A stretch of DNA of 64,000 nucleotides from Chloroflexi bacterium OLB13 (GTDB lineage: Bacteria; Chloroflexota; Anaerolineae; Aggregatilineales; Phototrophicaceae). The notes under the pieces are model-generated. The model was not told where the DNA came from. It did not search any database and was given only the letters and a program-made list of their open reading frames with translations. Where the stretch lies: positions 124,001-188,000 of the forward strand of contig JZRA01000092.1 of the NCBI GenBank assembly GCA_001567485.1, written 5' to 3'. This document shows, piece by piece, positions 1 to 64,000 of this stretch. A program made the translations under genes and the position numbers. Numbering within the stretch: the stretch's first letter is position 1; each line of letters starts with the position of its first letter.

Positions 1-1265
1 GCGGCATCAAGCTCAGGCTCGAGGATCGCGTACATTTCCTGAACCACGGGGCTTTTCGGATCCTGAACGCCGTACTCAGAGAAGGTCTGGCCCAGCAGGA
101 TGTTCGACGGGTAGTTCACGGGGTCGAGCGCGGCCTGTGCCGACAAGCGGGCAGGCACCTGACCGGAAGCTGCCCAGTCGACCTGATGATCGCTGATCCA
201 GCGGAGGATCGTCTCGACGGCCTCACGCTTCTCGCCGGCGCTGCCGACCGGAAGCATGAACACATGCTGACCAAACCACGTACCCTTTTCAGGGCCCCAC
301 TGAACCTGCGGCCACGCCATCGTATCGAATTCGACAGACGTATTGGCATGGTTGACGAACCACGTGCCGGTCGGGATAACCGCCAGCGTCTGGCCGGGGA
401 ACATCTGCCACGTGTCAAAGCCGGCAGGTGGGGTGGCAACGTGATACTTGTAGATCAGGTCGTAGGTCTGCTGCAAGGCGAGGATGCCTTCAGGCGAGTT
501 CACCGTAACCGTCTTGCCATCTTCGCTGAGGATGCTGCCGCCGTGCTGAGCAAGCACCCCTTGGAAGTTGACGCGCGGCCATTCACCCGTGCCGTAGCCG
601 TAGACCACGATGTTCTCGGGGTCGAAGTCCGGTGACAGGGCGTTGTTGCCGTTGGCGTCGATCGTCAGCTTCTGGAACAGCTCGACCCACCCTTCGTAGG
701 TCGTCGGGGCAGTGGCAGGATCGGTGTCGATACCGGCGGCTTCGAACATTTCCTTGTTGATCCACAGGCCGCGGCCGTGGTTATCCAGCGGAATGCCATA
801 AATCGCGCCGTTGTAGGTCAAGCCGTCAAGCGTCGGGCCTGAGATGTCGTCAATCGGGAACCAGCCGCCATTATTGCTGTACCAGCTGCTCAAGTCCTCA
901 AGGACGCCGTAGCCGGCGAACTGCGGGATTTCCGAGGCGTGCATCAGCATCAAGTCAGGCGGGTTGCCAGCAACGAACGCGGCTTGCGTCTTGGTGTACA
1001 TCGTGCCCCACGGGATGATCTCGTGGGTGATGGCGTATTCGGGGTGCTCTGCGCTGAACTGCGCGAGCATTTCGTTCAGGGTCGTTCCGTCGGAGCCGGT
1101 CAGACCGCTCCAGAATGAAACTTTGATTGAGCCGCTACCCATCTCGGCGACGATAGGGGTCGGTTCGGGCGCTGGGTCTTGTGCACCAACCATGGGAACC
1201 GACACGACGAGTGCGGCCAGCAGCAGCACAGTTATGGAAACGATCAACGACATACGTTTGTTCAT
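1..1265 (-). CDS. Sugar ABC transporter extracellular solute-binding protein (3' end off window)
   Basis: Read from the reverse strand, this begins MNKRMSLIV with a cleavable signal peptide (hydrophobic stretch about residues 5-28, ending near VGAQ). It continues into a family-1 type solute-binding protein (VSFWSGLTGSDG near residue 50, then an AGNPPDLMLMH segment), the pattern of sugar-binding ABC components. No lipobox cysteine is visible. The start is supported by a GGAG ribosome site 7-8 bases upstream. The reading frame stays open to position 1, so the C-terminus and probably the permease genes lie to the left. The neighbouring GH127 and GH2 enzymes suggest the ligand is an arabinose- or galactose-containing oligosaccharide. 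The ligand is inferred; the family assignment is firm. Confidence 0.88.
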   Translation of the reverse strand, partial: MNKRMSLIVSITVLLLAALVVSVPMVGAQDPAPEPTPIVAEMGSGSIKVSFWSGLTGSDGTTLNEMLAQFSAEHPEYAITHEIIPWGTMYTKTQAAFVAGNPPDLMLMHASEIPQFAGYGVLEDLSSWYSNNGGWFPIDDISGPTLDGLTYNGAIYGIPLDNHGRGLWINKEMFEAAGIDTDPATAPTTYEGWVELFQKLTIDANGNNALSPDFDPENIVVYGYGTGEWPRVNFQGVLAQHGGSILSEDGKTVTVNSPEGILALQQTYDLIYKYHVATPPAGFDTWQMFPGQTLAVIPTGTWFVNHANTSVEFDTMAWPQVQWGPEKGTWFGQHVFMLPVGSAGEKREAVETILRWISDHQVDWAASGQVPARLSAQAALDPVNYPSNILLGQTFSEYGVQDPKSPVVQEMYAILEPELDA

Positions 1266-1501
1266 CTTGCAGCTCCTCAAATCTTCGAACCTCAAGGCCC
1301 ATGGGTTGGATCATTCGACAGTCGAAACCTTGTCTCGGACGATCCCGTGCCACGGCGAAGCGTGCTGCGTTTTGCGGGCCGCAGCCGGCTCCCGTCCGAC
1401 CGCACCTCCTCTCAAAACCGAGATGGATGAAGGTTTGCCCCTGCCCCGATAAACATCGAAATGGCCGGGCAAAGTCCTTCCAAAATGTGAAAAATTGCGC
1501 A

Positions 1502-1515
1502 TGAAATCGTATGCA
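1502..1515. promoter_or_regulatory. Putative LacI-family operator, copy 1
   Basis: TGAAATCGTATGCA is an imperfect palindrome centred on CG, resembling the LacI/GalR-family operator pattern TGnnAnCGnTnnCA with one mismatch. It lies just after the predicted start of transcription of the binding-protein gene. A 14-base identical sequence (ATGAAATCGTATGC) recurs at 3925-3938 in the same position relative to the GH2 promoter. The repressor gene is not in the window. Confidence 0.55.
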
Positions 1516-1522
1516 CACATCA

Positions 1523-1551
1523 ATTAGAACGCGCACATCAAGGTCTGTCAA
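1523..1551 (-). promoter_or_regulatory. Sigma70-type promoter of the sugar-binding-protein gene
   Basis: On the minus strand a perfect -35 TTGACA (1551-1546) is followed after 17 bases by TCTAAT (1528-1523), a 5/6 match to the -10 box. Transcription would start about position 1516, giving a leader of about 250 bases. The operator at 1502-1515 covers the start region. Confidence 0.65.
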
Positions 1552-1760
1552 GACACTTCATGCGAACGTTCACAAATCTCGCTAGGGTTCGGTAGAAATC
1601 ATGCTGCCGGCGCTGGGCATACCATGCGAGTCCAATTCAGGTGACACACCAGTACTCACGTAGAGTTCTATCCCCAACGCCGGTGGCTGAAATCAGCTGC
1701 TCATGGACCACTTTTTGATCAGCGATTGCTGCCCTGCTCTGCTGGAGATCATCAACGCGC

Positions 1761-3719
1761 TTAGGGCTGTGACAGCTCGCGCAGCCACACACGCATTTCG
1801 CCCGGCGCGCGGTTGGCCCATAGGAAGTACGGCACGGCCCGAAGCTCAAACGGAGTCGATACGAGATTTGCCGCCTGACGCGGGCGGTATAAGTCGGCGG
1901 GCCACGCCTGCGGTTCGATCCGATGCGCGACGCCCCGAACGATGACGGCACCGCCCAGCAGTGATTCGTCAAACTCCGTGACGAGCGCCGCATCCGGCGC
2001 CAGCATCACGTTCGCCAGCCGTGGCCCGTTGTCGACCTGTTCGAGACAGTACACGATCGGCCCACGTTGAAGTGCGATCTGTCCGGCGTTCTGGCGGATC
2101 ATTGGATGCGACACGATACGTTCCACCGGCATCTGCAGCGTCAGCGTCACGCGGTCGCCGTCGCGCCACTCGCGGTCGATGTGGACGTAGCCGCGCTCTA
2201 CCGTGGCCGGGGCTTCGCCGTCGTTCACGGCAAGCGAATACTGCGCACACCATCCGGGGATGCGCAGCGCCAAGTCGAACCGATCTGCGCCGTCCATCTG
2301 AACCGTCATCGTCACGGTACCGTCCCACGGATAACGGGTTTTTTGGATCAGGCGAATCGTGCGGCCGTTCAGGTCGACCTCGGCCGTGCTGTCGTTATAC
2401 AGGTGGACGTACACACACCCCGGCGCAGTCGAGATCATGTATGCGCCAATGCTAGCGACCAGCCTTGCCACGTTGGGCGGGCAGCATGGACAGGCATACC
2501 ACGGCTTGCGCTGGTAATGTTCGTCAGTCGCAACACCGCTCAGATGCTCATACGGGTTGACATAAGGATACGACGCAAGCGGGTTGGCGTAGAAGAAGTG
2601 ATCGCCACTGTGCGATACGCCGCTCAGGACGTTGTTGTACAGCGCGCGTTCCATCACGTCGATATAGCGGCCGTCAGGGTCGATATGAAACATGCGATGC
2701 GCCCAGAACGCTAGCGCAATCCCGGCGCACGTCTCGGCATAGGCGGTCTCGTTCGGCAGATCATAGGCGAACGTGAAGCCCTCGTTGGAGTGCGCCGGGC
2801 CGAGGCCGCCAGTGATGTACATCTGATGGGTTGTCAGGTCGTCCCAGAGCCGCCGGGAGAGGTCGAGCAGTTCAGCGTCGTTCGTCTCGCGGGTGATGTC
2901 GGCCACGCCTGCATACAGATAACAAGCGCGCACCGCATGGCCGGTCGCTTCGGTCTGCTCGCGCAGCGGCAGATGCGCTTGGCAGTAGCGGTAGTTCTTG
3001 AACCAGAAGTCCGCCGGGTCTTCTCCGCGCTCACTAGCTTCGAGGTCGAAATAGTGTGGCTGTCGCCCGCGCTCATCGATGAAGTACTTGGCGAGATCGA
3101 GATACTTCACCTCCCCTGTCGCGTGATACAGCTTGACGAGCGCCAGCTCCAGCTCTGGATGGCCGGGATAGCCGCGCCGTTGGCCTTCACGCGGGCCGAA
3201 CAGCGACTCGATATGATCTGCATAACGCCGCAATACATCGAGGATCTTGTGCTTGCCGGTCGCTTCGGCGTATGCGACAGCTCCTTCGATGAGGTGACCA
3301 GCGTTGTACATCTCGTGCCAGTCACGCAGATTCTTCCACCGGTTCTCCGGTTCGAGGATCGGGAAATACGTATTCAGGTAGCCGTCGGGGAGCTGTGCCT
3401 CGGCTATCATGTCGATGACACGGTCGGCCAGCGCTTCAAGCTCCGGGTCAGGGTGCATCGCGAGGCTGTAGCCCACCGCTTCAAGCCACTTGGCCGTATC
3501 CGAGTCGAAGAACATCGTGACGACACTGCGCTTTTGGGGCCGTTCACGGTCGGGATCCATGCGCCACGCGTCGATACGTCCGGTCGCTTCAAGCTGGCGA
3601 TAGATGGCGGGAATCGTCGTAACGCGGTTCACCGTCTGACGTTCGTGCCAAAGCCCACCCGTGATCTCTACGCTTGTCAGACCCACCGAACGTGGTAATT
3701 CACCGTTTGCGAATGGCAT
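1761..3719 (-). CDS. GH127 beta-L-arabinofuranosidase
   Basis: A 652-residue protein that looks like a full-length glycoside hydrolase family 127 enzyme, the HypBA1 type that releases L-arabinose from beta-L-arabinofuranosides such as those on plant hydroxyproline-rich glycoproteins. The expected zinc/catalytic residues are visible: YAETC at 327-331 (E329, C331) and CPCCPPN at 410-416 (C412 and C413). The known enzyme uses Glu338, Cys340, Cys417 and Cys418, with one cysteine as nucleophile. No signal peptide is present, so it acts on imported oligosaccharides. It lies between the sugar-binding-protein gene and the divergent GH2 gene. Its upstream region contains a perfect palindrome TCCAATTGGA at 3741-3750, which could be a regulatory site. 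Substrate specificity within GH127 is inferred. Confidence 0.88.
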   Translation of the reverse strand: MPFANGELPRSVGLTSVEITGGLWHERQTVNRVTTIPAIYRQLEATGRIDAWRMDPDRERPQKRSVVTMFFDSDTAKWLEAVGYSLAMHPDPELEALADRVIDMIAEAQLPDGYLNTYFPILEPENRWKNLRDWHEMYNAGHLIEGAVAYAEATGKHKILDVLRRYADHIESLFGPREGQRRGYPGHPELELALVKLYHATGEVKYLDLAKYFIDERGRQPHYFDLEASERGEDPADFWFKNYRYCQAHLPLREQTEATGHAVRACYLYAGVADITRETNDAELLDLSRRLWDDLTTHQMYITGGLGPAHSNEGFTFAYDLPNETAYAETCAGIALAFWAHRMFHIDPDGRYIDVMERALYNNVLSGVSHSGDHFFYANPLASYPYVNPYEHLSGVATDEHYQRKPWYACPCCPPNVARLVASIGAYMISTAPGCVYVHLYNDSTAEVDLNGRTIRLIQKTRYPWDGTVTMTVQMDGADRFDLALRIPGWCAQYSLAVNDGEAPATVERGYVHIDREWRDGDRVTLTLQMPVERIVSHPMIRQNAGQIALQRGPIVYCLEQVDNGPRLANVMLAPDAALVTEFDESLLGGAVIVRGVAHRIEPQAWPADLYRPRQAANLVSTPFELRAVPYFLWANRAPGEMRVWLRELSQP

Positions 3720-3910
3720 AGATCGGATTCCCTACTGCATTCCAATTGGATGTTCAACTGTAACCACACAGCCCGCACTCCAACAAACACCAACACCCGG
3801 CAATATCAATCCACGCCCCACGCCGCGAGGCCGGCATCACACGCGCATCGTATGATTGGGATGGCGGTCTTGTCGGCGCTCTGAACAGGTGTGGCAGTCT
3901 TTACACGTTG

Positions 3911-3919
3911 TGCTATCAT
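3911..3919 (+). promoter_or_regulatory. Extended -10 promoter of the GH2 gene
   Basis: TG-C-TATCAT (3911-3919) is an extended -10 element with a 5/6 hexamer. No good -35 lies at the usual spacing, which is tolerated with an extended -10. The predicted start of transcription, about 3926, falls at the left edge of operator copy 2. Confidence 0.45.
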
Positions 3920-3925
3920 CTGCTA

Positions 3926-3939
3926 TGAAATCGTATGCG
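3926..3939. promoter_or_regulatory. Putative LacI-family operator, copy 2
   Basis: TGAAATCGTATGCG differs from copy 1 only in its last base. It begins 6 bases after the predicted -10 box of the GH2 gene; copy 1 sits 7 bases after its -10. The shared sequence and matching geometry suggest one repressor blocks both transport and hydrolysis genes. Confidence 0.5.
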
Positions 3940-3979
3940 GGCGCGTTGTTGAGCAAGAAATCGCGAAAGAGGCGTTTAG

Positions 3980-5719
3980 ATGGAGATCCCCCGTTCCGAG
4001 TATCCTCGCCCACAGTTCGTGCGTAATCAATGGCTCTGCCTGAACGGCCCGTGGCAGTTTGCCTTCGATGACGACAACCGCGGCCTCGCTGAAAAGTGGT
4101 ACACCGGCGCCGCATTCGATCAACAGATCCTTGTCCCCTTTACGTTTCAGTCACCGCTCAGCGGAATCGGAACGAACGACTTCCATGACGTCGTCTGGTA
4201 TCAACGCACGTTCGATGTGCCGGATTCGTGGGAGGGCAAGCGTGTCCTTCTACACTTCGGCGCAGTGGACTACCGCGCATGGGTCTGGGTTAACGGCACA
4301 TTCGCCGTGTTTCACGAGGGCGGTCACACGCCGTTCTCGGTGGACATCACCGACCTCGTACAGGCGTCCGGCAACACCGTCGTTCTGCGCGTCGAGGACG
4401 TATCGACTGACGTGTTCCAGCCACGCGGTAAGCAGTACTGGATGCGCGACTCCGCCGCAATCTTCTACACCCGCACAACGGGGATCTGGCAGTCCGTGTG
4501 GCTAGAGCCGGTCAGTTCGACGTACGTCAAGTCGCTGAAGATCACGCCCAACCTCGATGCACGCACAGTGGAGTTCGAGTATATCCTCGGCGGTGACATC
4601 CCCGACGACATCGAAGTGGAAGCATCCGTGCACTATCGGGATGCGCCGGTCGTCAGCGGGACTGTGCGGCCCGAGGCGGTGGTGAGATCGCTATCACAGG
4701 TCGTGACGTTTGGCCGTGACATGGCCGTCTGGTCGCCCGAACATCCGAACCTATACGATGTGGCCGTGACGGTCAAGGCCAGCGGCGTGGTCGTCGATGT
4801 GTTCACGTCGTACTTCGGCATGCGCAAAATCAGCGTCGAACGCGGCCAAGTCCGGTTGAACAATCAGCCCTACACGATGAAGCTCGTGCTGGATCAGGGC
4901 TACCACCCCGAAGGCATCCTGACCTTCCCGACCGACGATGACTACAAGAAGGACATCGAGCTTACGCAGCGGCTGGGCTTCAACGGCGCGCGTAAGCATC
5001 AGAAAGTCGAAGATCCGCGCTATCTCTACTGGGCTGATCGGATGGGTTTGCTGGTATGGGGTGAGATGGCGAATGCCTACGCTTTTTCCAGCGAATACGT
5101 CAAGCGAATCACGTCGGAATGGCAGGAGGCCGTCGACCGCGATTACAACCATCCATGCATTGTAGCGTGGGTGCCTCTCAACGAAAGTTGGGGAGTACCA
5201 GACCTAACGGGTGATCCGAAGCAGATCAGCCACCTCAACGAGATGTATCATCTCACGCGGTCGCTTGACCAGACGCGGCTCGTGATCTCGAACGATGGCT
5301 GGGAACACGCGACGACGGACTTGTTGACGATCCATGACTATGAGAGCAGCGGCGAGGTACTGACCGAACGTTACGCGACACTCGCCAGCACACTTGCCGC
5401 GCGGCCTGCTAAACGCGATCTCTACGTTCGCGGAGTCGATCATGCCGGCCAGCCGATCCTATTGACTGAGTTCGGCGGCGTCGCGTACAAGAAATCTGCG
5501 CAGGAAGGCTGGGGCTATTCGACCGCCGGCGACGAGGCCGACTTCATCGACCGGTTATCGGCGATCATGACGGCGGTGTACAAGTCGCCTGTGTTACAAG
5601 GTTTCTGCTATACCCAGCTCACCGACGTCGAGCAGGAAATCAACGGCCTGCTGACGTATGATCGCCAACCGAAGGCGCCGCTGGAGACGATCGCGCGCCT
5701 GATCAGCGGCCGGACGTAA
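3980..5719 (+). CDS. Glycoside hydrolase family 2 (beta-galactosidase-like)
   Basis: A 579-residue cytoplasmic protein with the GH2 layout: N-terminal jelly-roll sugar-binding domain (about 1-170, LNGPWQFAFDD), immunoglobulin-like domain (about 180-290) and a TIM barrel. The acid/base is E402 in VPLNESWG and the nucleophile is E497 in LLTEFGG. It lacks the C-terminal domains of LacZ, so it is a short GH2. Activity could be beta-galactosidase, beta-glucuronidase-like or alpha-L-arabinopyranosidase, and sequence alone does not decide. It is divergent from the GH127 gene and probably co-regulated with the sugar-binding-protein gene through the shared operator. An AGAGG ribosome site precedes the ATG. 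Confidence 0.85.
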   Translation: MEIPRSEYPRPQFVRNQWLCLNGPWQFAFDDDNRGLAEKWYTGAAFDQQILVPFTFQSPLSGIGTNDFHDVVWYQRTFDVPDSWEGKRVLLHFGAVDYRAWVWVNGTFAVFHEGGHTPFSVDITDLVQASGNTVVLRVEDVSTDVFQPRGKQYWMRDSAAIFYTRTTGIWQSVWLEPVSSTYVKSLKITPNLDARTVEFEYILGGDIPDDIEVEASVHYRDAPVVSGTVRPEAVVRSLSQVVTFGRDMAVWSPEHPNLYDVAVTVKASGVVVDVFTSYFGMRKISVERGQVRLNNQPYTMKLVLDQGYHPEGILTFPTDDDYKKDIELTQRLGFNGARKHQKVEDPRYLYWADRMGLLVWGEMANAYAFSSEYVKRITSEWQEAVDRDYNHPCIVAWVPLNESWGVPDLTGDPKQISHLNEMYHLTRSLDQTRLVISNDGWEHATTDLLTIHDYESSGEVLTERYATLASTLAARPAKRDLYVRGVDHAGQPILLTEFGGVAYKKSAQEGWGYSTAGDEADFIDRLSAIMTAVYKSPVLQGFCYTQLTDVEQEINGLLTYDRQPKAPLETIARLISGRT

Positions 5720-5729
5720 GCGGATCCAC

Positions 5730-5764
5730 AACGCGGGCCGCGGCAGGGTTCCGTGGCCCGCGTT
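5730..5764 (+). terminator. Intrinsic terminator after the GH2 gene
   Basis: A perfect 10-base inverted repeat (AACGCGGGCC / GGCCCGCGTT) can extend inward to about 14 pairs and ends in a short T tract. It begins about 10 bases after the GH2 stop codon. Confidence 0.7.
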
Positions 5765-5975
5765 TGGGTGAGCTATCTGCCCATCTCCGCGAATTGATGT
5801 GCTGGCTCGACCGACAAGCTCGTACGCGGAGACAATACCATACCCATGGTGACACACAATGGTAGATACCAGTGAGGGCGCATAGAACCGAATGGTCACG
5901 CGATCGTCGAAAAAGAACAATGCCGCGCAAATGCGACGGCACTTTAACACTGAGATGATTCGGTGAGCGAGAAGA

Positions 5976-6048
<73 letters not shown>

Positions 6049-6056
6049 GTGTTCTA

Positions 6057-6080
6057 GGCGGAGTATAGGGCTACTCCGCC
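6057..6080 (-). terminator. Hairpin between permease gene and tRNA-Ala
   Basis: A perfect 9-base inverted repeat (GGCGGAGTA / TACTCCGCC) with a 6-base loop lies just after the permease stop codon. It has no U tract, so it is a weak terminator or an RNA-processing hairpin. Confidence 0.4.
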
Positions 6081-6098
6081 CGAAGTGTCAAGATCGAA

Positions 6099-8749
6099 CT
6101 ACTCGTAACGCAGTGTGTTCATGATGCGCTCGCGCACAGCGACCGATCCACTGGCGTAGGTAGCGAACGCGCCAATCCCGATGGCGACCCCCACCAGAAT
6201 CACCGCAATCGGAACCGCGCTGCGTGGGATAAAGAACGCGTTGTCAAAGCTGAACGTCGTCATCAACCACACCCCCAGCGCGCTCAAGCCGATGCCGAGC
6301 AGCGCGCCGAGCAGACTCACGATGACATTCTCAAGCAGCAGGATGCGCAGCACACGCCCGCCCTTCAGCCCGATTGCGCGCATGACTCCGGTCTGCCGGC
6401 GGCGTTCGAGCGTCGCCAACGCGACAGTGTTGGCCGTTATCACCGCTGCAGCGCCGAGCGACAAGAGTCCGACGAGGATCGGCAGCGCGCTGAACTGGGT
6501 GATGAGCCGCGTCAGGATGCTGTCGAAGAACGAGATATCGAAGGTTAGGACAAGCGGCAGTGTTGACAGGCCGAGCAGCGCATCGTTGAGCTTCTCCGGC
6601 GTGATCTTGGCAAGATTGAACGTAAAGTCGGCATAGCGCGGCGCGATCAAATCGGGTGGCAGCCACAGCCCGCCAAGGCCGCCGGTAGGCGAGGAGTCCG
6701 CGATCCCGACGATCTCGATCGTGAGCGTTTGCCCACCGCCGAGCTGACTGATCGTGAGTCGATCACCCAACTGATACGGTGGCATGTCGCTTTCTGGCGT
6801 GAACTGCGGCTTGGCGTATACAGCGACCAATGCTCCACGGTCAGCCTCCGTCAGCGACCGGCCCGCCGAAATCCCCGGTATCGACCAGTTTGGATCGTCT
6901 GTGTCACGCACAGCGATGTTGACGGTGAGCGAATTCAGCGGGGGCGGCGGCGAGCCATCCGCGCGCTGGAGATTGCGCAGGGTGCCGGTGAACGACATCA
7001 ACCGGGAACGCGATTCGACGCCTTCCAGCGTGTCGAGGCGCGCGTCGATGATCGGCCGCGCAAGCTCTTGCGGCAGCACCGGGAACATCAGCACATTGCC
7101 GCCTAGTGTGTTGGTGAACGAGAACTGGAGGATGTCGCGCACCGATTCGCCGAAGAACGCAATACTGCTCAACGCGAACATGCCCGCGCTCAACGCCAAC
7201 AGCGTGATCGCCGTGCGCATCCGCCGCGTCGTCAAGTCACGCAGCGCCAACCGCAGGTCAACACTCCCGAACGCGGGCAGCTTGCCCACCAACCACACAA
7301 TCACCCACATGATGCAGGCCAGCACGCCGAGGATCAGCAGAGTCACCGCAACGCCTATAACCCCGGCCAGCGGGAACCCAATGATCTGCCCGGCGATCAA
7401 GCCAAGCGCGATCACGATAAACCCGATAGCGGTCAGCCGCGGCAAACATCCTGCCGTGACATTGGAAACGTCATTCGGGCGCAGCACAATCGCAGGTCGA
7501 ACTTTCGCCGCCGACAGCACCGGCAGAATACCGAACACGGCGCTGACGAACACCCCCAGCACGCCGCCGAACAGAATCGCCTCAGGATAGACTTTGAACA
7601 ACAGAGGCTGCTGAATCAGGTCGGAGCCGAAGCGGTTTGCGACGCCGCTCAGCGCCACGCCGAACACCCCCCCGACGAGGCTGCCGAATACGCCGATCCA
7701 GAGCGCTTCGGCGAGGAACATCATCGCCACCTGCCGCCCCTTGAGGCCGAACGTCTTAAGCGCGGCGATCTCCTCGGTGCGCCGGCGCACCAGCACCAGC
7801 ATCGTGTTGATGATGCCTACCCCGCCCAGCAGCATCGCTCCGAGGCCCAGCACCACGATAAAGCGGCCCAACACATCGGAGATCATGGCTGATGCTGCGA
7901 GGATGTCGCTCGGCGTGCGGATTCCACTCACCGTTACGCGGCCGTTGCTGACGATCGGCCAGAGTTCATTTCGGTAGCCGTCGATCTGGTCGAACGGTGT
8001 GCCGTCGGGGAAAAGGACGCCAAGCCGGTTCGGGCCGAGGTTCAAGTCGAGCACTCCATCGACGGCATCGCGGTCAAAGTAGGCAAAACCGAATACCACC
8101 GAAAGCATCTCATTGGACATGAGCTGGAAAAACCCGGCTTGCGCGGCCGTAGGCACGATGCCGCGCACGACGAAGTCTTGATCCGATCCGCTAACGCGCA
8201 CCATGTCACCGACAGAAATCGACTCGCGGTCGGCTAAATTCCGCGAGATGACGACTTCGTTCCCATCACCAGTGAACAATTCGCCGAGAGGCACGCCCGC
8301 GGGGTAATCCGCGAAGACGTCGTTCGTCAGCGGGTAGGATGCGGGGTCGATGAAATACGAGTTGATAAACTGCGGCCTGCCCGCCGTTACAGCGCCGACC
8401 CGCGTTAACTGCGTTCCACTGCTGATGCGGTAGGCGGTGATCTCGCCCCCGCGTTCGGCGGCCCATGTCTCCACACGGCGGATCAAATCCGGCGAGAAGT
8501 TGTTGGAGTTATCCGACGGGTCAGTGAGTGCCGAGAAGAATCGCGCGCCGCTGGCGGATACGGTCAAGTCACCCTTGTTGGTCGCCCGCACGTCGCCGCC
8601 AGCGAGTCGCCGATGGCAAGCCCAAGGCTGCGCAGCGCGACCATCGTCGCTACACCGGCAGCCACGGAGAACACGGCAAACGTAGACCAGCGCCTGCTCC
8701 GCCAGAGGTTGCGCAGCGCATACCCCAGATAGAATCCGATCCGGCCCAT
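6099..8749 (-). CDS. FtsX/MacB-type ABC transporter permease, interrupted by an apparent frameshift
   Basis: This encodes a large ABC permease of the lipoprotein-export / MacB class: an N-terminal membrane helix, an extracytoplasmic MacB-PCD-like domain (about 50-270), then FtsX domains with several helices, with a second copy in the C-terminal half. The frame is broken. The first part (ATG at 8749, MGRIGFYLGYALRNLWRSRR) runs into a stop at 8564, while the rest is open from 8591 in another frame. Restoring one G in the GGCGGCGAC stretch at 8594-8600 gives GDSLAGDVRATNKG and an intact protein of about 883 residues. A strong AGGGGG ribosome site precedes 8749. No ATPase subunit is adjacent. I favour a consensus error over true decay. 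Confidence 0.82.
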
Positions 8750-8757
8750 GACGCCCC

Positions 8758-9723
8758 CTAGTGTGCCGTCCAGCGCATGTGAATCACCGTGCGCTGTTCG
8801 AGAAAGCGATACCGCTCTAGCACCGGACGAACCCCTTCGTCGTCCGCCGGATGCTCAATCGTCAGTGTATTGCTGCCCGAATGTCTTACGTAGGATCCGA
8901 GCAGCGCCTCGTCATCGATGCCTGCCCGGCTTGGATGTACCATCAACGAGAGCCGTGTCGTCGCGCCGAACGCACGCTCGACCCACATCACAGACTGCAA
9001 CCGCTGTGCGTCCGGCTCCACGACAAGCCGCTCAAACGAACGCAGATTCACAAAATCGCGCAGGCTGCGCCGCATGTCCGGCCGGAACAGCTCCGGCACA
9101 ACGGGCCGCAGCCATCCGATCCCGCCGCGTTCCCCCGGCCGGAGTTCCATGGCGAGCTGCATTTCCTGTCTCCATTCACTGCGTCGGCGGCGGCGAATGT
9201 ACGGCCGTCCGGTCAACGGCGACACAGGGAATCGCAGCGACGGGCTTCGCCTGTAGGTCGAGAATGTCCGCTCTGAGACAAACCCAAGCCCCTTGTAGAG
9301 ATCAATCGCCGCCGTGTTGTAATCATCTACTTGCAGCAGCGCCTGCGCCCCTCCCTTGTCGCGGATCATCTGCATCGCACGCAGCATCAGCTTCCGCGCA
9401 ATTCCGCGCCGCTGGTAAAGCGGGTGGACACCGACATTCGCGATGATCCACGACGATCCGACACTGCGCGGGAGCTTCGCCGGATACACCGACACATTGC
9501 CGACGAGCCTACCGTCCTCCTCCCACACGAAGCCGAGGCTGATCCCGACCGTGAGGTCGTTGAGCAAAGCCAGCGGAAGTATCCCCAACGACAAGCGCGC
9601 CATTGTGCGCATTTCGCGCAGCGCCGACCGCCCACTGCTATCCATCGAACTTGCGAAGGCAACCTCGATGAGATCGGCAAGCGGCGCCAAATCGGTTCGG
9701 ATATTTACAGGACGCAGCATCAA
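8758..9723 (-). CDS. GNAT-family N-acetyltransferase
   Basis: A 321-residue protein whose first half is a GNAT fold. The acetyl-CoA binding motif is clear in VGVHPLYQRRGIARKLM (about residues 97-113), followed by NTAAIDLYKGLGF (about 135-147), the usual beta5/alpha4 signature. The second half (about 170-321) is not a standard GNAT and may be a second degenerate copy or a substrate-binding domain. It sits between glyQS (45 bases upstream) and the permease gene (8 bases downstream), so it is probably cotranscribed. The substrate is unknown. Confidence 0.8.
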   Translation of the reverse strand: MMLRPVNIRTDLAPLADLIEVAFASSMDSSGRSALREMRTMARLSLGILPLALLNDLTVGISLGFVWEEDGRLVGNVSVYPAKLPRSVGSSWIIANVGVHPLYQRRGIARKLMLRAMQMIRDKGGAQALLQVDDYNTAAIDLYKGLGFVSERTFSTYRRSPSLRFPVSPLTGRPYIRRRRRSEWRQEMQLAMELRPGERGGIGWLRPVVPELFRPDMRRSLRDFVNLRSFERLVVEPDAQRLQSVMWVERAFGATTRLSLMVHPSRAGIDDEALLGSYVRHSGSNTLTIEHPADDEGVRPVLERYRFLEQRTVIHMRWTAH

Positions 9724-9768
9724 TCGTTCGGGAACGCGGCAGCCGCCGCCCTCGATCCTCCGTAGGGG

Positions 9769-12700
9769 CTAGAATCCTGCGAGCGCGCTCAAGTCGGCGC
9801 GTCCAGCCTGCATCGCGCTGATCGCTTGCAGCAGCGCGATCCGGTTGCGCCGGATGTCGGCGTCATCGGTATTGACCAACACACCTTTGCCTGCTTCGTC
9901 ACCGAAGAAACGGCGTACAACCGGCACCATCGGCGCGAACGACGACAAGAACGAGTCCACATCGGCGTGCGCGTTCAGCGTCGCGCGCGACTGCTGATAC
10001 GCCAAATGCAGTTCGCGCTCTTCGTCTTGTACGAACTTTGCCTCGTTTACGTTGTACCGCTGCGGCTCACCGCGTGTAATGCGCACGCACCGCGCGAAGC
10101 TGTCGAGGATATCCGCCCAGCCATCGCCGGCCACCCACTCGGTCAACTGCTCGACGTTGACCAGCGCGCGATACGGGTTAGTAGACGTCTCGGCGAGCAC
10201 CGCGCTGATCACATCTGCTGCAAAGCCACGGTCGCTCAGCCACACACGCAGGCGTCCGGCGATGAACTCCTCGACCTGCGCACGGGTCTCAGCGCTGATC
10301 GCCACGGGTTGAACCGCCGCAACGTCCTGTATCAAACCGGACAAGTCGAGATCGATCTCGTGATGCGCCAAGATTTGGATGATGCCGAGCGCAGCGCGGC
10401 GCAGGCCGTACGGATCCGCGGTCGATTTGGGAGCAAGCCCGACGCCGAACAGGCCGACGAGGCTGTCCAACCGGTCGAGCAGCGCAAGCAGCACCCCTGC
10501 CGGCGAGGCCGGCACATCATCGTCGGCGCTGCGCGGCAGCCAGTGTTCGTAGATCGCGGCTGCGACCGGCTCAGGCTCACCCCCCAAGCGCGCATACTCG
10601 CGGCCCATCACCCCTTGCAGTGATGTCATCTCGACGACCATACGTGTCGCCAAGTCTGCCTTCAGGATTTGCGCAGCGCGCTTGGCGACCTCGATATCGG
10701 CACGCGGCGTCGCAAGCGTCTGGGCAGCTGCTGGCACGAGTCGTTCGATACGCCGGCTCTTGTCGAGCATCGAGCCAAGCTTCTCCTGAAAGGTCAGCGT
10801 GCTCAGACGCATCAAGTAGGCGTCAAGCGGCGCCTTCACATCGTCACGGTAGAAGAAGCGGGCGTCCGAGAAGCGCGCTGTGAGCACGTGCTCGTTGCCC
10901 TTCTGAACGAGGTCGACGTGTTCACGGTCGCCGTTGCGGATCGTGATAAAGTACGGCAGCAGTTCGCCTGAACTCGACTGCACGGCGAAATACCGCTGCT
11001 TGTTGCGCATGACGTTGATCAAGACATCCCGCGGCAAAGTCAGGAAGTCCGGATCGAATGACCCGCGCACCGCTGTCGGGACTTCGATCAAGTTGACGAC
11101 TTCCTGTAACAAACCGGGATCATCCGGCACAACCCCACCGACCTCAGCGGCCAGATCGCGGACTTGCTGAGCGATTGCTGCGCGGCGCGCTTCGCGGTCA
11201 AGCACTACACCCTGTGACGTGACGAACGCGAAGTACGCGTCGACATCCGCCACCGCGTGCTCCGGTGACCCGTACGGGCGGATGCCGCGTGTCACACTGC
11301 CGCTGGCGACCCCAGCGAACGCAAACGGGATGACCTGTTGGCCGAACAGCGCGAGAATCCAGCGCAGCGGCCGGCTGAACGCCTGATTCGTCTCGTTCCA
11401 GCGCATCGACTTCGGGAACTTAATCGCGCCGACAAAAGCAGGCAGCGCCTCGGCTAGCACGTCGATGGCCGGACGCCCCTTACGCTCTACACGCGCCATG
11501 ACATATTTGCCACCGTCGACGTCCTCGACCGTCAGTGCCGACACGTCGATCCCACGGCTTCGCGCAAACCCTTCGGCGGCCTTCGTCGGCGTGCCGTCCG
11601 CATTGAATGCACGTTCAGCAGGCGGCCCCTTCTCGATCGTCGTCTGGTTCGGCTGCACGGGCTGAACACCGCGAGCATGGATCACGAGGCGGCGCGGCGT
11701 CGCCATCACGCGAACGCCGTCATTCGCCAGCCGCAGTTCCTCAAACAGCTTGCTGACCAACTGCTCAAGCTGAGCCTGTGCGTCGTCCACATCTTGCGCC
11801 GGCAGTTCTTCGATACCGAGTTCGATCAAGACATCGGCCGGCGCGGTTGGCGCGGCGAGGCCGGCGGTTGGTGTTTGCAGCGCTGGCCCGGCCCATCGTT
11901 CCGCCATCTTGAGTATGGGAAATCCGAGCGACTCCCGCTGCGCGACATACGCCTTGGCGATGTTGCGCGTCATATCCCGCATACGCCGGAAATACGACGC
12001 ACGTTCGGTCACGCCGACGGCGCCGCGCGCGTCCAACACGTTGAACAGATGGCTGCACTTGAGGATGTAATCGTAGGCCGGGATGATCGCCGCCGCTTCG
12101 AGTGATCGTTTGTGCTCGCCCTCATAGATGTCGTACACCTCGCGCAAGTTCTCGACATCGGCCAAATCGAAGTAATAGCGGCAGTGGTCGATCTCATCTT
12201 GCAGCATCATATCGCGATACTGCAAGTCGCCCAGCCACTCGATGTCCCACGCGCTGTCGCGGCCTTGCAGCGCCAGTACGATGCGCTCGACCCCATACGT
12301 GATCTCGACAGCAGGCGGGTTCAGTTCGAGTCCGCCGGCCTGCTGGAAATAGGTGAACTGTGTGATCTCCTGCCCATCCAGCCAGACTTCCCAGCCCAGT
12401 CCCCACGCGCCAAGCGCCGGGCTTTCCCAGTTATCCTCCACAAAGCGGATGTCGTGTTCGCGCGGGTCGATTCCCAACGCCTCAAGCGACTGGAGATACA
12501 GCTCTTGCGGGTTGCCCGGATCGGGTTTCAGGATGACCTGATACTGGTAATACTTCTGCATACGGTTCGGGTTTTCCCCGTAACGGCCGTCGTCGGGGCG
12601 CACGCTTGGCTCGACATACGCCACGCGCCACGGCTCAGGGCCAAGGACGCGCAGCAGTGTGGCCGGGTTCCCCGTACCGGCGCCGACCTGAACGTTATAC

Positions 12701-12786
12701 GGTTCCCAGATCACGCAGTCATGCGCGGCCCAGAACTCATGCAGCTTCAAAATGACCTGCTGGAAATTGAGGGGCTTCCCCGTCAT
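9769..12786 (-). CDS. glyQS: Glycine--tRNA ligase, fused alpha and beta subunits
   Basis: A single 1005-residue chain charges tRNA-Gly. Residues about 1-295 match the alpha subunit GlyQ, with the class II catalytic core ([31 protein letters not shown] and an ITYGVERI motif). After a short Ala/Pro-rich linker (about 300-320), residues about 325-1005 match GlyS ([25 protein letters not shown], and a C-terminal anticodon-binding region). Most bacteria encode these subunits separately; fusion is known in some lineages. The start is supported by AGGA 6-7 bases upstream. No T-box leader is visible in the 164 bases before it. It leads an operon with the acetyltransferase and the permease. Confidence 0.95.
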
Positions 12787-12950
12787 TGATCGTCCTTGGA
12801 ACTGGCGTGCTTGATCTCGCCGGTCATTATAAAGACGCCTGCCGGTGTTGACGAGGGGTCGATAGGTTCAGCCGAATTGGAATCGCCGCACGCGTTCGGT
12901 ATACTTAATAATCTTCATGCATCAATTCATCATATAGGCATCAAGGTACC

Positions 12951-15008
12951 ATGGCGCAAGACGCCCTAATCGACAAGCAGTTCGGTGAATTCACCGTCAA
13001 AGAGGTCGTCGGGCGCGGGGGAATGGCTACAGTCTATCGTGCTGAACAACCGTTGATGCGCCGTGACGTTGCACTAAAGGTTATCCGACTCAACGATGTC
13101 GCTGACAAGAACCGTGACTTTTCCGCACGGTTCGCGTCCGAGGCCAAACTCATCGCGTCGCTCGAACACCCAAACATCCTCCCTGTCTACAGCTATGGAA
13201 TCACCGGCGAGTACGCGTATCTGGCGATGCGCTTTCTACGCGGTGGCACGCTCGAAGACCTGCTCAACGGCGAACCAATGCCCCTTGAGTACGCCATCCG
13301 GATGTTTCAGCAGTTCGCGCACGGACTTGCCTACGCGCACAGCAAAGGCATCATTCACCGCGATATCAAGCCTTCCAACATCCTGCTTGACGAGGAGGAC
13401 AACGCCTATCTGACCGACTTCGGCCTCGCCAAGCTGATCGACGCCGAGGCGGGCTTCACCAAGACCGGGCAGATCATGGGCACGCCGGTCTATATGTCGC
13501 CCGAACAGCTCAAGGGCGAGGCGCTCGACTTCCGTTCCGACGTGTACGCCCTCGGCTGCCTGCTCTACGAAATGCTCACCGGATCGCCGCCGTTCTCGTC
13601 GTCCGATGGGGACGTCATCCCGGTCATTTTCAAGCATCTGCAAACGCACCCTGAAGCCCCGTCCGAGCGCAACCCTTCCCTGCCGCCGGCTTTTGATGCG
13701 GTTGTCCTGCGCGCCCTCGCCAAAGCGCCAGCAGATCGCTATCCATCGGTGCGCGACATGGCGAACGACCTCAACAAGGCGATCGGCAAACATGCGACGT
13801 TGTCGTTTCCTCAGCCGGCCGAGACGATCATCAACCGCACGCAGCCTATCCAACTGCGGCAGGATCATGTGAGAACCGGGCTGATCGCGGCAATCGTCAC
13901 GCTCGTCGCAGCCGTGCTCGGCGTGACGCTGCTGCTGGTCAGGACGGAACAGGAGCGTCGGGACACCGTCGCCACGAACTTCGCGGCGGCCGTGACCGCA
14001 CAGCAGGCCATCGCGCTGGCCGAAACGCAAACCGCAATCGCATCCCACCCTCGCTATGACCCTGACCAAATTCGGCTGGGGGAGAGCGGTAACATCGAGG
14101 ATTACCTGCCAACCCAGGAAGAGATGGAGGTGGCGCGCTCCATCGTCGGCGCGAACGGGTTCATTGCGCTTGTTCCATGCAACACGTCGAGCGAATATCA
14201 TGCGGCGCTTACGCGTGAGCTGGCGCAGTTCGCGCGTGAGGCCGGGATCCCCACGCGCGTGTACGATCCGGACAGCGATGCGTACCAGCAGCTCACCCTG
14301 TTGGAACGCGCCATCGCCGATAACGCGACCGGAATCGTCCTCTGCCCGCTGGATTTGGAGCTGATCGCCCCGACGATGTGGGAAGTACGGCGCGCGCGCA
14401 TCCCGTTTGTTTCACAGGCGTCCAACATGGGACAGTACGGCGGCGTGCAAGTCCTGACCGACGCCGCACTGCTCGGCCAAGTCCCCGGTGAGTACATTGG
14501 GCAGCTGGTCGCGGATCAGTTCGATGGCGTGGCAAAGGTGGTCGTGCTGACGTTCGACGATCTGCCGGATGTTAAGGCACGTGCCGATGGCATGGTCGAT
14601 GGCTTGCTCAAGTACGCGCCAAACGCCGAAATTGTCGCCCGTGTGCGTGGCGCCACACCGGACTGGGCGCAAGAATCGATCGAAGCGCTGCTGGCCGACG
14701 GTGTGGAGTTCAACGTTATCCTCACCATTAACGATGCCGGAGGGTTTGGGGCCCTAGCAGCCTTAGAAGCGGCCGGGGTGCCTTACGACGACGTAGTAAT
14801 CGGCAGCGTCGACGCGGAAGTGTTGGCGCAGCGCTATATCCGAGAAGGCAAGTACTTCAAGGCGACGGTCGAGGCCGGGCGCACTGAATACGCCTCCGCG
14901 GCGGTATCGGTTATGATGAAAATGCTCGCGGGCGCGTCTGTCCCCGAATTCACCCTTATCCCACCGGGTGAGTTGATTACAGCCGACACACTCCAGTCCG
15001 AACCCTAG
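12951..15008 (+). CDS. Membrane Ser/Thr protein kinase with periplasmic-binding-protein sensor
   Basis: A 685-residue receptor-like kinase. Residues about 12-280 are a PknB-type catalytic domain: glycine loop GRGGMATVYR, catalytic lysine K43 (VALKVI), IIHRDIKPSN with D138, DFG at 156-158 and MGTPVYMSPEQ activation segment. All key residues are intact. One transmembrane helix lies at about 309-330. The extracellular part (about 385-680) resembles family-4 periplasmic sugar-binding proteins (FIALVPCNTSSEYHAAL near 403, then VVLTFDDLPDVKARADGMVDGLL), not the usual PASTA repeats. It therefore probably couples binding of a small solute to cytoplasmic phosphorylation. ppc begins 25 bases after its stop, so cotranscription is likely. 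Confidence 0.9.
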   Translation: MAQDALIDKQFGEFTVKEVVGRGGMATVYRAEQPLMRRDVALKVIRLNDVADKNRDFSARFASEAKLIASLEHPNILPVYSYGITGEYAYLAMRFLRGGTLEDLLNGEPMPLEYAIRMFQQFAHGLAYAHSKGIIHRDIKPSNILLDEEDNAYLTDFGLAKLIDAEAGFTKTGQIMGTPVYMSPEQLKGEALDFRSDVYALGCLLYEMLTGSPPFSSSDGDVIPVIFKHLQTHPEAPSERNPSLPPAFDAVVLRALAKAPADRYPSVRDMANDLNKAIGKHATLSFPQPAETIINRTQPIQLRQDHVRTGLIAAIVTLVAAVLGVTLLLVRTEQERRDTVATNFAAAVTAQQAIALAETQTAIASHPRYDPDQIRLGESGNIEDYLPTQEEMEVARSIVGANGFIALVPCNTSSEYHAALTRELAQFAREAGIPTRVYDPDSDAYQQLTLLERAIADNATGIVLCPLDLELIAPTMWEVRRARIPFVSQASNMGQYGGVQVLTDAALLGQVPGEYIGQLVADQFDGVAKVVVLTFDDLPDVKARADGMVDGLLKYAPNAEIVARVRGATPDWAQESIEALLADGVEFNVILTINDAGGFGALAALEAAGVPYDDVVIGSVDAEVLAQRYIREGKYFKATVEAGRTEYASAAVSVMMKMLAGASVPEFTLIPPGELITADTLQSEP

Positions 15009-15033
15009 CGGTGATACCAGTTAGCGGAATGCC

Positions 15034-17718
15034 ATGTTTCAACTTGATCCAAAACTCTTGGACGCCGTAGGTTCGCTCAGCGGAGACATTCGATACTTGG
15101 GTTCGCTGCTCGGCTTGGTCATCCGCGAACAGTACGGTCAGGAAGCGTTCGATCTCGTTGAAGAAACGCGGGCATCGGCCAAGGCGCGCCGTGCCGGGGA
15201 GGTCGCGGAGACGCCCCGTCTGCTTGAGCGCATGCGCCGGCTTCCGCTGGATTCCAAGCGCGTATTGATTAAGGCGTTCGCCAACTACTTTCAGCTCATC
15301 AATATCGCAGAGGATCATCAACGTGTACGTGTGCTGCGCGAACGCGAAGCAGCTGGCACGCTCAGCGAGACGATCGACTCCGCGCTTCTTGACCTAAAGC
15401 ACGCCGGCAGCGACGCGGCGACGGTCGAACGCCTTCTGCATGCCATACATGTGCGCTTGGTCTTTACGGCGCACCCTAGCGAAGCCAAACGGCAGGAAGT
15501 CCTGATCAAGCTCGCGGACATCAGCGAACTGCTGACGGGCCTCGAACGCCAGTCACTCCTGCCACGCGAGCAAGACCAGATCACAAGCGATATCCTGCGG
15601 CGGATCGAACAGCTCTGGCAGACCCGTCCCAACCGCGCGCAGCGAGCGACCGTCATGGACGAGGTCGAGTTCGGCCTGTTCTTCATCACGCGCTTCGTGA
15701 TGGACGTGACGGTCGACGTGCACCTCGACCTGCTCGACAGCCTGAACCGGCACTTTCCGCTTCACGATTGGTCGAATACCTCTCCGCTGATTCAGTTCGC
15801 CTCATGGATCGCTGGCGACCGCGACGGCAACCCGAACGTCACGCCGGACGTCACGCGTGAGGCGCTCAACGTCATGCGTGAACGGGCGCGCACGGTGTAT
15901 CGGGCCGAGGTCGAATATCTGCGGGATCGGCAGACTCAGTCCTTGGACGAAGCCCCGGTGTCGGAAGAACTGCTGCAGCGGCTCGGCGTCTCGAACCCGT
16001 TCGCTGGGCGATTTGCCGGCGAAGTATATCGCCAGTATCTCCAGCACATCAGCGACCGGCTGGCGACCGATCAGTATCGTCGTAGTGACGAACTGCTCGA
16101 TGACCTACAAGTCCTGTGGGACAGCCTCCATCACAATCGAGGCGTTCACGCCGCCGAGGGTTCGCTCAGGCGGCTGATGCTCAAGGTGCGCCTATTCGGG
16201 ATGCACCTTGCGCCGCTTGAAATCCGCGAAGACGGCCGCCTGCATACCGCCGCCTTGACCGAGGTCTTCAGCCGCTATCGAATGGCAGAGAACTACGCGG
16301 AAATGCCCGAACCGGAACGCGTGGCACTGCTAACGCGCGAGATCGAAAACGCGCGACCGCTGCTGCCCGTTCAGCCCACTTTCAGCGACGCGACGAACCG
16401 CATTATCGCCACATGGCGCATGATCGCGGACATCCACGCAACACACAGCCCGCGCGCGATCGACACGGTGATCGCCAGCATGTCGCAGTACGAAAGCGAC
16501 GTACTCGCCATGCTGCTGCTCGCGTGCGAGGTCGGCATCGCCGATCATGTCGACATTGTGCCGCTGTTTGAGACCGTGGAAGACTTGCAGCGGGCGAAAG
16601 AGGTCATGCAGAGTCTGTTCGATAACCCCGTCTATTCCCGGTACCTCGACAAACGCGGGCGCATTCAGCAGGTGATGATCGGGTATTCCGACAGCAACAA
16701 GGACGGCGGATACGTCGCGTCGAACTGGAACCTGTATCAGGCACAGCGCGAGCTTGCGGAGTTATGCGCACAGAATAACGTGACGCTGTGCCTATTCCAC
16801 GGGCGCGGCGGCAGCATCGGGCGCGGCGGTGGGCCGACCAATCGCGCCATCCTCGCACAGCCCCCCGGCTCGATGACCGGCCCGATCAAGATCACCGAAC
16901 AGGGCGAGGTTATCGCCTATCGCTATGGCAACCCCGACATCGCCTACCGCCATCTTCAGCAGGTCCTGAACGCGTCGATCCTCGCGCTGGGGGCGCCGCA
17001 GAACGGAATCGACCCGCGCTGGTTCACGGTGATGGATGCGCTGTCCGAACTGAGCCGCGCGCACTATCGCGCCTTCGTGTACGAGACGCCGTCGTTTCTG
17101 ACCTATTGGCACGAGGCGACACCGATTAACGAGCTTGCACAGCTTCCTATCGGCTCGCGGCCTGCGAAGCGCAGCAAAGGCGGCTTCGAGTCGATCCGCG
17201 CGATCCCGTGGGTGTTCAGCTGGATGCAGAGCCGTGCGATTATCCCGAGTTGGTACGGCGTCGGCCATGCTTGCAAGGCGTACTGCGCCGGCACGCCCGA
17301 TGGTGAGCTGACGTTGCAGACGATGTACGAGCGCTGGCCGTTCTTCAAGGCGCTGATCGACAACGTTCAGCTTGACGTGGTGAAGGCCGATATGGGCATC
17401 GCCCGGTTGTACAGCGGCCTCGTGAGCGACGCGAAGCTGCGTGACACCATCTTCAGCAAGATCGAGAGCGAGCACGCGCAAACATGTGACTGGATTTGCC
17501 GTATCACCGGCCAAACGAGCGTGCTCGAAAAGACGCCGTTGATGCAGCGTTCGATCGACCGGCGTAACCCGTATGTCGATCCGCTCAACTTCATTCAAGT
17601 CGCACTGCTGGCCGACCTGCGCATGATGCACCCGGATTTGCCCGCCTATGACGATACGCTGCAAGCCGTCCTCGCGACTGTGAACGGCATCGCGGCGGGG
17701 ATGAAGACGACCGGATGA
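15034..17718 (+). CDS. ppc: Phosphoenolpyruvate carboxylase
   Basis: An 894-residue enzyme of normal length for bacterial PEPC, which makes oxaloacetate from PEP and bicarbonate to refill the citric acid cycle. Signature segments are present: VFTAHPSEAKRQ with catalytic His about 147 (most enzymes read HPTE; here Thr is Ser), VMIGYSDSNKDGGY, FHGRGGSIGRGGGPTNRA and GSRPAKR followed by ESIRAIPWVFSWMQ. The C-terminus ends KTTG, close to the usual NTG. It follows the receptor kinase gene by 25 bases, and its stop overlaps the start of the next membrane-protein gene (ATGA). Confidence 0.96.
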   Translation: MFQLDPKLLDAVGSLSGDIRYLGSLLGLVIREQYGQEAFDLVEETRASAKARRAGEVAETPRLLERMRRLPLDSKRVLIKAFANYFQLINIAEDHQRVRVLREREAAGTLSETIDSALLDLKHAGSDAATVERLLHAIHVRLVFTAHPSEAKRQEVLIKLADISELLTGLERQSLLPREQDQITSDILRRIEQLWQTRPNRAQRATVMDEVEFGLFFITRFVMDVTVDVHLDLLDSLNRHFPLHDWSNTSPLIQFASWIAGDRDGNPNVTPDVTREALNVMRERARTVYRAEVEYLRDRQTQSLDEAPVSEELLQRLGVSNPFAGRFAGEVYRQYLQHISDRLATDQYRRSDELLDDLQVLWDSLHHNRGVHAAEGSLRRLMLKVRLFGMHLAPLEIREDGRLHTAALTEVFSRYRMAENYAEMPEPERVALLTREIENARPLLPVQPTFSDATNRIIATWRMIADIHATHSPRAIDTVIASMSQYESDVLAMLLLACEVGIADHVDIVPLFETVEDLQRAKEVMQSLFDNPVYSRYLDKRGRIQQVMIGYSDSNKDGGYVASNWNLYQAQRELAELCAQNNVTLCLFHGRGGSIGRGGGPTNRAILAQPPGSMTGPIKITEQGEVIAYRYGNPDIAYRHLQQVLNASILALGAPQNGIDPRWFTVMDALSELSRAHYRAFVYETPSFLTYWHEATPINELAQLPIGSRPAKRSKGGFESIRAIPWVFSWMQSRAIIPSWYGVGHACKAYCAGTPDGELTLQTMYERWPFFKALIDNVQLDVVKADMGIARLYSGLVSDAKLRDTIFSKIESEHAQTCDWICRITGQTSVLEKTPLMQRSIDRRNPYVDPLNFIQVALLADLRMMHPDLPAYDDTLQAVLATVNGIAAGMKTTG

Positions 17719-18707
17719 TCCCGGCAGGGTTAACGCCGCAGCTAGCTCGGCATTGGCCGCGCCTCCTGCTCGCGGTTCTTTGGGCCATTGGATCAGAGGT
17801 GCTCCTGTGGTCTTATCCGCCTGATCGTACAATCATGGATTGGATACTGAACCTTGCCGGCTACGGCGTGCTGGCATACGCCCTCACCGACCTTGCCGTC
17901 CGCTGGCGGATGCGCGATCTGTACGGTGTCGCGCCGCTTGGTGGGCTTGCCGCCCTCCTCTATGCGCTGTTCGTCAATCCACAGTTCACGCTTGTTGACA
18001 TCCCGCGTACGCTCGTTACCCGTGCGATGGGCAGCCACGCACTGCTGTTCATGGGTATGCTGCTGCTGTGGCTGGTCATGCTGCGCGCAGTACCTTTGCT
18101 GCATCTGCTCATCCCACTGGCGGCGCTGATCGGCGCATGCTGGGGCACATGGGTGCGATACGCTCCGATCCTGACCGACCTCCCCGGCCCGACGCTCACG
18201 GATCCAACGCTGTTCATTCTGATCGGCCTCGTCATCGTCGCCTTGATCGGGGTGGTCGGCCTGATCGGAGCACGAATGCTGCCGGTGCGGGGCGAGTCGC
18301 TGCTCATGCAGCCCACCGAGGCTGTGGTCGTGGGCTTCGCCGCTGTCGCGCTTATCTATCGCCAGCTCGACCTCGGCGCAATCGACCTCGAGTCACGGGG
18401 GTTGGTCGTCGGATTGATCGGGCTGTGCCTTGCGATGCTGTGGTTTCGTAAGGATACAACCTACGGCTATCTAGCTGGAGAGGTTCGCGTCAATCCGCCG
18501 TGGACAACGTGGTGCGCGGGCATGATGGCGTTTCTGATCGCTGCAAGCGCAGCGTTCTCCGCGCCGATCATCGGTGACGACTCGTTCAATCAGGTGGCTG
18601 CGGTCGTGGCGCTGTTCACATTGTTCGGCGCAACATGGCTCCCCGGCGTCTCCGTGATTCTTGGGCTGCGTGCGGTACTTAGAGAAGTATCGTCAACGCC
18701 GCTGTAG
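17715..18707 (+). CDS. Polytopic membrane protein, unknown function
   Basis: A 330-residue very hydrophobic protein with roughly nine or ten predicted membrane segments. Examples are LLLAVLWAIGSEVLLW near the N-terminus, LLFMGMLLLWLVMLRAV near 110 and a final helix near 300. I recognise no family. It overlaps the ppc stop by 4 bases, so it is translationally coupled to ppc and belongs to the kinase-ppc operon. No binding or catalytic motif is visible. A transport or signalling role would be a guess. Confidence 0.75.
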   Translation: MIPAGLTPQLARHWPRLLLAVLWAIGSEVLLWSYPPDRTIMDWILNLAGYGVLAYALTDLAVRWRMRDLYGVAPLGGLAALLYALFVNPQFTLVDIPRTLVTRAMGSHALLFMGMLLLWLVMLRAVPLLHLLIPLAALIGACWGTWVRYAPILTDLPGPTLTDPTLFILIGLVIVALIGVVGLIGARMLPVRGESLLMQPTEAVVVGFAAVALIYRQLDLGAIDLESRGLVVGLIGLCLAMLWFRKDTTYGYLAGEVRVNPPWTTWCAGMMAFLIAASAAFSAPIIGDDSFNQVAAVVALFTLFGATWLPGVSVILGLRAVLREVSSTPL

Positions 18708-18814
18708 CCCTAAGCCGGGTTCGTAAGTCAAGAGATTCGGTCTTCTATCTTGCAGCGTTAGTCGAGCTATATGGCGCGGCGTTTTCTCATCACTCATCAC
18801 TTTCAACTTCGCGT

Positions 18815-20218
18815 TTAGACGACACTGCTGAACGGCTCGACACGTACATGAGCGCCGAGCCGTCCGTCGAGCATCACGCGAACCTCGCCCCCGTCCGTAA
18901 ACCATCCCGGCGGCCCGCCAACACGTACCGGCTGGCGCAGATCATGCGCAGGCAGTTCGATCAGCCGGTCATCGCCGCCTGAACGCTGCACATGAATTTC
19001 GATATGGTGCGGGTCGTCCCACTCGCCCGGCCAGAACGTGATGAGGACGCCGTCGGCAGTGGGCAGCACGCGATCCACATACGCGCTTCGGCGGAAGAAC
19101 AGCGCGAAGTCCCCCCGCGCAATGATGTGCTGACGCCACTGTTCACGGGTGTTGTCCGTCAATTGATTCTTGAGAGTCTCCGCCTCGGCGTCGCTGCGGC
19201 ACCAGATCAGCTGGAGCGACTCCAGCGTCAAGGGAGATGGCACGAGAACCTGCGCGCGCCGACTGCGCAGCACTTCGTCTTTCTCCGCCGGTTTCGGCGC
19301 TTCGTCGTGATAGATCAACTCAAACGGCAGTTCGGCCAGTGCGCCAGATGTCGCGGATGACCGCTTCACAACCTGCGGGTCGCCAGATGTGAAGCGGGCC
19401 GCAGGCAGGCAAATCGTCGATTCGAGATCGAACAGCAGGCATACCGGCACAGGCAAGCGGTCAGGACTCGGCGTGCCGGGCAGCACCCCTTCGCGGAACC
19501 ACATGTCCGGCGTGCGCGGGCGGAAATTCAGGCCCAACAGCTGATCCTGCGAACGGCGTGATCCCCCCGAACGGGCAGCGGTCAACTTGCCTTGGTTGAG
19601 CACGTTCGCCACAGCCTCGATATCAAGATAGTGAAACAGGAAATACGTCCACCATGACCGGCCACCCAACCACGGTTCGCGCCGGAGTTCGGCAAGGGCA
19701 CGTCTGAACGCAGGCGCATCGCGCTTTTCCGGTACAGACAGCCGCCGCAGTCGTGATGGGCGGAACACAGAGCGCCCCGTCTCCGGCTCGCCATCTCCAC
19801 CCAGCGACGCGAACGCACGCCCGACGTTCAGGTCGCTCAACAAGTCGCGCAGCCGTTCGGCATACTGTGATGGCTGCGAGAAATCGAGCCGGTTAAGGTG
19901 TTCAAGGTGCAGCGGTATCTCTGCGTCGGCCTGCACCAACAGCGGAATGATGCGCTTACCCTTTCGCTGCAATCGCATCTGCTCGGCGCGGCAGTACGTC
20001 GACTGGTACGACTTGTGGCTGCACAACGCCAACCCGACGTCGCAGCTTTCAATCACGCGCTCGATAGTGCGTGCCCAGTTGTCCCCTCCTTGAATATCGG
20101 CGACATCCATCCACGCCGTCAGGCCAGCCGCACGGAGATCGTCACGCAGGCGCAGCGCGAGGGATTTGGCGTCATCACGGGCGTACGAGATGAAGATGCG
20201 GGCGCCGGCCTCGATCAT
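18815..20218 (-). CDS. TIR domain fused to a DarT-like (DUF4433) domain
   Basis: A 467-residue protein with three parts. Residues 1-about 130 are a TIR domain: RIFISYARDD at 7-16, AWMDVADIQGGDNW and CSHKSYQSTYCRAEQ, where E79 sits at the position of the catalytic glutamate of NAD-cleaving TIR domains. Residues about 185-350 resemble DarT, the ssDNA thymidine ADP-ribosyltransferase: LFHYLDIEAVANVLNQGKL, then NFRPRTPDMW at 231-240, FTSGDP at 276-281 and RRAQVLVPSPL at 320-330. In DarT the last motif normally carries the catalytic Glu (AE.LV); here it is Gln323. The loop between the first two motifs is much shorter than in DarT. The last 100 residues are beta-rich and unrecognised. It overlaps the macro-domain gene by 4 bases (ATGA). 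TIR is firm; DarT-like is a moderate call. Confidence 0.78.
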   Translation of the reverse strand: MIEAGARIFISYARDDAKSLALRLRDDLRAAGLTAWMDVADIQGGDNWARTIERVIESCDVGLALCSHKSYQSTYCRAEQMRLQRKGKRIIPLLVQADAEIPLHLEHLNRLDFSQPSQYAERLRDLLSDLNVGRAFASLGGDGEPETGRSVFRPSRLRRLSVPEKRDAPAFRRALAELRREPWLGGRSWWTYFLFHYLDIEAVANVLNQGKLTAARSGGSRRSQDQLLGLNFRPRTPDMWFREGVLPGTPSPDRLPVPVCLLFDLESTICLPAARFTSGDPQVVKRSSATSGALAELPFELIYHDEAPKPAEKDEVLRSRRAQVLVPSPLTLESLQLIWCRSDAEAETLKNQLTDNTREQWRQHIIARGDFALFFRRSAYVDRVLPTADGVLITFWPGEWDDPHHIEIHVQRSGGDDRLIELPAHDLRQPVRVGGPPGWFTDGGEVRVMLDGRLGAHVRVEPFSSVV

Positions 20219-21111
20219 GGCGCGACCTCCACCGTAAGCACCGCCGCGCCTTTGGGTGCGGGCGGAGTGAACAGCAGCGCATCCGATTCCGTACGGCCGT
20301 TCATCGTGCCGCGCACCGTCGACAAATAGCTCAACTGAGTAAGTAAGGGGAACAGGTATGGCGCGGCCGGCTCCATGCCGCCGGTCAGCTGATGCGCGAA
20401 CACGACCCGCGCATGGATCACCTGTGTCCAGAAGTCGTTCAGCACAGCGGACGAAAACGCGAAGGCCGGCCCGCGCTCTGGCGTCAAGACGAGCCGACGC
20501 AGCCTCGCACCCGTCTCTATCGCGGCGCGAAAGGACTCCTCGCTCGCGGTGGTGAACTTGCCGTAGACCGCACGAACCGCGCGGCCAAGATCACGCCAGA
20601 ACTGCTCAAACGGCGGCCGGGAGTACGCATGAGTCACGCGCTGTTCGATCTGCCGGACTCCGCGCCGTTTGTCCGCCGGCTCGCTGTGATGAACGTACAC
20701 CGGGATCGGCAGCGGGTCGAGATAGGTATCGAGCAGCGGGCGCACAACCCCGTCCCAATTCAGCTCCGCGCCGGCGAAACGCGGCAGCGCAAGCGATGGG
20801 ATGGCGAGATCGGGCCAGCGGTCGGCCAGCTTCTGCAGCCCTGCTTCGAGCATATCCGCGGCAGCGGCAGACCGCCAATGCCGCCGAATCGGGAGTGCGA
20901 CGATATCGACGCCGTCCCCACGCAGGTACAACAGCGCTCCCGGCTTCAAGTCACCGACCTCGCACGCCAGTCGATACTGCGCCAACGCGGAAGGAAAAAA
21001 ACGTTTGAAGTCGGCGGCCACCTCGGTGCTGGCCGCGCCTGCCGTGCTGACAGGCATGATCCAGACATCGGCCGGGCTTAAGAACAGGTCAGCATGCAGG
21101 TCAACGAGCAT
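20215..21111 (-). CDS. Divergent macro-domain protein, DarG-like partner
   Basis: A roughly 298-residue protein. Its first 140 residues follow the macro-domain order of DarG antitoxins: DLHADLFLSPADV, a VSTAGAASTEVAADFKRFFP segment, CEVGDLKPG, then LPIRRHWR (about 73-80) where DarG has a PTKxHWR motif, and finally LPRFAGAELNWDGV in place of LGCGLGGLDW. The overall register is convincing, but several ADP-ribose-binding residues are changed, including the catalytic Lys to Arg. The remainder is unrecognised. I choose ATG 21111, which has AGGGG six bases upstream, over GTG 21117, which touches it. It precedes the TIR/DarT-like gene, the usual antitoxin-first order. Confidence 0.7.
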   Translation of the reverse strand: MLVDLHADLFLSPADVWIMPVSTAGAASTEVAADFKRFFPSALAQYRLACEVGDLKPGALLYLRGDGVDIVALPIRRHWRSAAAADMLEAGLQKLADRWPDLAIPSLALPRFAGAELNWDGVVRPLLDTYLDPLPIPVYVHHSEPADKRRGVRQIEQRVTHAYSRPPFEQFWRDLGRAVRAVYGKFTTASEESFRAAIETGARLRRLVLTPERGPAFAFSSAVLNDFWTQVIHARVVFAHQLTGGMEPAAPYLFPLLTQLSYLSTVRGTMNGRTESDALLFTPPAPKGAAVLTVEVAP

Positions 21112-21129
21112 CGTCACCCCCTGCTGAGT

Positions 21130-21158
21130 ATCTTAAAGGAGGTTGCGTCCGGATACAA
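21130..21158 (-). promoter_or_regulatory. Promoter of the macro / TIR-DarT-like gene pair
   Basis: TTGTAT (21158-21153), a 17-base spacer and TAAGAT (21135-21130) lie directly between the upstream gene's terminator and the macro-domain gene. The leader would be only about a dozen bases. This suggests the two-gene unit is transcribed on its own. Confidence 0.45.
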
Positions 21159-21161
21159 CAA

Positions 21162-21195
21162 ATAAGGGCAGGAACCATGCGGCTCTTGCCCTTAT
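21162..21195 (-). terminator. Intrinsic terminator upstream of the macro / TIR unit
   Basis: A perfect 9-base inverted repeat (ATAAGGGCA / TGCCCTTAT), extendable to 12 pairs with one G-U, is followed on the minus strand by TTGTTGT. It ends the gene at 21223-22383 and insulates the macro / TIR unit. Confidence 0.65.
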
Positions 21196-21222
21196 CGTTG
21201 GCGGCTAATGGTTGGCTGAGGC

Positions 21223-22383
21223 TTAACCGGCGGCTTCGGCCGAATCTTCATCTGCCGGCGGGAAACCGAGGCCGGTCGTGAGGTTGAACATACGCGCGAC
21301 CTGCGCCGCATCCGTCACCGCCGCGACAGTCGGCTCGGTCGTCAGCAGATCGACATCGTAGTTGTGTACGCGCACCGTAGCGACGCGCAGGGTATCCCCG
21401 GCGTCGTTGAGCAGCACAGCGACGGCGCTTTGCGGTTCACCTTCAAGCGTGCGATACGCGTAGGAGACAGCAAAACCACTGCCCCCGTTGCGCTCGACCG
21501 CCTCGACCGTGCGAATCTCCGCATCCGGACGCATCGCTGCGACGAATTCGCGCGCGGCATCCTCATCGGCGATCACCGTGCCTGCGACACTTTCAAGATG
21601 CAGCACGCCCTGCCCCGAGCCTTCGATCGTGACCGGCTCACCGGGGCCGCCATCACGCAGCACCCAGTTGTTCGGGTAGCGAACCACCATGTTGTCTTGC
21701 GCGCTGTAATAGCCGTTCCACTGAACCGGCGTGCCCTCATACAGCGCAACCGGCGTGATCGAAGCCTCGGCCTTTGCCAGCAGGTCGAGGAGCAGCGCAC
21801 GCGCGTTGCTCGGCGTGACCACACGCGTAACATAGATCTTGCCATCACCGGTCAGTTTGGCGACGTGACGCGCGAGATAGGTCTGTGAGCGCAGCATCAG
21901 TTCAAAGTCGATCACCACCGCGTTCTGTTCGGTGTCGAGCGTCCGATCAACTTCCTTCCAACTGTTGTAACGGCTCCATCCACGCTGGAGCGTGTTTTCG
22001 TCGTAGCGTGCGCTCAAGTCCTGCAAGTTAGCAGGCGGCTCGGCCGGGAACTCAATATACGTCTCGATGATGCTGAGGGCCGTGTTGTTCTCGAAGTTGA
22101 CCTGAACCTGTGTCCCGTTGTTCGACGGGCGCGTCGGCTCCCATCCATCCGGATAGTTCACCATATACAGGGCGGACGGGTGCAGATACACGTTGTCGAA
22201 CGTAATGGCCGACAAATCCGCTGGCGGAGGCGGAACGGTCGGCTGGGGGGTAGCCGTCGGTTGAATGGCCTGCTGAGAGGCAGTCTGCGGGGCAAGCGCC
22301 GGCAGAATCGCGGTCAGCCCCATCAGGCCCGCCATAACGATCGCAAAAATAGCGTATGTGCGCTGTCTGCGCCGAGTATCCAT
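21223..22383 (-). CDS. Membrane-anchored extracellular protein, two similar domains
   Basis: A 386-residue protein with a single N-terminal hydrophobic anchor (about 10-31), a short Thr/Pro linker (PTATPQPTVPPPP), then two domains with similar openings: YMVNYPDGWEPTRPS near 73 and MVVRYPNNWVLRDGG near 238. The repeated V-Y-P-x-x-W pattern resembles PsbP/DUF1795-like domains found on cell surfaces. No enzyme motif is visible. It is followed by an intrinsic terminator and diverges from a lipoprotein gene. The function is unknown. Confidence 0.75.
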   Translation of the reverse strand: MDTRRRQRTYAIFAIVMAGLMGLTAILPALAPQTASQQAIQPTATPQPTVPPPPADLSAITFDNVYLHPSALYMVNYPDGWEPTRPSNNGTQVQVNFENNTALSIIETYIEFPAEPPANLQDLSARYDENTLQRGWSRYNSWKEVDRTLDTEQNAVVIDFELMLRSQTYLARHVAKLTGDGKIYVTRVVTPSNARALLLDLLAKAEASITPVALYEGTPVQWNGYYSAQDNMVVRYPNNWVLRDGGPGEPVTIEGSGQGVLHLESVAGTVIADEDAAREFVAAMRPDAEIRTVEAVERNGGSGFAVSYAYRTLEGEPQSAVAVLLNDAGDTLRVATVRVHNYDVDLLTTEPTVAAVTDAAQVARMFNLTTGLGFPPADEDSAEAAG

Positions 22384-22538
22384 CGAACGTGGCTCCGGGT
22401 TTGCGTGGAAGGTCTATCAGTCTCTAAACGCGGGCCATGATAGCGGACTTTTCCTCGCGTGTTAAGGTTGTCATCCAGTCTGGCGCATATCCAGTGAAAC
22501 GCTACAATGCAGCGACACGGCAATTTTGAACGGACACG

Positions 22539-23222
22539 ATGAAGATTCTCACGACGCACATCGGGTTGATCGCTGCCGTACTGGCGATGGCAGGATGCGC
22601 CGCATTCGCTGGCGAGGACACGGCGGCGACACTGTCCGCGCATAACGTGACGTCGGCCGCCGAATTGACGACCTTGAGCGATACGATGACCGCCGAAGCA
22701 AGTAAGCTGGTCGACGACGTATCCGCGCTCGCCACAGAATCCGCAGAAGGCGCGGGGGTCAACGCGCAGTTGGTCGCCACGCTTATGCAAATCGTGACCC
22801 CGACGCCGGCGCTGGAAGGTAGTACCTTCGATCCAAGTGCGCTTACCGGCCCGGTCGAAGTCGGGCAGCGCCTGTACGTCTCGACCGGCGCGACGACTAT
22901 GGTGGACTCCGCCACCGGATGCGTGATCGAGCCGCGCGCGCGCTTCGGCCCCGGCGAACCCCGGCTCTACGGTACGTGGGTCGCCTACAACCTGCGCGCA
23001 GGCACGGTTTTTCGTACGCAGTGGTATCGTGATGACGAACTCGTCTTCACTGACGCGTGGACGGCCCCGCGCGATGGGGAACAGCTCTGCATCTGGTTTT
23101 ACGTCACTCCGCAGGATGTCGAGTTTCTTCCGGGCAGATGGCAAATCCGCTTGTTCGCCGACGAAATCAACGCCGCGACACCGATTGAGTTCCTCATTGA
23201 AGGCGATACGATGGAAGGTTAG
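22539..23222 (+). CDS. Lipoprotein of unknown function
   Basis: A 227-residue protein with a clear lipoprotein signal: a hydrophobic stretch ending LAMAGC, so Cys20 would be lipidated. After a helical Ala/Thr-rich segment (about 25-85) there is a compact beta-rich domain (about 100-225) with a [15 protein letters not shown] stretch, reminiscent of immunoglobulin-like or PKD-like surface domains. No family can be named. It is divergent from the gene at 21223-22383 and lies 56 bases before the SH3/stalk gene. Confidence 0.78.
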
Positions 23223-23278
23223 CGCCGTGGCGGCCGCTGTGCTACGATCTTGTCGCGCATGTCGTTAAGGAACGTTCT

Positions 23279-25347
23279 GTGAGACTCCGCTGGTTGCTCG
23301 TGGCCTGTCTCGTAGTGCTCGCCGCTATGGCGATGCTGCTGCCGCTCAGCGCCCAAACTCCACCACCGATCACCCCGCTGCCGCAGTCAAGTATCCTGTT
23401 GGTGCAGGACGCTTTCGTGCGCGGCGGCCCGGGCGAGTCCCATATCCCCGTCGGGCAAGTCGTCCCCAGCTCCATATTGATCCCCGTGAGCCGTAATGCA
23501 GACGCGACATGGGTACTGCTGCGTTACAACCGTGGCTTTGGCTGGATTCGCCGCGATCTTGTGCTGTGGGCGGTCGACGTGGACGCGCTGCCGGTCATTG
23601 GCCCGAACCTGACACCGACGATCGAACCGGGGCCGCCAACGGCTACTCTGTTCTTCCCGACCAACACGCCGGAAGGCGATTACGTCCACGTTTCAGCGGT
23701 AAGCGCCTATTTGCGCGCAGGCCCGGGCATCACCTATCTGCGCTTGAGCCAAAAATTTCCCGGCGAGTCGCTTGAGCCAGTGGGCCGCAACGAGGAGTCG
23801 TCGTGGATCATGATCCGCAGTGACGACGGTTTCGCATGGATCCGCGCCGACCTCGCCTATTGGACGACCGACCTCGAGTCGCTGCCCGTTTTGAACGAAA
23901 ACCGTTTGACCCCAACGCTGACTTTCACGCCGTCGAACACGGCGACAGCGACCGATACCCCCACCGATACGCCAACCGCAACGCCGACGTTCACGCCCTC
24001 GGACACCGCGACGGCCACGGCGACACCCACCGACACCCCGACGGATACCCCCACGCCGACCGCCACCGACACGGCTACGGTAACACCGACCGATACCGAC
24101 ACAGCCACAGCGACCTCGACGGCGACCGCTACCGCGACCGACTCGCCGTCTGCCACCCATACGGCGACATCCACCGCGACGGATACACCCACGGACATCC
24201 CGTCGGCAACGGCGACGCCAACCGATACGGCGACTTCAACGCCCGATCAAACCCTCACGGCGGCAGCCTCTATCAGTCGGCGCTGCTGCAAACCGTCTCT
24301 GCGATGCCCACGCTGACGGCGACGCCATCCGCCACGGACACCGCCGCTCCGACCGCTACTGACACCGCTTCATCCACACAAACCTCGACGGCCGAACCGA
24401 CGGCCACGGCGACGCCACCGCCCACCGAGACTGCTGCGCCGACGCAAACGTCGACGGCCGAACCGACGGCGACTGCAAGCGCGACGCCCACCGAACAAGC
24501 GTCATCGACTCCGGCCGAGTTGGCGAGCGAGACGCCGCTTCTAACCACGACCACGGACGTCACACGGACGGCTGAACATGCGCTCTCGGTGGGCGAGACC
24601 CAAACGTCTGCTGCGGCCGCTGTCCTGCCCACGGCATCCGATACGCTTGTCCTATCGAAAACACCGACCGAGCCGCCGCCAACGGCAACCGCGACTCCGT
24701 CCGACGTCCCGCCTTCGCCTACGGTCACTGTGACGGGGCCGCCGGCGGAAACCGACACGCCAACGAATCCTCCATCCACAGCAACCGGCGTGACAACAGA
24801 GAGTGCCACGACGCCAGCGCCATCGGACACCCCGGCCCTGACCGAAATCGCCGCAGTCATCACCGTGACGCCGCAGCCTCCGCGCCCGACCGCCGCGCCG
24901 ACCCCGGCGCCGCCTGCCTCTACCGACTCGGGCGGCGTCCGGCCCGAACTGGTGTTGGCGGGTCTGGGCCTGCTGCTCATTGTCGGCTATTTGTGGCTGT
25001 ACTTGCGGGGGGCGGCTACCGCTCATCGCTATGCCGCGGGTTTCGTCATCGACTCGTGTCCGGTGTGCAAGTCAGGACATCTGCACGTCGAAGCGCGCGT
25101 CGAACGTTCGGTGGGCATTCCCAACACGAAACACGTCGTCCGCTGCGATAACTGCCGTTCCGTGTTACGCGAGGTCGGGCGCGACCGCTGGCGTTATGCG
25201 ATAGATCGCGCCGTCAACCCGCGCATGTACGACCGCCTCAACAACCGCGAGCTGCACGAGGCGACGATCAGGCGCTTGGCCGAGCACAGCCCTGATGATA
25301 TGCCCCCCGGCAGCGAGCCGCCGCGAATCGAGGATGACCCCGGATGA
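23279..25347 (+). CDS. Surface protein: SH3-like repeats, Thr/Pro stalk, membrane helix, zinc ribbon (apparent frameshift)
   Basis: The 5' frame (GTG 23279, AGGA seven bases upstream) gives a signal peptide, two bacterial SH3-like domains ([15 protein letters not shown] and [15 protein letters not shown], each ending GWIRRDL or AWIRADL) and a Thr/Pro/Ala/Asp stalk, then a stop at 24316. From about 24290 the stalk continues in another frame ([17 protein letters not shown]) to 25347. That part carries a transmembrane helix ([19 protein letters not shown]) and a cytoplasmic CPVC...CDNC zinc-ribbon-like domain. Adding one base near 24280-24290 yields one 689-residue protein. Alternatively these are two genes, the second starting at ATG 24304, but that would split the stalk from its anchor. 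It probably anchors in the envelope with the SH3 domains outside. Confidence 0.75.
23920..24540 (+). repeat. Thr-Pro/Ala/Asp-rich low-complexity coding repeat
   Basis: About 600 bases of imperfect six-base-like units (ACN-CCN, GCN-ACN, GAY-ACN) encode a TPT/TDT/ATA stalk. Such linkers are frequent on Chloroflexota surface proteins. The repeats also create long meaningless Val/Gly frames on the opposite strand, and they are a natural place for slippage or consensus errors. Confidence 0.8.
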
Positions 25348-25351
25348 CCCG

Positions 25352-26269
25352 ATGAGCCTGATCGAGTGCGTCCCGAACTTCAGCGAGGGGCGGCGTCCGG
25401 AGGTCGTCACGGCGATTGTGGATGCCATGCGCGTTTCCGGCGTGAGCATCATCGACGTATCCAGCGACGCCGATCATAACCGCACGGTCGTTACGCTGGT
25501 CGGCGACATCGACCCGATCGCTGAGGCGGCGTACCGCGCCGTCAAGGCGGCCGCGGCCCTGATCGACATGCGTCAGCAGTCCGGCGTGCATCCGCGTATC
25601 GGCGCGGCCGACGTCGTGCCGCTGATCCCGCTGCGCGAGGTCTCGTTGGCGGAGTGCGTCAGTACCGCCCGAAAGCTGGGCGCGCGTATCGGCTCTGAAC
25701 TTGGGCTGCCGGTGTTTTTGTATGACGCCGCGGCGCTCCGGCCTGATCGTGTCACGCTGCCGCAGGTGCGCCGCGATCCGTACGAGACGCTTGTCGGGTC
25801 AGTTGGCGCCGATCCCACGCGGACGCCGGACTACGGGCCAAGCGCGCTGGGAAGCGCCGGGGCCGTGGCAGTCGGCGCGCGTGGGCCGCTGATCGCCTTC
25901 AACGCCTATCTGGATACGGACGATCTATCGGTCGCGCAGGCTGTCGCACGCGAGATTCGCGAATCCGGCGGCGGACTGCCACGCGTGCGCGCGCTGGGGC
26001 TGCTGGTGGACGGCGCGGCGCAGGTCTCGATGAACCTGACGGACTTCCGCGTGACCGGCATGTTGTCCGCGCTGGATGCCGTGCGGCAGGCAGCGGCCGC
26101 GCGCGGTCATCGGGTCGAGCGCACGGAACTGGTGGGCCTCGCGCCGCTGAGCGCCCTAGTCGATGCGGCCCTTTCCGCCTTACAATTGCCGTCGGCCGCG
26201 GCCGACCTCATCCTTGAGGCGCGTATCGGCCAAGCGACCGGAGATTATCGTCCTATTCCCTTCGAGTAA
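25352..26269 (+). CDS. ftcD: Glutamate formimidoyltransferase
   Basis: A 305-residue enzyme transferring the formimino group of formimino-glutamate to tetrahydrofolate, linking histidine breakdown to one-carbon metabolism. The N-terminus MSLIECVPNFSEGR and the HPRIGAADVVPLIPL segment are characteristic, and both the N- and C-terminal subdomains of the transferase are present. There is no cyclodeaminase part, so it is the monofunctional form. I start at ATG 25352 because the family begins right before IECVPNFSEG; an in-frame ATG at 25334 is less likely. It follows the zinc-ribbon protein by 4 bases and precedes the M23 lipoprotein by 3. Confidence 0.93.
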   Translation: MSLIECVPNFSEGRRPEVVTAIVDAMRVSGVSIIDVSSDADHNRTVVTLVGDIDPIAEAAYRAVKAAAALIDMRQQSGVHPRIGAADVVPLIPLREVSLAECVSTARKLGARIGSELGLPVFLYDAAALRPDRVTLPQVRRDPYETLVGSVGADPTRTPDYGPSALGSAGAVAVGARGPLIAFNAYLDTDDLSVAQAVAREIRESGGGLPRVRALGLLVDGAAQVSMNLTDFRVTGMLSALDAVRQAAAARGHRVERTELVGLAPLSALVDAALSALQLPSAAADLILEARIGQATGDYRPIPFE

Positions 26270-26272
26270 TTG

Positions 26273-27313
26273 ATGCGTCTTCTCGTAGTCTGTGTCTGCG
26301 TGCTGATACTGGCCGGCTGCCGGCCTGAACAAGCCGCGACGGCGGTGCGTGTCACCATCCCGCCGACCATTCAGGGTGTTGTGCTCGCGACGCCGATCCC
26401 CACCACCAGCGTTCCGCCGACGCCAACCTATACGCCAACCGCGACACCAACCGCGACTCACACGCCCACCGCGACCACGACGCCATCGCGAACGCCGGTT
26501 CCCACGGACACGCTGACCCCATCGCTCACACCCACGCTGGCCCCGGTAGATATGTTCGCGTTTCAACGGCCGTTCACGCGCGATCAGGTCGACTATATCG
26601 ACCGCACGTATCCGTACGGCATGGGCGAGCTGCGCGGCCTGCCGATCCATCACGGCGTGGACATTCAAAACCCGCGCGGCACGCCGATCCTCGCAGTGGC
26701 AGACGGCACGGTGTACTACGCCGGAGAAGACCGGACGCGCCTGTTCGGCCCGATTCCGAATTACTACGGCAATCTCGTTATCTTGCAGCACGACGTCCTA
26801 TCTCTCGACGGCCTGCCGGTCTATACGCTGTACGGCCACATGCAGCGCGTCGACGTCAAGACCGGTGAGCGTGTCGCGGCGGGTGACAAGATCGGCGTGG
26901 TCGGCGGCACCGGCGTCGCGTTCGGCCCGCATCTGCACCTTGAGGTGCGCGTCGGCGATCCCGACAGCTTCGGGTCGTCCCGCAATCCGGACTGGTGGAT
27001 TCTGCCCTATCCCGGCTATGGCATGATCGCCGGACAGGTGCGCAATCCGGATGGCTCCATCCCGGCAGAACTCACCGTGACCGTCAGGCGCGCCGGGCTG
27101 ACCGGCGGTATCCCGCGTTACGCCTACACCTATTCCAACGATCCGCTCATCAACCGTGACCCGGCGTGGCGCGAGGATTTCACGTTGGGCGACCTCGAGG
27201 CCGACGACTACGACGTGATCGTCAGCGAGGCGAACGGGCGCATTCGTTTCCGCAAGACGGTCGTGGTCGAAGCGGGTCACACGACATGGATCGACATTAC
27301 GCTTCGCCCGTAG
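26273..27313 (+). CDS. M23 metallopeptidase lipoprotein
   Basis: A 346-residue protein with a lipoprotein signal ending LILAGC, a Thr/Pro-rich linker (about 40-85) and an M23/LysM-type peptidase domain. The zinc ligands are visible as HHGVDI near residue 125 and HLHLEV near 224, with VYTLYGHM between. Such enzymes cut peptidoglycan cross-links or act as regulators when on the cell surface. A beta-rich tail (about 250-346) is unassigned. ATG 26273 is preferred to the TTG just before it. The gene ends in a 17-base overlap with the convergent neighbour. Confidence 0.88.
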   Translation: MRLLVVCVCVLILAGCRPEQAATAVRVTIPPTIQGVVLATPIPTTSVPPTPTYTPTATPTATHTPTATTTPSRTPVPTDTLTPSLTPTLAPVDMFAFQRPFTRDQVDYIDRTYPYGMGELRGLPIHHGVDIQNPRGTPILAVADGTVYYAGEDRTRLFGPIPNYYGNLVILQHDVLSLDGLPVYTLYGHMQRVDVKTGERVAAGDKIGVVGGTGVAFGPHLHLEVRVGDPDSFGSSRNPDWWILPYPGYGMIAGQVRNPDGSIPAELTVTVRRAGLTGGIPRYAYTYSNDPLINRDPAWREDFTLGDLEADDYDVIVSEANGRIRFRKTVVVEAGHTTWIDITLRP

Positions 27314-28133
27314 GCTTGGTCTGCGGCGTTACTGCGGGCTGTGCGGCGCGCACCATCGCCAGCATACGCGGCGCGTCATGCGCGATCACATCGGCACGGC
27401 TGCGCCAGCGGAACGGCTCTCCGACGCCCCCGTACTCGCACGAGACTGACCACGGCTCGGCCCAGTTCCCGCTTTGTACGTTGTCCAGCGCCCACCCCAG
27501 CAAGTCCCAATCTTCGTCGCGCATCGGCATGTGATCGACGCGCATGCCGTCAGGACTGTAACCGAGACCGGTGATGTGAATTTCGCGCAGACGGTGGACG
27601 GGCAGGCGACTCATGTAGATACGCGGATCAATGCCCCAATGTTCGGCGACGCGGCGCGCGTGGCCGATGTCCAGCAGCAGCCCGACGCCGGATTCCTCGA
27701 TCACCTCGCTGATGAACTCCGGATCGATGCTGATGAGGGATTTGTCATTGTCCGAACGTGCAGGATACGGCACGTTCTCCGCGATGACGGCATCCGGCCC
27801 AAACCGTTCGGAGAGTTGATCGAACGAACGCCGCACGGCGTCCTTGGCGGCAGGCCGGTCGCTTGGCAGCGGATACAGCGCAGACGATGGGCCGATGTGC
27901 GTGTTGACGTATGGGGTTGCCGTTTCCTGACGGAACCGCGCCACACTATCGAGCAGTTCACGCGCGAGCAGCCCCTGCCCCGCCATCAGCTTGAAGTGGA
28001 CATACACCTGCCCGACTGTGCTCGCCTCGGCGATCATATCAGGCCACTCCGGGCATTTGATTCGGTCGACCTCGATATCGCCCGAGCGGATCAGCGCGGC
28101 CATTTCTGGCGAGTAATTGAGGGAGAACAGCAT
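27297..28133 (-). CDS. TIM-barrel protein, DUF692 (MNIO)-like or sugar-isomerase-like
   Basis: A 278-residue protein with the strand-end metal residues of TIM-barrel metalloenzymes: VIAENVPYP (Glu), LLLDIGHARRVAEHWG (Asp, His), LREIHITGLG (His) and VDHMPM (Asp, His). This order fits the DUF692/multinuclear iron oxidase family and also xylose-isomerase-like barrels; I cannot choose firmly. No precursor-peptide gene is beside it. I start at ATG 28133, which has GAGG five bases upstream, not at the earlier ATG 28166, which lacks a ribosome site. It is convergent with the M23 gene. Confidence 0.7.
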   Translation of the reverse strand: MLFSLNYSPEMAALIRSGDIEVDRIKCPEWPDMIAEASTVGQVYVHFKLMAGQGLLARELLDSVARFRQETATPYVNTHIGPSSALYPLPSDRPAAKDAVRRSFDQLSERFGPDAVIAENVPYPARSDNDKSLISIDPEFISEVIEESGVGLLLDIGHARRVAEHWGIDPRIYMSRLPVHRLREIHITGLGYSPDGMRVDHMPMRDEDWDLLGWALDNVQSGNWAEPWSVSCEYGGVGEPFRWRSRADVIAHDAPRMLAMVRAAQPAVTPQTKPTGEA

Positions 28134-28282
28134 AGGCGCCTCGTGGATGTGTACGCATGCCAGCATAGCATACGATATCCGCCGTGACGACGATCATTAG
28201 GCGACGGTTGCCCTTCACACGTTGACAGACCGGCGAGTCAGTTCGTACTCTCAGCGGTAGATAACGACACATAAGGCTGACG

Positions 28283-29431
28283 ATGCGATTGGCAGGGCGG
28301 ACTTGGCGCTGGATGAGCTGGCTCAACCTCGACACCATGACGTGGTGCCTGAAGGGGGTAGCGGCCGTGTGGCTGATCGCGCAGATCGCCCCTGCGCCGC
28401 AGCACGTCCTGCTCGATGCGCCGCAGACCGTCGTAACGAATGCGCCGCAGCTGTGCGTCCACACACGCCTGATTGACGAAGTTCCAGAGTTCCGCATGCA
28501 GCAAAGCCTGCGCGCCGTGCGTGAGATGGGAGCAGGCACAATCGTCGAATTCTTCCCGTGGGCATACGTCGAGCGCCGCCCCGGCCAAGACGATTGGAGC
28601 CAGCCCGACAAGATTTTCAAGCACGCGCGCAATCAAGGCATCCGTGTAATCGCGCGGCTTGGCTTGGTGCCGGAGTGGGCACGTCAGCGCGAGGATGGCA
28701 CGCCAACGACCTTCAACGAGCTGCCGGCCGAGTCGTATGACAATTTCGCCGCCTACGCCGCGCGGTTCACAGCGCGCTACCGCGACGATCTCGCCGCGAT
28801 CATCGTCTGGAACGAGCCGAACCTCACGTTTGAGTGGGGATTCCGTCCGGTCAGTCCGGTCGAATACACGGCGCTGCTGGCGGCCACTGCCTCAGCGGTG
28901 CGCGCCGCGGCGCCCGACGTGACGATCCTCGCCGGCGCGCTGGCCGCGACACTAGAACCTGTCGGCAGCGTCAACGGCTTAGAGGACATCTTGTATCTGC
29001 GCGGCATGCTGGACGCCGGCGCTGCGGCGTACTTCGACGGGCTTGCCGTGCACAGCTACGGCCTGCGATCCGCCGCGCTCGACGCGCCAGCTCGTGATCG
29101 CCTCAACTTCCGGCGCGTGGAACTGCTGCGCGACGTGTTGGATGAATACGGGTTGGACGAGATGAAGGTCTGGATCACCGAGTTCGGCTGGAACGATCAT
29201 CCACGCTGGGCGGGCGCGGTCTCCCCTGCGCAGCGTGTGATCAACACGCTCGACGCTTTCCGGTGGGCGGATGCGCAGTGGCCGTGGCTAGCCGCGCAGT
29301 GTTTATGGGTGTTCCGGTATCCCACGCCCGCTAACAGCTATCCAGACGGATTCGTGCTGGCAACCACCGACTTCGACCTCAAGCCGTTGTATTTCGCGCT
29401 GCAAACCTACGCGACGGGGAGCGCGCCGTGA
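28283..29431 (+). CDS. Clan GH-A glycoside hydrolase-like protein (membrane-anchored)
   Basis: A 382-residue protein with an N-terminal hydrophobic segment (about 22-38) serving as signal or anchor. The rest is a clan-A TIM barrel: AIIVWNEPN near residue 173 supplies the acid/base Glu after Asn, and VWITEFGWND near 297 supplies the nucleophile. This resembles GH39/GH5-like cellulase-fold enzymes. It heads an operon with a solute-binding protein (4-base overlap) and three glycosyltransferases, suggesting a role in making or trimming a surface glycan. The substrate is unknown. Confidence 0.78.
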   Translation: MRLAGRTWRWMSWLNLDTMTWCLKGVAAVWLIAQIAPAPQHVLLDAPQTVVTNAPQLCVHTRLIDEVPEFRMQQSLRAVREMGAGTIVEFFPWAYVERRPGQDDWSQPDKIFKHARNQGIRVIARLGLVPEWARQREDGTPTTFNELPAESYDNFAAYAARFTARYRDDLAAIIVWNEPNLTFEWGFRPVSPVEYTALLAATASAVRAAAPDVTILAGALAATLEPVGSVNGLEDILYLRGMLDAGAAAYFDGLAVHSYGLRSAALDAPARDRLNFRRVELLRDVLDEYGLDEMKVWITEFGWNDHPRWAGAVSPAQRVINTLDAFRWADAQWPWLAAQCLWVFRYPTPANSYPDGFVLATTDFDLKPLYFALQTYATGSAP

Positions 29432-30237
29432 GTCCGCCGGGGTTGATACGCACGCTTCGCAGACGCAGTTGGCTGCTTCTGCTGCCGGTGTTTACCATCG
29501 CGCTGTGGTGGGCGCAGCAGGAGCGCATCGGCTCAGTTGACGAGGTCTTTCCCGACGGGACGCTGACGATTGGCATCGACCCCAGCTACGCGCCGTTCGG
29601 TTCTATCATGGATGATACGTTTATTGGGATCGATGTCGAGTTGGGCAAAGCAGTTGCCGCACTACTGGGGCTTGAAGCGCGGTTCGTGATGGTCAACTTT
29701 GACAGCGCCTTCGACGCCGTCCGCACGCATGTCGCGGATGTCTCGTTCGCGGCCATTCGCGCTGCCGATGTGACGCCGGCCGACGTGTCCTATACGTGGG
29801 GCTATCTTAACGACGGCCTCCTGCTGATCAGCGACGACGAGATCGACTCGGGGTGGGATCTTGCTGGTAAGCACGTCGCGGTGGAACTCGGGGCGCGGGG
29901 TCATGCCGAAGCGCGCAGATGGTCGCGCCGCGTTCGGGATCTCACGATCGTGACGTTCGAGTCGGCCGAGCTTGCGCTTCGCAGCGTCACCGAATTCGTC
30001 GTAGCCGACGCCGCAATCGTCGACGCGATGACCGCGAGGCAGTACGCCGATCAGATCGCGGCCTGCTGTCATGCCGACTACCTCACCGCCGAGTTTTACG
30101 CCGGGGCCGTCAGCGCGGATCGGCACGACGTGCTCTACCACGTCAACAACGCGCTGCTGGTTCTGCTCAACGACAGCACAATCGACCGGCTGCTGACCGA
30201 GTTCATCGGGCCGGATCCGGCCGCGCGCGCCCCCTAG
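29428..30237 (+). CDS. Family-3 extracellular solute-binding protein, membrane-anchored
   Basis: A 269-residue protein starting at GTG, which overlaps the previous stop (GTGA). After an N-terminal hydrophobic helix (about 15-29) without a lipobox comes a complete SBP_bac_3 fold: LTIGIDPSYAPFGS, FIGIDVELGKAVAALLG, FDSAFDAVRTHVADVSFA. This class binds polar amino acids in transporters or serves as a sensor domain. No permease or ATPase gene is nearby; the neighbours are glycan enzymes. It may be an orphan sensor or use a distant transporter. Confidence 0.82.
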   Translation: MSPPGLIRTLRRRSWLLLLPVFTIALWWAQQERIGSVDEVFPDGTLTIGIDPSYAPFGSIMDDTFIGIDVELGKAVAALLGLEARFVMVNFDSAFDAVRTHVADVSFAAIRAADVTPADVSYTWGYLNDGLLLISDDEIDSGWDLAGKHVAVELGARGHAEARRWSRRVRDLTIVTFESAELALRSVTEFVVADAAIVDAMTARQYADQIAACCHADYLTAEFYAGAVSADRHDVLYHVNNALLVLLNDSTIDRLLTEFIGPDPAARAP

Positions 30238-30269
30238 CCGCCCATGGCTGCACACCGTATACTACGCGC

Positions 30270-31370
30270 ATGACACGAATCGGCCTAGACGCCCGACTTA
30301 CCGCCTACCGCGCCGGTGGGACTTCAACCTATATCCGCGCGCTCGCATCCGCCATTGCGGATATGCACCCACCTGAGCAGATGACGATCATCCAAAGCCG
30401 GCGCGCCCGCGAGCCGATCGACCCGCGCCTGCCGCATTTGACCGCATGGACGCCGCCTCATCATCGGCTGGAACGCATCGCGCTGTCCGCCGAGCTGCTT
30501 CGCGCGCGCTTCGATGTGCTCCACAGCCCGGACTTCATCCCGCCGTGGCACGGGGGCCGGCGGCACGTCATCACCGTACACGACCTCGCGTTTCTGATGT
30601 ATCCACAGCAGATGACGGCCGACAGTCAGCGCTACTACAACGATCAGATCGCGTGGGCGGTCGAGCGCGCCGATCATATCCTCGCCGTGAGCAGCGCCAC
30701 CCGTGACGACTTGATCCGTCTGTTGAACGTCCGTCCGGACAAGATCACCGTGCAGTATCACGGCGTCGATCCGGCGTTTTATCCTATGGACGGCAGCGAA
30801 CTCACACAAGGCTTGGCGGGCTTCAGCCTGACTCCGGGGTATCTGCTGTTCGTCGGCACGATCGGGCCGCGTAAGAACATCGAGGGCTTATGCGAAGGCT
30901 ACCGGATCGCGCGCGAATCGGTCGCGGACATTCCGCCGCTGGTCATCGTCGGTGAGGAGGGCTGGCTCGCGGAACGCGCCATGACCGCCATACACACAAC
31001 GCCCGGCGTCGTGCATATCCCCGGCGCGCCGTGGGCCGCTTTCCCGGCCTTCTACAGCGGCGCGCGCGCGTTGATTCTGCCCGCGCATTATGAGGGGTTC
31101 GGGCTGCCCGCCCTCGAAGCGATGGCGTGCGGCACGATCCCGATTGTGAGCGACCGCGGCTCGCTTCCCGAAGTGGTCGATGGGGTCGGACTCCTCGTCA
31201 ACCCCGACGACCCGCAGTCGATCTGCGATGCGATCTGCCGCGTCTCGGCCCCGGACACGGCGTGGCTGGACGATCAGCGGCAAGCGGGGCTTCGACGTTC
31301 GGCGCAGTTCACGTGGGGGCGATCTGCGCAAATTGCGATGGAAACGTATCGCCGTGTGGTGGCTGCATGA
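30270..31370 (+). CDS. Glycosyltransferase family 4
   Basis: A 366-residue GT-B enzyme using a nucleotide sugar. MTRIGLDARLTAYRAGGTSTYIRAL is a typical GT4 start, and the C-terminal donor site reads HYEGFGLPALEAMACG (the E-x7-E motif) followed by GSLPEVV. I start at ATG 30270; the frame is open further upstream but that part is antisense-like and inside the previous gene. It overlaps the next glycosyltransferase by 4 bases (ATGA). Confidence 0.92.
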   Translation: MTRIGLDARLTAYRAGGTSTYIRALASAIADMHPPEQMTIIQSRRAREPIDPRLPHLTAWTPPHHRLERIALSAELLRARFDVLHSPDFIPPWHGGRRHVITVHDLAFLMYPQQMTADSQRYYNDQIAWAVERADHILAVSSATRDDLIRLLNVRPDKITVQYHGVDPAFYPMDGSELTQGLAGFSLTPGYLLFVGTIGPRKNIEGLCEGYRIARESVADIPPLVIVGEEGWLAERAMTAIHTTPGVVHIPGAPWAAFPAFYSGARALILPAHYEGFGLPALEAMACGTIPIVSDRGSLPEVVDGVGLLVNPDDPQSICDAICRVSAPDTAWLDDQRQAGLRRSAQFTWGRSAQIAMETYRRVVAA

Positions 31371-32581
31371 ACGTGCTGCTCCTGACGTCCGCGCTGCCTT
31401 ACCCCGCCACATCCGGCGGCGCGCTGCGCGTGCTGGGCCTAATCCGCGCGCTGCACAGCCTCGGACACACCGTATCGCTGCTGACTTACGGTGATCCTGC
31501 CGCCGGCTGGAAATCGACACCGTTGGGTGATTTGTGCAGCGTCGTGCATATCTGTGATCCGCCGCGGCGCACGTCCGCGCAGCGTATCCGCGCCCTGCTG
31601 ACAGGACAGGCCGACATCGCTGGCCGGCTCGCGTCAGACGGCTATACGACCGCGCTGCGAGCGATGCTGAAGCACGGCCAGTTCGATGTCGTGCAGGCCG
31701 AGGGCATCGAGATGGCGTGGGCGCTCCGGATCGTCCGTGATACTGCGCCGTCGCTCAAACGCGTATTCGATACGTTCAACGCCGAGTTTCAGCTTCAGCG
31801 CGTGATCGCCGGGATCGACGCGTCCGAAATACGGCGCTGGCCGATGGCCGCCTATTCGTGGGTACAGTCGCACCGTATCGCGTCGTTCGAAAGCGCGGTG
31901 ATGGCGCAGTCCGACCTCGTGATCGCGGTATCGCAGGAGGATGCCAACGCGCTCAAAACGTTAGGCGCGGGTCGCCCGATCTGCATCGTCCCAAGCGCCA
32001 TCGATCCCCCAGACTACGCCGGCATCACCCCCGCACCGAACGTGCTTCCGAACACAATCGTGTTCACCGGTAAAATGGACTACCGGCCGAACGTCGACGC
32101 CGCGCTGTGGTTCGCCAACGACGTCCTGCCTGCCGTGCGCGCGCGCATTCCAGACGCGCAGTTCATGATCGTTGGACAGCAGCCGCACAGCCGCCTCGAC
32201 CGCCTGCGCACCGTCGACGGCGTGTCCATCACCGGCTTCGTGCCAGCGGTCGAGCCGTATCTCGCCGCGGCGGCCGTCTATGTCGCACCGCTTCGGATGG
32301 GCAGCGGCACCCGCCTCAAGCTGCTGGAAGCGATGGCGGCGGGCTGTGCAATCGTATCGACCACAATCGGCGCGGCGGGGCTGACGGAGAATGGGCGCAA
32401 GAGTATGCTGATCGCCGACGATGCCGACTCATTCGCGCAGCGGGTTGTCGACGTGCTGGCGGATCCGGGGCGCTGGGCCGCGATACGGCAGCGCGCTGCT
32501 TCGGTCGTCAGAGACTCGTATTCTTGGCAAGCCATTGCCGCCCCGCTTGCCAGCGCCTATCGGGAGGCCGCAGTTGGATAG
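31367..32581 (+). CDS. Glycosyltransferase family 4
   Basis: A 404-residue GT-B enzyme. It begins MNVLLLTSALPYPATSGGALRVLGL, with a glycine-rich acceptor loop, and has the donor segment MGSGTRLKLLEAMAAGCAIVST, as in GT4 sugar transferases with the EAMA motif. It is translationally coupled to the GT4 before it and overlaps the GT9 gene after it by 8 bases. It probably builds the same surface polysaccharide or glycolipid. The donor and acceptor are unknown. Confidence 0.92.
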   Translation: MNVLLLTSALPYPATSGGALRVLGLIRALHSLGHTVSLLTYGDPAAGWKSTPLGDLCSVVHICDPPRRTSAQRIRALLTGQADIAGRLASDGYTTALRAMLKHGQFDVVQAEGIEMAWALRIVRDTAPSLKRVFDTFNAEFQLQRVIAGIDASEIRRWPMAAYSWVQSHRIASFESAVMAQSDLVIAVSQEDANALKTLGAGRPICIVPSAIDPPDYAGITPAPNVLPNTIVFTGKMDYRPNVDAALWFANDVLPAVRARIPDAQFMIVGQQPHSRLDRLRTVDGVSITGFVPAVEPYLAAAAVYVAPLRMGSGTRLKLLEAMAAGCAIVSTTIGAAGLTENGRKSMLIADDADSFAQRVVDVLADPGRWAAIRQRAASVVRDSYSWQAIAAPLASAYREAAVG

Positions 32582-33770
32582 AGAGACATTGGCCGCCCGC
32601 AACATCGCCCTCAGCGAGGCGTTTCGCAAGCCGCCGTTGAAACATCTGGTGCGTCGGAGGCTGCTCAGCGTGGTCGCGCGCATCCGCTTCATGCCGATGC
32701 GTCAAAGCCGCCGCGTGCTGCTCATCCGGCCCGATCACGTCGGAGATATGCTCCTGACGCTGCCGGCGATCCGCGCGCTCAAAGCCGCCCGCCCCGACCT
32801 CGAACTGCACGCGCTCGTCGGGCCGTGGGCCGCTCCTGTGCTTGAGAACGTCAAAGAACTCAACCGCGTGCTGACGCTCCCCTTCCCCGGTTTTGGCCGG
32901 TCGGAGGAAGAGCACACGCATTCGCCATACGTACAGGCCATCAGAACAAGCCGGATGCTGCGCAAGATCGGCTACGACAGCGCCGTGATCCTCCGGCCCG
33001 ATCACTGGTGGGGGGCGATGCTCGCGCATCTCGCCGGAATCCGCCGCCGGATCGGGTTCGATCTGCCGGATGTCGCTCCGTTCCTGAACGAACGAATCCC
33101 GTTTCAAAACGCGCACGCGGTCGTCAACGGTTTACAGTTGGTCGAGTCGTGGACAGGCCCGGTTCGTGCCGAGACACTTGGGCTGAACTTCTCCTTCTCC
33201 CGCCTCGATGACGATGACGCCTCGGAGCTGCTTCATCGCCACGGACTGCCGCCCGATGCGCGTATCGTGTGCATCCATCCCGGCAGCGGAACGTGGACGA
33301 AACAGTGGACGGACGAGCGCTGGGCGCGCGTCGGTGATCTACTCTGCGAGCAGCTAGACGCCACGATCGTGCTGACAGGCCGCGAACACGAACTGACGAT
33401 GACCCGGCACATCGCCGAATTGATGACGGCGCACGCCGTCGTTGCCGCAGGAGACACAAGCCTCGGCGCGCTCGCCGCGCTGTTCGCGCGCGCGTTGGTC
33501 GTGCTGGGGCCAGACAGTGGGCCGATTCACCTCGCGTCCGCGGTCAACACGCCGACCGTGGCGCTGTTTGGCCCGGCCCGCGTGTATGAATTCGGCACGT
33601 GGGGGCCGCCCGACCGGCACGCGATCTTGACCTCCGACATCGCCTGCTTGGGCTGTGGGGTGCTGGATTGGGGATCCGACCTGCCCGAATATCACCCGTG
33701 CGTAACCGACATCACCGTGGGCAGCGTCCTCGAAGCGGCGCGGCGCGTTACGGCCATCAGTCCGGAATAA
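32574..33770 (+). CDS. Glycosyltransferase family 9 (heptosyltransferase-like)
   Basis: A 398-residue protein of the ADP-heptose:LPS heptosyltransferase family: RVLLIRPDHVGDMLLTLPAIRALK near residue 43, CIHPGSGTWTKQW near 235 and VLGPDSGPIHLASAVNTPTVALFGP near 308. The best start is TTG 32574, preceded by GGGAGG six bases upstream; the next Met is 40 codons later. Since Chloroflexota generally lack LPS, it probably transfers a sugar in another surface glycan. The end overlaps the convergent PPK2 gene by 14 bases. Confidence 0.9.
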   Translation: MDRETLAARNIALSEAFRKPPLKHLVRRRLLSVVARIRFMPMRQSRRVLLIRPDHVGDMLLTLPAIRALKAARPDLELHALVGPWAAPVLENVKELNRVLTLPFPGFGRSEEEHTHSPYVQAIRTSRMLRKIGYDSAVILRPDHWWGAMLAHLAGIRRRIGFDLPDVAPFLNERIPFQNAHAVVNGLQLVESWTGPVRAETLGLNFSFSRLDDDDASELLHRHGLPPDARIVCIHPGSGTWTKQWTDERWARVGDLLCEQLDATIVLTGREHELTMTRHIAELMTAHAVVAAGDTSLGALAALFARALVVLGPDSGPIHLASAVNTPTVALFGPARVYEFGTWGPPDRHAILTSDIACLGCGVLDWGSDLPEYHPCVTDITVGSVLEAARRVTAISPE

Positions 33771-34578
33771 CGACCTTGTCCAAGCCCGGCTCGGGTTTGG
33801 GATACTTCGGGTTCATATCTTTGAGCGTCTCGATCAGGATGCGCGTGACGAAGTAGTTCCGCTGCCACTTGCGGTTAGCCGGTATGACGTACCACGGCGC
33901 GCTTTCCGTGCTGCACCGCTTCAATACCTCCTCGTACGCCTGCATGTAATCGTCCCAACGTTCGCGCACGGGCAGATCGCTGGTGCTGAACTTCCACTGT
34001 TCGTCCGGGCTGTTGAGACGGTCAACGAGGCGCTCTTTCTGCTCGTCTCTGCTGATGTGCAGATAGAACTTGACGATCCGCGTGCCAGCTTCGGAGAGCA
34101 TCTGCTCGAACGCGTTGATCTGGTCATAACGGGCGCGCCACACTTTCTCTGGCACGAGTTGATTGACCCGTACAACCAGCACGTCTTCGTAGTGGCTCCG
34201 GTTAAAGATGCCGATCTGCCCCTTAGCCGGCGTGCGCTGATGGACGCGCCACAGGAAGTCGTGCGCGAGTTCAGCCGGCGTGGGGACTTTGAACGGCGTC
34301 ACCACGACGCCTTGCGGATTCAAGCCGCGAAAAACGGACTTGATCGTCCCATCCTTGCCGCCCGCATCCATCGCTTGCAAGACGACGAGCAGGGACTGTT
34401 TGCCCTCAGCGTAAAGGCGGGACTGGAGCTGATACAGCTCATCGTGCAGCGTCTCCGTGAGCGCCTTCGTCTTGTCTTTATCGAGACTGCCGTCCCCCTG
34501 CGCGTCGAACTGGCTGAGCTTGACCGGCTGGCCGGGCTTGATCCGTAGGTCGGCGCTGTCAAAACCGTGCTTGCTCAC
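33757..34578 (-). CDS. Polyphosphate kinase 2 family (polyphosphate:nucleotide phosphotransferase)
   Basis: A 273-residue PPK2 protein that phosphorylates nucleoside mono- or diphosphates using polyphosphate. The P-loop is MDAGGKDG (about residue 70), followed by FNRSHYEDVLVVRV (about 124-137), a lid-module RYDQIN segment and RERWDDYMQAYEEVL. Single-domain length and the overall look fit the AMP/ADP-using classes, but the class cannot be settled here. Its start overlaps the rqcH stop (ATGA), so it is the last gene of the heme A / cytochrome operon. Confidence 0.93.
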   Translation of the reverse strand: MSKHGFDSADLRIKPGQPVKLSQFDAQGDGSLDKDKTKALTETLHDELYQLQSRLYAEGKQSLLVVLQAMDAGGKDGTIKSVFRGLNPQGVVVTPFKVPTPAELAHDFLWRVHQRTPAKGQIGIFNRSHYEDVLVVRVNQLVPEKVWRARYDQINAFEQMLSEAGTRIVKFYLHISRDEQKERLVDRLNSPDEQWKFSTSDLPVRERWDDYMQAYEEVLKRCSTESAPWYVIPANRKWQRNYFVTRILIETLKDMNPKYPKPEPGLDKVVIPD

Positions 34579-36305
34579 AACATCAACTCCTTCTCGAACG
34601 CCTTTTCAGACTGCGCGCTGACCGTCAGCGTGGTTTCGTTGCGATACGTCACTAACCCGGCCGCGGCACCTTTGATCTTTTTGACGTATTTTACGCGGGT
34701 AACGTCCACCGGCGCTTTCGATTCACCGCGTTTAGCGCTGTAATGCGCAGCGATCGACGCGGCAACGGCGGTAACTTCGTCAGGGATCACGCGGCCGTCC
34801 ATCTTGATGACCACATGCGCGCCGGGCACGCCGCGCACATGCAGCCACACGTCCTCCGGGCTGCCCTTGCCGAACGTCACAAGATCATTTTGACGGCTGT
34901 TGCGGCCCACCCAAATGACAAATCCGTCGCGCGTGACCAATCGTAGTGGCCCGCTGCTGACCCCGCCGCCAAGCCGCTTCAACGTGCCGCGCCGCGCGAA
35001 TCCGGCCGCCATCAACGCCGACTGAACCTCGTCGATCTCCGGCCAATTCGACGCGAGATCGAGGTCGGTCTGAAGCTGCGCAAGCTGCTGAAGCGCCGCA
35101 TCGGTATCAGCGATCAGGCCGGGGACGTCCTCAAGCGCACGCTTGGCCTTGTTGTAACGGGCGAAATACGCCTGCGCATTCTCGACCGGCGTCAAGTCGG
35201 GATTAAGTGTGATCGACAGCGGAGGCTTGTCGGACTCGTATTCCGCCTTGAACACGGTTTGACCGGGCTGAATCGCGTATTGATAGGCCAGCACCAGTTC
35301 GCCCGACAGCTTGAGCAGTTCGCGCTCGCTGTCGTCGGTCATCGACGCGTTGAGTGACGCGAGCTTGGCGGATACGCGTGCGGTCGCCTCGTCGATGATC
35401 GCGCGGATCGGCGCTTTGGCGGCGGTATAGGCTTCCGGGCCAACCGGCGCGCCGTAATACGTCGACAGCGCCTCGCTCACTGAGCCGACGCGCTGCCAGC
35501 CGTCCAAGTGCGTCAGCGGGTACACGCTGAACGCCGTCACCCCGCGTTCGTCATGGGCGATGCCGGGCTGCCACTCGCGCGCTTTGAGCGGCCCCGCCAG
35601 CGCGCTCAACGCCGCGGACAACGCGCCCGCGTCGGCGTGCTGTGCGAGTATGTCGGCATCGCCATGCGCGGTGAAGACGATCTCGCGCGCGAGCAGCGGT
35701 GACGCGCCAAGCACCCGCCGCGAGAGCAGCTGCGCCGCCTTGAGCTTGGGGTCTGTGTTGGCGGCAAGCAGGCTGGCGATCTGCCCTTCGTCAACGTCGA
35801 ACAGGTCAACTTTGCCCAACTGCGGCGGAGGTTCGACATACGGCTTTCCGGGCAGGCTCACCCGCATACGGTTCTCGGATGATCCGACACGGCGCAAGCA
35901 ATCGCGGATGATGCCGTCCTGAACGAGAAGCAGGTTCGCTCGCCGCTCCATCGGCTCGATAATCAGCGTGCAGTCGCCTTCGGGGCCGATGATCTCGAAA
36001 TGCAGCACGCGCTCCCACGGCGGTTGTGAGATGTGGGCGAGCGTTCCACCCTCGGCATAGCGTCGCAGCAGCAGCCCGAGCTGAGTCGGCGTCGAACGGC
36101 CGCGCCGCAGTTTGTCGGTCACGAGATGCACGCGCGGCGTTTGCGGGTCGGCGCTCAAGTACAGGTAGTGCCGCCGGTGATCCGCGTAGATTTCGAGGCC
36201 GATTGAATCATCGTTGACGTCGATGGCGTCTTGAATGCGCCCACCGACGATGGTGTCCATCAATTCGTCAAGCAGCGCCGAGAGGGTCAGCGCGTCGAGG
36301 TTCAA
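34575..36305 (-). CDS. rqcH: NFACT-family ribosome quality control protein RqcH
   Basis: A 576-residue homologue of Rqc2/NEMF (older name FbpA, fibronectin-binding). It has NFACT-N at about 1-180 (MNLDALTLSALLDELMDTIVGGRI, PPWERVLHFEI), a helix-hairpin and coiled-coil middle, and the NFACT-R/DUF814 domain at about 450-540 (VGRNSRQNDLVTFGKGSPEDVWLHVRG). In bacteria this protein directs alanine-tail addition to stalled nascent chains on 50S subunits. It overlaps its neighbours on both sides by 4 bases, an odd combination with a cytochrome c and a PPK2. Confidence 0.93.
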   Translation of the reverse strand: MNLDALTLSALLDELMDTIVGGRIQDAIDVNDDSIGLEIYADHRRHYLYLSADPQTPRVHLVTDKLRRGRSTPTQLGLLLRRYAEGGTLAHISQPPWERVLHFEIIGPEGDCTLIIEPMERRANLLLVQDGIIRDCLRRVGSSENRMRVSLPGKPYVEPPPQLGKVDLFDVDEGQIASLLAANTDPKLKAAQLLSRRVLGASPLLAREIVFTAHGDADILAQHADAGALSAALSALAGPLKAREWQPGIAHDERGVTAFSVYPLTHLDGWQRVGSVSEALSTYYGAPVGPEAYTAAKAPIRAIIDEATARVSAKLASLNASMTDDSERELLKLSGELVLAYQYAIQPGQTVFKAEYESDKPPLSITLNPDLTPVENAQAYFARYNKAKRALEDVPGLIADTDAALQQLAQLQTDLDLASNWPEIDEVQSALMAAGFARRGTLKRLGGGVSSGPLRLVTRDGFVIWVGRNSRQNDLVTFGKGSPEDVWLHVRGVPGAHVVIKMDGRVIPDEVTAVAASIAAHYSAKRGESKAPVDVTRVKYVKKIKGAAAGLVTYRNETTLTVSAQSEKAFEKELML

Positions 36306-36793
36306 TCCGAATCGCCCCGATACGTCATCAGATATGCGATGATGCTGCCGAGATCATCGTCGGGAATTTGACTTCCGTAGATCAACGGCATCGTGCCAGT
36401 ATACCCCTCGATATCGACCGCGCGGGGATACACGATCGATTCGTAGAGATACGCCTCGGCGGACAGCGGCGGGTGGCGTTCGGCGGCGCGATCGGGTAGG
36501 CCGGCCCAGTTCGGCGCCAAGCGGTTATCTGCGCCTGCGCCGGTATGACATGCCACGCAGCCATAACGCTGAACGAGCGCTGCGCCACGTTCGACGTCGG
36601 CATTCACCAGCAGCACATCCACGACATCCTGATACGTTTGCGCCGTGAGCGTTTCGCCGGCGGGGGGCAGGCTGGACTCATCACCGCTCAGCTGGAGCAG
36701 TTCGCTGACGAACAGCACGGTAAACCCGACGAGAAACAGGCCAGCGACTACGACCGGCCAGACCGAAGTCTTGCGAATTGTTTGGTTGTTCAT
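36302..36793 (-). CDS. Membrane-anchored c-type cytochrome
   Basis: A 163-residue protein with one N-terminal membrane anchor (about 10-32) and one heme c site, CVACH (about residues 79-83), with a later Met-containing segment (TMPLIYG) as a likely axial ligand. This is a mono-heme class I cytochrome on the outer face of the membrane. Placed right after ctaA and ctaB, it probably feeds the aa3-type oxidase. The start at ATG 36793 is supported by AGGA; an earlier ATG at 36838 is less likely. Confidence 0.88.
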   Translation of the reverse strand: MNNQTIRKTSVWPVVVAGLFLVGFTVLFVSELLQLSGDESSLPPAGETLTAQTYQDVVDVLLVNADVERGAALVQRYGCVACHTGAGADNRLAPNWAGLPDRAAERHPPLSAEAYLYESIVYPRAVDIEGYTGTMPLIYGSQIPDDDLGSIIAYLMTYRGDSD

Positions 36794-36846
36794 TCGGGAT
36801 TTCCTGACGTTCGGCGGCCCCGCGCATAGGGCCGACACCGCATCCG

Positions 36847-37740
36847 CTACAGCAAAATGCGGTCGATAATCATCAACAGAAACAGAAACGCGAGATAGGA
36901 CGTGCTGTACTTGTACGTCGCGCGCGCGATGGCCTTGTCCTTCTGCCGTACCAAACGAACCGCCATCACTACCAGCCCGATGCCCAGCACGAGCGCGCCG
37001 AGCAAGTAGATTCCGCCCAGCGTCCCGAACAGGAACGGCATCACCGACACCAACAGAAGCTGCACCGAATACAGTAGAATCTGCTGTCGTGTCGCCTCCT
37101 CACCACGCGCCACCGGCATCATCGGGACATCGGCGCGGGCGTAATCGGTGTGGACGAGGAGCGCCAGCGCCCAGCTGTGCGGCGGCGTCCAGTAGAACAC
37201 AATCGCAAACAGGATGAGCGCCTCGAACCCAATGGTTCCGGTGACTGCCGCCCATCCGACCAGCACGGGCATCGCCCCTGCCCCACCGCCAATCAAGATG
37301 TTGACGACCGTATTGCGCTTCAGCAGGATTGTGTAGATCACGACGTAGTAGAACGCGCCGCCCAGCGCCAACAACGCGGTGAGCCAGTTCACGATGCTGA
37401 GGATGAACGTCGCCCACGCGATCAGCGCGATTCCGAAGATCAGGGCGTTGGTCGGCGACACACGCCCGGATGGGATGGGACGGCGCGAGGTGCGCGACAT
37501 CTTGGCGTCCATATCGCGATCCCAGAACTGGTTGATCGCGCTGGCGCCGGCCGCCGCAAGCGCCCCGCCGAAGGTCGTCAGGATCATGACGTCGGCGCGC
37601 GGCGCGCCATCGGCCGCGATAAACATCGCCGTGACCGTTGTAAATACCAGCAGCAGAACGATCCGGAGCTTCGCAAGCGCCAGATAGTTGCGTAACGTCT
37701 CACTTAGCTGGGGAGCTTGCTCCCGGACAGTGGATGCCAT
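36847..37740 (-). CDS. ctaB: Protoheme IX farnesyltransferase (heme O synthase)
   Basis: A 297-residue UbiA-superfamily membrane enzyme that attaches a farnesyl group to heme B, giving heme O. The first aspartate motif NQFWDRDMDAKMSRT (about 90-104) and the second region YWTPPHSWALALLVHTDYARADVPMMPV are clear, and about nine helices are predicted. It overlaps the end of ctaA by 37 bases, so the two heme A genes are coupled. Confidence 0.96.
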   Translation of the reverse strand: MASTVREQAPQLSETLRNYLALAKLRIVLLLVFTTVTAMFIAADGAPRADVMILTTFGGALAAAGASAINQFWDRDMDAKMSRTSRRPIPSGRVSPTNALIFGIALIAWATFILSIVNWLTALLALGGAFYYVVIYTILLKRNTVVNILIGGGAGAMPVLVGWAAVTGTIGFEALILFAIVFYWTPPHSWALALLVHTDYARADVPMMPVARGEEATRQQILLYSVQLLLVSVMPFLFGTLGGIYLLGALVLGIGLVVMAVRLVRQKDKAIARATYKYSTSYLAFLFLLMIIDRILL

Positions 37741-38675
37741 TCCGCCTCACGATTATCGAACTTCAACCAACCGGTGTTGACGGCCTCGACGATCAAGATC
37801 AGCACGAGTGCGGCCCATGTCAACGCTGCCAAACCGACATGCAAGGTTCCCCACAACGGGGCCGCCGCCGCGAGGACAAACAGCGCCCCGACCACGGCTT
37901 GCAACCCATAACAGACCAGAGCGGCGACTATCAGTTTTCGCATGAGCGACGGCCGGCCGGAACGAATGATGTACCACAGCAGCAGCGCCAGCAGAACACC
38001 GAGCGCCACGACGGCATAGCGGTGGGTCATGTGCACGACTTGCAGCGGCCCTTGTTCAAATGGGAACGCTTCGCCGTTACACAGCGGCCAATCCATGCAC
38101 GCCAGCGTCGCCCCGCCACCGCGCACCAACGCGCCGGTGAGGATAATCAACAGCGACACGCCTGTCGTCGCAAACATCAGCCAGCTCACGTGATCGCGGC
38201 CGTAGCTCATTGCCGGATGGTAAACCGCCCCGATATAGGTAAAGAGCAGCGCCGCGAGCAGCAGCATCGCCGTGCCAAGATGAATCGTCACCATCGTGGG
38301 CGGCAGGTCGAGCTTGACCACCAGCGCGCCGAGGAACGCCTGAAACAGAAACAGCACTGCCGCGATGACTGTTCCGTACAACACCGCGCGGTTACGCTGA
38401 CGAAACGCGCGCACAGCCGCCACCAACATACCGACGCCCAGCAGGCCGATCAGGATGGCGAACAATCGATGCAGCCACTCGATCCACGCGGTCAGATTAT
38501 CCAGCGGCGGGAACACGGTGCCCCCGCACAGGGGCCAGTCGCGGTTACACCCTAATCCGCTGTCCGTCACGCGGACGACCGCGCCAAAGACCACCAGCGC
38601 AATCGTCAGTACGGTTACCGTCAGCGCAAGCCTGATGAACAGGCGCGGTCGCTGCGAAAGACTCTGTTTCGCCAT
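37704..38675 (-). CDS. ctaA: Heme A synthase
   Basis: A 323-residue eight-helix COX15/CtaA protein that oxidises heme O to heme A. The four heme-ligand histidines are visible in EWLHRL, VTIHLGTAM, VHMTHRYAVV and TLHVGLAAL. A cysteine pair in the loop CNRDWPLC and a second pair CMDWPLC are also present, as in CtaA. I prefer ATG 38675 (MAKQSLSQ) to GTG 38696. Gene order small membrane protein - ctaA - ctaB - cytochrome c indicates oxidase assembly. Confidence 0.95.
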   Translation of the reverse strand: MAKQSLSQRPRLFIRLALTVTVLTIALVVFGAVVRVTDSGLGCNRDWPLCGGTVFPPLDNLTAWIEWLHRLFAILIGLLGVGMLVAAVRAFRQRNRAVLYGTVIAAVLFLFQAFLGALVVKLDLPPTMVTIHLGTAMLLLAALLFTYIGAVYHPAMSYGRDHVSWLMFATTGVSLLIILTGALVRGGGATLACMDWPLCNGEAFPFEQGPLQVVHMTHRYAVVALGVLLALLLWYIIRSGRPSLMRKLIVAALVCYGLQAVVGALFVLAAAAPLWGTLHVGLAALTWAALVLILIVEAVNTGWLKFDNREAEWHPLSGSKLPS

Positions 38676-38717
38676 GGATTTGATATTCCCCCTCACGCGA
38701 GCGCCGAGGCAGCGGCC

Positions 38718-39041
38718 TCACGCCTTCTCGATGGAGGCGGTGTTCTGCGTGTCGGCGGAGGGCTGCGCCCGAACCGTAGCCACCTGCTTGTTGAGGAACC
38801 ACAGCACGATCGCGAGCGTCGCGCCGATTCCGATCATGTTGAACAGAATGAACCCCACCAGCAGGATCAACTGACCGGCCTGCCACGGCTCAGCCAAGAA
38901 CACCGAACACGCCGGATCGGCGCATTGTACTTTAGCGCCCGGCATCGCCGTCGCCGACCAGTCCGAGCCTGTCAGCGCCGTCAGCGTACCGCCTGCACCA
39001 AGAATTGCCAAGATCAGGATGAGCAGGGCCAACCGCTTCAC
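38718..39041 (-). CDS. Small membrane protein at the head of the heme A operon
   Basis: A 107-residue protein with an N-terminal signal-like helix (about 3-22), a short outer loop containing two cysteines (CADPAC), and a second helix (about 57-80). It starts at GTG with GGGAGG five bases upstream. I do not recognise a family. The outer CxxxxC and the position before ctaA suggest a part in oxidase assembly or redox, but that is a guess. Confidence 0.75.
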   Translation of the reverse strand: MKRLALLILILAILGAGGTLTALTGSDWSATAMPGAKVQCADPACSVFLAEPWQAGQLILLVGFILFNMIGIGATLAIVLWFLNKQVATVRAQPSADTQNTASIEKA

Positions 39042-39066
39042 AGGAACCTCCCACAGTCATGCTGCC

Positions 39067-39095
39067 ATTGTACAAATCGTCACAAGCTGGCGCAA
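39067..39095 (-). promoter_or_regulatory. Promoter of the heme A / cytochrome operon
   Basis: TTGCGC (39095-39090), a 17-base spacer and TACAAT (39072-39067, 5/6 match) lie 25 bases before the GTG start of the first gene. Confidence 0.5.
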
Positions 39096-39165
39096 GCAGC
39101 GCCCGCTTCTGCTCAGGGGTTTCTCACGCGTATTGTAGCGCACACGCACGCCGTGCGTTAGGGTC

Positions 39166-39534
39166 TCAGGAGATCATCTGATCGTCGCGGCCCTGCCGGT
39201 CATCCAGCATGACGGGCGCGTCCTGAAAGCGATCATCGAGCGGGTCGGAGTGTTCCAGCGCGTTCCAGTGTTCACGCGCTGCCACCGCCGGCGGCCGGTG
39301 CGGCGGCGCGCCAGTCGTATGCTCGACCACACGAAGGATCGACTGCACGGCATACAGGGCGGCGCGCTGATGGTCATTTTGCTGTTGGCCCAGTTCACCG
39401 GTCGAAGCAATTTGGCTCAAGTGTAGAAGGGCAGCGTTCGCCCCAGCGCGGATATCGTGAAGCGCCGCTAGTAGGACTTCTTGTGACGGGGGCGTGCGTT
39501 GGTGGCCGCGCCGATCATCGGAGGGTATCGACAT
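39166..39534 (-). CDS. Small hydrophilic protein, unknown
   Basis: A 122-residue soluble protein beginning MSIPSDDRRGHQRTPPSQEV. It has a helical middle (VLLAALHDIRAGANAALLHLSQIA, AALYAVQSILRVVEHT) and a charged, probably disordered tail. No family is recognised. The ATG at 39534 has GAGG six bases upstream and lies within the end of the BtuF-like gene (20-base overlap), which supports it as a real last gene of this operon. Confidence 0.6.
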   Translation of the reverse strand: MSIPSDDRRGHQRTPPSQEVLLAALHDIRAGANAALLHLSQIASTGELGQQQNDHQRAALYAVQSILRVVEHTTGAPPHRPPAVAAREHWNALEHSDPLDDRFQDAPVMLDDRQGRDDQMIS

Positions 39535-40429
39535 GGGGTACCTCAAGCAATACCGGCAGCTCTTGTAGGGCAGCGGCCAGACGAGTCCCGTGCCACGTCA
39601 ACAGTGAGCCATCGACCAGATGAATGCGTCCATGTCGCGCGGCGGGGATATTGAGCGATTCAAACATACTCCGGTGCTGTTCGTCAAACCGGAATGGTTC
39701 ATCAGGCAGCAAGATGATGTCAGGCTGCGCGGCTTCGACCTCTTCGAGGCGGATCCGTGGGTAGCGCGTGTCACGTCCTGCAGCGCGCGGATCATCCGGC
39801 GCGTAAGCCTCTGCGTCCCCGATGTCGGCCGCCAGCGGATAGCGACGCTCGCGATCTGCAAAGCTCGACAGCGCCCCGCAAACATGGAGGATGTCGTGCA
39901 TGTACGTATCACCGTTGAACGTCATCAGCGGATCGAGCCATATCGGCGCGAACACCGTCGGCAGCCTGCCTTTTCGTTCCTTGGCGCGAGTCGCGCTTGA
40001 GACCCAGTCGTACATCCGCTCTAGGTGGCGCACTCGCTCGGAACGTTCTGGCGCTTCGAACACGGACATGATCGTCCACAACAGATTAATCGCGTCGCGC
40101 ACCGTCCGCGGATGCGTGACCCACACGTTCAATCCCGCCGCCAACAGCGCATCGGCGTCTTGACGGCGATTCTCCTCGACATTGACGATCACCAGCTCCG
40201 GGGCAAGCGCCGCGATCTTGGCGATGTCCGGATTCTTCGTCCCACCTACCCGCGTCTGATACTGCACCTGTTCGGCCGGGCGCGTGCAGTAATCGGTGAC
40301 GCCCAGCACGCGCGCTCCCAGCCCCAGCTCATACAGCGATTCGGTGACGCTGGGTACTAACGACACCACCGTCTGCGGTGGATACAGCCGTGAGGCGAAC
40401 GGATCAAAGGCGCCGGGATAGTCAAACAC
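39515..40429 (-). CDS. Helical-backbone metal receptor / BtuF-like binding protein
   Basis: A roughly 304-residue protein of the cobalamin/iron-siderophore periplasmic-binding fold: VVSLVPSVTESLYELGLGARVLGVTDYC near the start, NPDIAKIAALAPELVIVNVEENR in the middle, and PDIILLPDEPFRF later. It has no signal peptide, unlike true BtuF, so it may act in the cytoplasm or be an enzyme-like relative. The start is uncertain: GTG 40429 begins after the purA stop, while ATG 40501 would overlap purA by 64 bases. No transporter genes are adjacent. Confidence 0.8.
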   Translation of the reverse strand: MFDYPGAFDPFASRLYPPQTVVSLVPSVTESLYELGLGARVLGVTDYCTRPAEQVQYQTRVGGTKNPDIAKIAALAPELVIVNVEENRRQDADALLAAGLNVWVTHPRTVRDAINLLWTIMSVFEAPERSERVRHLERMYDWVSSATRAKERKGRLPTVFAPIWLDPLMTFNGDTYMHDILHVCGALSSFADRERRYPLAADIGDAEAYAPDDPRAAGRDTRYPRIRLEEVEAAQPDIILLPDEPFRFDEQHRSMFESLNIPAARHGRIHLVDGSLLTWHGTRLAAALQELPVLLEVPHVDTLR

Positions 40430-40437
40430 GGGTCGGC

Positions 40438-41723
40438 CTATGCATGGACAAGCTGCGCACGCTCCGGCCCGACGCTCACAACGTCGATCGGGGTGCGGCA
40501 TAGTTCGGCAATCGCATCGAGGTAGCGCCGGGCGTTGGCAGGCAGATCGCTCATGCGGCGTATCTCGCTGACATCCTCCGACCAGCCGGGAAACGTCTCG
40601 TATACGGGCGTCGCGCGCGCCAACCCGTCAACCGAAGCGGGAACCTCGGTTGTGCGCTCGCCGTCGATCTCATACGCGGTGCAGATCTGGAGCGACTCAA
40701 ATCCGCTGAGGATGTCCAGCTTGGTCAGCACCAGTTCGGTAAAGCCGTTGATGACACAGGCATAGCGCAGGATCACACCGTCGAGCCATCCTACGCGCCG
40801 TGGCCGTCCGGTTGTTGTCCCGTATTCGTCCCAGAAATTCGCGCCGGTTCCACGCAGTCGGTCGGCCAGCGGGCCGTCCAGTTCAGTCGGCATCGGGCCG
40901 CCGCCGACCCGCGTCGAGAACGCTTTCGCCACGCCAACCACGCGATCGACGTAGGTCGGGCCAAAGCCGAGGCCCGTCAGCGCGCCGCCAACCGTGGGCG
41001 ACGAGCTGGTGACGAACGGATACGAACCGAAGTCCACGTCAAGCAGCGTGCCTTGCGCGCCTTCGACCACAACACGTTTTCCGGCGCGCAGTGCGTCGTC
41101 GATGAACATCGACGTATCGGTGATGTATGGGCGCAGACGGGCCGCGGCCTTGACATACTGCTCGACCGCCCCGTGTATGTCGATCAGATCGGCGCCGCGC
41201 CGGGCGAGATCGCCATTCGTGCGTGACAGCGCCTCCTCGAACCGCTGCGCAAACGCTTCGACATCAAGCATCTCGCCAACCCGGATTCCCCGTCGATCGA
41301 CCTTGTCGCCGTAGGCAGGGCCGATGCCGCGCAGGGTCGTCCCGATCTTGCTGTCGCCGCGCTCACGCTCGCTGGCCCGATCAAGCGCAAGATGCGCCGG
41401 CGTGATCAGGTGCGCTCGCGTGCTGACTTTAAGGCGTTCCGGCGAAACATCCAGACCGAAGCCGCGCAGTTCTTCGATCTCCTTCACCAGATTCACCGGA
41501 TTGATGACCATGCCGTTGCCCAACACACACGCGACATGCGGATGCAGGATCCCCGATGGCACGAGGTGCAGCTTGAGCAAATGCTCGCCGACATTCAGTG
41601 TATGGCCCGCGTTATCGCCGCCTGTCGCGCGCGCGGTGACGTCCGCCTGTGCGCTCAGATAATCGACAGCACGGCCTTTTCCCTCATCGCCCCATTGGCG
41701 CCCAGTATGATCGTGACAGGCAT
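40438..41723 (-). CDS. purA: Adenylosuccinate synthase (apparent frameshift near the start)
   Basis: This converts IMP and aspartate to adenylosuccinate with GTP. Nearly all of the protein is intact (VDYLSAQADVTARATGGDNAGHT, GIGPAYGDK, STRVGGGPMPTEL, GTTTGRPRRVGW, LTKLDIL). The first residues are out of frame: ATG 41723 reads MPVTIILGA and then shifts, whereas the conserved QWGDEGKG continues in the next frame. Restoring one base in the plus-strand TTGGCG at 41696-41700 gives LGAQWGDEGKG and 428 residues, the normal size. Purine synthesis normally needs this gene, so a consensus error is more likely than a pseudogene. The 41763-42440 gene precedes it by 39 bases. Confidence 0.93.
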
Positions 41724-41762
41724 GCCAGTTTCCCCGTCTCAAACCCGGATTGTGGATAGATG

Positions 41763-42440
41763 TTAGTTGGAGCGATTGGCGGGGTTAGAAATCTTCCCCG
41801 GCCCAAGCGTAACCGAGATCGGGCGCGGCCCCCAGACTTCGATCTGGCCCGATGGCCCAAGCGCCAGCGCCGATCCGCTGGGGACGCCCAGCGCGACGGT
41901 GCGCGGCCGCGTTTCAAATGTTGGGCGGGCAGCCGCACGCAGCGCCGCCTGATCGCCGATCCCGAACAAGAGCTGCGCATCGGTGATCCAGCCCAAACCC
42001 TCGTGCAACCCGCCGCCCGCCGACCGCCAGCACGCACCGAACAACGACGCGCACGGGCCTTCCGCATAGATCACCGCGCCGCGCAAGTAGGCGTCTCGCA
42101 TCGCCAGCGAGGTGGCGCCGATGAGCGCGTCGAGCATCCGGCGCGGGTCGGCCGATGGATCGAGCATAATCAGCCCGACATCGCGCAGGTTACTGATGAT
42201 TGTGTCGTCGTCCTCAGTCACCACGTTGATCAAGTAGCCTGTCGGCGCGCCGAGATCCTCCATATCGGCCATCTCGGCGTCGCCGGTCGTTTCATTGAGG
42301 CCGAGGAACGCAAATCCACGATTAACGCCGAGTTTGTGCAAGGCACTTGCCCGAAGCGCGCCCGACGGGTCGTCGTCGGGTTCGGCCAGCACGAGCCACC
42401 CGTCGCCGCTGATCCATTCGAGTGCTACAGGTTCGGTCAT
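41763..42440 (-). CDS. Hypothetical protein with distant cyanophycinase/S51-like features
   Basis: A 225-residue soluble protein. The order GLIMLDPSADPRRMLDALIG, then GAVIYAEGPCASLFG, then LGVPSGSALALGPSGQIEVWGP is reminiscent of cyanophycinase-like S51 peptidases, but the expected G-x-S-A-G-A nucleophile motif is absent. It is therefore either inactive or unrelated. Its start overlaps the M20 hydrolase stop by 4 bases, so it belongs to the same operon and precedes purA. Confidence 0.65.
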   Translation of the reverse strand: MTEPVALEWISGDGWLVLAEPDDDPSGALRASALHKLGVNRGFAFLGLNETTGDAEMADMEDLGAPTGYLINVVTEDDDTIISNLRDVGLIMLDPSADPRRMLDALIGATSLAMRDAYLRGAVIYAEGPCASLFGACWRSAGGGLHEGLGWITDAQLLFGIGDQAALRAAARPTFETRPRTVALGVPSGSALALGPSGQIEVWGPRPISVTLGPGKISNPANRSN

Positions 42441-43621
42441 CCCGGTATCACATACTCCGCGACCGCCGTCGCCAGCAGCGCCGCCCCAAGCGGCAGCACG
42501 TCTTCGTCAATATCGAACTGCGGGTGATGATGGCCGTAGTTCAGGCCGCGCGCCTCATTGGCGGAACCTACGAAGAAGTACATCCCCGGCACGTCGGTCA
42601 TAAAGAACGACATATCCTCGCCGCCCATCGTCCGCGTCGTGAGGTCGAGATTGTCGGCGCCTACGATGTCGCTGAACAACGGGCGCAGGCGGTTCCCGAC
42701 ATCGGCATGATTGACCACCGGGCCAGTCCGATGCTCGATCTGGAAGTCCGCCTCGCAGCCGAACGAGGCTGCCACGCCGCGAATGATCTCATCCATGCGC
42801 TGTGTCACCAAATCGCGCACTTCCGTCTTGAATGACCGCATTGTGCCGGTCAGCACGGCAGTCTGCGGGATGACGTTGTGCGTATCGCCGGCATGCACCT
42901 GAGTCGCGCTGACGACCGCCGTGTCCATCGGGTCGACGTTGCGTGAGACGATGGTTTGCAGCGCGGTGATGATATGCGCCGCGCACACCACCGGGTCGAT
43001 GCCTAAGTGTGGGGCAGCACCGTGCGCCCCCTTGCCTGTGAGGGTCGCCGTCCACAGCGAAGAACCCGCCATCGTCGGGCCGTCGGCCACACCGAGCCTG
43101 CCGAGTGGGAGCGTATTCCACACATGCAGGCCGAGGCTGACATCCGGCCGTGGATTAGCCAGCGCGCCGTCCTCGATCATGGCCTGCGCCCCGCGCGCAA
43201 TCTCCTCCGCCGGCTGAAACACGAACTTGACCCGTCCGTGGATCCGATCTTTATGCTTGGTGAGCATTTTGGCGACGGCTAGGCCGATTGCCGTATGCGC
43301 GTCGTGGCCGCAGGCGTGCATCTTGCCTGCTGTCTGAGAGACGTAATCGACTTTGTTGGCCTCCTCAATCGGCAGCGCATCCATGTCGGCACGGACAAGC
43401 ACCGTCGGCCCGTCGTCCGAGCCGTCAAGCATCGCTACGACGCCGGTCTTGCCCACTCCGGTTTGGACTTCCAGACCCAAAGACGACAGCGTCTGCGCGA
43501 CAATCCCTGCCGTGCGAACTTCCTCGAAGGCCGTTTCGGGGTGCATGTGCAAATCACGCCGAACGGCGACCATCTCCTCGCGCAGGGCTTCGGCCTCGGG
43601 CACAAAGTCGATTTTGCTCAT
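42437..43621 (-). CDS. M20D-family amidohydrolase
   Basis: A 394-residue metal-dependent amidohydrolase of the IAA-amino-acid / hippurate / N-acyl amino acid hydrolase group. It opens with RRDLHMHPETAFEE, has the metal site HACGHDAHT (about 102-110), FQPAEE with the catalytic and metal glutamates (about 135-140), GLHVWN, and a dimerisation domain starting near 185. The substrate is an N-acylated amino acid or a small amide. It sits 5 bases after the LmbE-family gene. Confidence 0.92.
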   Translation of the reverse strand: MSKIDFVPEAEALREEMVAVRRDLHMHPETAFEEVRTAGIVAQTLSSLGLEVQTGVGKTGVVAMLDGSDDGPTVLVRADMDALPIEEANKVDYVSQTAGKMHACGHDAHTAIGLAVAKMLTKHKDRIHGRVKFVFQPAEEIARGAQAMIEDGALANPRPDVSLGLHVWNTLPLGRLGVADGPTMAGSSLWTATLTGKGAHGAAPHLGIDPVVCAAHIITALQTIVSRNVDPMDTAVVSATQVHAGDTHNVIPQTAVLTGTMRSFKTEVRDLVTQRMDEIIRGVAASFGCEADFQIEHRTGPVVNHADVGNRLRPLFSDIVGADNLDLTTRTMGGEDMSFFMTDVPGMYFFVGSANEARGLNYGHHHPQFDIDEDVLPLGAALLATAVAEYVIPG

Positions 43622-43626
43622 GGTGA

Positions 43627-44340
43627 TTATCCTATAGTGATCGCACGGAAGCGTTCGATGTAACGCGGTTGATCCAACGGGGCATTCGGGTCAAGCATAC
43701 GGCTGGTGACCCGCTCGACCATGGCGTCGTAGTCGGCAATCTGGCTGGCGTGATGCTTCAACGCCGCGAGCTTCACCGGCAGGTAGTCCGTGACGTCGAC
43801 CATCACGTTCGGCTCAGCCGTGCCTGAGATGTACACTAGCGGCGTCTTATGTACGTCCAGTCCCTCGTCCAGCTCAAGCTCCGGAAAGTTCAAGCGGTCA
43901 CGCGCGGTCGGGAACACCGCGGCCAACGTCGCCTCGCCAATCGCGCGATGATCGGGGTGGTTGATCCCGCCGTTCCCCCACCAGTACACCGTCGGGTCAA
44001 GCGACACGACCAGATCGGGCTTCACACGCCGGATTTGGCGGGTGATCTCGCGGCGCAGCGCCAGATTCGGCTCCAACTCGCCGTCTGTTTGACGCAGGAA
44101 CACGACCTCCGCCGCGCCCAGTTCGGCCACAGCTTTGCGCTCCTCCGCCTCACGGATCACGGTCAATTTGTCGCTGGTCATCGTGGGATCGGCGCTGCCC
44201 TTGCCGCCGCTGGTCGCGACGACGATCACGACATGCGCGCCGAGGGCCGCCCAACGCGCCAACGATGCGCCGCAGAAGAATCCGGAGTCGTCCGGATGCG
44301 CGAACACCCCCAGAACACGCTTAACTGTCGCGTCGGTCAT
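43627..44340 (-). CDS. LmbE/PIG-L family N-deacetylase
   Basis: A 237-residue zinc enzyme of the GlcNAc-PI de-N-acetylase family. VLGVFAHPDDSGFFCGASLARW near the start holds the HPDD metal/catalytic motif, and NHPDHRAIGEAT near residue 121 holds the further His/Asp pair. Family members remove acetyl groups from GlcNAc-type sugars, mycothiol precursors or related conjugates. The start is ATG 44340 because the earlier in-frame region lies inside the preceding gene; the two overlap by 20 bases. Confidence 0.9.
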   Translation of the reverse strand: MTDATVKRVLGVFAHPDDSGFFCGASLARWAALGAHVVIVVATSGGKGSADPTMTSDKLTVIREAEERKAVAELGAAEVVFLRQTDGELEPNLALRREITRQIRRVKPDLVVSLDPTVYWWGNGGINHPDHRAIGEATLAAVFPTARDRLNFPELELDEGLDVHKTPLVYISGTAEPNVMVDVTDYLPVKLAALKHHASQIADYDAMVERVTSRMLDPNAPLDQPRYIERFRAITIG

Positions 44341-45298
44341 TGCGCTTGCCGGGCTTCTTCTTGCCCTGCTTATCCTGATTGCGCTCACCCGGCTTCTGGC
44401 CGCACTCGCACGCCTCGCCCTCGCCATGCTTTGTGCACGGCTCCTGCGCTTTACGCTGCAGCGCTTCGAGTTCGTCCAGCGGGATCAAATCCTCACGCGT
44501 GAACGTCTTGACGCCCTGTTCCTCGATATAGACGGTCACCAAATCCGCCAGCGGTTGAAGGTCGATCACCTTGCCCACGCCCAGCGGCGTCCCGATGCGC
44601 TTGCCCTTCTTCGGCAGGTGCTTGCGCGCCTCTACATACTGCTCGTATTCATACACCAAGCAGCAGCGCAGGCGGCCGCACATGCCTGTGATCTCTTCGG
44701 GATTGAGCGAAATCCCCTGCATTTTCGCCATCTTGATGCTGATGGGGCTGAAGTCGGTCAGGAAGGTCGAGCAGCAGCGCAGTTCACCGCAGGCGCCAAA
44801 ACCGCCCAGCAGCTTCGCGACGTCACGCGGGCCGATCTGCCGGAACTCGATGGCGGTATCGAACTGGCGCTTGAGATCGTTGGCGAGCCGCTGTGTGTTC
44901 ACACGGTCTTCCGCGCTGAACAGAAACGTCAGCAGGCTGCCGTCATAGTTGTACTGCGCGGCATGAAATCGCACGTCACGCAGCCCGCCGATCTCTTTGG
45001 CGCGGTCGATACACGCTTTCAACGCATCGTCCTGCCGCGCCTCCCACTCTTGTCTCAGCACCAGATCACGCGGTGTGGCCGGGCGCAGGATCGGCTTGAG
45101 ATCACGGCCGGCATCCGGCACGGTGAAACCCATCACCTGCCCCATTTGGCGGCCGCGCACGGTTTCGACAATCACGTAATCGCCCGGCTGAAGCTCGGGG
45201 TACTCGGAGTAGTCGAAGTAGTAGAGTTTGCCAACCTTTGTGAAGCGTACACCTGCGGCGCGTTCAGCGACGGCGGCAGGAGCATTCGTATTTGCCAT
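44321..45298 (-). CDS. PSP1-domain (YaaT/RicT-like) protein
   Basis: A 325-residue protein of the YaaT/RicT family. The core contains the cysteine pattern FGACGELRCCSTFL and GMCGRLRCCLVYEYEQY, matching the iron-sulfur-binding cysteines of RicT, and the PSP1 domain (QPGDYVIVETVRGRQMGQV). In Bacillus this family affects RNA processing by RNase Y. The tail is Lys/Glu-rich with CTKHGEGEACECGQ, a possible extra metal site. It heads the operon that includes purA, from the promoter at 45397-45426. Confidence 0.9.
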   Translation of the reverse strand: MANTNAPAAVAERAAGVRFTKVGKLYYFDYSEYPELQPGDYVIVETVRGRQMGQVMGFTVPDAGRDLKPILRPATPRDLVLRQEWEARQDDALKACIDRAKEIGGLRDVRFHAAQYNYDGSLLTFLFSAEDRVNTQRLANDLKRQFDTAIEFRQIGPRDVAKLLGGFGACGELRCCSTFLTDFSPISIKMAKMQGISLNPEEITGMCGRLRCCLVYEYEQYVEARKHLPKKGKRIGTPLGVGKVIDLQPLADLVTVYIEEQGVKTFTREDLIPLDELEALQRKAQEPCTKHGEGEACECGQKPGERNQDKQGKKKPGKRNDRRDS

Positions 45299-45321
45299 AG
45301 CGAAAGTCTCACCCGTATAAT
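45292..45321 (+). promoter_or_regulatory. Promoter of lysC
   Basis: TTGCCA (45292-45297), an 18-base spacer and a perfect TATAAT (45316-45321) lie upstream of lysC. The leader would be about 140 bases, too short for a lysine riboswitch plus expression platform. Confidence 0.5.
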
Positions 45322-45396
45322 CCAGCGCACAAGCGGCACGGTGCATGCGGCCGCATCGCTGGTCTGTGTCACGACGATGGCCGGGGGCCAGCAGCG

Positions 45397-45426
45397 ATTA
45401 TAGCGTCTAATCCCAACTTGGAACAA
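45397..45426 (-). promoter_or_regulatory. Promoter of the PSP1-lmbE-M20-purA operon
   Basis: On the minus strand TTGTTC (45426-45421), 18 bases and a perfect TATAAT (45402-45397) lie about 100 bases before the PSP1-family start. It faces the lysC promoter, so the two overlap as converging transcription units in this divergent region. Confidence 0.45.
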
Positions 45427-45466
45427 CGGGAGGCGGCCACGCGGCAGGCGCGGCAAAGCGAACTCG

Positions 45467-46870
45467 ATGACGACTCTGGTCATGAAATTCGGTGGGGCGA
45501 GCGTCGGCACGACAGCGGCGCTGTCGCAGATGCTCGGTATTGTACTGTACGAGGCAGCGCAGTGGGATCATGTCGTGTTGGTCGTCAGCGCGCTGGACGG
45601 CGTGACCGACGCGCTGATCGACGCGGCGCATCTGGCGCAGTTCGGCAACGAGCGCGGCTACCGGCGGATCGCTGCAAATTTGCGCGCCCGGCATCTCGCG
45701 CTGGCTGAGGGGTTGCAGCTGGGCAAGACCGAACTGGCCGCGCTGCAAGCCGACCTGGACAAGCTGCTGTTCGATCTGCTGAGCGCATTTCAGCGCATCA
45801 CCCAGAAGAACCGTGACGCGCTTTCCGCCGAGAACCTCGACGCGGCCGTAAGCATGGGCGAACGCCTCGCCGCGTTGATCGTCGCTGTGCTGCTGCGCCA
45901 GCACGGCTTGCGCGCCGTCGCCATCGACGCCGCCGACATCATCATCACAGACGCCAATTTTGGGGCGGCCACGCCCAACCTCACGCTGACGCAGGAGCGT
46001 ATCGACCGCGACCTGCGCCCGATGCTGGAACGGAATATCCTCCCGGTGTTGACCGGGTTCATCGGCGCGACGCCCACTCACAAACCGACGACGCTCGGCC
46101 GCGGCGGCAGCGACTATTCCGCGTCGATCCTCGCCGTAGGCACCAAGGCCACCGAGGTCTGGGTGTGGTCGGATGTCGACGGAATCATGTCCGCCGATCC
46201 GCACGAGGTGCTTGACGCCCGTGTCATCGGCGAATTGAGCTACAACGAAATGGCGGAGTTGGCGCATTTCGGCGCGCGCATCCTGCACGCCCGGATGGTC
46301 GCGCCCCTACGCCAGCATCAAATCCCGCTTCGCGTGAAGAATGTGTATAAACCCCAGCTTGCCGGTACGCTAATCCACGCCAAGACCGGGTCGGACAATC
46401 AGATCAAGTCCGTCACGCAGATCGCGGGCGTCGCCCTCGCAATCGACCGTTCCGGCCCCTACGGCGAGATCGCGAATCTGGTGGATCAGCACATGCAGCG
46501 CGAGATCGGCACGTCCTCCGATGTGATGATCGCCGCCCAGTCGGCGCAGCGCACGTTCATCACGTGTGTCGTCCCGGCCAGCGCAGGCCCCGATGCAGTG
46601 AGCGCGTTGGTCGAGTCGCTCGGCCGCGAGCTGAACACGACCGGCCCATCACCGCGCTGGCATGTCCAGCAGGTCAGCATCGTGACCGCTATCGGCGATG
46701 GGATCAACAGCGTGCCGCGCTTGGCGGCGAAGCTATTTGCCGCGCTCGGAGACATCCCGATCCTCGCGGCATCGTTCGGCGCGGGCGGGTGCAGCCTGTC
46801 GCTGGTCGTGAGTCAAGCGGAAGCCGATACCGTTCTGCGCGAAATCCACAGGGTCGCGATCAACAGCTAA
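45467..46870 (+). CDS. lysC: Aspartate kinase
   Basis: A 467-residue monofunctional aspartokinase, the first step to lysine, threonine and methionine. The kinase domain starts VMKFGGASVG (most have KFGGTSV), with SALDGVTD, AVSMGERLAA and TLGRGGSDYSA. The C-terminal part (about 310-467) holds two ACT domains for feedback control. No other lysine or threonine gene is adjacent. The ribosome site is weak. The gene is convergent with the glutamine synthetase gene. Confidence 0.94.
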   Translation: MTTLVMKFGGASVGTTAALSQMLGIVLYEAAQWDHVVLVVSALDGVTDALIDAAHLAQFGNERGYRRIAANLRARHLALAEGLQLGKTELAALQADLDKLLFDLLSAFQRITQKNRDALSAENLDAAVSMGERLAALIVAVLLRQHGLRAVAIDAADIIITDANFGAATPNLTLTQERIDRDLRPMLERNILPVLTGFIGATPTHKPTTLGRGGSDYSASILAVGTKATEVWVWSDVDGIMSADPHEVLDARVIGELSYNEMAELAHFGARILHARMVAPLRQHQIPLRVKNVYKPQLAGTLIHAKTGSDNQIKSVTQIAGVALAIDRSGPYGEIANLVDQHMQREIGTSSDVMIAAQSAQRTFITCVVPASAGPDAVSALVESLGRELNTTGPSPRWHVQQVSIVTAIGDGINSVPRLAAKLFAALGDIPILAASFGAGGCSLSLVVSQAEADTVLREIHRVAINS

Positions 46871-47043
46871 CACGAAGTGGCGAGTGACGAGGATCTGATC
46901 GCCGTTTCTCACCACGCATCACGTCCCATGTCTCGCTCAAGCCATTGACCGAAAGCGGCCAGCTGCCAGTCAAAATGCGGCATCTCCGCTCAACAGCGTA
47001 TCTGTAACACAATTCTGGAGACTGGCGACTGATGACTTGCCGC

Positions 47044-48360
47044 TTAGTAGCGCGTGATGTATCGCTCGACTTCCCAGCGCGTGACCTGCCGCTTGTACTC
47101 GCGGTATTCCTGCCGCTTAGCTTCGAGATAGCGATCTCCGACGTACGGCCCTAGCGCGCCCAGCACGACGTCATCGAGTTCGAGGTCGTCGAGCGCCTCG
47201 CCCAGCGAACGCGGCAGGATGTTCGGGATTTGCCGGCGTTTCACCGCTACGTTGACCATCGTCTCCTCCAGCGGGGCGGGCAGCACGGCGTTCTGGCGAA
47301 TGCCATCAAGACCGCTGGCGAGCATCACCGCCGATGCCAAGTAGGGGTTGGCGCTCGGATCGGGACAGCGCAGTTCAAGGCGCGCGCTCGTCGCCGGAAC
47401 GCGGATCAGCGCGCCCCGGTTGATATGCGCCCATGTGATGTGCACCGGCGCCTCGATGCTGGTGCCCAGCCGTTTGTAGCTGTTTACAAGCGGCGCCAGC
47501 ACCGCGCACATCGCCTTGGCGTGCTGCAGTTGGCCGGCGAGGAACTGCTTGGCGATGGGCGACAACCCGTACTGATCGGTGGCGTCGGCAAACGCATTGA
47601 CGCCGCCGTCCACTGTATACAGGCTCTGGTGCGTGTGCATGCCGGAGCCGGGCATATCTCCCCGTGGACGCGGCATAAACGTACAGTAGAGTCCGTGCTC
47701 GGCGGCGACATGCTTGAGCACTACGCGCGCCGTGAGCAGGTTATCGGCCGAGACGAGCGCCTCGTCGTGCATGAGGTCGATCTCGTGCTGCCCGTTACCG
47801 ATTTCGCTGTGAGCAGATGTCACGTCGATTCCCATTTGCGCAAGCACGCGGATCATCTCGCGCCGGATCGCCTGCGATGCCTCGTCCGACATATCGAAAT
47901 AGCTCGCCTCGTCGGTCGTGCCATCTAACAATGGGCGGCGGTCGCTATCGGTTTTGAACAGGTAGAACTCAAGCTCCATCCCGGTCTCGAACGTGAACCC
48001 CATGTCGCGCGCTTCCGCGGTGATGTTTTGCAGCACTGTGCGCGGATCGCCGACAAACGGGTCGCCGCTCAAGGTATGCACGCTGCAAATCAGCCGAGCG
48101 ACTTTCGTCCCGCCGCTGCTCCACGGCAAGACGCAAAACGTGCGCAGATCGGGCACCAGCAGCATGTCGCTTTCAGCCACGCGCGCGAATCCATCCAGCG
48201 CCGATCCGTCGAAATGCGCGCCTTGATCGAGGACGCGTGGCAAGCGCGACGCCGGCACGGTCACGCTCTTGACTTCGCCGGTGATGTCGGTAAACCACAG
48301 GTCGATGAAATCGACGTTCTGACTTTCAACCGCGCTGAGGATCGTGGATTTGTCAAACAT
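47044..48360 (-). CDS. Glutamine synthetase family protein (GlnA type I)
   Basis: A 438-residue type I glutamine synthetase-family enzyme. Metal and ATP motifs include ETGMELEFYLF, SAHSEIGNGQHEID, GSGMHTHQSL and RLELRCPDPSANPYLASAVMLASG. The usual DNGSGMH is DMPGSGMH, and NRSA.vRiP is NRGALIRVPA, so it may be a GlnA-like paralogue (glutamylpolyamine type) rather than the main ammonium-assimilating enzyme. There is no adenylylation-site NLY motif near the C-terminus. It stands alone and is transcribed toward lysC. Confidence 0.88.
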   Translation of the reverse strand: MFDKSTILSAVESQNVDFIDLWFTDITGEVKSVTVPASRLPRVLDQGAHFDGSALDGFARVAESDMLLVPDLRTFCVLPWSSGGTKVARLICSVHTLSGDPFVGDPRTVLQNITAEARDMGFTFETGMELEFYLFKTDSDRRPLLDGTTDEASYFDMSDEASQAIRREMIRVLAQMGIDVTSAHSEIGNGQHEIDLMHDEALVSADNLLTARVVLKHVAAEHGLYCTFMPRPRGDMPGSGMHTHQSLYTVDGGVNAFADATDQYGLSPIAKQFLAGQLQHAKAMCAVLAPLVNSYKRLGTSIEAPVHITWAHINRGALIRVPATSARLELRCPDPSANPYLASAVMLASGLDGIRQNAVLPAPLEETMVNVAVKRRQIPNILPRSLGEALDDLELDDVVLGALGPYVGDRYLEAKRQEYREYKRQVTRWEVERYITRY

Positions 48361-48482
48361 CACTAATTCGCCTTAACTGGTTCGAAGATCATAACGAGAT
48401 TAGCTGTGCCCTATCACCGCGCCAACGGTTCACTTGTCCGACCAAACCCGTCAACACGTTGTCCATTATCACCAAAGAACGC

Positions 48483-48947
48483 TTATTCGTCCGGCGCTAC
48501 CAGCAGCGGAATCTCCAGATGATCCAGCAGCGCCTGCACACCCAGCGTGTAGCTGCGCCAGCCAAAGCCGGCGATCTGCCCGATGCACACCGCCGCGATC
48601 ATCGACGTATGCCGGAACGCTTCCCGCGCGTAGATGTTCGAGAGATGCACTTCGACGGTCGGAAGCTGAACGGCGCTGATGGCGTCGCGTAGAGCGATCG
48701 ACGTATGGGTGTACGCCCCCGCATTGATGACGACGCCCGCGGCCCATGTCCGCGCATCATGGAACGCGTCCACCAGCGCGCCTTCATGGTTCGACTGCCT
48801 CGACTCGACGGTGGCCCCGTAGCGCGCCGCCACTTCTCCACACGCACGTTCGATGTCAATGAGCGTGGTCGTGCCGTAGACCGACGGCTCACGCACGCCG
48901 AGCAGGTTCAGGTTAGGGCCGTTTAGGATCAAGATCTTGCGGCTCAT
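48483..48947 (-). CDS. aroQ: 3-dehydroquinate dehydratase, type II
   Basis: A 154-residue type II dehydroquinase, the third shikimate step. [18 protein letters not shown] at the start contains the lid/tyrosine region; [24 protein letters not shown] and [15 protein letters not shown] (catalytic His region) follow. Length is normal. It is the last gene of the aro operon, 4 bases after aroB. Confidence 0.95.
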
Positions 48948-48951
48948 GGCG

Positions 48952-49986
48952 TTATCTCACTTTATCCAACGCCTCGATTACGGCGCTGCGCGGCACGTCC
49001 TCAACTACTGTAACATGCTGCGGGCCGTGTATCAGCACAAACCGCGACCGGCCTGCACGCCACTTCTTATCGGTCGCCATCGCATCCCACAGCGCGTCGG
49101 CGGACACGTCGCCCAAGCGGGTCGGAAGCCCAACCTGCCGCACCCACGCCCCGACCTGCTCAGGGAGCGCCGCGTCACACAGCCCCATGACGGCAGACAG
49201 GTGCGCCGCGGCAATCAACCCAAGCCCGACCGCTTCGCCATGCCGCCACTGATATTCCGTGACCGTTTCCAACGCATGCGCAAACGTGTGGCCGAGGTTG
49301 AGATGCGCGCGCACGCCTTTTTCGAACGGGTCAGCTTCGACGATCCCGACTTTGACCTGCACCGCACGCCGGATCACGTCCTCGGCGCGCGTCGGCGACC
49401 ACAGCGACGGATCAAGGATCGCCGCGTCGCCGATCAGGCCGGCCTTGATGATCTCCGCCATGCCGCATCGCCACTCGACCTCCGGCAGCGTAACGAGGAA
49501 GTCGGGGTCGATCAGCACCACGGCGGGCTGCTTGAACGCGCCGACGAGGTTCTTGCCTTCGGCCAGATCGACGCCCACCTTGCCGCCGACGCTGCTATCG
49601 ACCATCGCCAGCAGCGACGTGGGCATCTGGATCAAGTCGACGCCGCGATAGTACGTAGCTGCCGCGAAGCCGGCCGTATCCCCGACCACACCGCCCCCCA
49701 ACGCCAGTACCGCGCCGTGCCGATCCAAGCCTGTGCGCACGTAATCGTGATACAACGCTTCGACTGTGGCGAGCGTCTTGTACTGCTCACCGTCGGGCAT
49801 CGTCACCAGACGGCCAGTGGGAAGCGCATCGAGGATCGTTTGCGCGTGCAGCGGCGCGATCGTGGTATTGGTCGTGACGGCGACGCGTGGATGCGCGCTG
49901 AACCCGGAAACACGCCGGGCCACTCCACGCTCGATCACGAGTCGATACTCGCCCTCCGGTGAATGAACGGTCAGGATGCCTGCCAC
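48952..49986 (-). CDS. aroB: 3-dehydroquinate synthase
   Basis: A 344-residue enzyme converting DAHP to 3-dehydroquinate using NAD and a metal. Diagnostic stretches are [47 protein letters not shown] (about 94-140) and [14 protein letters not shown] with the metal histidine. It overlaps the aroK end by 16 bases. Confidence 0.96.
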
Positions 49987-50468
49987 AGCGCGATGACCTC
50001 CTGTGCGGTGTCGTGGGGCGCGCGCCCCGTCGTGTCAACGTGATACGGAAGCTGGCGATAGATCGGCGTCCGCTGTTCGAGCAGGCCGCGCCATGTCGCC
50101 GCCAGCGGCCGGTGACCCGTATGGGAAAGCCGCGACTCGATGGCTTCGGGCGATGCCCACAGACACACGATCATGGCGTTCGGCGCTAGAACCGCGCAGT
50201 TACGCGGGTCGATCAACGTGCCGCCGCCGGTCGCGATCACGAGGCCGCGCTGGTCAGCAAGCTCGGCGCACACGTCGCGCTCCATGGCGCGAAATGCCGA
50301 CTCGCCGTCCTCAGCGAAGATCGCCGGGATCGTGCGGCCGGTGCGCGCCTCGATCAACGCGTCCGTGTCGATGAACGGGAGTTTTAGCCGGCCAGCGACG
50401 AGCCGCCCAACGGTCGACTTGCCCGTCCCCATAAACCCGGTCAATACGATATTCGCCGGCTTACTCAT
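49971..50468 (-). CDS. aroK: Shikimate kinase
   Basis: A 165-residue P-loop kinase making shikimate 3-phosphate. The Walker A is GFMGTGKSTVGR (about 12-23), the DTD shikimate-binding motif lies at about 36-38, and VIATGGGTL near residue 78 holds the GGG motif. Normal length. It overlaps aroC by 8 bases and aroB by 16. Confidence 0.95.
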   Translation of the reverse strand: MSKPANIVLTGFMGTGKSTVGRLVAGRLKLPFIDTDALIEARTGRTIPAIFAEDGESAFRAMERDVCAELADQRGLVIATGGGTLIDPRNCAVLAPNAMIVCLWASPEAIESRLSHTGHRPLAATWRGLLEQRTPIYRQLPYHVDTTGRAPHDTAQEVIALWQAS

Positions 50469-51639
50469 AACCGAAACGCCACGACCTGTCGTTCATCGGC
50501 AAATCGTCGACGTGGCTGCGCCGCAAGCGGTCAAAGCGCGGGCGCATCTCTTCGATACTGTCGCCGCCGAGCTTTTCGAGCAGCGCATCCGCCAGCACAA
50601 TCGAGAGCATCGCCTCGCCGATGGGGACGGCACGCGGCAGCGCGCAAAAGTCGCTGCGCTCGTACTTCGTGGGGGTCGCTTCGCCTGTCGCCAAGTCGAC
50701 GGAGTCGAAGCCGGCCAGCACTGTCGCGATCGGCTTCATCGCTGCGCGCACGATGATCGGCTCGCCGGTCGTGATACCCCCTTCAAGGCCGCCAGCCCGA
50801 TTCGTCCGCCGCACGAGTTTACCGTCCAGCGTGTCGATGGCATCATGCGCGCGCGTCCCCGGTATCCCCGCCTGCGCGAATGCGTCACCGATCTCGGCGC
50901 CTTTCATCGCGTGGATGCTCGTCATAGCGCCGACGATCCGTCCGTCCAGCTTGCGGTCGTGCTGCACATGCGACCCAAGCCCCGGCGGGACGCCAAGCGC
51001 GACAATCTCCATGACGCCGCCGAGCGTATCCTTGGCGATCTTCGCCTGCCGGATCGCCTCGCGCATCTGCTCCGAGGCGTCGCTCAACGGGCAGCGCACG
51101 TCCGACTCCTCAGCCAACCGGAAGCGGTCTGCATACGCCAGATCGCCCGGAATTTCGGCGCGCACACCACCGATCTGTGTGACATAGCCGCCGATCACGA
51201 CGCCGAACTGCGCCAGCAGCTGACGGCAAATCGCGCCGACAGCGACACGCATAGTCGTCTCACGCGCGCTCGCGCGTTCCAGCGCAAGCCGCAGATCGCG
51301 ATAGCCGTACTTCACCGCGCCAGTCAGGTCGGCGTGGCCGGGGCGCGGGATAGTCATCGGCTCAATATCTTTTTCCTTCCAGTTCTTGAAGTCGCGGTTC
51401 TCGACCAGCAGGCCAATCGGCGCGCCCGTCGTGTGTCCGGCCATCACCCCCGCCGTGATCCGCGCGTGATCCTTCTCGATCTGCATACGGCCGCCGCTGC
51501 CATATCCCTGCTGGCGGCGCGCAAGCTGCACGTCGATAGCATCACTGGTCAACGGCAGGCCGGCGGGCATCCCATCAAGAATGGCGGTCAGCATCGGGCC
51601 GTGGCTTTCCCCGGCGGTCAAAAAGCGGAGTACGCTCAT
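50461..51639 (-). CDS. aroC: Chorismate synthase
   Basis: A 392-residue FMN-dependent enzyme making chorismate. LRFLTAGESHGPMLTAILDGMPAGLP at the start, RRQQGYGSGGRM, RPGHADLTGAVKYGYRD and GGLEGGITTGEPI are the family signatures. Normal length. Coupled to aroE by an ATGA overlap. Confidence 0.97.
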   Translation of the reverse strand: MSVLRFLTAGESHGPMLTAILDGMPAGLPLTSDAIDVQLARRQQGYGSGGRMQIEKDHARITAGVMAGHTTGAPIGLLVENRDFKNWKEKDIEPMTIPRPGHADLTGAVKYGYRDLRLALERASARETTMRVAVGAICRQLLAQFGVVIGGYVTQIGGVRAEIPGDLAYADRFRLAEESDVRCPLSDASEQMREAIRQAKIAKDTLGGVMEIVALGVPPGLGSHVQHDRKLDGRIVGAMTSIHAMKGAEIGDAFAQAGIPGTRAHDAIDTLDGKLVRRTNRAGGLEGGITTGEPIIVRAAMKPIATVLAGFDSVDLATGEATPTKYERSDFCALPRAVPIGEAMLSIVLADALLEKLGGDSIEEMRPRFDRLRRSHVDDLPMNDRSWRFGYE

Positions 51640-52499
51640 CGGCGCGTGTCCTCGTCATTCGCGGCGCCGTTCGCATCGTTCAATCCCAACTGCGCGCGCA
51701 CCGCATCGAACATCACATCGACCGGCGCGGCGACCCCAGTCCAACGCTCGAATGCCGCAGCGCCTTGATGCACCAACATGCCCAACCCACCGACTGCGCG
51801 TCCATCGTGCATCTCGGCTTGCTGCATCAAGCGCGTGCGGGCCGGCTTGTAGATCATATCGTAAACGACGACTCCATCGGGGAACGGCACGGTGTCCGGC
51901 CACGGTGTCGCGCCGACCTCCGGCAGCATACCCACCGGCGTGCAGTTGACGATCATATCAGCCGGCCCGGCGAGTTCGGTCAATGCCACCGCACGCGCCG
52001 CTAGCCGGATGTTGCTCAAAGCGAGGTTGGCGACCATCGTACGCGCTTTGTCTAGGCTGCGGCTCGCCACGCGCACGTCCGCGCCCGCGCCGCATAAGCC
52101 GACCACCGCTGCCCGCGCTGCCCCTCCCGCCCCCAACACGATGACGCGCTTGCCCGAAACGTCAACGCCGTGCGCTGCCAGATCAGCCATGAATCCCGCC
52201 AGATCGGTATTGGTTCCGATCATTTCCAGCAGGTCGATGGTGTTGACAGCCCCGACGGCACGCGCCACATCGTCGGGTGTCACGTACTTCATCGCTTCTT
52301 CTTTGTGTGGGATCGTCACGTTCAGCCCCACATAGCCGTGACGCTGCGGCTCAAGGATCCCTTCGCGCACGATGTCAGGCGGGATCGCCATCGCGTCGTA
52401 ATACCAGTCCATGCCCAACGCGTCGAAGGCGGCGTTGTGCATCGCGGGGCTGAGCGTCGTGGTCAGCGGCCAGCCGATGATCCCGACTTTAGTGGGCAT
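51636..52499 (-). CDS. aroE: Shikimate dehydrogenase
   Basis: A 287-residue NADP-dependent dehydrogenase. GIIGWPLTTTLSPAMHNAAF near the start binds shikimate, NVTIPHKEEAM holds the catalytic Lys, and VIVLGAGGAARAAV is the nucleotide-binding loop. The true start is ATG 52499; the open frame further upstream lies inside aroA, which it overlaps by 11 bases. Confidence 0.95.
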   Translation of the reverse strand: MPTKVGIIGWPLTTTLSPAMHNAAFDALGMDWYYDAMAIPPDIVREGILEPQRHGYVGLNVTIPHKEEAMKYVTPDDVARAVGAVNTIDLLEMIGTNTDLAGFMADLAAHGVDVSGKRVIVLGAGGAARAAVVGLCGAGADVRVASRSLDKARTMVANLALSNIRLAARAVALTELAGPADMIVNCTPVGMLPEVGATPWPDTVPFPDGVVVYDMIYKPARTRLMQQAEMHDGRAVGGLGMLVHQGAAAFERWTGVAAPVDVMFDAVRAQLGLNDANGAANDEDTRR

Positions 52500-53811
52500 G
52501 TGCGCCTCCCGCCGACTCGACGATTGGAGCGCCCAACGCCGACATGATCGCCGCAAAGCCGGGGAACGAATCGGCGGCGCATCCCGCGTCCAACACACTC
52601 GTCTCTCCACTGGCGATCAGTCCGGCGACAGCGCAGCTCATGGCGATTCGATGATCGTCGTGCGAGTCGACCGTCGCGCCGTGCAGCTGCTGCGGCCCTG
52701 TGATCGAAAAGCCGTCGTCCGTCTCGGTGATCTGCGCGCCGAATTTGCGAAGCTCGGCCGCCATCACCGCGATCCGGTCGGTCTCTTTGACACGCAGTTC
52801 CTGGGCATCGCGCACGGTCGTCGTGCCTTCGGCGCACAACGCGGCGATCATAAAGACCGGGAATTCATCGATCATCCGCACGACCACCTCGCCGCCCACA
52901 TCGATTGCGCGCAGCGGCGCGTACCGCACGCGCACCGTGCCGACCGGCTCGCCAGCCTCAAGGCCGGTTTCGGTCACGACGAAGTCGGCTCCCATCTCGC
53001 GCAGCACGTCGATAATCCCGGTGCGCGTATCGTTCAGGTTGACGCCGGTCAGCGTGATGTCACTGCCGGGGATAACCGCCGCGGCGACAATCGGGAACGC
53101 CGCGCTGGACGCATCGCCCGGCACGGTCATGTCGAACGGGCGAAGCGAAGCGCCACGCCGAATTGTCGATGTCATGCCGTCCACGGACAGGTTGGCCCCC
53201 ATCGCCGTCAGCATGCGCTCGGTGTGATCACGCGCCGGCCCCGGCTGAGTCAGCACCGTCTCGCCCTCGGCGAACAAGCCGGCGAGAAGCACCGCGCTCT
53301 TGACCTGCGCCGACGCCATCGGCATATCGTAATGGATGCCATGCAGCGGCGCAGGTTCGATGCTCAGCGGAGCGCGCCCATCGTTGGATGCGATCTTCGC
53401 ACCCATCCGGCCAAGCGGTTCGATGATGCGTTTCATCGGCCGGCGGCGGAGCTGTTCACTGCCGTCAAGCACACTGGCGAACGATTGACCCACCATGATA
53501 CCGGCCAGAAGCCGGATACCGGTTCCGGCGTTGACAAGGTTAAGCGACGCACCCGGCGGCTGAAGCGCTCCGCCGTGGATCGTCAGCGTGTTGAGGTCAT
53601 GCCGTTTCACGCGCACGCCCAACGCTTGAATCGTCGCCAGCGACGCCTCGGTATCTCCGGCGGCAAGCCACCCGCGCACGGTGCTTGTCCCACCGGCCAG
53701 CGCGCCAAACAACACCGCGCGATGACTCAGCGACTTGTCTCCGGGAACGGTCGTCATCCCGGCCAGCGCGGGCGACGGCCGTACGGCCCATTGTTTATCT
53801 GCGCGTGCCAT
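52489..53811 (-). CDS. aroA: 3-phosphoshikimate 1-carboxyvinyltransferase (EPSP synthase)
   Basis: A 440-residue EPSP synthase. The PEP/shikimate-phosphate motif is PGDKSLSHRAVLFGALAGG (about 24-42), followed by LVNAGTGIRLLAGIM (about 93-107), RMGAKI and, near the end, RVKETDRIAVMAAELRKFGA and DHRIAMSCAVAGL. The NAGTGIR loop has Gly where glyphosate-sensitive enzymes usually do; sensitivity cannot be judged further. It overlaps tyrA by 17 bases. Confidence 0.96.
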   Translation of the reverse strand: MARADKQWAVRPSPALAGMTTVPGDKSLSHRAVLFGALAGGTSTVRGWLAAGDTEASLATIQALGVRVKRHDLNTLTIHGGALQPPGASLNLVNAGTGIRLLAGIMVGQSFASVLDGSEQLRRRPMKRIIEPLGRMGAKIASNDGRAPLSIEPAPLHGIHYDMPMASAQVKSAVLLAGLFAEGETVLTQPGPARDHTERMLTAMGANLSVDGMTSTIRRGASLRPFDMTVPGDASSAAFPIVAAAVIPGSDITLTGVNLNDTRTGIIDVLREMGADFVVTETGLEAGEPVGTVRVRYAPLRAIDVGGEVVVRMIDEFPVFMIAALCAEGTTTVRDAQELRVKETDRIAVMAAELRKFGAQITETDDGFSITGPQQLHGATVDSHDDHRIAMSCAVAGLIASGETSVLDAGCAADSFPGFAAIMSALGAPIVESAGGAHAH

Positions 53812-54688
53812 GCGTCCTCTTCTCGTATTGTGCCGACCACTCCATCCGCGTCTTGCGCAGCGGGGTCAGGGCCTCGGTAAGCTGCTCTTCATCCTGCGCG
53901 ATCAACATGGTTTCCAACAGCCCCAACTGCACGCGAAACATCGCCAAAAGCGTAGCGACTGCCTGCCGGTTGGTGCTCAGAATATCGCTCATCATGCGGA
54001 TGTCGCTGCCAGCCAGCCGCGACGTGTCGCGAAAGCCGCCAGCCGCCAAATCCCACACTTCGGGCGTCTTGCCGGCGGCGTTCGCCACGGTCGCCACGAG
54101 CGACACGCTTAACAAATACGGCAGGTGGCTGATCGCCGCGACGACTTTGTCGTGCCGGTCGGCGTCCATCTCGATCGCGATGGCGCCCACCGCCTCAAGC
54201 AGCGCGAGCGCCCGGATGCGCGCCGCGGGTGTGGTGCGGCGTGTCGGGCACAGCACCCACGGGCGGTTCACATAGAGCGTCGCATCGGCGTTCTCAATAC
54301 CGCTGACTTCCTTGCCCGTCATCGGATGCCCGCCGACGGCCTGAATCCCGATTGGAAGCCGTCCCATCACATCACAGATGTCGCGCTTGGTGCTGCCGAT
54401 GTCCATGAGGAGTGTGTTGGAGCGCAAGTACGCGCCGATTTGCCCGGCGACGATCCGCGAGATCACGCGCACCGGCGCACACATCAGCACGACGTCCGAG
54501 TCGCGCACGCCTTCGCGCAGATCGTCCGTGACGCGGTCGGTGATGCCGTTCTCCAAAGCGTATGTCCGGGCCGACGCATCCATGTCCACGCCGACGATCT
54601 GATCGGCGTAACCACGCAGCGCGAGCGCCAGCGAGGCGCCCATCAGGCCCAACCCGACAACGGTGAGCTGTTTCGATGCAAACCCCAT
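53795..54688 (-). CDS. tyrA: Prephenate dehydrogenase
   Basis: A 297-residue NAD(P)-dependent TyrA for tyrosine synthesis. The Rossmann loop [15 protein letters not shown] lies at about 10-24; [11 protein letters not shown] (about 95-105) and [21 protein letters not shown] (about 120-140) are family hallmarks. There is no chorismate mutase or ACT domain; the mutase is the separate aroH two genes upstream. No pheA is in the window, so phenylalanine synthesis must be completed elsewhere. Confidence 0.94.
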
Positions 54689-54692
54689 GGAG

Positions 54693-55706
54693 TCATGCGC
54701 TCCGATCTACCGCGGCCGCCACCCGCCGCACCGCCTGCATCATCGCGGTGAACTGTGCAGCCGTCAGGCTCTGGCGCCCATCTGACATCGCGTTGGGCGG
54801 GTCGAGATGCACCTCGACGATCAGACCATCGGCGCCCGCCGCGACCGCTGCCCGCGCGACCGGTTCGACATACTCGCTCTTGCCGACGGCGTGGCTGGGA
54901 TCGGCGATCACCGGAAGATGCGTGAGCTGTTTGAGCACCGGAATAGCGTTCAGATCGAATGTGTTGCGCGTGGCCGTCTCGAACGTCCGAATACCGCGTT
55001 CACACAGCATCACCTGATGATTGCCGCCGGCCAGCACGTACTCCGCCGCCATGAGCAGATCTTCGACGGTGCTGCTCATCCCGCGCTTGAGCAGCACCGG
55101 CTTACGGCTGAGGCCGACGGCGTTGAGCAGCGTGAAGTTCTGCATGTTGCGCGCGCCCACTTGCAGCACGTCCGCATACTGACCGACCATGTCGACCAAG
55201 TGCGGATCCATCACCTCGGTGACAACCGGCAGGCCGGTGACTTCGCGGGCCTCCGCGAGCCATTGCAAGCCACGCTCGCCGTGGCCCTGAAAACTGTAGG
55301 GTGATGTGCGCGGTTTGAACGCGCCTCCGCGAAGCGCGGTCGCCCCTGCCTCTTTTACCGCGCAGGCCGTTTCGATGATCTGCTCGCGCCCCTCAACCGA
55401 ACACGGCCCAGCGATCACCAGCACCTTGTCCGCGCCGATCTTGCATCCATTCAACGGGAACTGCGTGGTCTCCGTGTGAAATTGGCGGCTCGCCAGCGTA
55501 TAGGGGACGCGCGTCGGCGTGACCTTCTCGACACCGGACATCTGCTCGTAGACGGCGGGGGTCAGCGGGGTGGCGCTGTGGCCCACAACCGCCACAATCG
55601 TCCGTTGGCCTGACCATACATGCGAGGTGTATCCGTCCTGCTCGACCTGTGCGGCGACCGCCGCGACATGCTCCGTCGTACTCTCACCCGCCATCAAGAT
55701 GATCAT
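54693..55706 (-). CDS. aroF: 3-deoxy-7-phosphoheptulonate synthase (type I-beta)
   Basis: A 337-residue DAHP synthase that commits PEP and erythrose 4-phosphate to aromatic synthesis. An N-terminal ferredoxin-like regulatory domain (about 1-70, [21 protein letters not shown]) precedes the barrel: [42 protein letters not shown] and [13 protein letters not shown]. The N-terminal domain in this class usually gives feedback control by Tyr or Phe. It overlaps aroH by 4 bases (ATGA). Confidence 0.96.
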
Positions 55707-56122
55707 GATCGATCCCCTTCTCGATCTCTGCCTACGGATTCGCCTTGCAGGATCTGCCGACGCTGTGCCAAGTCGGGCCTCAGCCCCTGCGCGCCATGCA
55801 GATACACGTGGACAATGTCATCAAGTCCCTTGTCGGTATTCCAATGGATCAAAATCCGCACCGTCCGTTCAATCCCTCCCGGCACGGCCAACTCCTGCAT
55901 GCCGAGCAACGCCACCCGCGACCACCCGACTTTGCGGCCCGCCGGCGCCGGGAACCCCGCGTCTAAATCCGGTGTAGAGGTGAAGATCACACTCGCCACT
56001 TCATCTTCGATGATCCCGTTCACTTCGATCATCTGCGCCAGCAGTTCGGCCGCGGCATCCACGATCGCGTCTGCGCGATTCTCCGCTACCGTCGTTGCGC
56101 CACGCACACCCCGCACCATCAT
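55703..56122 (-). CDS. aroH: Chorismate mutase, AroH type
   Basis: A 139-residue monofunctional AroH-fold mutase turning chorismate to prephenate. It opens [20 protein letters not shown], with the active-site Arg; later come [16 protein letters not shown] and a [22 protein letters not shown] tail. The start at ATG 56122 has GGAGGGG five bases upstream. It is the first structural gene behind the leader-peptide/attenuator region, so the mutase that diverts chorismate to Phe/Tyr is the best-placed target of that control. Confidence 0.95.
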
Positions 56123-56167
56123 AGGAATCCCCTCCAGCAAGACATCGCCTATTCCCCTCCAACCCGC

Positions 56168-56202
56168 AAAAAAAGGCGCAGAGCGTTGTGCTCTGCGCCT
56201 TT
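56168..56202 (-). terminator. Intrinsic terminator / attenuator before aroH
   Basis: A perfect 13-base-pair stem (AAAGGCGCAGAGC with GCTCTGCGCCTTT), a 5-base loop and a run of seven U on the minus strand, 45 bases before the aroH start. A six-base segment CTGCGC at 56247-56242 inside the leader region can pair with the hairpin's 5' arm (GCGCAG), a possible antiterminator. It could instead simply end the trp transcript. Confidence 0.85.
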
Positions 56203-56224
56203 CAATTCCGGTGTACGTTCGCTC

Positions 56225-56323
56225 CTAGCGAGCCGTCCTCCGCGCAGCGGTCAACGCCGAACCTGCCCCTATGTGGCCCGTAAAGTAATAAAAGGCGTAG
56301 GTGCGGCAGGATTCGTGCGACAC
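56225..56323 (-). CDS. Phe/Tyr-rich leader peptide (aro operon attenuation)
   Basis: A 32-codon frame from GTG 56323 to TAG 56225 encodes a peptide containing TYAFYYF at residues 8-14, with codons TAC GCC TTT TAT TAC TTT. Five of six consecutive residues are Tyr or Phe. It sits between a promoter-like sequence and the strong terminator before aroH, the layout of a transcription-attenuation leader sensing charged tRNA-Tyr and tRNA-Phe. A GGGA lies about 8 bases before the start as a modest ribosome site, and an in-frame stop lies upstream. This is inferred from sequence and position only. Confidence 0.65.
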   Translation of the reverse strand: MSHESCRTYAFYYFTGHIGAGSALTAARRTAR

Positions 56324-56356
56324 GCGCGGATTCCCACAGGCGAACGATGGGCACAG

Positions 56357-56385
56357 AGCTTATCGCGGCGGATGGGGCGTGTCAA
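56357..56385 (-). promoter_or_regulatory. Promoter of the aroH-aroQ operon
   Basis: A perfect -35 TTGACA (56385-56380) is followed after 17 bases by a poor TAAGCT (56362-56357); GATAAG at 15-base spacing is an alternative -10. Transcription would begin just before the leader-peptide start, consistent with an independently initiated aro operon. Confidence 0.45.
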
Positions 56386-56437
56386 TCAGTTGGGGCAGCC
56401 TCCTTCAAATTCCGTACACCTTGCACAAGTCTCTCCC

Positions 56438-57241
56438 TCACGGGCGCGCATCGTTGAGCGCCTGAGCGAGACTGATCACCGAGTCTAGGCCTTCCGGCGC
56501 CTTGCGGATCAGCGCGCTGGCGACGATGTAGCCGTCAAGCAAACCGTGGAGCGTGCGCACCTGTTCCGGCGTGCTGATGCCGAAGCCGAGCACCAGCGGG
56601 GTCGATGTGCGCGCGCGAATACGGCCGATGTAGTCGCTCAACTCCGGCGGCAGGTCGCTGCGCGCGCCGGTGATGCCGGTCACGCTGACGACATAGATAA
56701 ACCCATGGGCGGCCTCTGCCACGACAGCAATCCGGCCGTCGCTGCTGGTCGGCGCGAGGAAGAACGGCTGCGCAAGATGGTGCTCGCGCATACCCGTCAG
56801 CAGCGCGGCTTCTTCCGGCGGCAGGTCGGGGCAGATCAGCCCGTCAGCGCCGGCCTCCGCCAAATCCTGCGCGAACTTGTGCCCGTATGCCAACAGCGGG
56901 TTCAGGTAGCTGAACAGCAGCATCGGCTGACCGACGCCGCGCGCGCGCAGCTCGCGGATCGCCTGAAGCCCGGTCTCGACCGTCACGCTGTTTTCCAGCG
57001 CCACTTGCGACGCATGCTGAATCGTCGGGCCGTCGGCGACCGGATCGCTGAACGGCACGCCGATCTCGAACCCGTCGACCCCCAGCGCGGCGATCCGCGA
57101 AACCGTCTCGATAGACTCCGCAAGCGTTGGATAGCCAAGCATCACAAACGGAAGAAAAGCCGCGCGTTCTTCACTGCGCGCGCGTTCGAACATCGCGGCG
57201 ACCGCAGCAGTTCCGGTGGCTTCGCGTGGTACTGTAGTCAT
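56438..57241 (-). CDS. trpA: Tryptophan synthase alpha chain
   Basis: A 267-residue alpha subunit cleaving indole-glycerol phosphate. FVMLGYPTLAES near the start, DGFEIGVPFSDPVADGPTIQ (catalytic Glu and Asp) and the phosphate-binding VSVTGITGARS and VLGFGIST are visible. Normal length. It overlaps the nudix gene by 4 bases and is separated from trpB by it, an unusual interruption of the trpBA pair. Confidence 0.96.
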   Translation of the reverse strand: MTTVPREATGTAAVAAMFERARSEERAAFLPFVMLGYPTLAESIETVSRIAALGVDGFEIGVPFSDPVADGPTIQHASQVALENSVTVETGLQAIRELRARGVGQPMLLFSYLNPLLAYGHKFAQDLAEAGADGLICPDLPPEEAALLTGMREHHLAQPFFLAPTSSDGRIAVVAEAAHGFIYVVSVTGITGARSDLPPELSDYIGRIRARTSTPLVLGFGISTPEQVRTLHGLLDGYIVASALIRKAPEGLDSVISLAQALNDARP

Positions 57242-57681
57242 TCGGGTATCTCCAACGTGCCAGCGACATATTCACGAAAGAAACGGCGCAGCGGCTCATG
57301 CTGCCAGAAGGCGAGTTCCATCGTCCCAGCGGCGGCGGCATCAAAAAGCGCCATCGCCTGCCCTTCACCCAGCGTCAAGTCGTTCGGCGATACGGTCAGC
57401 CGTCCAACGTAGATATGATTGTGAACGGCGTGCGTGTCCGGCGCAGCGACATGCGGGCGCACCTGTGTTGTCCAATAGACGAGCTTCGGGTCACGCCAGC
57501 CCAGTTCCTCAGCGACTTCGCGGTAGACGGCCTGTTCGTGCGTCTCACCCGCCTCGACCGCGCCTCCGAAAAACGTCCACATCCCGGCGAACGCCAGATC
57601 CGGCGCGTCATCGCGCTGCTGGAGCAGCACACGCCCCCCGGCATCGACGAGCAGCGCAGACGCAGCGTTGAGGATGATCAT
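57238..57681 (-). CDS. Nudix hydrolase
   Basis: A 147-residue Nudix protein; the box GGAVEAGETHEQAVYREVAEELGW (about 38-61) has all the catalytic Glu residues. Such enzymes hydrolyse nucleoside diphosphates linked to another group; the substrate is unknown. It lies one base after trpB and overlaps trpA by 4, so it is embedded in the trp operon. A role in removing a damaged pathway or nucleotide metabolite is only a guess. Confidence 0.92.
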   Translation of the reverse strand: MIILNAASALLVDAGGRVLLQQRDDAPDLAFAGMWTFFGGAVEAGETHEQAVYREVAEELGWRDPKLVYWTTQVRPHVAAPDTHAVHNHIYVGRLTVSPNDLTLGEGQAMALFDAAAAGTMELAFWQHEPLRRFFREYVAGTLEIPE

Positions 57682-57682
57682 G

Positions 57683-58903
57683 CTAGTCGATCTCCAACGC
57701 GGACATGACGGTGTTGAGGTCTTTATCGCCGCGCCCGCTCAGGTTGACGAGCATGATGGTGTCGCGCGGCATCGACGGCGCACGCTTGATCGCCTCGGCC
57801 AGCCCATGCGCGCTCTCCAGCGCCGGGATGATGCCTTCCGTCCGGCTCAGGATTTGCAGCGCCGCAAGCGCCTCCTCATCGGTAGCGTAGGTGTAGAATG
57901 CGCGCTCAATCTCACGTAGATAGGCGTGTTCCGGCCCCACCGACGCGTAATCGAGGCCGGCTGAAATGCTGTGCGTGTTCAAGATCTGCCCGTGCGGCGA
58001 CTGGAGCACATACGAGCGCGTGCCTTGCAGGACGCCCGGCCGCCCGATGGCCGGATCGGCGAAGCGTGCCGCGTGCTGACCGCTTGCGATCCCGTAGCCA
58101 CCCGCCTCGACGCCGATGAACTCGACATCATCATCGCGGAACGCATGAAACAGGCCGATCGCGTTGCTGCCCCCGCCGACGCACGCGATACACACGTCAG
58201 GCAGCCTGCCGGTCATTTCGAGCATCTGCGTGCGCGCCTCATGCCCGATGACACTCTGGAAGTCACGGACGATCATCGGATACGGGTGCGGGCCAAGCGC
58301 CGACCCGAGCAGATAGAACGTCGTGCGCACGTTGGTCACCCAATCGCGCAGCGCCTCGTTGATGGCGTCCTTGAGCGTCTTCGTGCCGCTCTCGACCGGA
58401 ATGACCTCGGCCCCCAACAACTTCATACGAAAGACGTTCGGCTCCTGCCGCGCGATATCGACGCTGCCCATATACACGTGGCAGTCGAGGCCGAGCAGGG
58501 CGCTCACTGTTGCGCTGGCGACCCCATGCTGGCCCGCGCCCGTCTCCGCCACCACTCGCTTCTTGCCCATCCGGCGAGCGAGCAGCGCTTGGCCGAGCGC
58601 GTTATTGATCTTGTGCGCGCCCGTATGCGCCAAGTCCTCGCGCTTCAGGTAAATCTGCGCGCCGCCCAACTGTTCGCTCAATCGGCGCGCATAGGTCACG
58701 GGCGTGGGCCGGCCGACATACGTGCGCTGAAGTTCGGCCAGCTCTGCGTGAAAAGCCGGGTCGGAGATCGCATCGTGATAAGCCGCGACAAGCTCGTCCA
58801 ACGCCGGAACCAGCGTTTCCGGCACGAAACGCCCGCCGAATTCACCGAAGTAGCCGCGCTCATCAGGCACATCCGCCAGCCCGGTCTTGATGTACTGATC
58901 CAT
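57683..58903 (-). CDS. trpB: Tryptophan synthase beta chain
   Basis: A roughly 406-residue PLP enzyme of the standard TrpB1 type, joining indole and serine. [16 protein letters not shown] near the start, [24 protein letters not shown] with the PLP lysine, [14 protein letters not shown] and [16 protein letters not shown] (phosphate loop) are clear. ATG 58903 is chosen because AGGAG lies nine bases upstream; GTG 58909 is too close to it. Confidence 0.97.
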
Positions 58904-58936
58904 GCTCACCTGCTCCTAACGCCTTGCTTGATCCAT

Positions 58937-59596
58937 TTACGCCGCGCCGTGTGCCGCCGCGATGAATGCAGCCACCTTATGCGCATCCTTGATCCCCGGC
59001 TGATCGCCTTCTACTCCGCTGGCGACATCAACGCCCCACGGCCGGAAGGTCTGTATCCGTTCCGCAACGTTGACCGGCGTCAATCCGCCCGCCAACAGCA
59101 AGCGCGGTGTTTTCTCGACCAGCCACGTTACGATCTCATCGGCCGCCGTCCGGCCCGTGCCGCCGTACTGCCCGCTGACCGAGGCGTCGAGAAGCAGCGA
59201 CGGCATGTGCGTATCCTCAGGCATAACCGGCGCGAAGTACGCGTAGTCCTCCTCGGCCTGCGCGAGCGCAGCCGGCCGGATACCCTTGAAGGCGATCCCG
59301 CGTAGTTCGCGCAAAACAGAGTCCGACTCGTCGCCGGAAAGCTGCGCATAATCGAGGCCCACGACGTCCATCACCCGCGAGATGTCGCTGACCACCGCGT
59401 TAACGAACACGCCGATCAGCGCCGGGCAGCCGTCGCCCAGCTCCGACCGGAGCCGATCACACAGCTCGGCAGCAGCGGCCGTCGCGATATATCGCTTGGA
59501 GCGCGGCCAGAAGTTAAACCCGATCATGTCGGCCCCGCTTCGCGCGGCAAATAACGCATCGGCCAGCGTCGTGATCCCGCAGATCTTGACCTTCAT
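58937..59596 (-). CDS. trpF: Phosphoribosylanthranilate isomerase
   Basis: A 219-residue barrel enzyme. MKVKICGITTLADALFAARSGADMIGFNF contains the catalytic Cys, FVNAVVSDI and YAQLSGDES the phosphate-side strands, and LLLDASVSGQYGGTGRTA the catalytic Asp and phosphate loop. Normal length. It overlaps trpC by 4 bases and precedes trpB by 33. Confidence 0.95.
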   Translation of the reverse strand: MKVKICGITTLADALFAARSGADMIGFNFWPRSKRYIATAAAAELCDRLRSELGDGCPALIGVFVNAVVSDISRVMDVVGLDYAQLSGDESDSVLRELRGIAFKGIRPAALAQAEEDYAYFAPVMPEDTHMPSLLLDASVSGQYGGTGRTAADEIVTWLVEKTPRLLLAGGLTPVNVAERIQTFRPWGVDVASGVEGDQPGIKDAHKVAAFIAAAHGAA

Positions 59597-60405
59597 GACG
59601 CATTCTCCGGACGCGCTATGCTGGCGTATTGACGCACGCTGGCCGGACGGTCTACGGCCTTGATAAGGCCTTCCCCGACGAGCACGGCGGATGCTCCGGC
59701 GCGCGCCATGCGTGCGACGTCGTCCGGGCTGCGGATCGCGCTCTCCGCCACCAGCACGATTCCTTGATCCAGCCCCGCCGCGAGGCGTTCCGTTACCGAT
59801 AAGTCCTCGCGGAACGTTTTCAAGTCGCGGTTGTTGACCCCGACGACCCGCGCGCCCATCCGCAGCACGCGTCCCAGCTCTCGCTCGTCGTGCACTTCGA
59901 CCAGCGCGTCCATGCCGAGCGCGGCGATGCGTGCCGACAGATCGCGAAGCTGCACGTCGTCAAGCGCCGCCGCAATGAGCAGCACGGCGCTCGCGCCAAG
60001 CGATCGAGCCAGTTCGACTTGCAGCGGATCGATCACGAACTCCTTGAACAGCACGGGCAGCGTGATCGCCGTGGCGACGTCGCGCACGAGATCCGGGCTG
60101 CCCATGAAGAAGCGCTCGTCAGCCAGCACCGAGACCGCCGACGCGCCGTTCGCCTCGTACTCGCGGGCGATGCGCACCGCGTCGAAATCGGCGATCAACA
60201 CCCCTTTCGACGGGGACGCACGCTTGACCTCGGCGATCAGCGCGACAGTCGGCTTGCGCAGCGCCGCCGCAAACGCGGGCGGGGCCGGTGCATCTTCAGC
60301 AGCACGGCGAAGCTCCGCCGCGCGGTGACGCATCGAGTCGATCTCGTCCACCTTATGCGCGAGGATCTTGTCCAGCACCGAGTCCGTCGTAACGAACCGC
60401 GTCAT
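59593..60405 (-). CDS. trpC: Indole-3-glycerol phosphate synthase
   Basis: A 270-residue barrel enzyme closing the indole ring. ALIAEVKRASPSKGVLIADFD (about 55-75) holds a catalytic Lys, and VLFKEFVIDPLQVELARSLGASAVLLI, VGVNNRDLKTF and AESAIRSPDDV follow in the usual order. It overlaps trpD and trpF by 4 bases each. Confidence 0.96.
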   Translation of the reverse strand: MTRFVTTDSVLDKILAHKVDEIDSMRHRAAELRRAAEDAPAPPAFAAALRKPTVALIAEVKRASPSKGVLIADFDAVRIAREYEANGASAVSVLADERFFMGSPDLVRDVATAITLPVLFKEFVIDPLQVELARSLGASAVLLIAAALDDVQLRDLSARIAALGMDALVEVHDERELGRVLRMGARVVGVNNRDLKTFREDLSVTERLAAGLDQGIVLVAESAIRSPDDVARMARAGASAVLVGEGLIKAVDRPASVRQYASIARPENAS

Positions 60406-61451
60406 GCCGATTCCGACCGTGAGAACTCAATCAGCGCGTCCAGCTTGCCCAATGCCGCGCCGCTGTCGATCGAGCGCGTCGCCATCTCGACACCGTCCAG
60501 AAGATCGCTTACCTTGCCGGCCGCAGCGAGCGCCGCCGCCGTGTTGAGCAGGACGACCTCGCGCTTGGCGTCGTGTATCTTGCCAGCGAGAATCCCGCGT
60601 AGAATGCGGGCGTTCTCCGGTGCATCCCCTCCCAGAAGTTCGTTGATCGAAGCAGCCCGAAATCCGATCTTCAACGGGTCAAGCTCGTAAGATTTCACCT
60701 CACCATCGACAAAATGGCTCACGCGGTTCGGGCCGGTGGTCGTCAGCTCATCGACACCGCCGTAGCCGGAGACGACCATCGCCGAACGGCTGCCCAACAT
60801 GCCGAGCACGGTCGCCAGCAGTTCAGTCAGGTCGGGCGCAAACACGCCCATCAGCTGATTGCGCGCGCCGGCGGGGTTGGTCAGCGGGCCGAGCAGGTTG
60901 AACATCGTGCGCAGGCCCATCTGCTTGCGCGGCCCGACAACGTAGCGCATGGCGGGGTGCAGTTTGGGCGCAAAGAGAAAGCCGATCCCGACTTCGTCGA
61001 TCGCCGCGCCCACAACCTCAGGCGAGAGGTCGAGGTTGACGCCCAGCTCGGCCAGCACGTCGGCGCTGCCACATTTGCTGGACGCCGCACGATTGCCATG
61101 TTTAGCGACCGGCACACCTGCCCCCGCCGCCACAAACGCAACTGTCGTGCTGATGTTGAACGTGCCGCTGCGATCCCCGCCTGTGCCGCACGTATCGAGC
61201 AGTTCGAACTTGTTGTGACGGGTCGGCACGTGCGAGGCGTTGGCGCGCATCGCTTGCGCGCTGCCGGTGATTTCGTCGTGCGTTTCACCCTTCATGCGCA
61301 AGCCCATCAGATATGCGCCGATCTGGGCCTCGGTCGCATCGCCACGCATGATCTGATCCATCACGGCCTCTGCGTCGGCCACGCTCAGATGACCGAACCG
61401 GCCAATCACATCGATCGCACGCTGAATGTCCATTCGTGATCGCGTTTCCAT
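60402..61451 (-). CDS. trpD: Anthranilate phosphoribosyltransferase
   Basis: A 349-residue TrpD. DTCGTGGDRSGTFNISTTVAFVAAGAGVPVAKHGNRAASSKCGSADVLAELG (about 86-137) is the PRPP/anthranilate-binding core, and GPRKQMGLRTMFNLLGPLTNPAG follows. The start ATG 61451 shares its A with the trpS stop (TAATG) and has a GGGG ribosome site within the end of trpS. It is coupled on both sides. Confidence 0.96.
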   Translation of the reverse strand: METRSRMDIQRAIDVIGRFGHLSVADAEAVMDQIMRGDATEAQIGAYLMGLRMKGETHDEITGSAQAMRANASHVPTRHNKFELLDTCGTGGDRSGTFNISTTVAFVAAGAGVPVAKHGNRAASSKCGSADVLAELGVNLDLSPEVVGAAIDEVGIGFLFAPKLHPAMRYVVGPRKQMGLRTMFNLLGPLTNPAGARNQLMGVFAPDLTELLATVLGMLGSRSAMVVSGYGGVDELTTTGPNRVSHFVDGEVKSYELDPLKIGFRAASINELLGGDAPENARILRGILAGKIHDAKREVVLLNTAAALAAAGKVSDLLDGVEMATRSIDSGAALGKLDALIEFSRSESA

Positions 61452-62482
61452 TACTTCCCCCCTACCTTCTCCGCACCAGCAACCGTTGTCTTGCCGATTG
61501 CCATGCGCACGCGGTCGATGACTCTTGCAGCGATCTCGCGCATCTTGACCGCGCCTTCAGCCAAGATCGTGTCGATTTGAACGGTGTCCGCCATCAACGC
61601 ATCGTACTTGGCGCGCATCGGGCTGAGATATGCGTCCAACACCTCGAACAGTTCGGCCTTCATCTTGCCGTAGGCCAGCCCGCCGTTGAGGTACAGCTCA
61701 CGCACTTCCGTAAGGCGCTCCGGCGTGGCGAAATGCTTGTAGATCGCGTAAATGTTGTCCTGATCCGGGTCTTTCGGGTCTTCGGGCCGGCGCGAGTCGG
61801 TGACGATCCGCATCACGGTCTTGCGCAGTTCGTTAGGCGGCGCGAACAACGGGATCACGTTGCCGTAGCTCTTGCTCATTTTGCGCCCGTCGAGGCCGGT
61901 GATCGTCGCCACTTCTTCGCTGATGAGGCCATCCGGCAGCACCAACGTATCGCCGTAGATCGCATTGAAGGCGATAGCGAGGTCGCGTGTGATCTCGATA
62001 TGCTGCTTTTGATCCTGCCCGACCGGCACGAGATCAGTGTCGGCGATCAGGATATCGGCGGCCATCAACACCGGATAGTTGTACAGGCCCATGTTGATGC
62101 CGTCGTCGACGAGTCGGCCCGCCTCTGTGTTGGCATCCGCCGCGGCCTTGTACGCGTGGGCGCGGTTGAGCAGCCCTTTCGGCGCGTTGCACGCCAGAAT
62201 CCACGTCAGTTCAAAGATTTCCGGAATGTCGGACTGGCGGTAGAACACGACATCGTTGGGGTCGAGTCCGCAGGCCAGCCATGTCGCGGCTAGTTCGTGA
62301 TTGGCATGGCGAAATTCCGCCGGATCGCGCATCGTGGTCAGGGCGTGATAGTCGGCGAGGAAGTAGTGAGCCTTATAGGTCTTGCTCAGTTCCAGCGCGG
62401 GCTGAATCGCCCCGAGGTAGTTGCCGATGTGTGGTGTGCCCGACGGCTTGACCCCGGTTAGGCTGTTCTTACGTTGTGTCAC
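61451..62482 (-). CDS. trpS: Tryptophan--tRNA ligase
   Basis: A 343-residue class I synthetase. The start TGVKPSGTPHIGNYLGAI contains the HIGN form of the HIGH motif, and LDGRKMSKSYGN holds KMSKS. LIADTDLVPVGQDQKQHIEITRDLA binds tryptophan and ATP. Length is normal. Its place inside the trp operon, between trpG and trpD, ties tRNA charging to tryptophan synthesis. Confidence 0.96.
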   Translation of the reverse strand: MTQRKNSLTGVKPSGTPHIGNYLGAIQPALELSKTYKAHYFLADYHALTTMRDPAEFRHANHELAATWLACGLDPNDVVFYRQSDIPEIFELTWILACNAPKGLLNRAHAYKAAADANTEAGRLVDDGINMGLYNYPVLMAADILIADTDLVPVGQDQKQHIEITRDLAIAFNAIYGDTLVLPDGLISEEVATITGLDGRKMSKSYGNVIPLFAPPNELRKTVMRIVTDSRRPEDPKDPDQDNIYAIYKHFATPERLTEVRELYLNGGLAYGKMKAELFEVLDAYLSPMRAKYDALMADTVQIDTILAEGAVKMREIAARVIDRVRMAIGKTTVAGAEKVGGK

Positions 62483-62492
62483 GTGCGCGCTC

Positions 62493-63071
62493 CTATGCCA
62501 GCACCGAAGTAAGTTCGAGGAAGTTCTTGAGCATGCGCGGCCCCTCGGTCGTCAGGATGCTCTCCGGGTGAAACTGAACCCCATACACCGGCAGGGTCTT
62601 ATGCTGCATGCCCATGATTACGCCGTCGTCCGTGCGGGCCGTCACCTCTAAACAGTCCGGCAGCGTGCGTTCATCCACCACGAGGCTGTGATAGCGGGTC
62701 GCCGTGAACGGATTGGGCAGGTTGGCGAACAGGCCGCGTCCGTTGTGATGAATCGCGCTCGTCTTGCCGTGCATCAGCTTGCCGGCGCGATGCACGATCC
62801 CACCATACGCCTGACCGATGCACTGATGCCCGAGGCAGACTCCAAGAACCGGCCGCGACTCGCCGAACATGCGGATCGCCGCCAGCGAGACACCGCCGTC
62901 GTCAGGCGTCCCCGGCCCCGGCGAGATGACGATATGGCTGGGGTCGAGCTGCGCGATCTCATCCAGCGTGAGTTCGTCGTTACGCGCAACGTGAATCTCC
63001 CCGCCTAACTCACCGAGATACTGCACGAGGTTGTAGGTAAAGCTGTCGTAGTTATCGATCACGAGAATCAT
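62493..63071 (-). CDS. trpG: Anthranilate synthase component II (glutamine amidotransferase)
   Basis: A 192-residue class I glutamine amidotransferase supplying ammonia to TrpE. The start [19 protein letters not shown] is typical. The nucleophile is in [17 protein letters not shown] (Cys about 79), and the His/Glu pair is in [10 protein letters not shown] (about 168-177). In some organisms this subunit also serves PabB. It overlaps the phosphatase-like gene by 4 bases. Confidence 0.95.
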
Positions 63072-63718
63072 GAATTGTGATCCTCCAGTTCTACTGCGAT
63101 GCGACTTTCCAGTCCCTCAAGATGCGAGACATCGTTAGCGACCACGATGCGCCAGCCCGCGCCGCTCGGTTCAATCGTCGTCACCGAACTGTTGCCGAGG
63201 CGTGCGGCCTCGGCGTCAAAGCCGGGAATCAACCGCTGGAGCAGCACGCGAATCGAAACGGTGTGCGTCACGACCGCGAGGGTCTCGATCTCGTCCTCAG
63301 CGACGATCTCGCGGAACGCCTCCTCCATGCGGTCGCCGACTTCTTCCAGCGTCTCGCCTTCGGGAATCCGAAACGTGTACCGGTCATTGGTGTAACGCTC
63401 GTACTGATCGGGGAACCAGTCGCGTACCTCATCCAACTTCATGCCCTGCCAGCGGCCGATATTCCGTTCACGCAGGCGCGGATCAGAAATCGGTGTGACG
63501 CCGCACATACGGCCAATCACCTCGGCTGTTTGACGCGCACGACGCAGATCGCTGGTATGCAGCCGTGCAACCCCGATGTTACGCATCAACGTCGCAAGCT
63601 TCTTGACCTGCTGCTGCCCATGCGCGTTGATCGGCGTATCGAGCCAACCCTGCCAACGTTCGAGGTTGTTCCAGTCGGTTTCACCGGGACGGACGAAGAT
63701 TACTCGCTTGAGTGTCAT
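63068..63718 (-). CDS. Histidine-phosphatase-superfamily protein lacking the RHG histidine
   Basis: A 216-residue protein with the phosphoglycerate-mutase fold: [29 protein letters not shown] at the start, [40 protein letters not shown] and [15 protein letters not shown]. The catalytic motif, normally RHGE, reads RPGE (residues 10-13), so the His that is phosphorylated in this family is Pro. The second His (VVTH) and the arginines remain. It may be a binding or regulatory pseudoenzyme, or the base may be a sequence error. It sits between trpE and trpG, a strange place. Confidence 0.85.
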
Positions 63719-63737
63719 TACAGGATTCTCCTTGGCA

Positions 63738-64000
63738 TTACATCAAGCCCCGTTCTGCGAATCGTATCGCCTCGGCAAGCGCCTTGCCTTTGTTTAGGGT
63801 TTCCTCGAACTCTCGCGTCGGGTCGCTGTCGGCCACCAGCCCCGCCCCGACTTGCAGATGTACCCGGCTCCCCTGCATCAACAGACTCCGTATTGTGATA
63901 CAGGTGTCCATCGAGTCGTCGTAGCTGAAGTAGCCGACCGCGCCGCCATACGTTCCGCGCCGCGACCCCTCAAGCTCCTCGATGATCTCCATCGCACGGA
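63738..64000 (-). CDS. trpE: Anthranilate synthase component I, C-terminal fragment (cut by window edge)
   Basis: The last 87 or so codons of TrpE. RAMEIIEELEGSRRGTYGGAVGYFSYDDSMDTCITIRSLL is the conserved chorismate-binding C-terminus of the anthranilate/aminodeoxychorismate synthase family. The frame is open to the right edge. It is the first trp gene seen here, 19 bases before the phosphatase-like gene. The trp promoter and any leader lie outside the window. PabB could share this sequence, but the operon context favours TrpE. Confidence 0.9.
   Translation of the reverse strand, partial: RAMEIIEELEGSRRGTYGGAVGYFSYDDSMDTCITIRSLLMQGSRVHLQVGAGLVADSDPTREFEETLNKGKALAEAIRFAERGLM

Follow-up and report, generated by a model that had tools for sequence, protein, structure and literature searches.

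The genes described here lie within a 64,000-nucleotide stretch of contig JZRA01000092.1 from Chloroflexi bacterium OLB13, which we call the window and to whose positions all coordinates refer. Two open reading frames on the minus strand overlap by an ATGA stop/start (20215–20218), with a macro-domain gene identified by its DarG matches (20215–21117) coming first and a gene for a 467-residue TIR/pseudo-DarT fusion (18815–20218) following it, in agreement with the gene order given in an earlier sequence-only reading of this DNA. The macro protein would be 300 residues long from the GTG at 21117; its start is probably the in-frame ATG at 21111, which gives 298 residues, because the alignment of homologues begins there and not at the GTG.

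Upstream of the pair is a gene for a 386-residue protein without a Pfam family (21223–22383, minus strand), which is a single-copy core gene found in 95 of 98 genomes of the family. A terminator-like hairpin follows that gene, ahead of the macro gene (about 21156–21200, minus strand; MFE −28.3 kcal/mol, z −3.1), is matched in stability by 1 of 200 shuffles, and fits the insulating terminator of the earlier reading. The separate promoter proposed for the pair was not confirmed, as a sigma-70 consensus scan of the gap upstream of the macro gene returned no site. On the other side lie a gene for a predicted 330-residue membrane protein (17715–18707, plus strand) and, outward of it, a PEP carboxylase-like gene (15034–17718), and the pair has these same two neighbours in L044/G001 and L045/G004. 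Elsewhere in the window, positions 12951–15008 hold a Ser/Thr protein kinase gene joined to a periplasmic-binding-protein domain (PF00069 + PF13407), and positions 23279–25347 hold a long Thr/Pro/Ala-rich low-complexity coding sequence open in two overlapping plus-strand frames (23279–24316 and 23836–25347), as would be expected of a frameshift or of an artefact driven by repeats.

From N- to C-terminus, the fusion protein consists of a TIR domain, a DarT-fold domain, and a C-terminal beta domain. The TIR domain (residues 6–130; 19829–20203, minus strand) matches the Pfam family TIR_2 (PF13676) over residues 7–125 (E = 2.8e-26, 92.8 bits against a cut-off of 28). Glu79 (codon 19982–19984, minus strand) occupies the TIR catalytic position, where a Glu is invariant among 17 aligned fusions and present in all fusions, so that the TIR and its catalytic-position E79 stand as first read. 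AlphaFold models of the two proteins were built from homologue alignments (pLDDT 83.9 and 85.2), and the closest solved structures to the modelled TIR are those of the SPARTA TIRs (Z up to 18.7, 25–27% identity). By its TIR fold, its score above the family cut-off, and its conserved catalytic Glu, the window fusion is predicted to be a TIR NADase.

The DarT-fold domain (residues 164–375; 19094–19729, minus strand) is matched by the Pfam family PF14487 over residues 284–363 (E = 4.8e-4), with 20.4 bits falling just below the cut-off of 22.5; sister fusions score far above that cut-off (for example L007, 1.5e-13). The model of residues 174–375 aligns with Thermus DarT (7omw) at Z 16.1 and 3.1 Å over 179 residues, which supplies the structural match that the sequence-only reading had asked for in support of a DarT-like middle domain. 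The C-terminal beta domain (residues 376–462; 18833–19093, minus strand), with model strands spanning residues 379–460, is common to the fusions and to TIR-free DarT relatives, whose profile match extends through it. Compared with L002, the fusion gene as a whole has a dN/dS of 0.32.

Seventeen further full-length homologues of the fusion, 37–55% identical to the window's, were found, giving a family of 18: 17 from a search for relatives (the window's included) and one, G091, from Pfam DarT and profile searches. All are confined to one Anaerolineae family, which includes Anaerolineae and Phototrophicales metagenome-assembled genomes, and occur in 18 of its 98 genomes. In a 400-genome sample of the phylum, searched with the fusion profile (A1), by which only 4 candidates per genome were scored, and for that reason again with the TIR-free profile (A3), the fusion appeared in that family only (2 genomes of the sample). 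DarT relatives without a TIR, about 330–340 residues long, occur both within this family and in other Chloroflexota, and also on plasmids of Agrobacterium and Rhizobium and on viral contigs. The plasmid search returned no fusion, only these TIR-free relatives with their macro partners and one TIR-only match, and the viral contig search likewise returned TIR-free copies only. Most of the Glu-intact TIR-free relatives on viral contigs (L131–L137) and plasmids (L062, L063) have an intact macro partner, and on the viral contigs L131–L133 the macro gene lies on the opposite strand. A tree built from the DarT half, with 31 rows and without the catalytic column, places the 18 fusions on one side of a single branch with support of 95/100, which bears out a conserved fusion family; because they form one clade, a single origin of the fusion is the simplest reading.

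Comparison of the fusions with their TIR-free relatives indicates what the DarT half has lost. DarT numbering follows an alignment with the crystal sequence of Thermus DarT, an E160A construct that reads A at position 160, and with a canonical DarT–DarG fusion protein (L064). The positions of Thermus H13, N19, Y71, and E160 read H-N-Y-E in 13 of 13 aligned TIR-free relatives and in 0 of 18 fusions; the window fusion reads H-A-N-Q (H197, A203, N231, and Q323, the last encoded at 19250–19252, minus strand). At the Glu160 column, 16 fusions have Q and 2 have V, and the Glu is kept in every TIR-free relative examined, including L124, L125, and the viral contigs. E160A abolishes the toxicity of Taq DarT (PMC5179494), and DarT requires both R51 and E160 (PMC9967889). 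Beyond the Glu, most NAD-contact residues are also gone from the fusions: H13 and N19 are mostly lost, the Tyr at Y71 is kept in 11, and the loop of the R51 region is 16–20 residues long compared to 32–35 in the TIR-free relatives. No residue of the TIR-free relatives corresponds clearly to R51 itself either. The Arg of an RPRTP motif had been a candidate for R51 and was rejected, as alignment to the crystal sequence puts it at R75.

Some PARP-type mono-ARTs are active without the Glu, so its loss alone is no proof that all transferase activity has gone, and the DarT part of the fusion may retain a residual or different activity. The window fusion falls in the DarT class by its fold and outside it by its missing catalytic Glu, and the earlier proposal of two NAD-consuming chemistries in one effector finds no support, given the loss of that Glu and of most NAD-contact residues in 18 of 18 fusions. 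Across the fusions, mean pairwise identity is 58% in the TIR part, which is the most conserved, and 49% in the DarT part, whose dN/dS is 0.05–0.33 in the pairs compared, with dS saturated in several. Judged by these values and the predicted structure, the DarT fold is under selection despite its lost active site, and since the fold is conserved without that site, the fusions seem to have kept their DarT half as a pseudo-enzyme.

The macro partner has a DarG-type fold and has itself been eroded. Its N-terminal macro domain (residues 1–150; 20668–21117, minus strand) is followed by a C-terminal domain (20218–20667, minus strand) that lies outside the NCBIfam DarG match and is retained in the partners of TIR-free copies. 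The window protein matches PADLOC DarG at 1.3e-19 and NCBIfam DarG at 2.6e-17 over residues 9–156 only, and the profile of the partner family matches Taq DarG at 2.2e-38. The model of residues 1–145 aligns with Taq DarG (5m31) at Z 20.4 and 1.6 Å over 144 residues, so the DarG-like macro fold passes its structural check as well. The curated DarG cut-off (NF048014, 250 bits) is missed both by the window protein (63 bits) and by the partners of TIR-free copies (174–187 bits). Where Taq DarG has N22, K29, K80, and G119, the window protein has S, T, R, and a gap; it thus combines a DarG-type fold beside a DarT gene with the loss of K80, N22, and the ADP-ribose loops. The MGKG loop is lost from the macro partner of every fusion, and both this loop and K80 are kept in the full-length partners of TIR-free copies. 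K80 is replaced by R in three fusion partners (the window's, L006, and L029, the last encoded away from its fusion); most fusion partners keep K80 and N22, so hydrolysis by macro partners outside the window may persist. In Taq DarG, N22A, K29E, G119E, and K80A markedly reduce activity; K80A still inhibits DarT, by binding, and inhibition by full-length DarG is independent of K80 (PMC5179494).

Pairing of the two genes is strong in one direction. All 24 family genomes with a full-length macro partner also carry a DarT-family gene (98 genomes, Fisher p = 2.6e-18), although in one of the 24 (G007) the macro gene is accompanied by no more than a TIR fragment at a contig edge. In the other direction, a full-length partner is present anywhere in the genome for 13 of 18 fusions, so the constant pairing that the sequence-only reading had set as a check failed. 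The partner lies apart from the fusion in G008, G015, and G032, and no full-length partner of the fusion type is found in G005, G009, G012, G019, and G030, of which the last three are 74–88% complete; the fusions of these five genomes fall in two subclades. The macro partner is therefore not an obligate antitoxin, and its loss or relocation in some genomes fits a regulator better, as a strict antitoxin could not go missing or change place this readily. Together with the missing hydrolysis residues of the window protein, this weakens the suggestion that the fusion stands under one antitoxin-like partner.

The macro gene is anchored to the 386-residue core gene, its constant neighbour in many genera. 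The core gene lies directly before the macro gene, in the same direction, in G000, G002, G007, G011, G015, G016, G021, G023, G025, G027, G029, and G032, and about 1 kb from it in G091. In G015 and G032 the macro gene occupies this site and the fusion gene lies on another contig; in G023 the pair at the same site is TIR-free and has its Glu intact, which points to capture of the TIR at this very site. The arrangement further suggests that the locus is vertically inherited, unlike typical mobile defence genes.

Set against known systems, the pair is closest in form to DarTG, with which it shares the DarT fold, the DarG-type macro fold, and adjacent, translationally overlapping genes, and the TIR-free relatives of the fusion have complete sets of DarT and DarG motifs. 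It differs in a toxin half that has lost its catalytic residues and gained a TIR, in a macro half that is eroded and gone altogether in five genomes, and in falling short of the curated DarT and DarG cut-offs. Like SPARTA TIR-APAZ proteins, the fusion joins a TIR to a nucleic-acid-handling part; it has a DarT fold in place of APAZ and a macro partner in place of Argonaute, and no Argonaute was found among the neighbours, which are the macro gene, the 386-residue core gene, and the membrane protein gene. The earlier statement that no system of this architecture has been described agrees with the literature searched, in which no description of a TIR with DarT/DUF4433 was found, most subscription papers and bioRxiv lying outside its scope.

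We consider it fairly likely that a clade inside one Anaerolineae family descends from an ancestor in which a DarTG-type pair was converted, probably once, into a TIR effector system, the old toxin appearing to have turned into a regulator of the new effector. The TIR would be the only NAD-consuming part and would kill or signal by cleaving NAD on assembly. The dead DarT, whose fold binds nucleic acid in active relatives, would serve as a recognition or gating domain; a candidate ligand, and our first guess, is the ssDNA of an invading replicon, and phage anti-DarT proteins such as AdfB are the other candidate trigger. The macro protein would be a co-translated regulator acting by binding instead of hydrolysis, since DarT can be inhibited by full-length DarG without the help of K80. 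We infer that the arrangement with which the sequence-only reading closed, in which the DarT-like part senses and the TIR part kills, is the best-supported option. Against it stands the absence of the macro partner from five fusions, by which the partner is not essential to the mechanism everywhere.

Thoeris systems with a macro-domain ThsA likewise pair a TIR protein with a macro-domain protein, and the co-occurrence of fusion and macro gene, even from separate loci, would suit a system in which the TIR makes an ADP-ribose-type molecule that the macro protein reads or removes. We think this unlikely, as the macro partner predates the TIR, given that it also pairs with TIR-free DarT, and the TIR here is fused to a DarT fold. 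The window macro protein is moreover of DarG type with no apparent transmembrane part (maximum 19-residue hydropathy of 1.16 in a simple hydropathy scan), the ADP-ribose-binding loops are eroded in the fusion partners, most of all in the window's, and five fusions lack a partner. It is quite unlikely that the toxin–antitoxin pair became, at one fixed site, an immune receptor in which the inactivated toxin is a decoy for phage anti-toxin proteins or an ssDNA sensor and the captured TIR kills. A narrower version, in which the dead DarT is an integrated bait for phage anti-DarT factors whose binding triggers the TIR, draws on the existence of such factors, AdfB binding DarT directly (PMC11481870), and on a DarT fold conserved without its active site; a fixed chromosomal position is unusual for an arms-race gene, and we regard the bait as decidedly improbable. 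That same fixed position, next to core genes across many genera, and the strongly conserved TIR would befit a SARM1-like metabolic switch, a housekeeping stress response distinct from phage defence in which the pocket of the dead ART, on binding NAD or a related nucleotide, would gate the TIR, but with the NAD contacts H13 and N19 mostly lost and the fusion present in only 18 of 98 family genomes, this is very unlikely. Least credible is a system with both domains active, in which the TIR cleaves NAD, the DarT ADP-ribosylates DNA, and a macro antitoxin reverses the modification: the two folds, the ATGA-overlapping operon, and the K80 and N22 that most sister partners retain speak for it, and against it are a catalytic Glu present in no fusion, the general loss of H13 and N19, the shortened R51-region loop, five fusions missing a full-length partner, and a window macro protein without catalytic residues.

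Under the preferred conversion of a DarTG-type pair into a TIR effector system, the locus would record an apparently clean change of toxin role, in which fold and partner stay the same and the loss of catalysis coincides with the arrival of a different effector that also uses NAD. In at least one case, active-looking and dead DarT forms occupy the same locus in different genomes, and such matched pairs are available to ask whether toxin–antitoxin modules seed immune receptors. The family is also a warning against reading DarT and DarG fold matches as DNA ADP-ribosylation. The window's own genome carries, in addition, a second, canonical-looking DarT gene whose frame is cut short (L071, G000:C97:7846-8154; 168 residues), and a partial DarG-like macro frame overlaps it, possibly as part of a broken DarTG.

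What the first reader, a model, noticed from the sequence alone, without database searches (positions are those of the whole stretch)
19240..20900. Matched loss of key active-site residues in the DarT-like and macro domains
The DarT-type AE.LV motif reads AQVLV (Gln323), and the segment before NFRPRTP that helps bind NAD is much shortened. In the partner, the catalytic-lysine motif PTKxHW reads PIRRHW and the glycine-rich LGCGLGG loop is gone. If both changed together, the DarT/DarG pair may have been turned from enzyme and eraser into a sensor or lock controlling the TIR domain, whose own Glu is kept.
Basis: partly seen in the sequence, partly recalled or inferred. Interest (0 to 1): 0.65.

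Follow-up and report, generated by a model that had tools for sequence, protein, structure and literature searches.

The report
TIR enzyme fused to dead DarT
In one family of uncultured Anaerolineae bacteria, a DNA-modifying toxin (DarT) and its antidote appear to have lost their enzyme sites after the toxin was joined to a TIR domain, a type of enzyme that often destroys NAD, which suggests that an old toxin pair was rebuilt as the control part of a new TIR switch.

Summary
The window holds a minus-strand operon: a DarG-like macro protein (20215-21117), then a TIR-DarT fusion (18815-20218). Gln323 sits at the catalytic Glu position, the NAD-binding segment is short, the macro Lys is Arg78, its glycine loop is gone, and TIR Glu79 is kept.

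Homologues show a clade trait. Of 18 TIR-fused DarTs in 154 genomes of the order, 16 have Gln, 2 Val, none Glu; all 16 unfused relatives have Glu. NAD-site residues are eroded in the fused copies. A full-length macro partner of this type exists in 13 of 18 genomes (unlinked in 3): its glycine loop departs from the unfused consensus in 13 of 13, its Lys is kept in 10 of 13, and its C-terminal domain is no longer acidic in 13 of 13. TIR Glu is kept in 18 of 18. Two close pairs show low dN/dS, so these are not dying genes.

So the losses go with TIR fusion, but Gln and Arg are not a co-conserved pair, and 5 genomes lack such a partner. Best reading: a pseudo-DarT gates or assembles a TIR effector, with a pseudo-DarG regulator; ligand unknown. 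The fused genes form one clade, so the association is one event.

The parts
18815..20218 (-). TIR-DarT fusion gene, 467 aa
19808..20206 (-). TIR domain, residues 5-137
   Evidence: TIR_2 2.8e-26; VIA-align Z 18.2 to SPARTA TIR-APAZ 8ifl_A, rmsd 1.7 over 122 residues
19982..19984 (-). TIR Glu79 codon (CRAEQ), kept in 18 of 18 fused
19094..19699 (-). DarT-fold domain, residues about 174-375
   Evidence: VIA-align Z 16.3, rmsd 3.2 over 181 residues to Thermus DarT 7omw; Foldseek rank 1
19523..19573 (-). shortened NAD-binding segment, residues 216-232
19421..19423 (-). Glu266 of FDLE, invariant in 17 of 17 fused rows aligned, variable in unfused; role unknown
19250..19252 (-). Gln323 codon at the catalytic Glu position
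   Evidence: register to the E160A crystal construct
19109..19117 (-). Arg368 and Asp370, each invariant in 17 of 17 fused rows aligned; role unknown
18839..19084 (-). C-terminal beta-rich domain, residues about 379-460, also in unfused relatives
   Evidence: model secondary structure; alignment
20215..21117 (-). DarG-like macro partner gene, 300 aa; likely true start ATG at 21111
   Evidence: relatives start there
20680..21117 (-). macro domain, residues 1-146
   Evidence: Z 20.2, rmsd 1.8 over 144 residues to Thermus aquaticus DarG macrodomain 5m31
20884..20886 (-). Arg78 codon at the catalytic Lys position
20755..20781 (-). remnant of the glycine-rich ADP-ribose loop, residues 113-121
20269..20670 (-). 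C-terminal domain of the macro partner, residues about 150-283, net charge +6
20215..20218 (-). ATGA overlap of macro stop and TIR-DarT start

Best explanation
The operon encodes a TIR effector whose second half is a pseudo-DarT: a DarT fold that no longer transfers ADP-ribose and instead senses, gates or assembles the TIR domain. The upstream protein is a pseudo-DarG, a macro protein with a damaged eraser pocket and a C-terminal domain that is no longer acidic, kept as a regulatory partner in most of the clade. Shown: domain folds and architecture by model and profile; loss of Glu in all fused copies; erosion of NAD-site residues; altered macro loop; kept TIR Glu; purifying selection in two close pairs. 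Inferred: that the DarT domain is catalytically dead, that the TIR domain consumes NAD when triggered, that the macro protein binds the fusion, and that the system acts in phage defence. Unknown: the trigger. Single-stranded DNA is the first candidate because it is DarT's substrate and the loop before the Glu strand (read here as the ARTT substrate loop) is more conserved in fused than in unfused proteins.
For: Glu lost 18 of 18 fused, kept 16 of 16 unfused. H13-equivalent kept in 5 of 17 fused, 14 of 14 unfused; N19-equivalent 2 of 17 against 14 of 14; Y71-equivalent 11 of 17 against 14 of 14; the conserved D-x-A-S and T of the NAD segment absent or variable in fused. The Pfam DarT profile starts at position 37-62 in the 17 other fused genomes and 88 in the window, but at 1 in 13 of 14 unfused in the order, the other being cut by a contig end. 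Identity in the first NAD-site stretch: fused 32.2%, unfused 53.6%; in the stretch read as ARTT loop: fused 54.0%, unfused 35.5%; whole: 42.2 and 38.3. Macro 17-site score 3-13 in 10 adjacent partners, 6-10 in 3 unlinked ones, 15-17 in 12 unfused. Macro core to DarT identity ratio 0.98 in fused, 1.56 in unfused. Partner kept in 13 of 18 genomes, in 3 of them unlinked. dN below dS in every part of both close pairs tested. Fused copies form one clade, support 100/97.
Against: No biochemistry. A Glu-to-Gln change does not always kill an ADP-ribosyltransferase (recalled: some PARPs work without the Glu), and DarT1 is active with an NAD loop that lacks the helix and carries an Arg and an Asp (PMC11543638, passages); several fused rows have R-x-D near there. 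Net charge of the fused DarT domains is not more basic than unfused (mean -1.2 against +1.4, p 0.08), which does not favour DNA binding. Five genomes lack a full-length partner of this type. One clade means one event, so fusion and Glu loss have no independent repeat. The locus has no defence-island setting in the window; its neighbours look like housekeeping genes.
Confidence: 0.6

Rival explanations
1. Integrated decoy: the dead DarT copy is bait for phage proteins that bind and block DarT, and their binding releases the TIR domain.
For: A phage-encoded DarG mimic that binds DarT is known (PMC11481870, passages). A decoy needs fold and surface but not catalysis, which fits the kept loops and lost active site. 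Four of 18 fused genomes hold another DarT-family match, one of them broken.
Against: Co-occurrence with another DarT is not significant: 4 of 18 fused genomes against 17 of 136 others, p 0.27. No phage or plasmid record holds a fused relative, which neither helps nor hurts.
Confidence: 0.12
2. The fused DarT is still an enzyme, using Gln and other residues or a changed substrate, and the macro protein erases a different product.
For: The R of FRP and the E of the EG motif are kept in 17 of 17; Gln is itself conserved 16 of 18; macro Lys is kept in 10 of 13 partners; DarT1 works with another NAD loop.
Against: His, Asn and Tyr of the NAD site vary freely in fused copies; E160A and E152A class mutants of DarT2 and DarT1 are inactive (PMC9967889, PMC11543638, PMC11481870 passages); in the window 3 of 17 macro sites remain.
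Confidence: 0.13
3. The macro partner regulates the TIR product: it binds or clears ADP-ribose or cyclic ADP-ribose made by the TIR domain, and the DarT part is only an assembly scaffold.
For: Such a role for macro domains in TIR systems has been predicted (PMC9503650, passages). Two partners keep a G-x-G-x-G loop (L045, L073).
Against: The loop departs from the unfused consensus in 13 of 13 partners and is plainly broken in most; 5 genomes lack the partner.
Confidence: 0.1
4. Neutral decay: a redundant toxin pair that is eroding after the TIR fusion.
For: The window's own macro protein is the most eroded of the 13 (3 of 17 sites). Macro core constraint is relaxed relative to unfused pairs.
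Against: Gln kept in 16 of 18 copies across 13 genera; three fused-specific invariant residues; dN/dS about 0.05-0.2 for TIR, DarT and macro core in two close pairs; intact frames in all 18.
Confidence: 0.05

Closest known systems
DarTG toxin-antitoxin system (DarT2-DarG, DarT1-NADAR)
   Same: Two-gene order macro then DarT in the unfused relatives; DarT and macro folds; ATGA-type coupling; each domain's best solved match is a DarT or DarG.
   Different: TIR domain fused in front; catalytic Glu lost; NAD site eroded; macro pocket altered; partner C-terminal domain not acidic; partner missing or unlinked in 8 of 18 genomes.
SPARTA (short Argonaute with TIR-APAZ)
   Same: A TIR effector joined to a nucleic-acid enzyme fold that has lost its own catalysis (recalled for short Argonautes) and has a partner protein; its TIR is the best structural match (Z 18.2). 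DNA binding activates its TIR by tetramer formation (PMC10474274, abstract and passages).
   Different: No Argonaute or APAZ here; sensor fold is DarT; no guide; trigger not known.
Thoeris and other TIR defence proteins
   Same: TIR domain with the motif Glu kept; weak profile matches to ThsB and to Thoeris ThcB4.
   Different: No ThsA, SLOG or other effector gene beside it; matches are to the TIR part only and far below cut-offs.
Macro-DarT pair on an Agrobacterium plasmid (NZ_CP120216.1)
   Same: Unfused relative outside Chloroflexota with macro then DarT, Glu and PTK kept.
   Different: Not fused; macro C-terminal domain strongly acidic (-13 over 140 residues).

Membership tests
DarT (PF14487) | sequence and fold of the family | tested here: met
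   30 of 30 rows of A1 match PF14487 at E 0.01 or better; the window row alone is under the gathering cut-off (20.3 against 22.5); fold Z 16.3
DarT (PF14487) | catalytic Glu (E160 in DarT2, E152 in DarT1) | tested here: not met
   Q 16, V 2, E 0 of 18 fused
DarT (PF14487) | NAD-binding His, Asn and loop | tested here: not met
   window keeps the His but has Ala for Asn and Asn for Tyr; loop short; clade counts
DarT (PF14487) | ADP-ribosylation of DNA | not testable with these tools
   needs protein
DarG antitoxin | TARG1-like macro fold | tested here: met
   Z 20.2 to 5m31; PADLOC DarG in 20 of 20 rows of A3
DarG antitoxin | catalytic Lys (K80) and glycine-rich loop | tested here: not met
   window Arg78 and loop lost; clade Lys 10 of 13, loop altered 13 of 13
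DarG antitoxin | acidic C-terminal domain that mimics ssDNA | tested here: inconclusive
   net charge 0 to +7 in 13 of 13 fused partners, negative in 12 of 13 unfused; homology of this domain to the solved DarG domain was not shown
NADase TIR domain | TIR fold with catalytic Glu | tested here: met
   Z 18.2; Glu 18 of 18
NADase TIR domain | NAD hydrolysis or cyclisation | not testable with these tools
   needs protein
Functional DarTG toxin-antitoxin system | toxin neutralised by linked antitoxin | tested here: inconclusive
   linked partner in 10 of 18, unlinked in 3, no full-length partner of this type in 5

The most novel reading that the evidence does not exclude
A toxin-antitoxin pair was converted as a whole into the receptor part of a TIR immune switch: the dead toxin fold is the receptor (for phage DNA, or as bait for phage proteins that bind DarT) and the dead antidote, its surface charge reversed, is a dedicated regulator. 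It would be a bacterial case of an enzyme recycled as an integrated sensor for a TIR domain.
Probability: 0.3. Interest if true: 0.8.

Novelty: new variant of a known kind. Interest (0 to 1): 0.6.

Why it matters
If true, it shows how an immune sensor is built: an active toxin is fused to a TIR domain, loses its own enzyme site once, and its antidote is remade rather than thrown away. Unfused relatives, one of them beside the same neighbour gene as the fused loci (L083), allow direct before-and-after experiments. It also warns that DarT and DarG profile matches (PADLOC, Pfam) do not imply an active ADP-ribosylation system.

Tried and rejected
Strict Gln-with-Arg co-conservation: rejected, Arg in only 3 of 13 partners. 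Macro partner simply lost in the 8 loci without one beside the fusion: first thought so; corrected, which finds full-length partners elsewhere in 3 of those 8 genomes (G467, G473, G503); G551's only match there lies beside its unfused DarT, G437, G498 and G546 have only partial macro matches, and G496 has none. The AU test that the then 7 'solo' fusions are not one clade was made before that correction and says nothing about true loss. Another Glu taking over the active site: an acidic residue two before the Gln is present in some rows only. FDLE Glu266 as new catalytic residue: it is invariant in fused rows, but no coordinates were at hand to place it. A guard relation to another DarT in the cell: no significant co-occurrence. 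Viral or plasmid carriers of the fusion: none in phages, none in viral contigs, only unfused relatives in plasmids (one of three looked at). Search of genome contigs gave 18 loci, 18 of 18 with titles of Chloroflexi, Anaerolineae or named groups within them; most are the genomes already held and some are unfused, and the pattern step limits its reach. Structure search did not list a solved DarG C-terminal domain for the partner; absence proves nothing. Fold search rows barely test the C-terminal beta domain of the fusion. Promoter and terminator scans and Rfam gave nothing of use. Literature: searches with DarT, DarG, TIR domain, macro domain; DUF4433 with TIR; TIR-DarT, DarT-like, inactive DarT; TIR, DarT, pseudoenzyme, phage defense showed no paper on a TIR-DarT fusion; the library holds only open PMC papers.

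Limits: alignments depend on MAFFT; starts were taken as the first start codon after a stop, so some N-termini (L069, L079) are probably too long. Counts of 17 fused and 15 unfused come; L088 (cut by contig end) was left out of column counts except the Glu, L084's macro is cut and was left out of the 17-site scores, and the 18th fused and 16th unfused copies (L144, L145) were read but not put in the tables or tree. Net charges are simple counts. Unfused L092 has a +10 C-terminal domain, against the trend.

Full report
What is there. Window 18815-21117 on the minus strand holds two overlapping genes (ATGA). The first, 20215-21117, is a 300-aa macro protein: PADLOC DarG 1.3e-19, NCBIfam DarG 2.6e-17 under its cut-off. 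The second, 18815-20218, is a 467-aa protein with an N-terminal TIR domain (TIR_2 2.8e-26) and a DarT region (4.8e-4). AlphaFold models are good (mean pLDDT 87.6 and 88.1). The TIR part matches the TIR of SPARTA (Z 18.2, rmsd 1.7 over 122 residues), the middle part matches Thermus DarT (Z 16.3, rmsd 3.2 over 181 residues), and the macro domain matches Thermus aquaticus DarG (Z 20.2, rmsd 1.8 over 144 residues).

Observation. The register is secure: a profile of unfused relatives aligns their Glu with the position that is Ala in the Thermus DarT construct 7omv, described in PMC9967889 (passages) as E160A in that series.

Homologues. A search of the 154 genomes held for the order gives 18 TIR-fused copies, all in the window's family and in 13 genera, and 14 unfused copies; two further unfused copies come from the wider phylum sample of 400. 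In the column of the catalytic Glu the fused copies have Gln 16, Val 2, Glu 0 of 18; the unfused have Glu 16 of 16. In the 17 fused and 14 complete unfused rows, the His that binds the adenine ribose is kept in 5 of 17 against 14 of 14, the Asn in 2 of 17 against 14 of 14, the Tyr in 11 of 17 against 14 of 14, and the segment from LLSR to FRP is 16-20 against 35 residues. The roles of these residues come from PMC9967889 and PMC11543638 (passages). The Pfam DarT profile starts only at position 37-62 in the 17 other fused genomes (88 in the window) but at 1 in 13 of 14 unfused copies of the order.

Shift of constraint. Mean pairwise identity in the first NAD-site stretch is 32.2% in fused and 53.6% in unfused; in the stretch before the Glu strand, which I take as the ARTT substrate loop, it is 54.0% and 35.5%; over the whole region 42.2% and 38.3%. 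Glu266, Arg368 and Asp370 are invariant in 17 of 17 fused rows and variable in unfused rows. So the DarT part is conserved for something, but not for holding NAD.

The macro partner. Ten of 18 fused genes have a macro gene beside them. Of the other eight genomes, three hold a full-length partner elsewhere, four have only partial macro matches or one next to an unfused DarT, and one has none. In the 13 full-length partners the Lys is kept in 10 and Arg in 3 (window, L070, L148); the Thr before it is kept in 2; the glycine-rich loop departs from the unfused consensus in all 13, though L045 and L073 keep a G-x-G-x-G pattern. Unfused partners read PTK in 13 of 13. On 17 pocket sites the 10 adjacent partners score 3-13 (window 3), the 3 unlinked ones 6-10, and 12 unfused ones 15-17. 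As a wider control, the macro sequences of 30 loci of the phylum search were printed; reading them by eye, the Lys of the motif is present in the loci outside the fused group, with L012 having PIK and L032 ATK.

Charge of the partner's second domain. DarG is reported to hold DarT with an acidic C-terminal domain that mimics ssDNA (cited in PMC11481870, passages). Here that region is net negative in 12 of 13 unfused partners (L092 is +10) and in 0 of 10 adjacent fused partners (p 0.0007, sequences not independent); the three unlinked fused partners are +1 to +4. An unfused outgroup from an Agrobacterium plasmid is -13. Whether this domain is homologous to the solved DarG domain was not shown. 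If it is, both known antitoxin actions have been given up in the fused clade.

One event. On a tree of 31 DarT rows, made without the trait columns, the 17 fused rows are one clade (100/97). So fusion and Glu loss are linked by one origin and cannot be counted as 17 cases. A neighbour gene (21223-22383 in the window) lies beside eight related loci, seven fused and one unfused (L083), which suggests that the fusion formed at a standing chromosomal site.

Selection. In two close pairs dN is below dS for TIR (0.14/1.23, 0.10/2.01), DarT (0.15/0.77, 0.16/2.21) and macro core (0.22/1.24, 0.11/1.45); the C-terminal domains and the linker change faster. dS values above 1 are rough.

Mechanism. The most likely reading is a TIR effector controlled by a pseudo-DarT, with a pseudo-DarG regulator in most genomes. 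Steps shown by sequence and model are the architecture, the losses and the constraint. Steps inferred are catalytic death, TIR activity, binding between the two proteins, and defence. The trigger is open: DNA is plausible from DarT's ancestry and the conserved loop, but the domain is not more basic than in unfused proteins. The nearest working model is SPARTA, in which target DNA binding makes TIR domains assemble (PMC10474274, abstract and passages).

Against the reading. DarT1 shows that another NAD loop can serve an active enzyme; Gln itself is conserved; several genomes lack the partner; there is no defence-gene setting near the window copy; nothing was tested at the bench.

Novelty. PADLOC, NCBIfam and Pfam have no joint model for it, and four literature searches listed no paper on a TIR-DarT fusion; the library is partial. 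I rate it a new variant of a known kind.

Noticed in passing
L001 1187-1845 (G000 contig C97, about 7600-8190): The window's genome holds a second DarT-DarG remnant: the N-terminal part of a canonical DarT runs by frameshift into the C-terminal half of a DarG macro domain, so it looks broken.
   Followed up: partly
window 21223-22383, minus strand: A 386-aa protein without a confident family match sits upstream of the operon and beside eight related loci, including the unfused L083. Functional link or plain synteny is open.
   Followed up: partly
L113 129-611: On the Agrobacterium plasmid a separate TIR gene lies about 2.5 kb from the unfused macro-DarT pair, a possible unfused version of the same partnership.
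   Followed up: no
L081 and L144: Two fused copies from one genus have Val instead of Gln and no full-length macro partner of the fused type in their genomes.
   Followed up: partly
L078 and L080 macro partners: Long low-complexity tails rich in Pro, Lys, Ser and Asp follow the macro partner's C-terminal domain.
   Followed up: no
L149 2011-3171: G473, a fused-type genome, also carries a canonical single-chain DarT-macro protein with the usual motifs (AEC, PTKKHW, LGCGLG).
   Followed up: no
window 23279-24316 and 23836-25347: Overlapping frames in a Thr/Pro-rich SH3-like protein region suggest a frameshift or assembly error in a repeat stretch.
   Followed up: no
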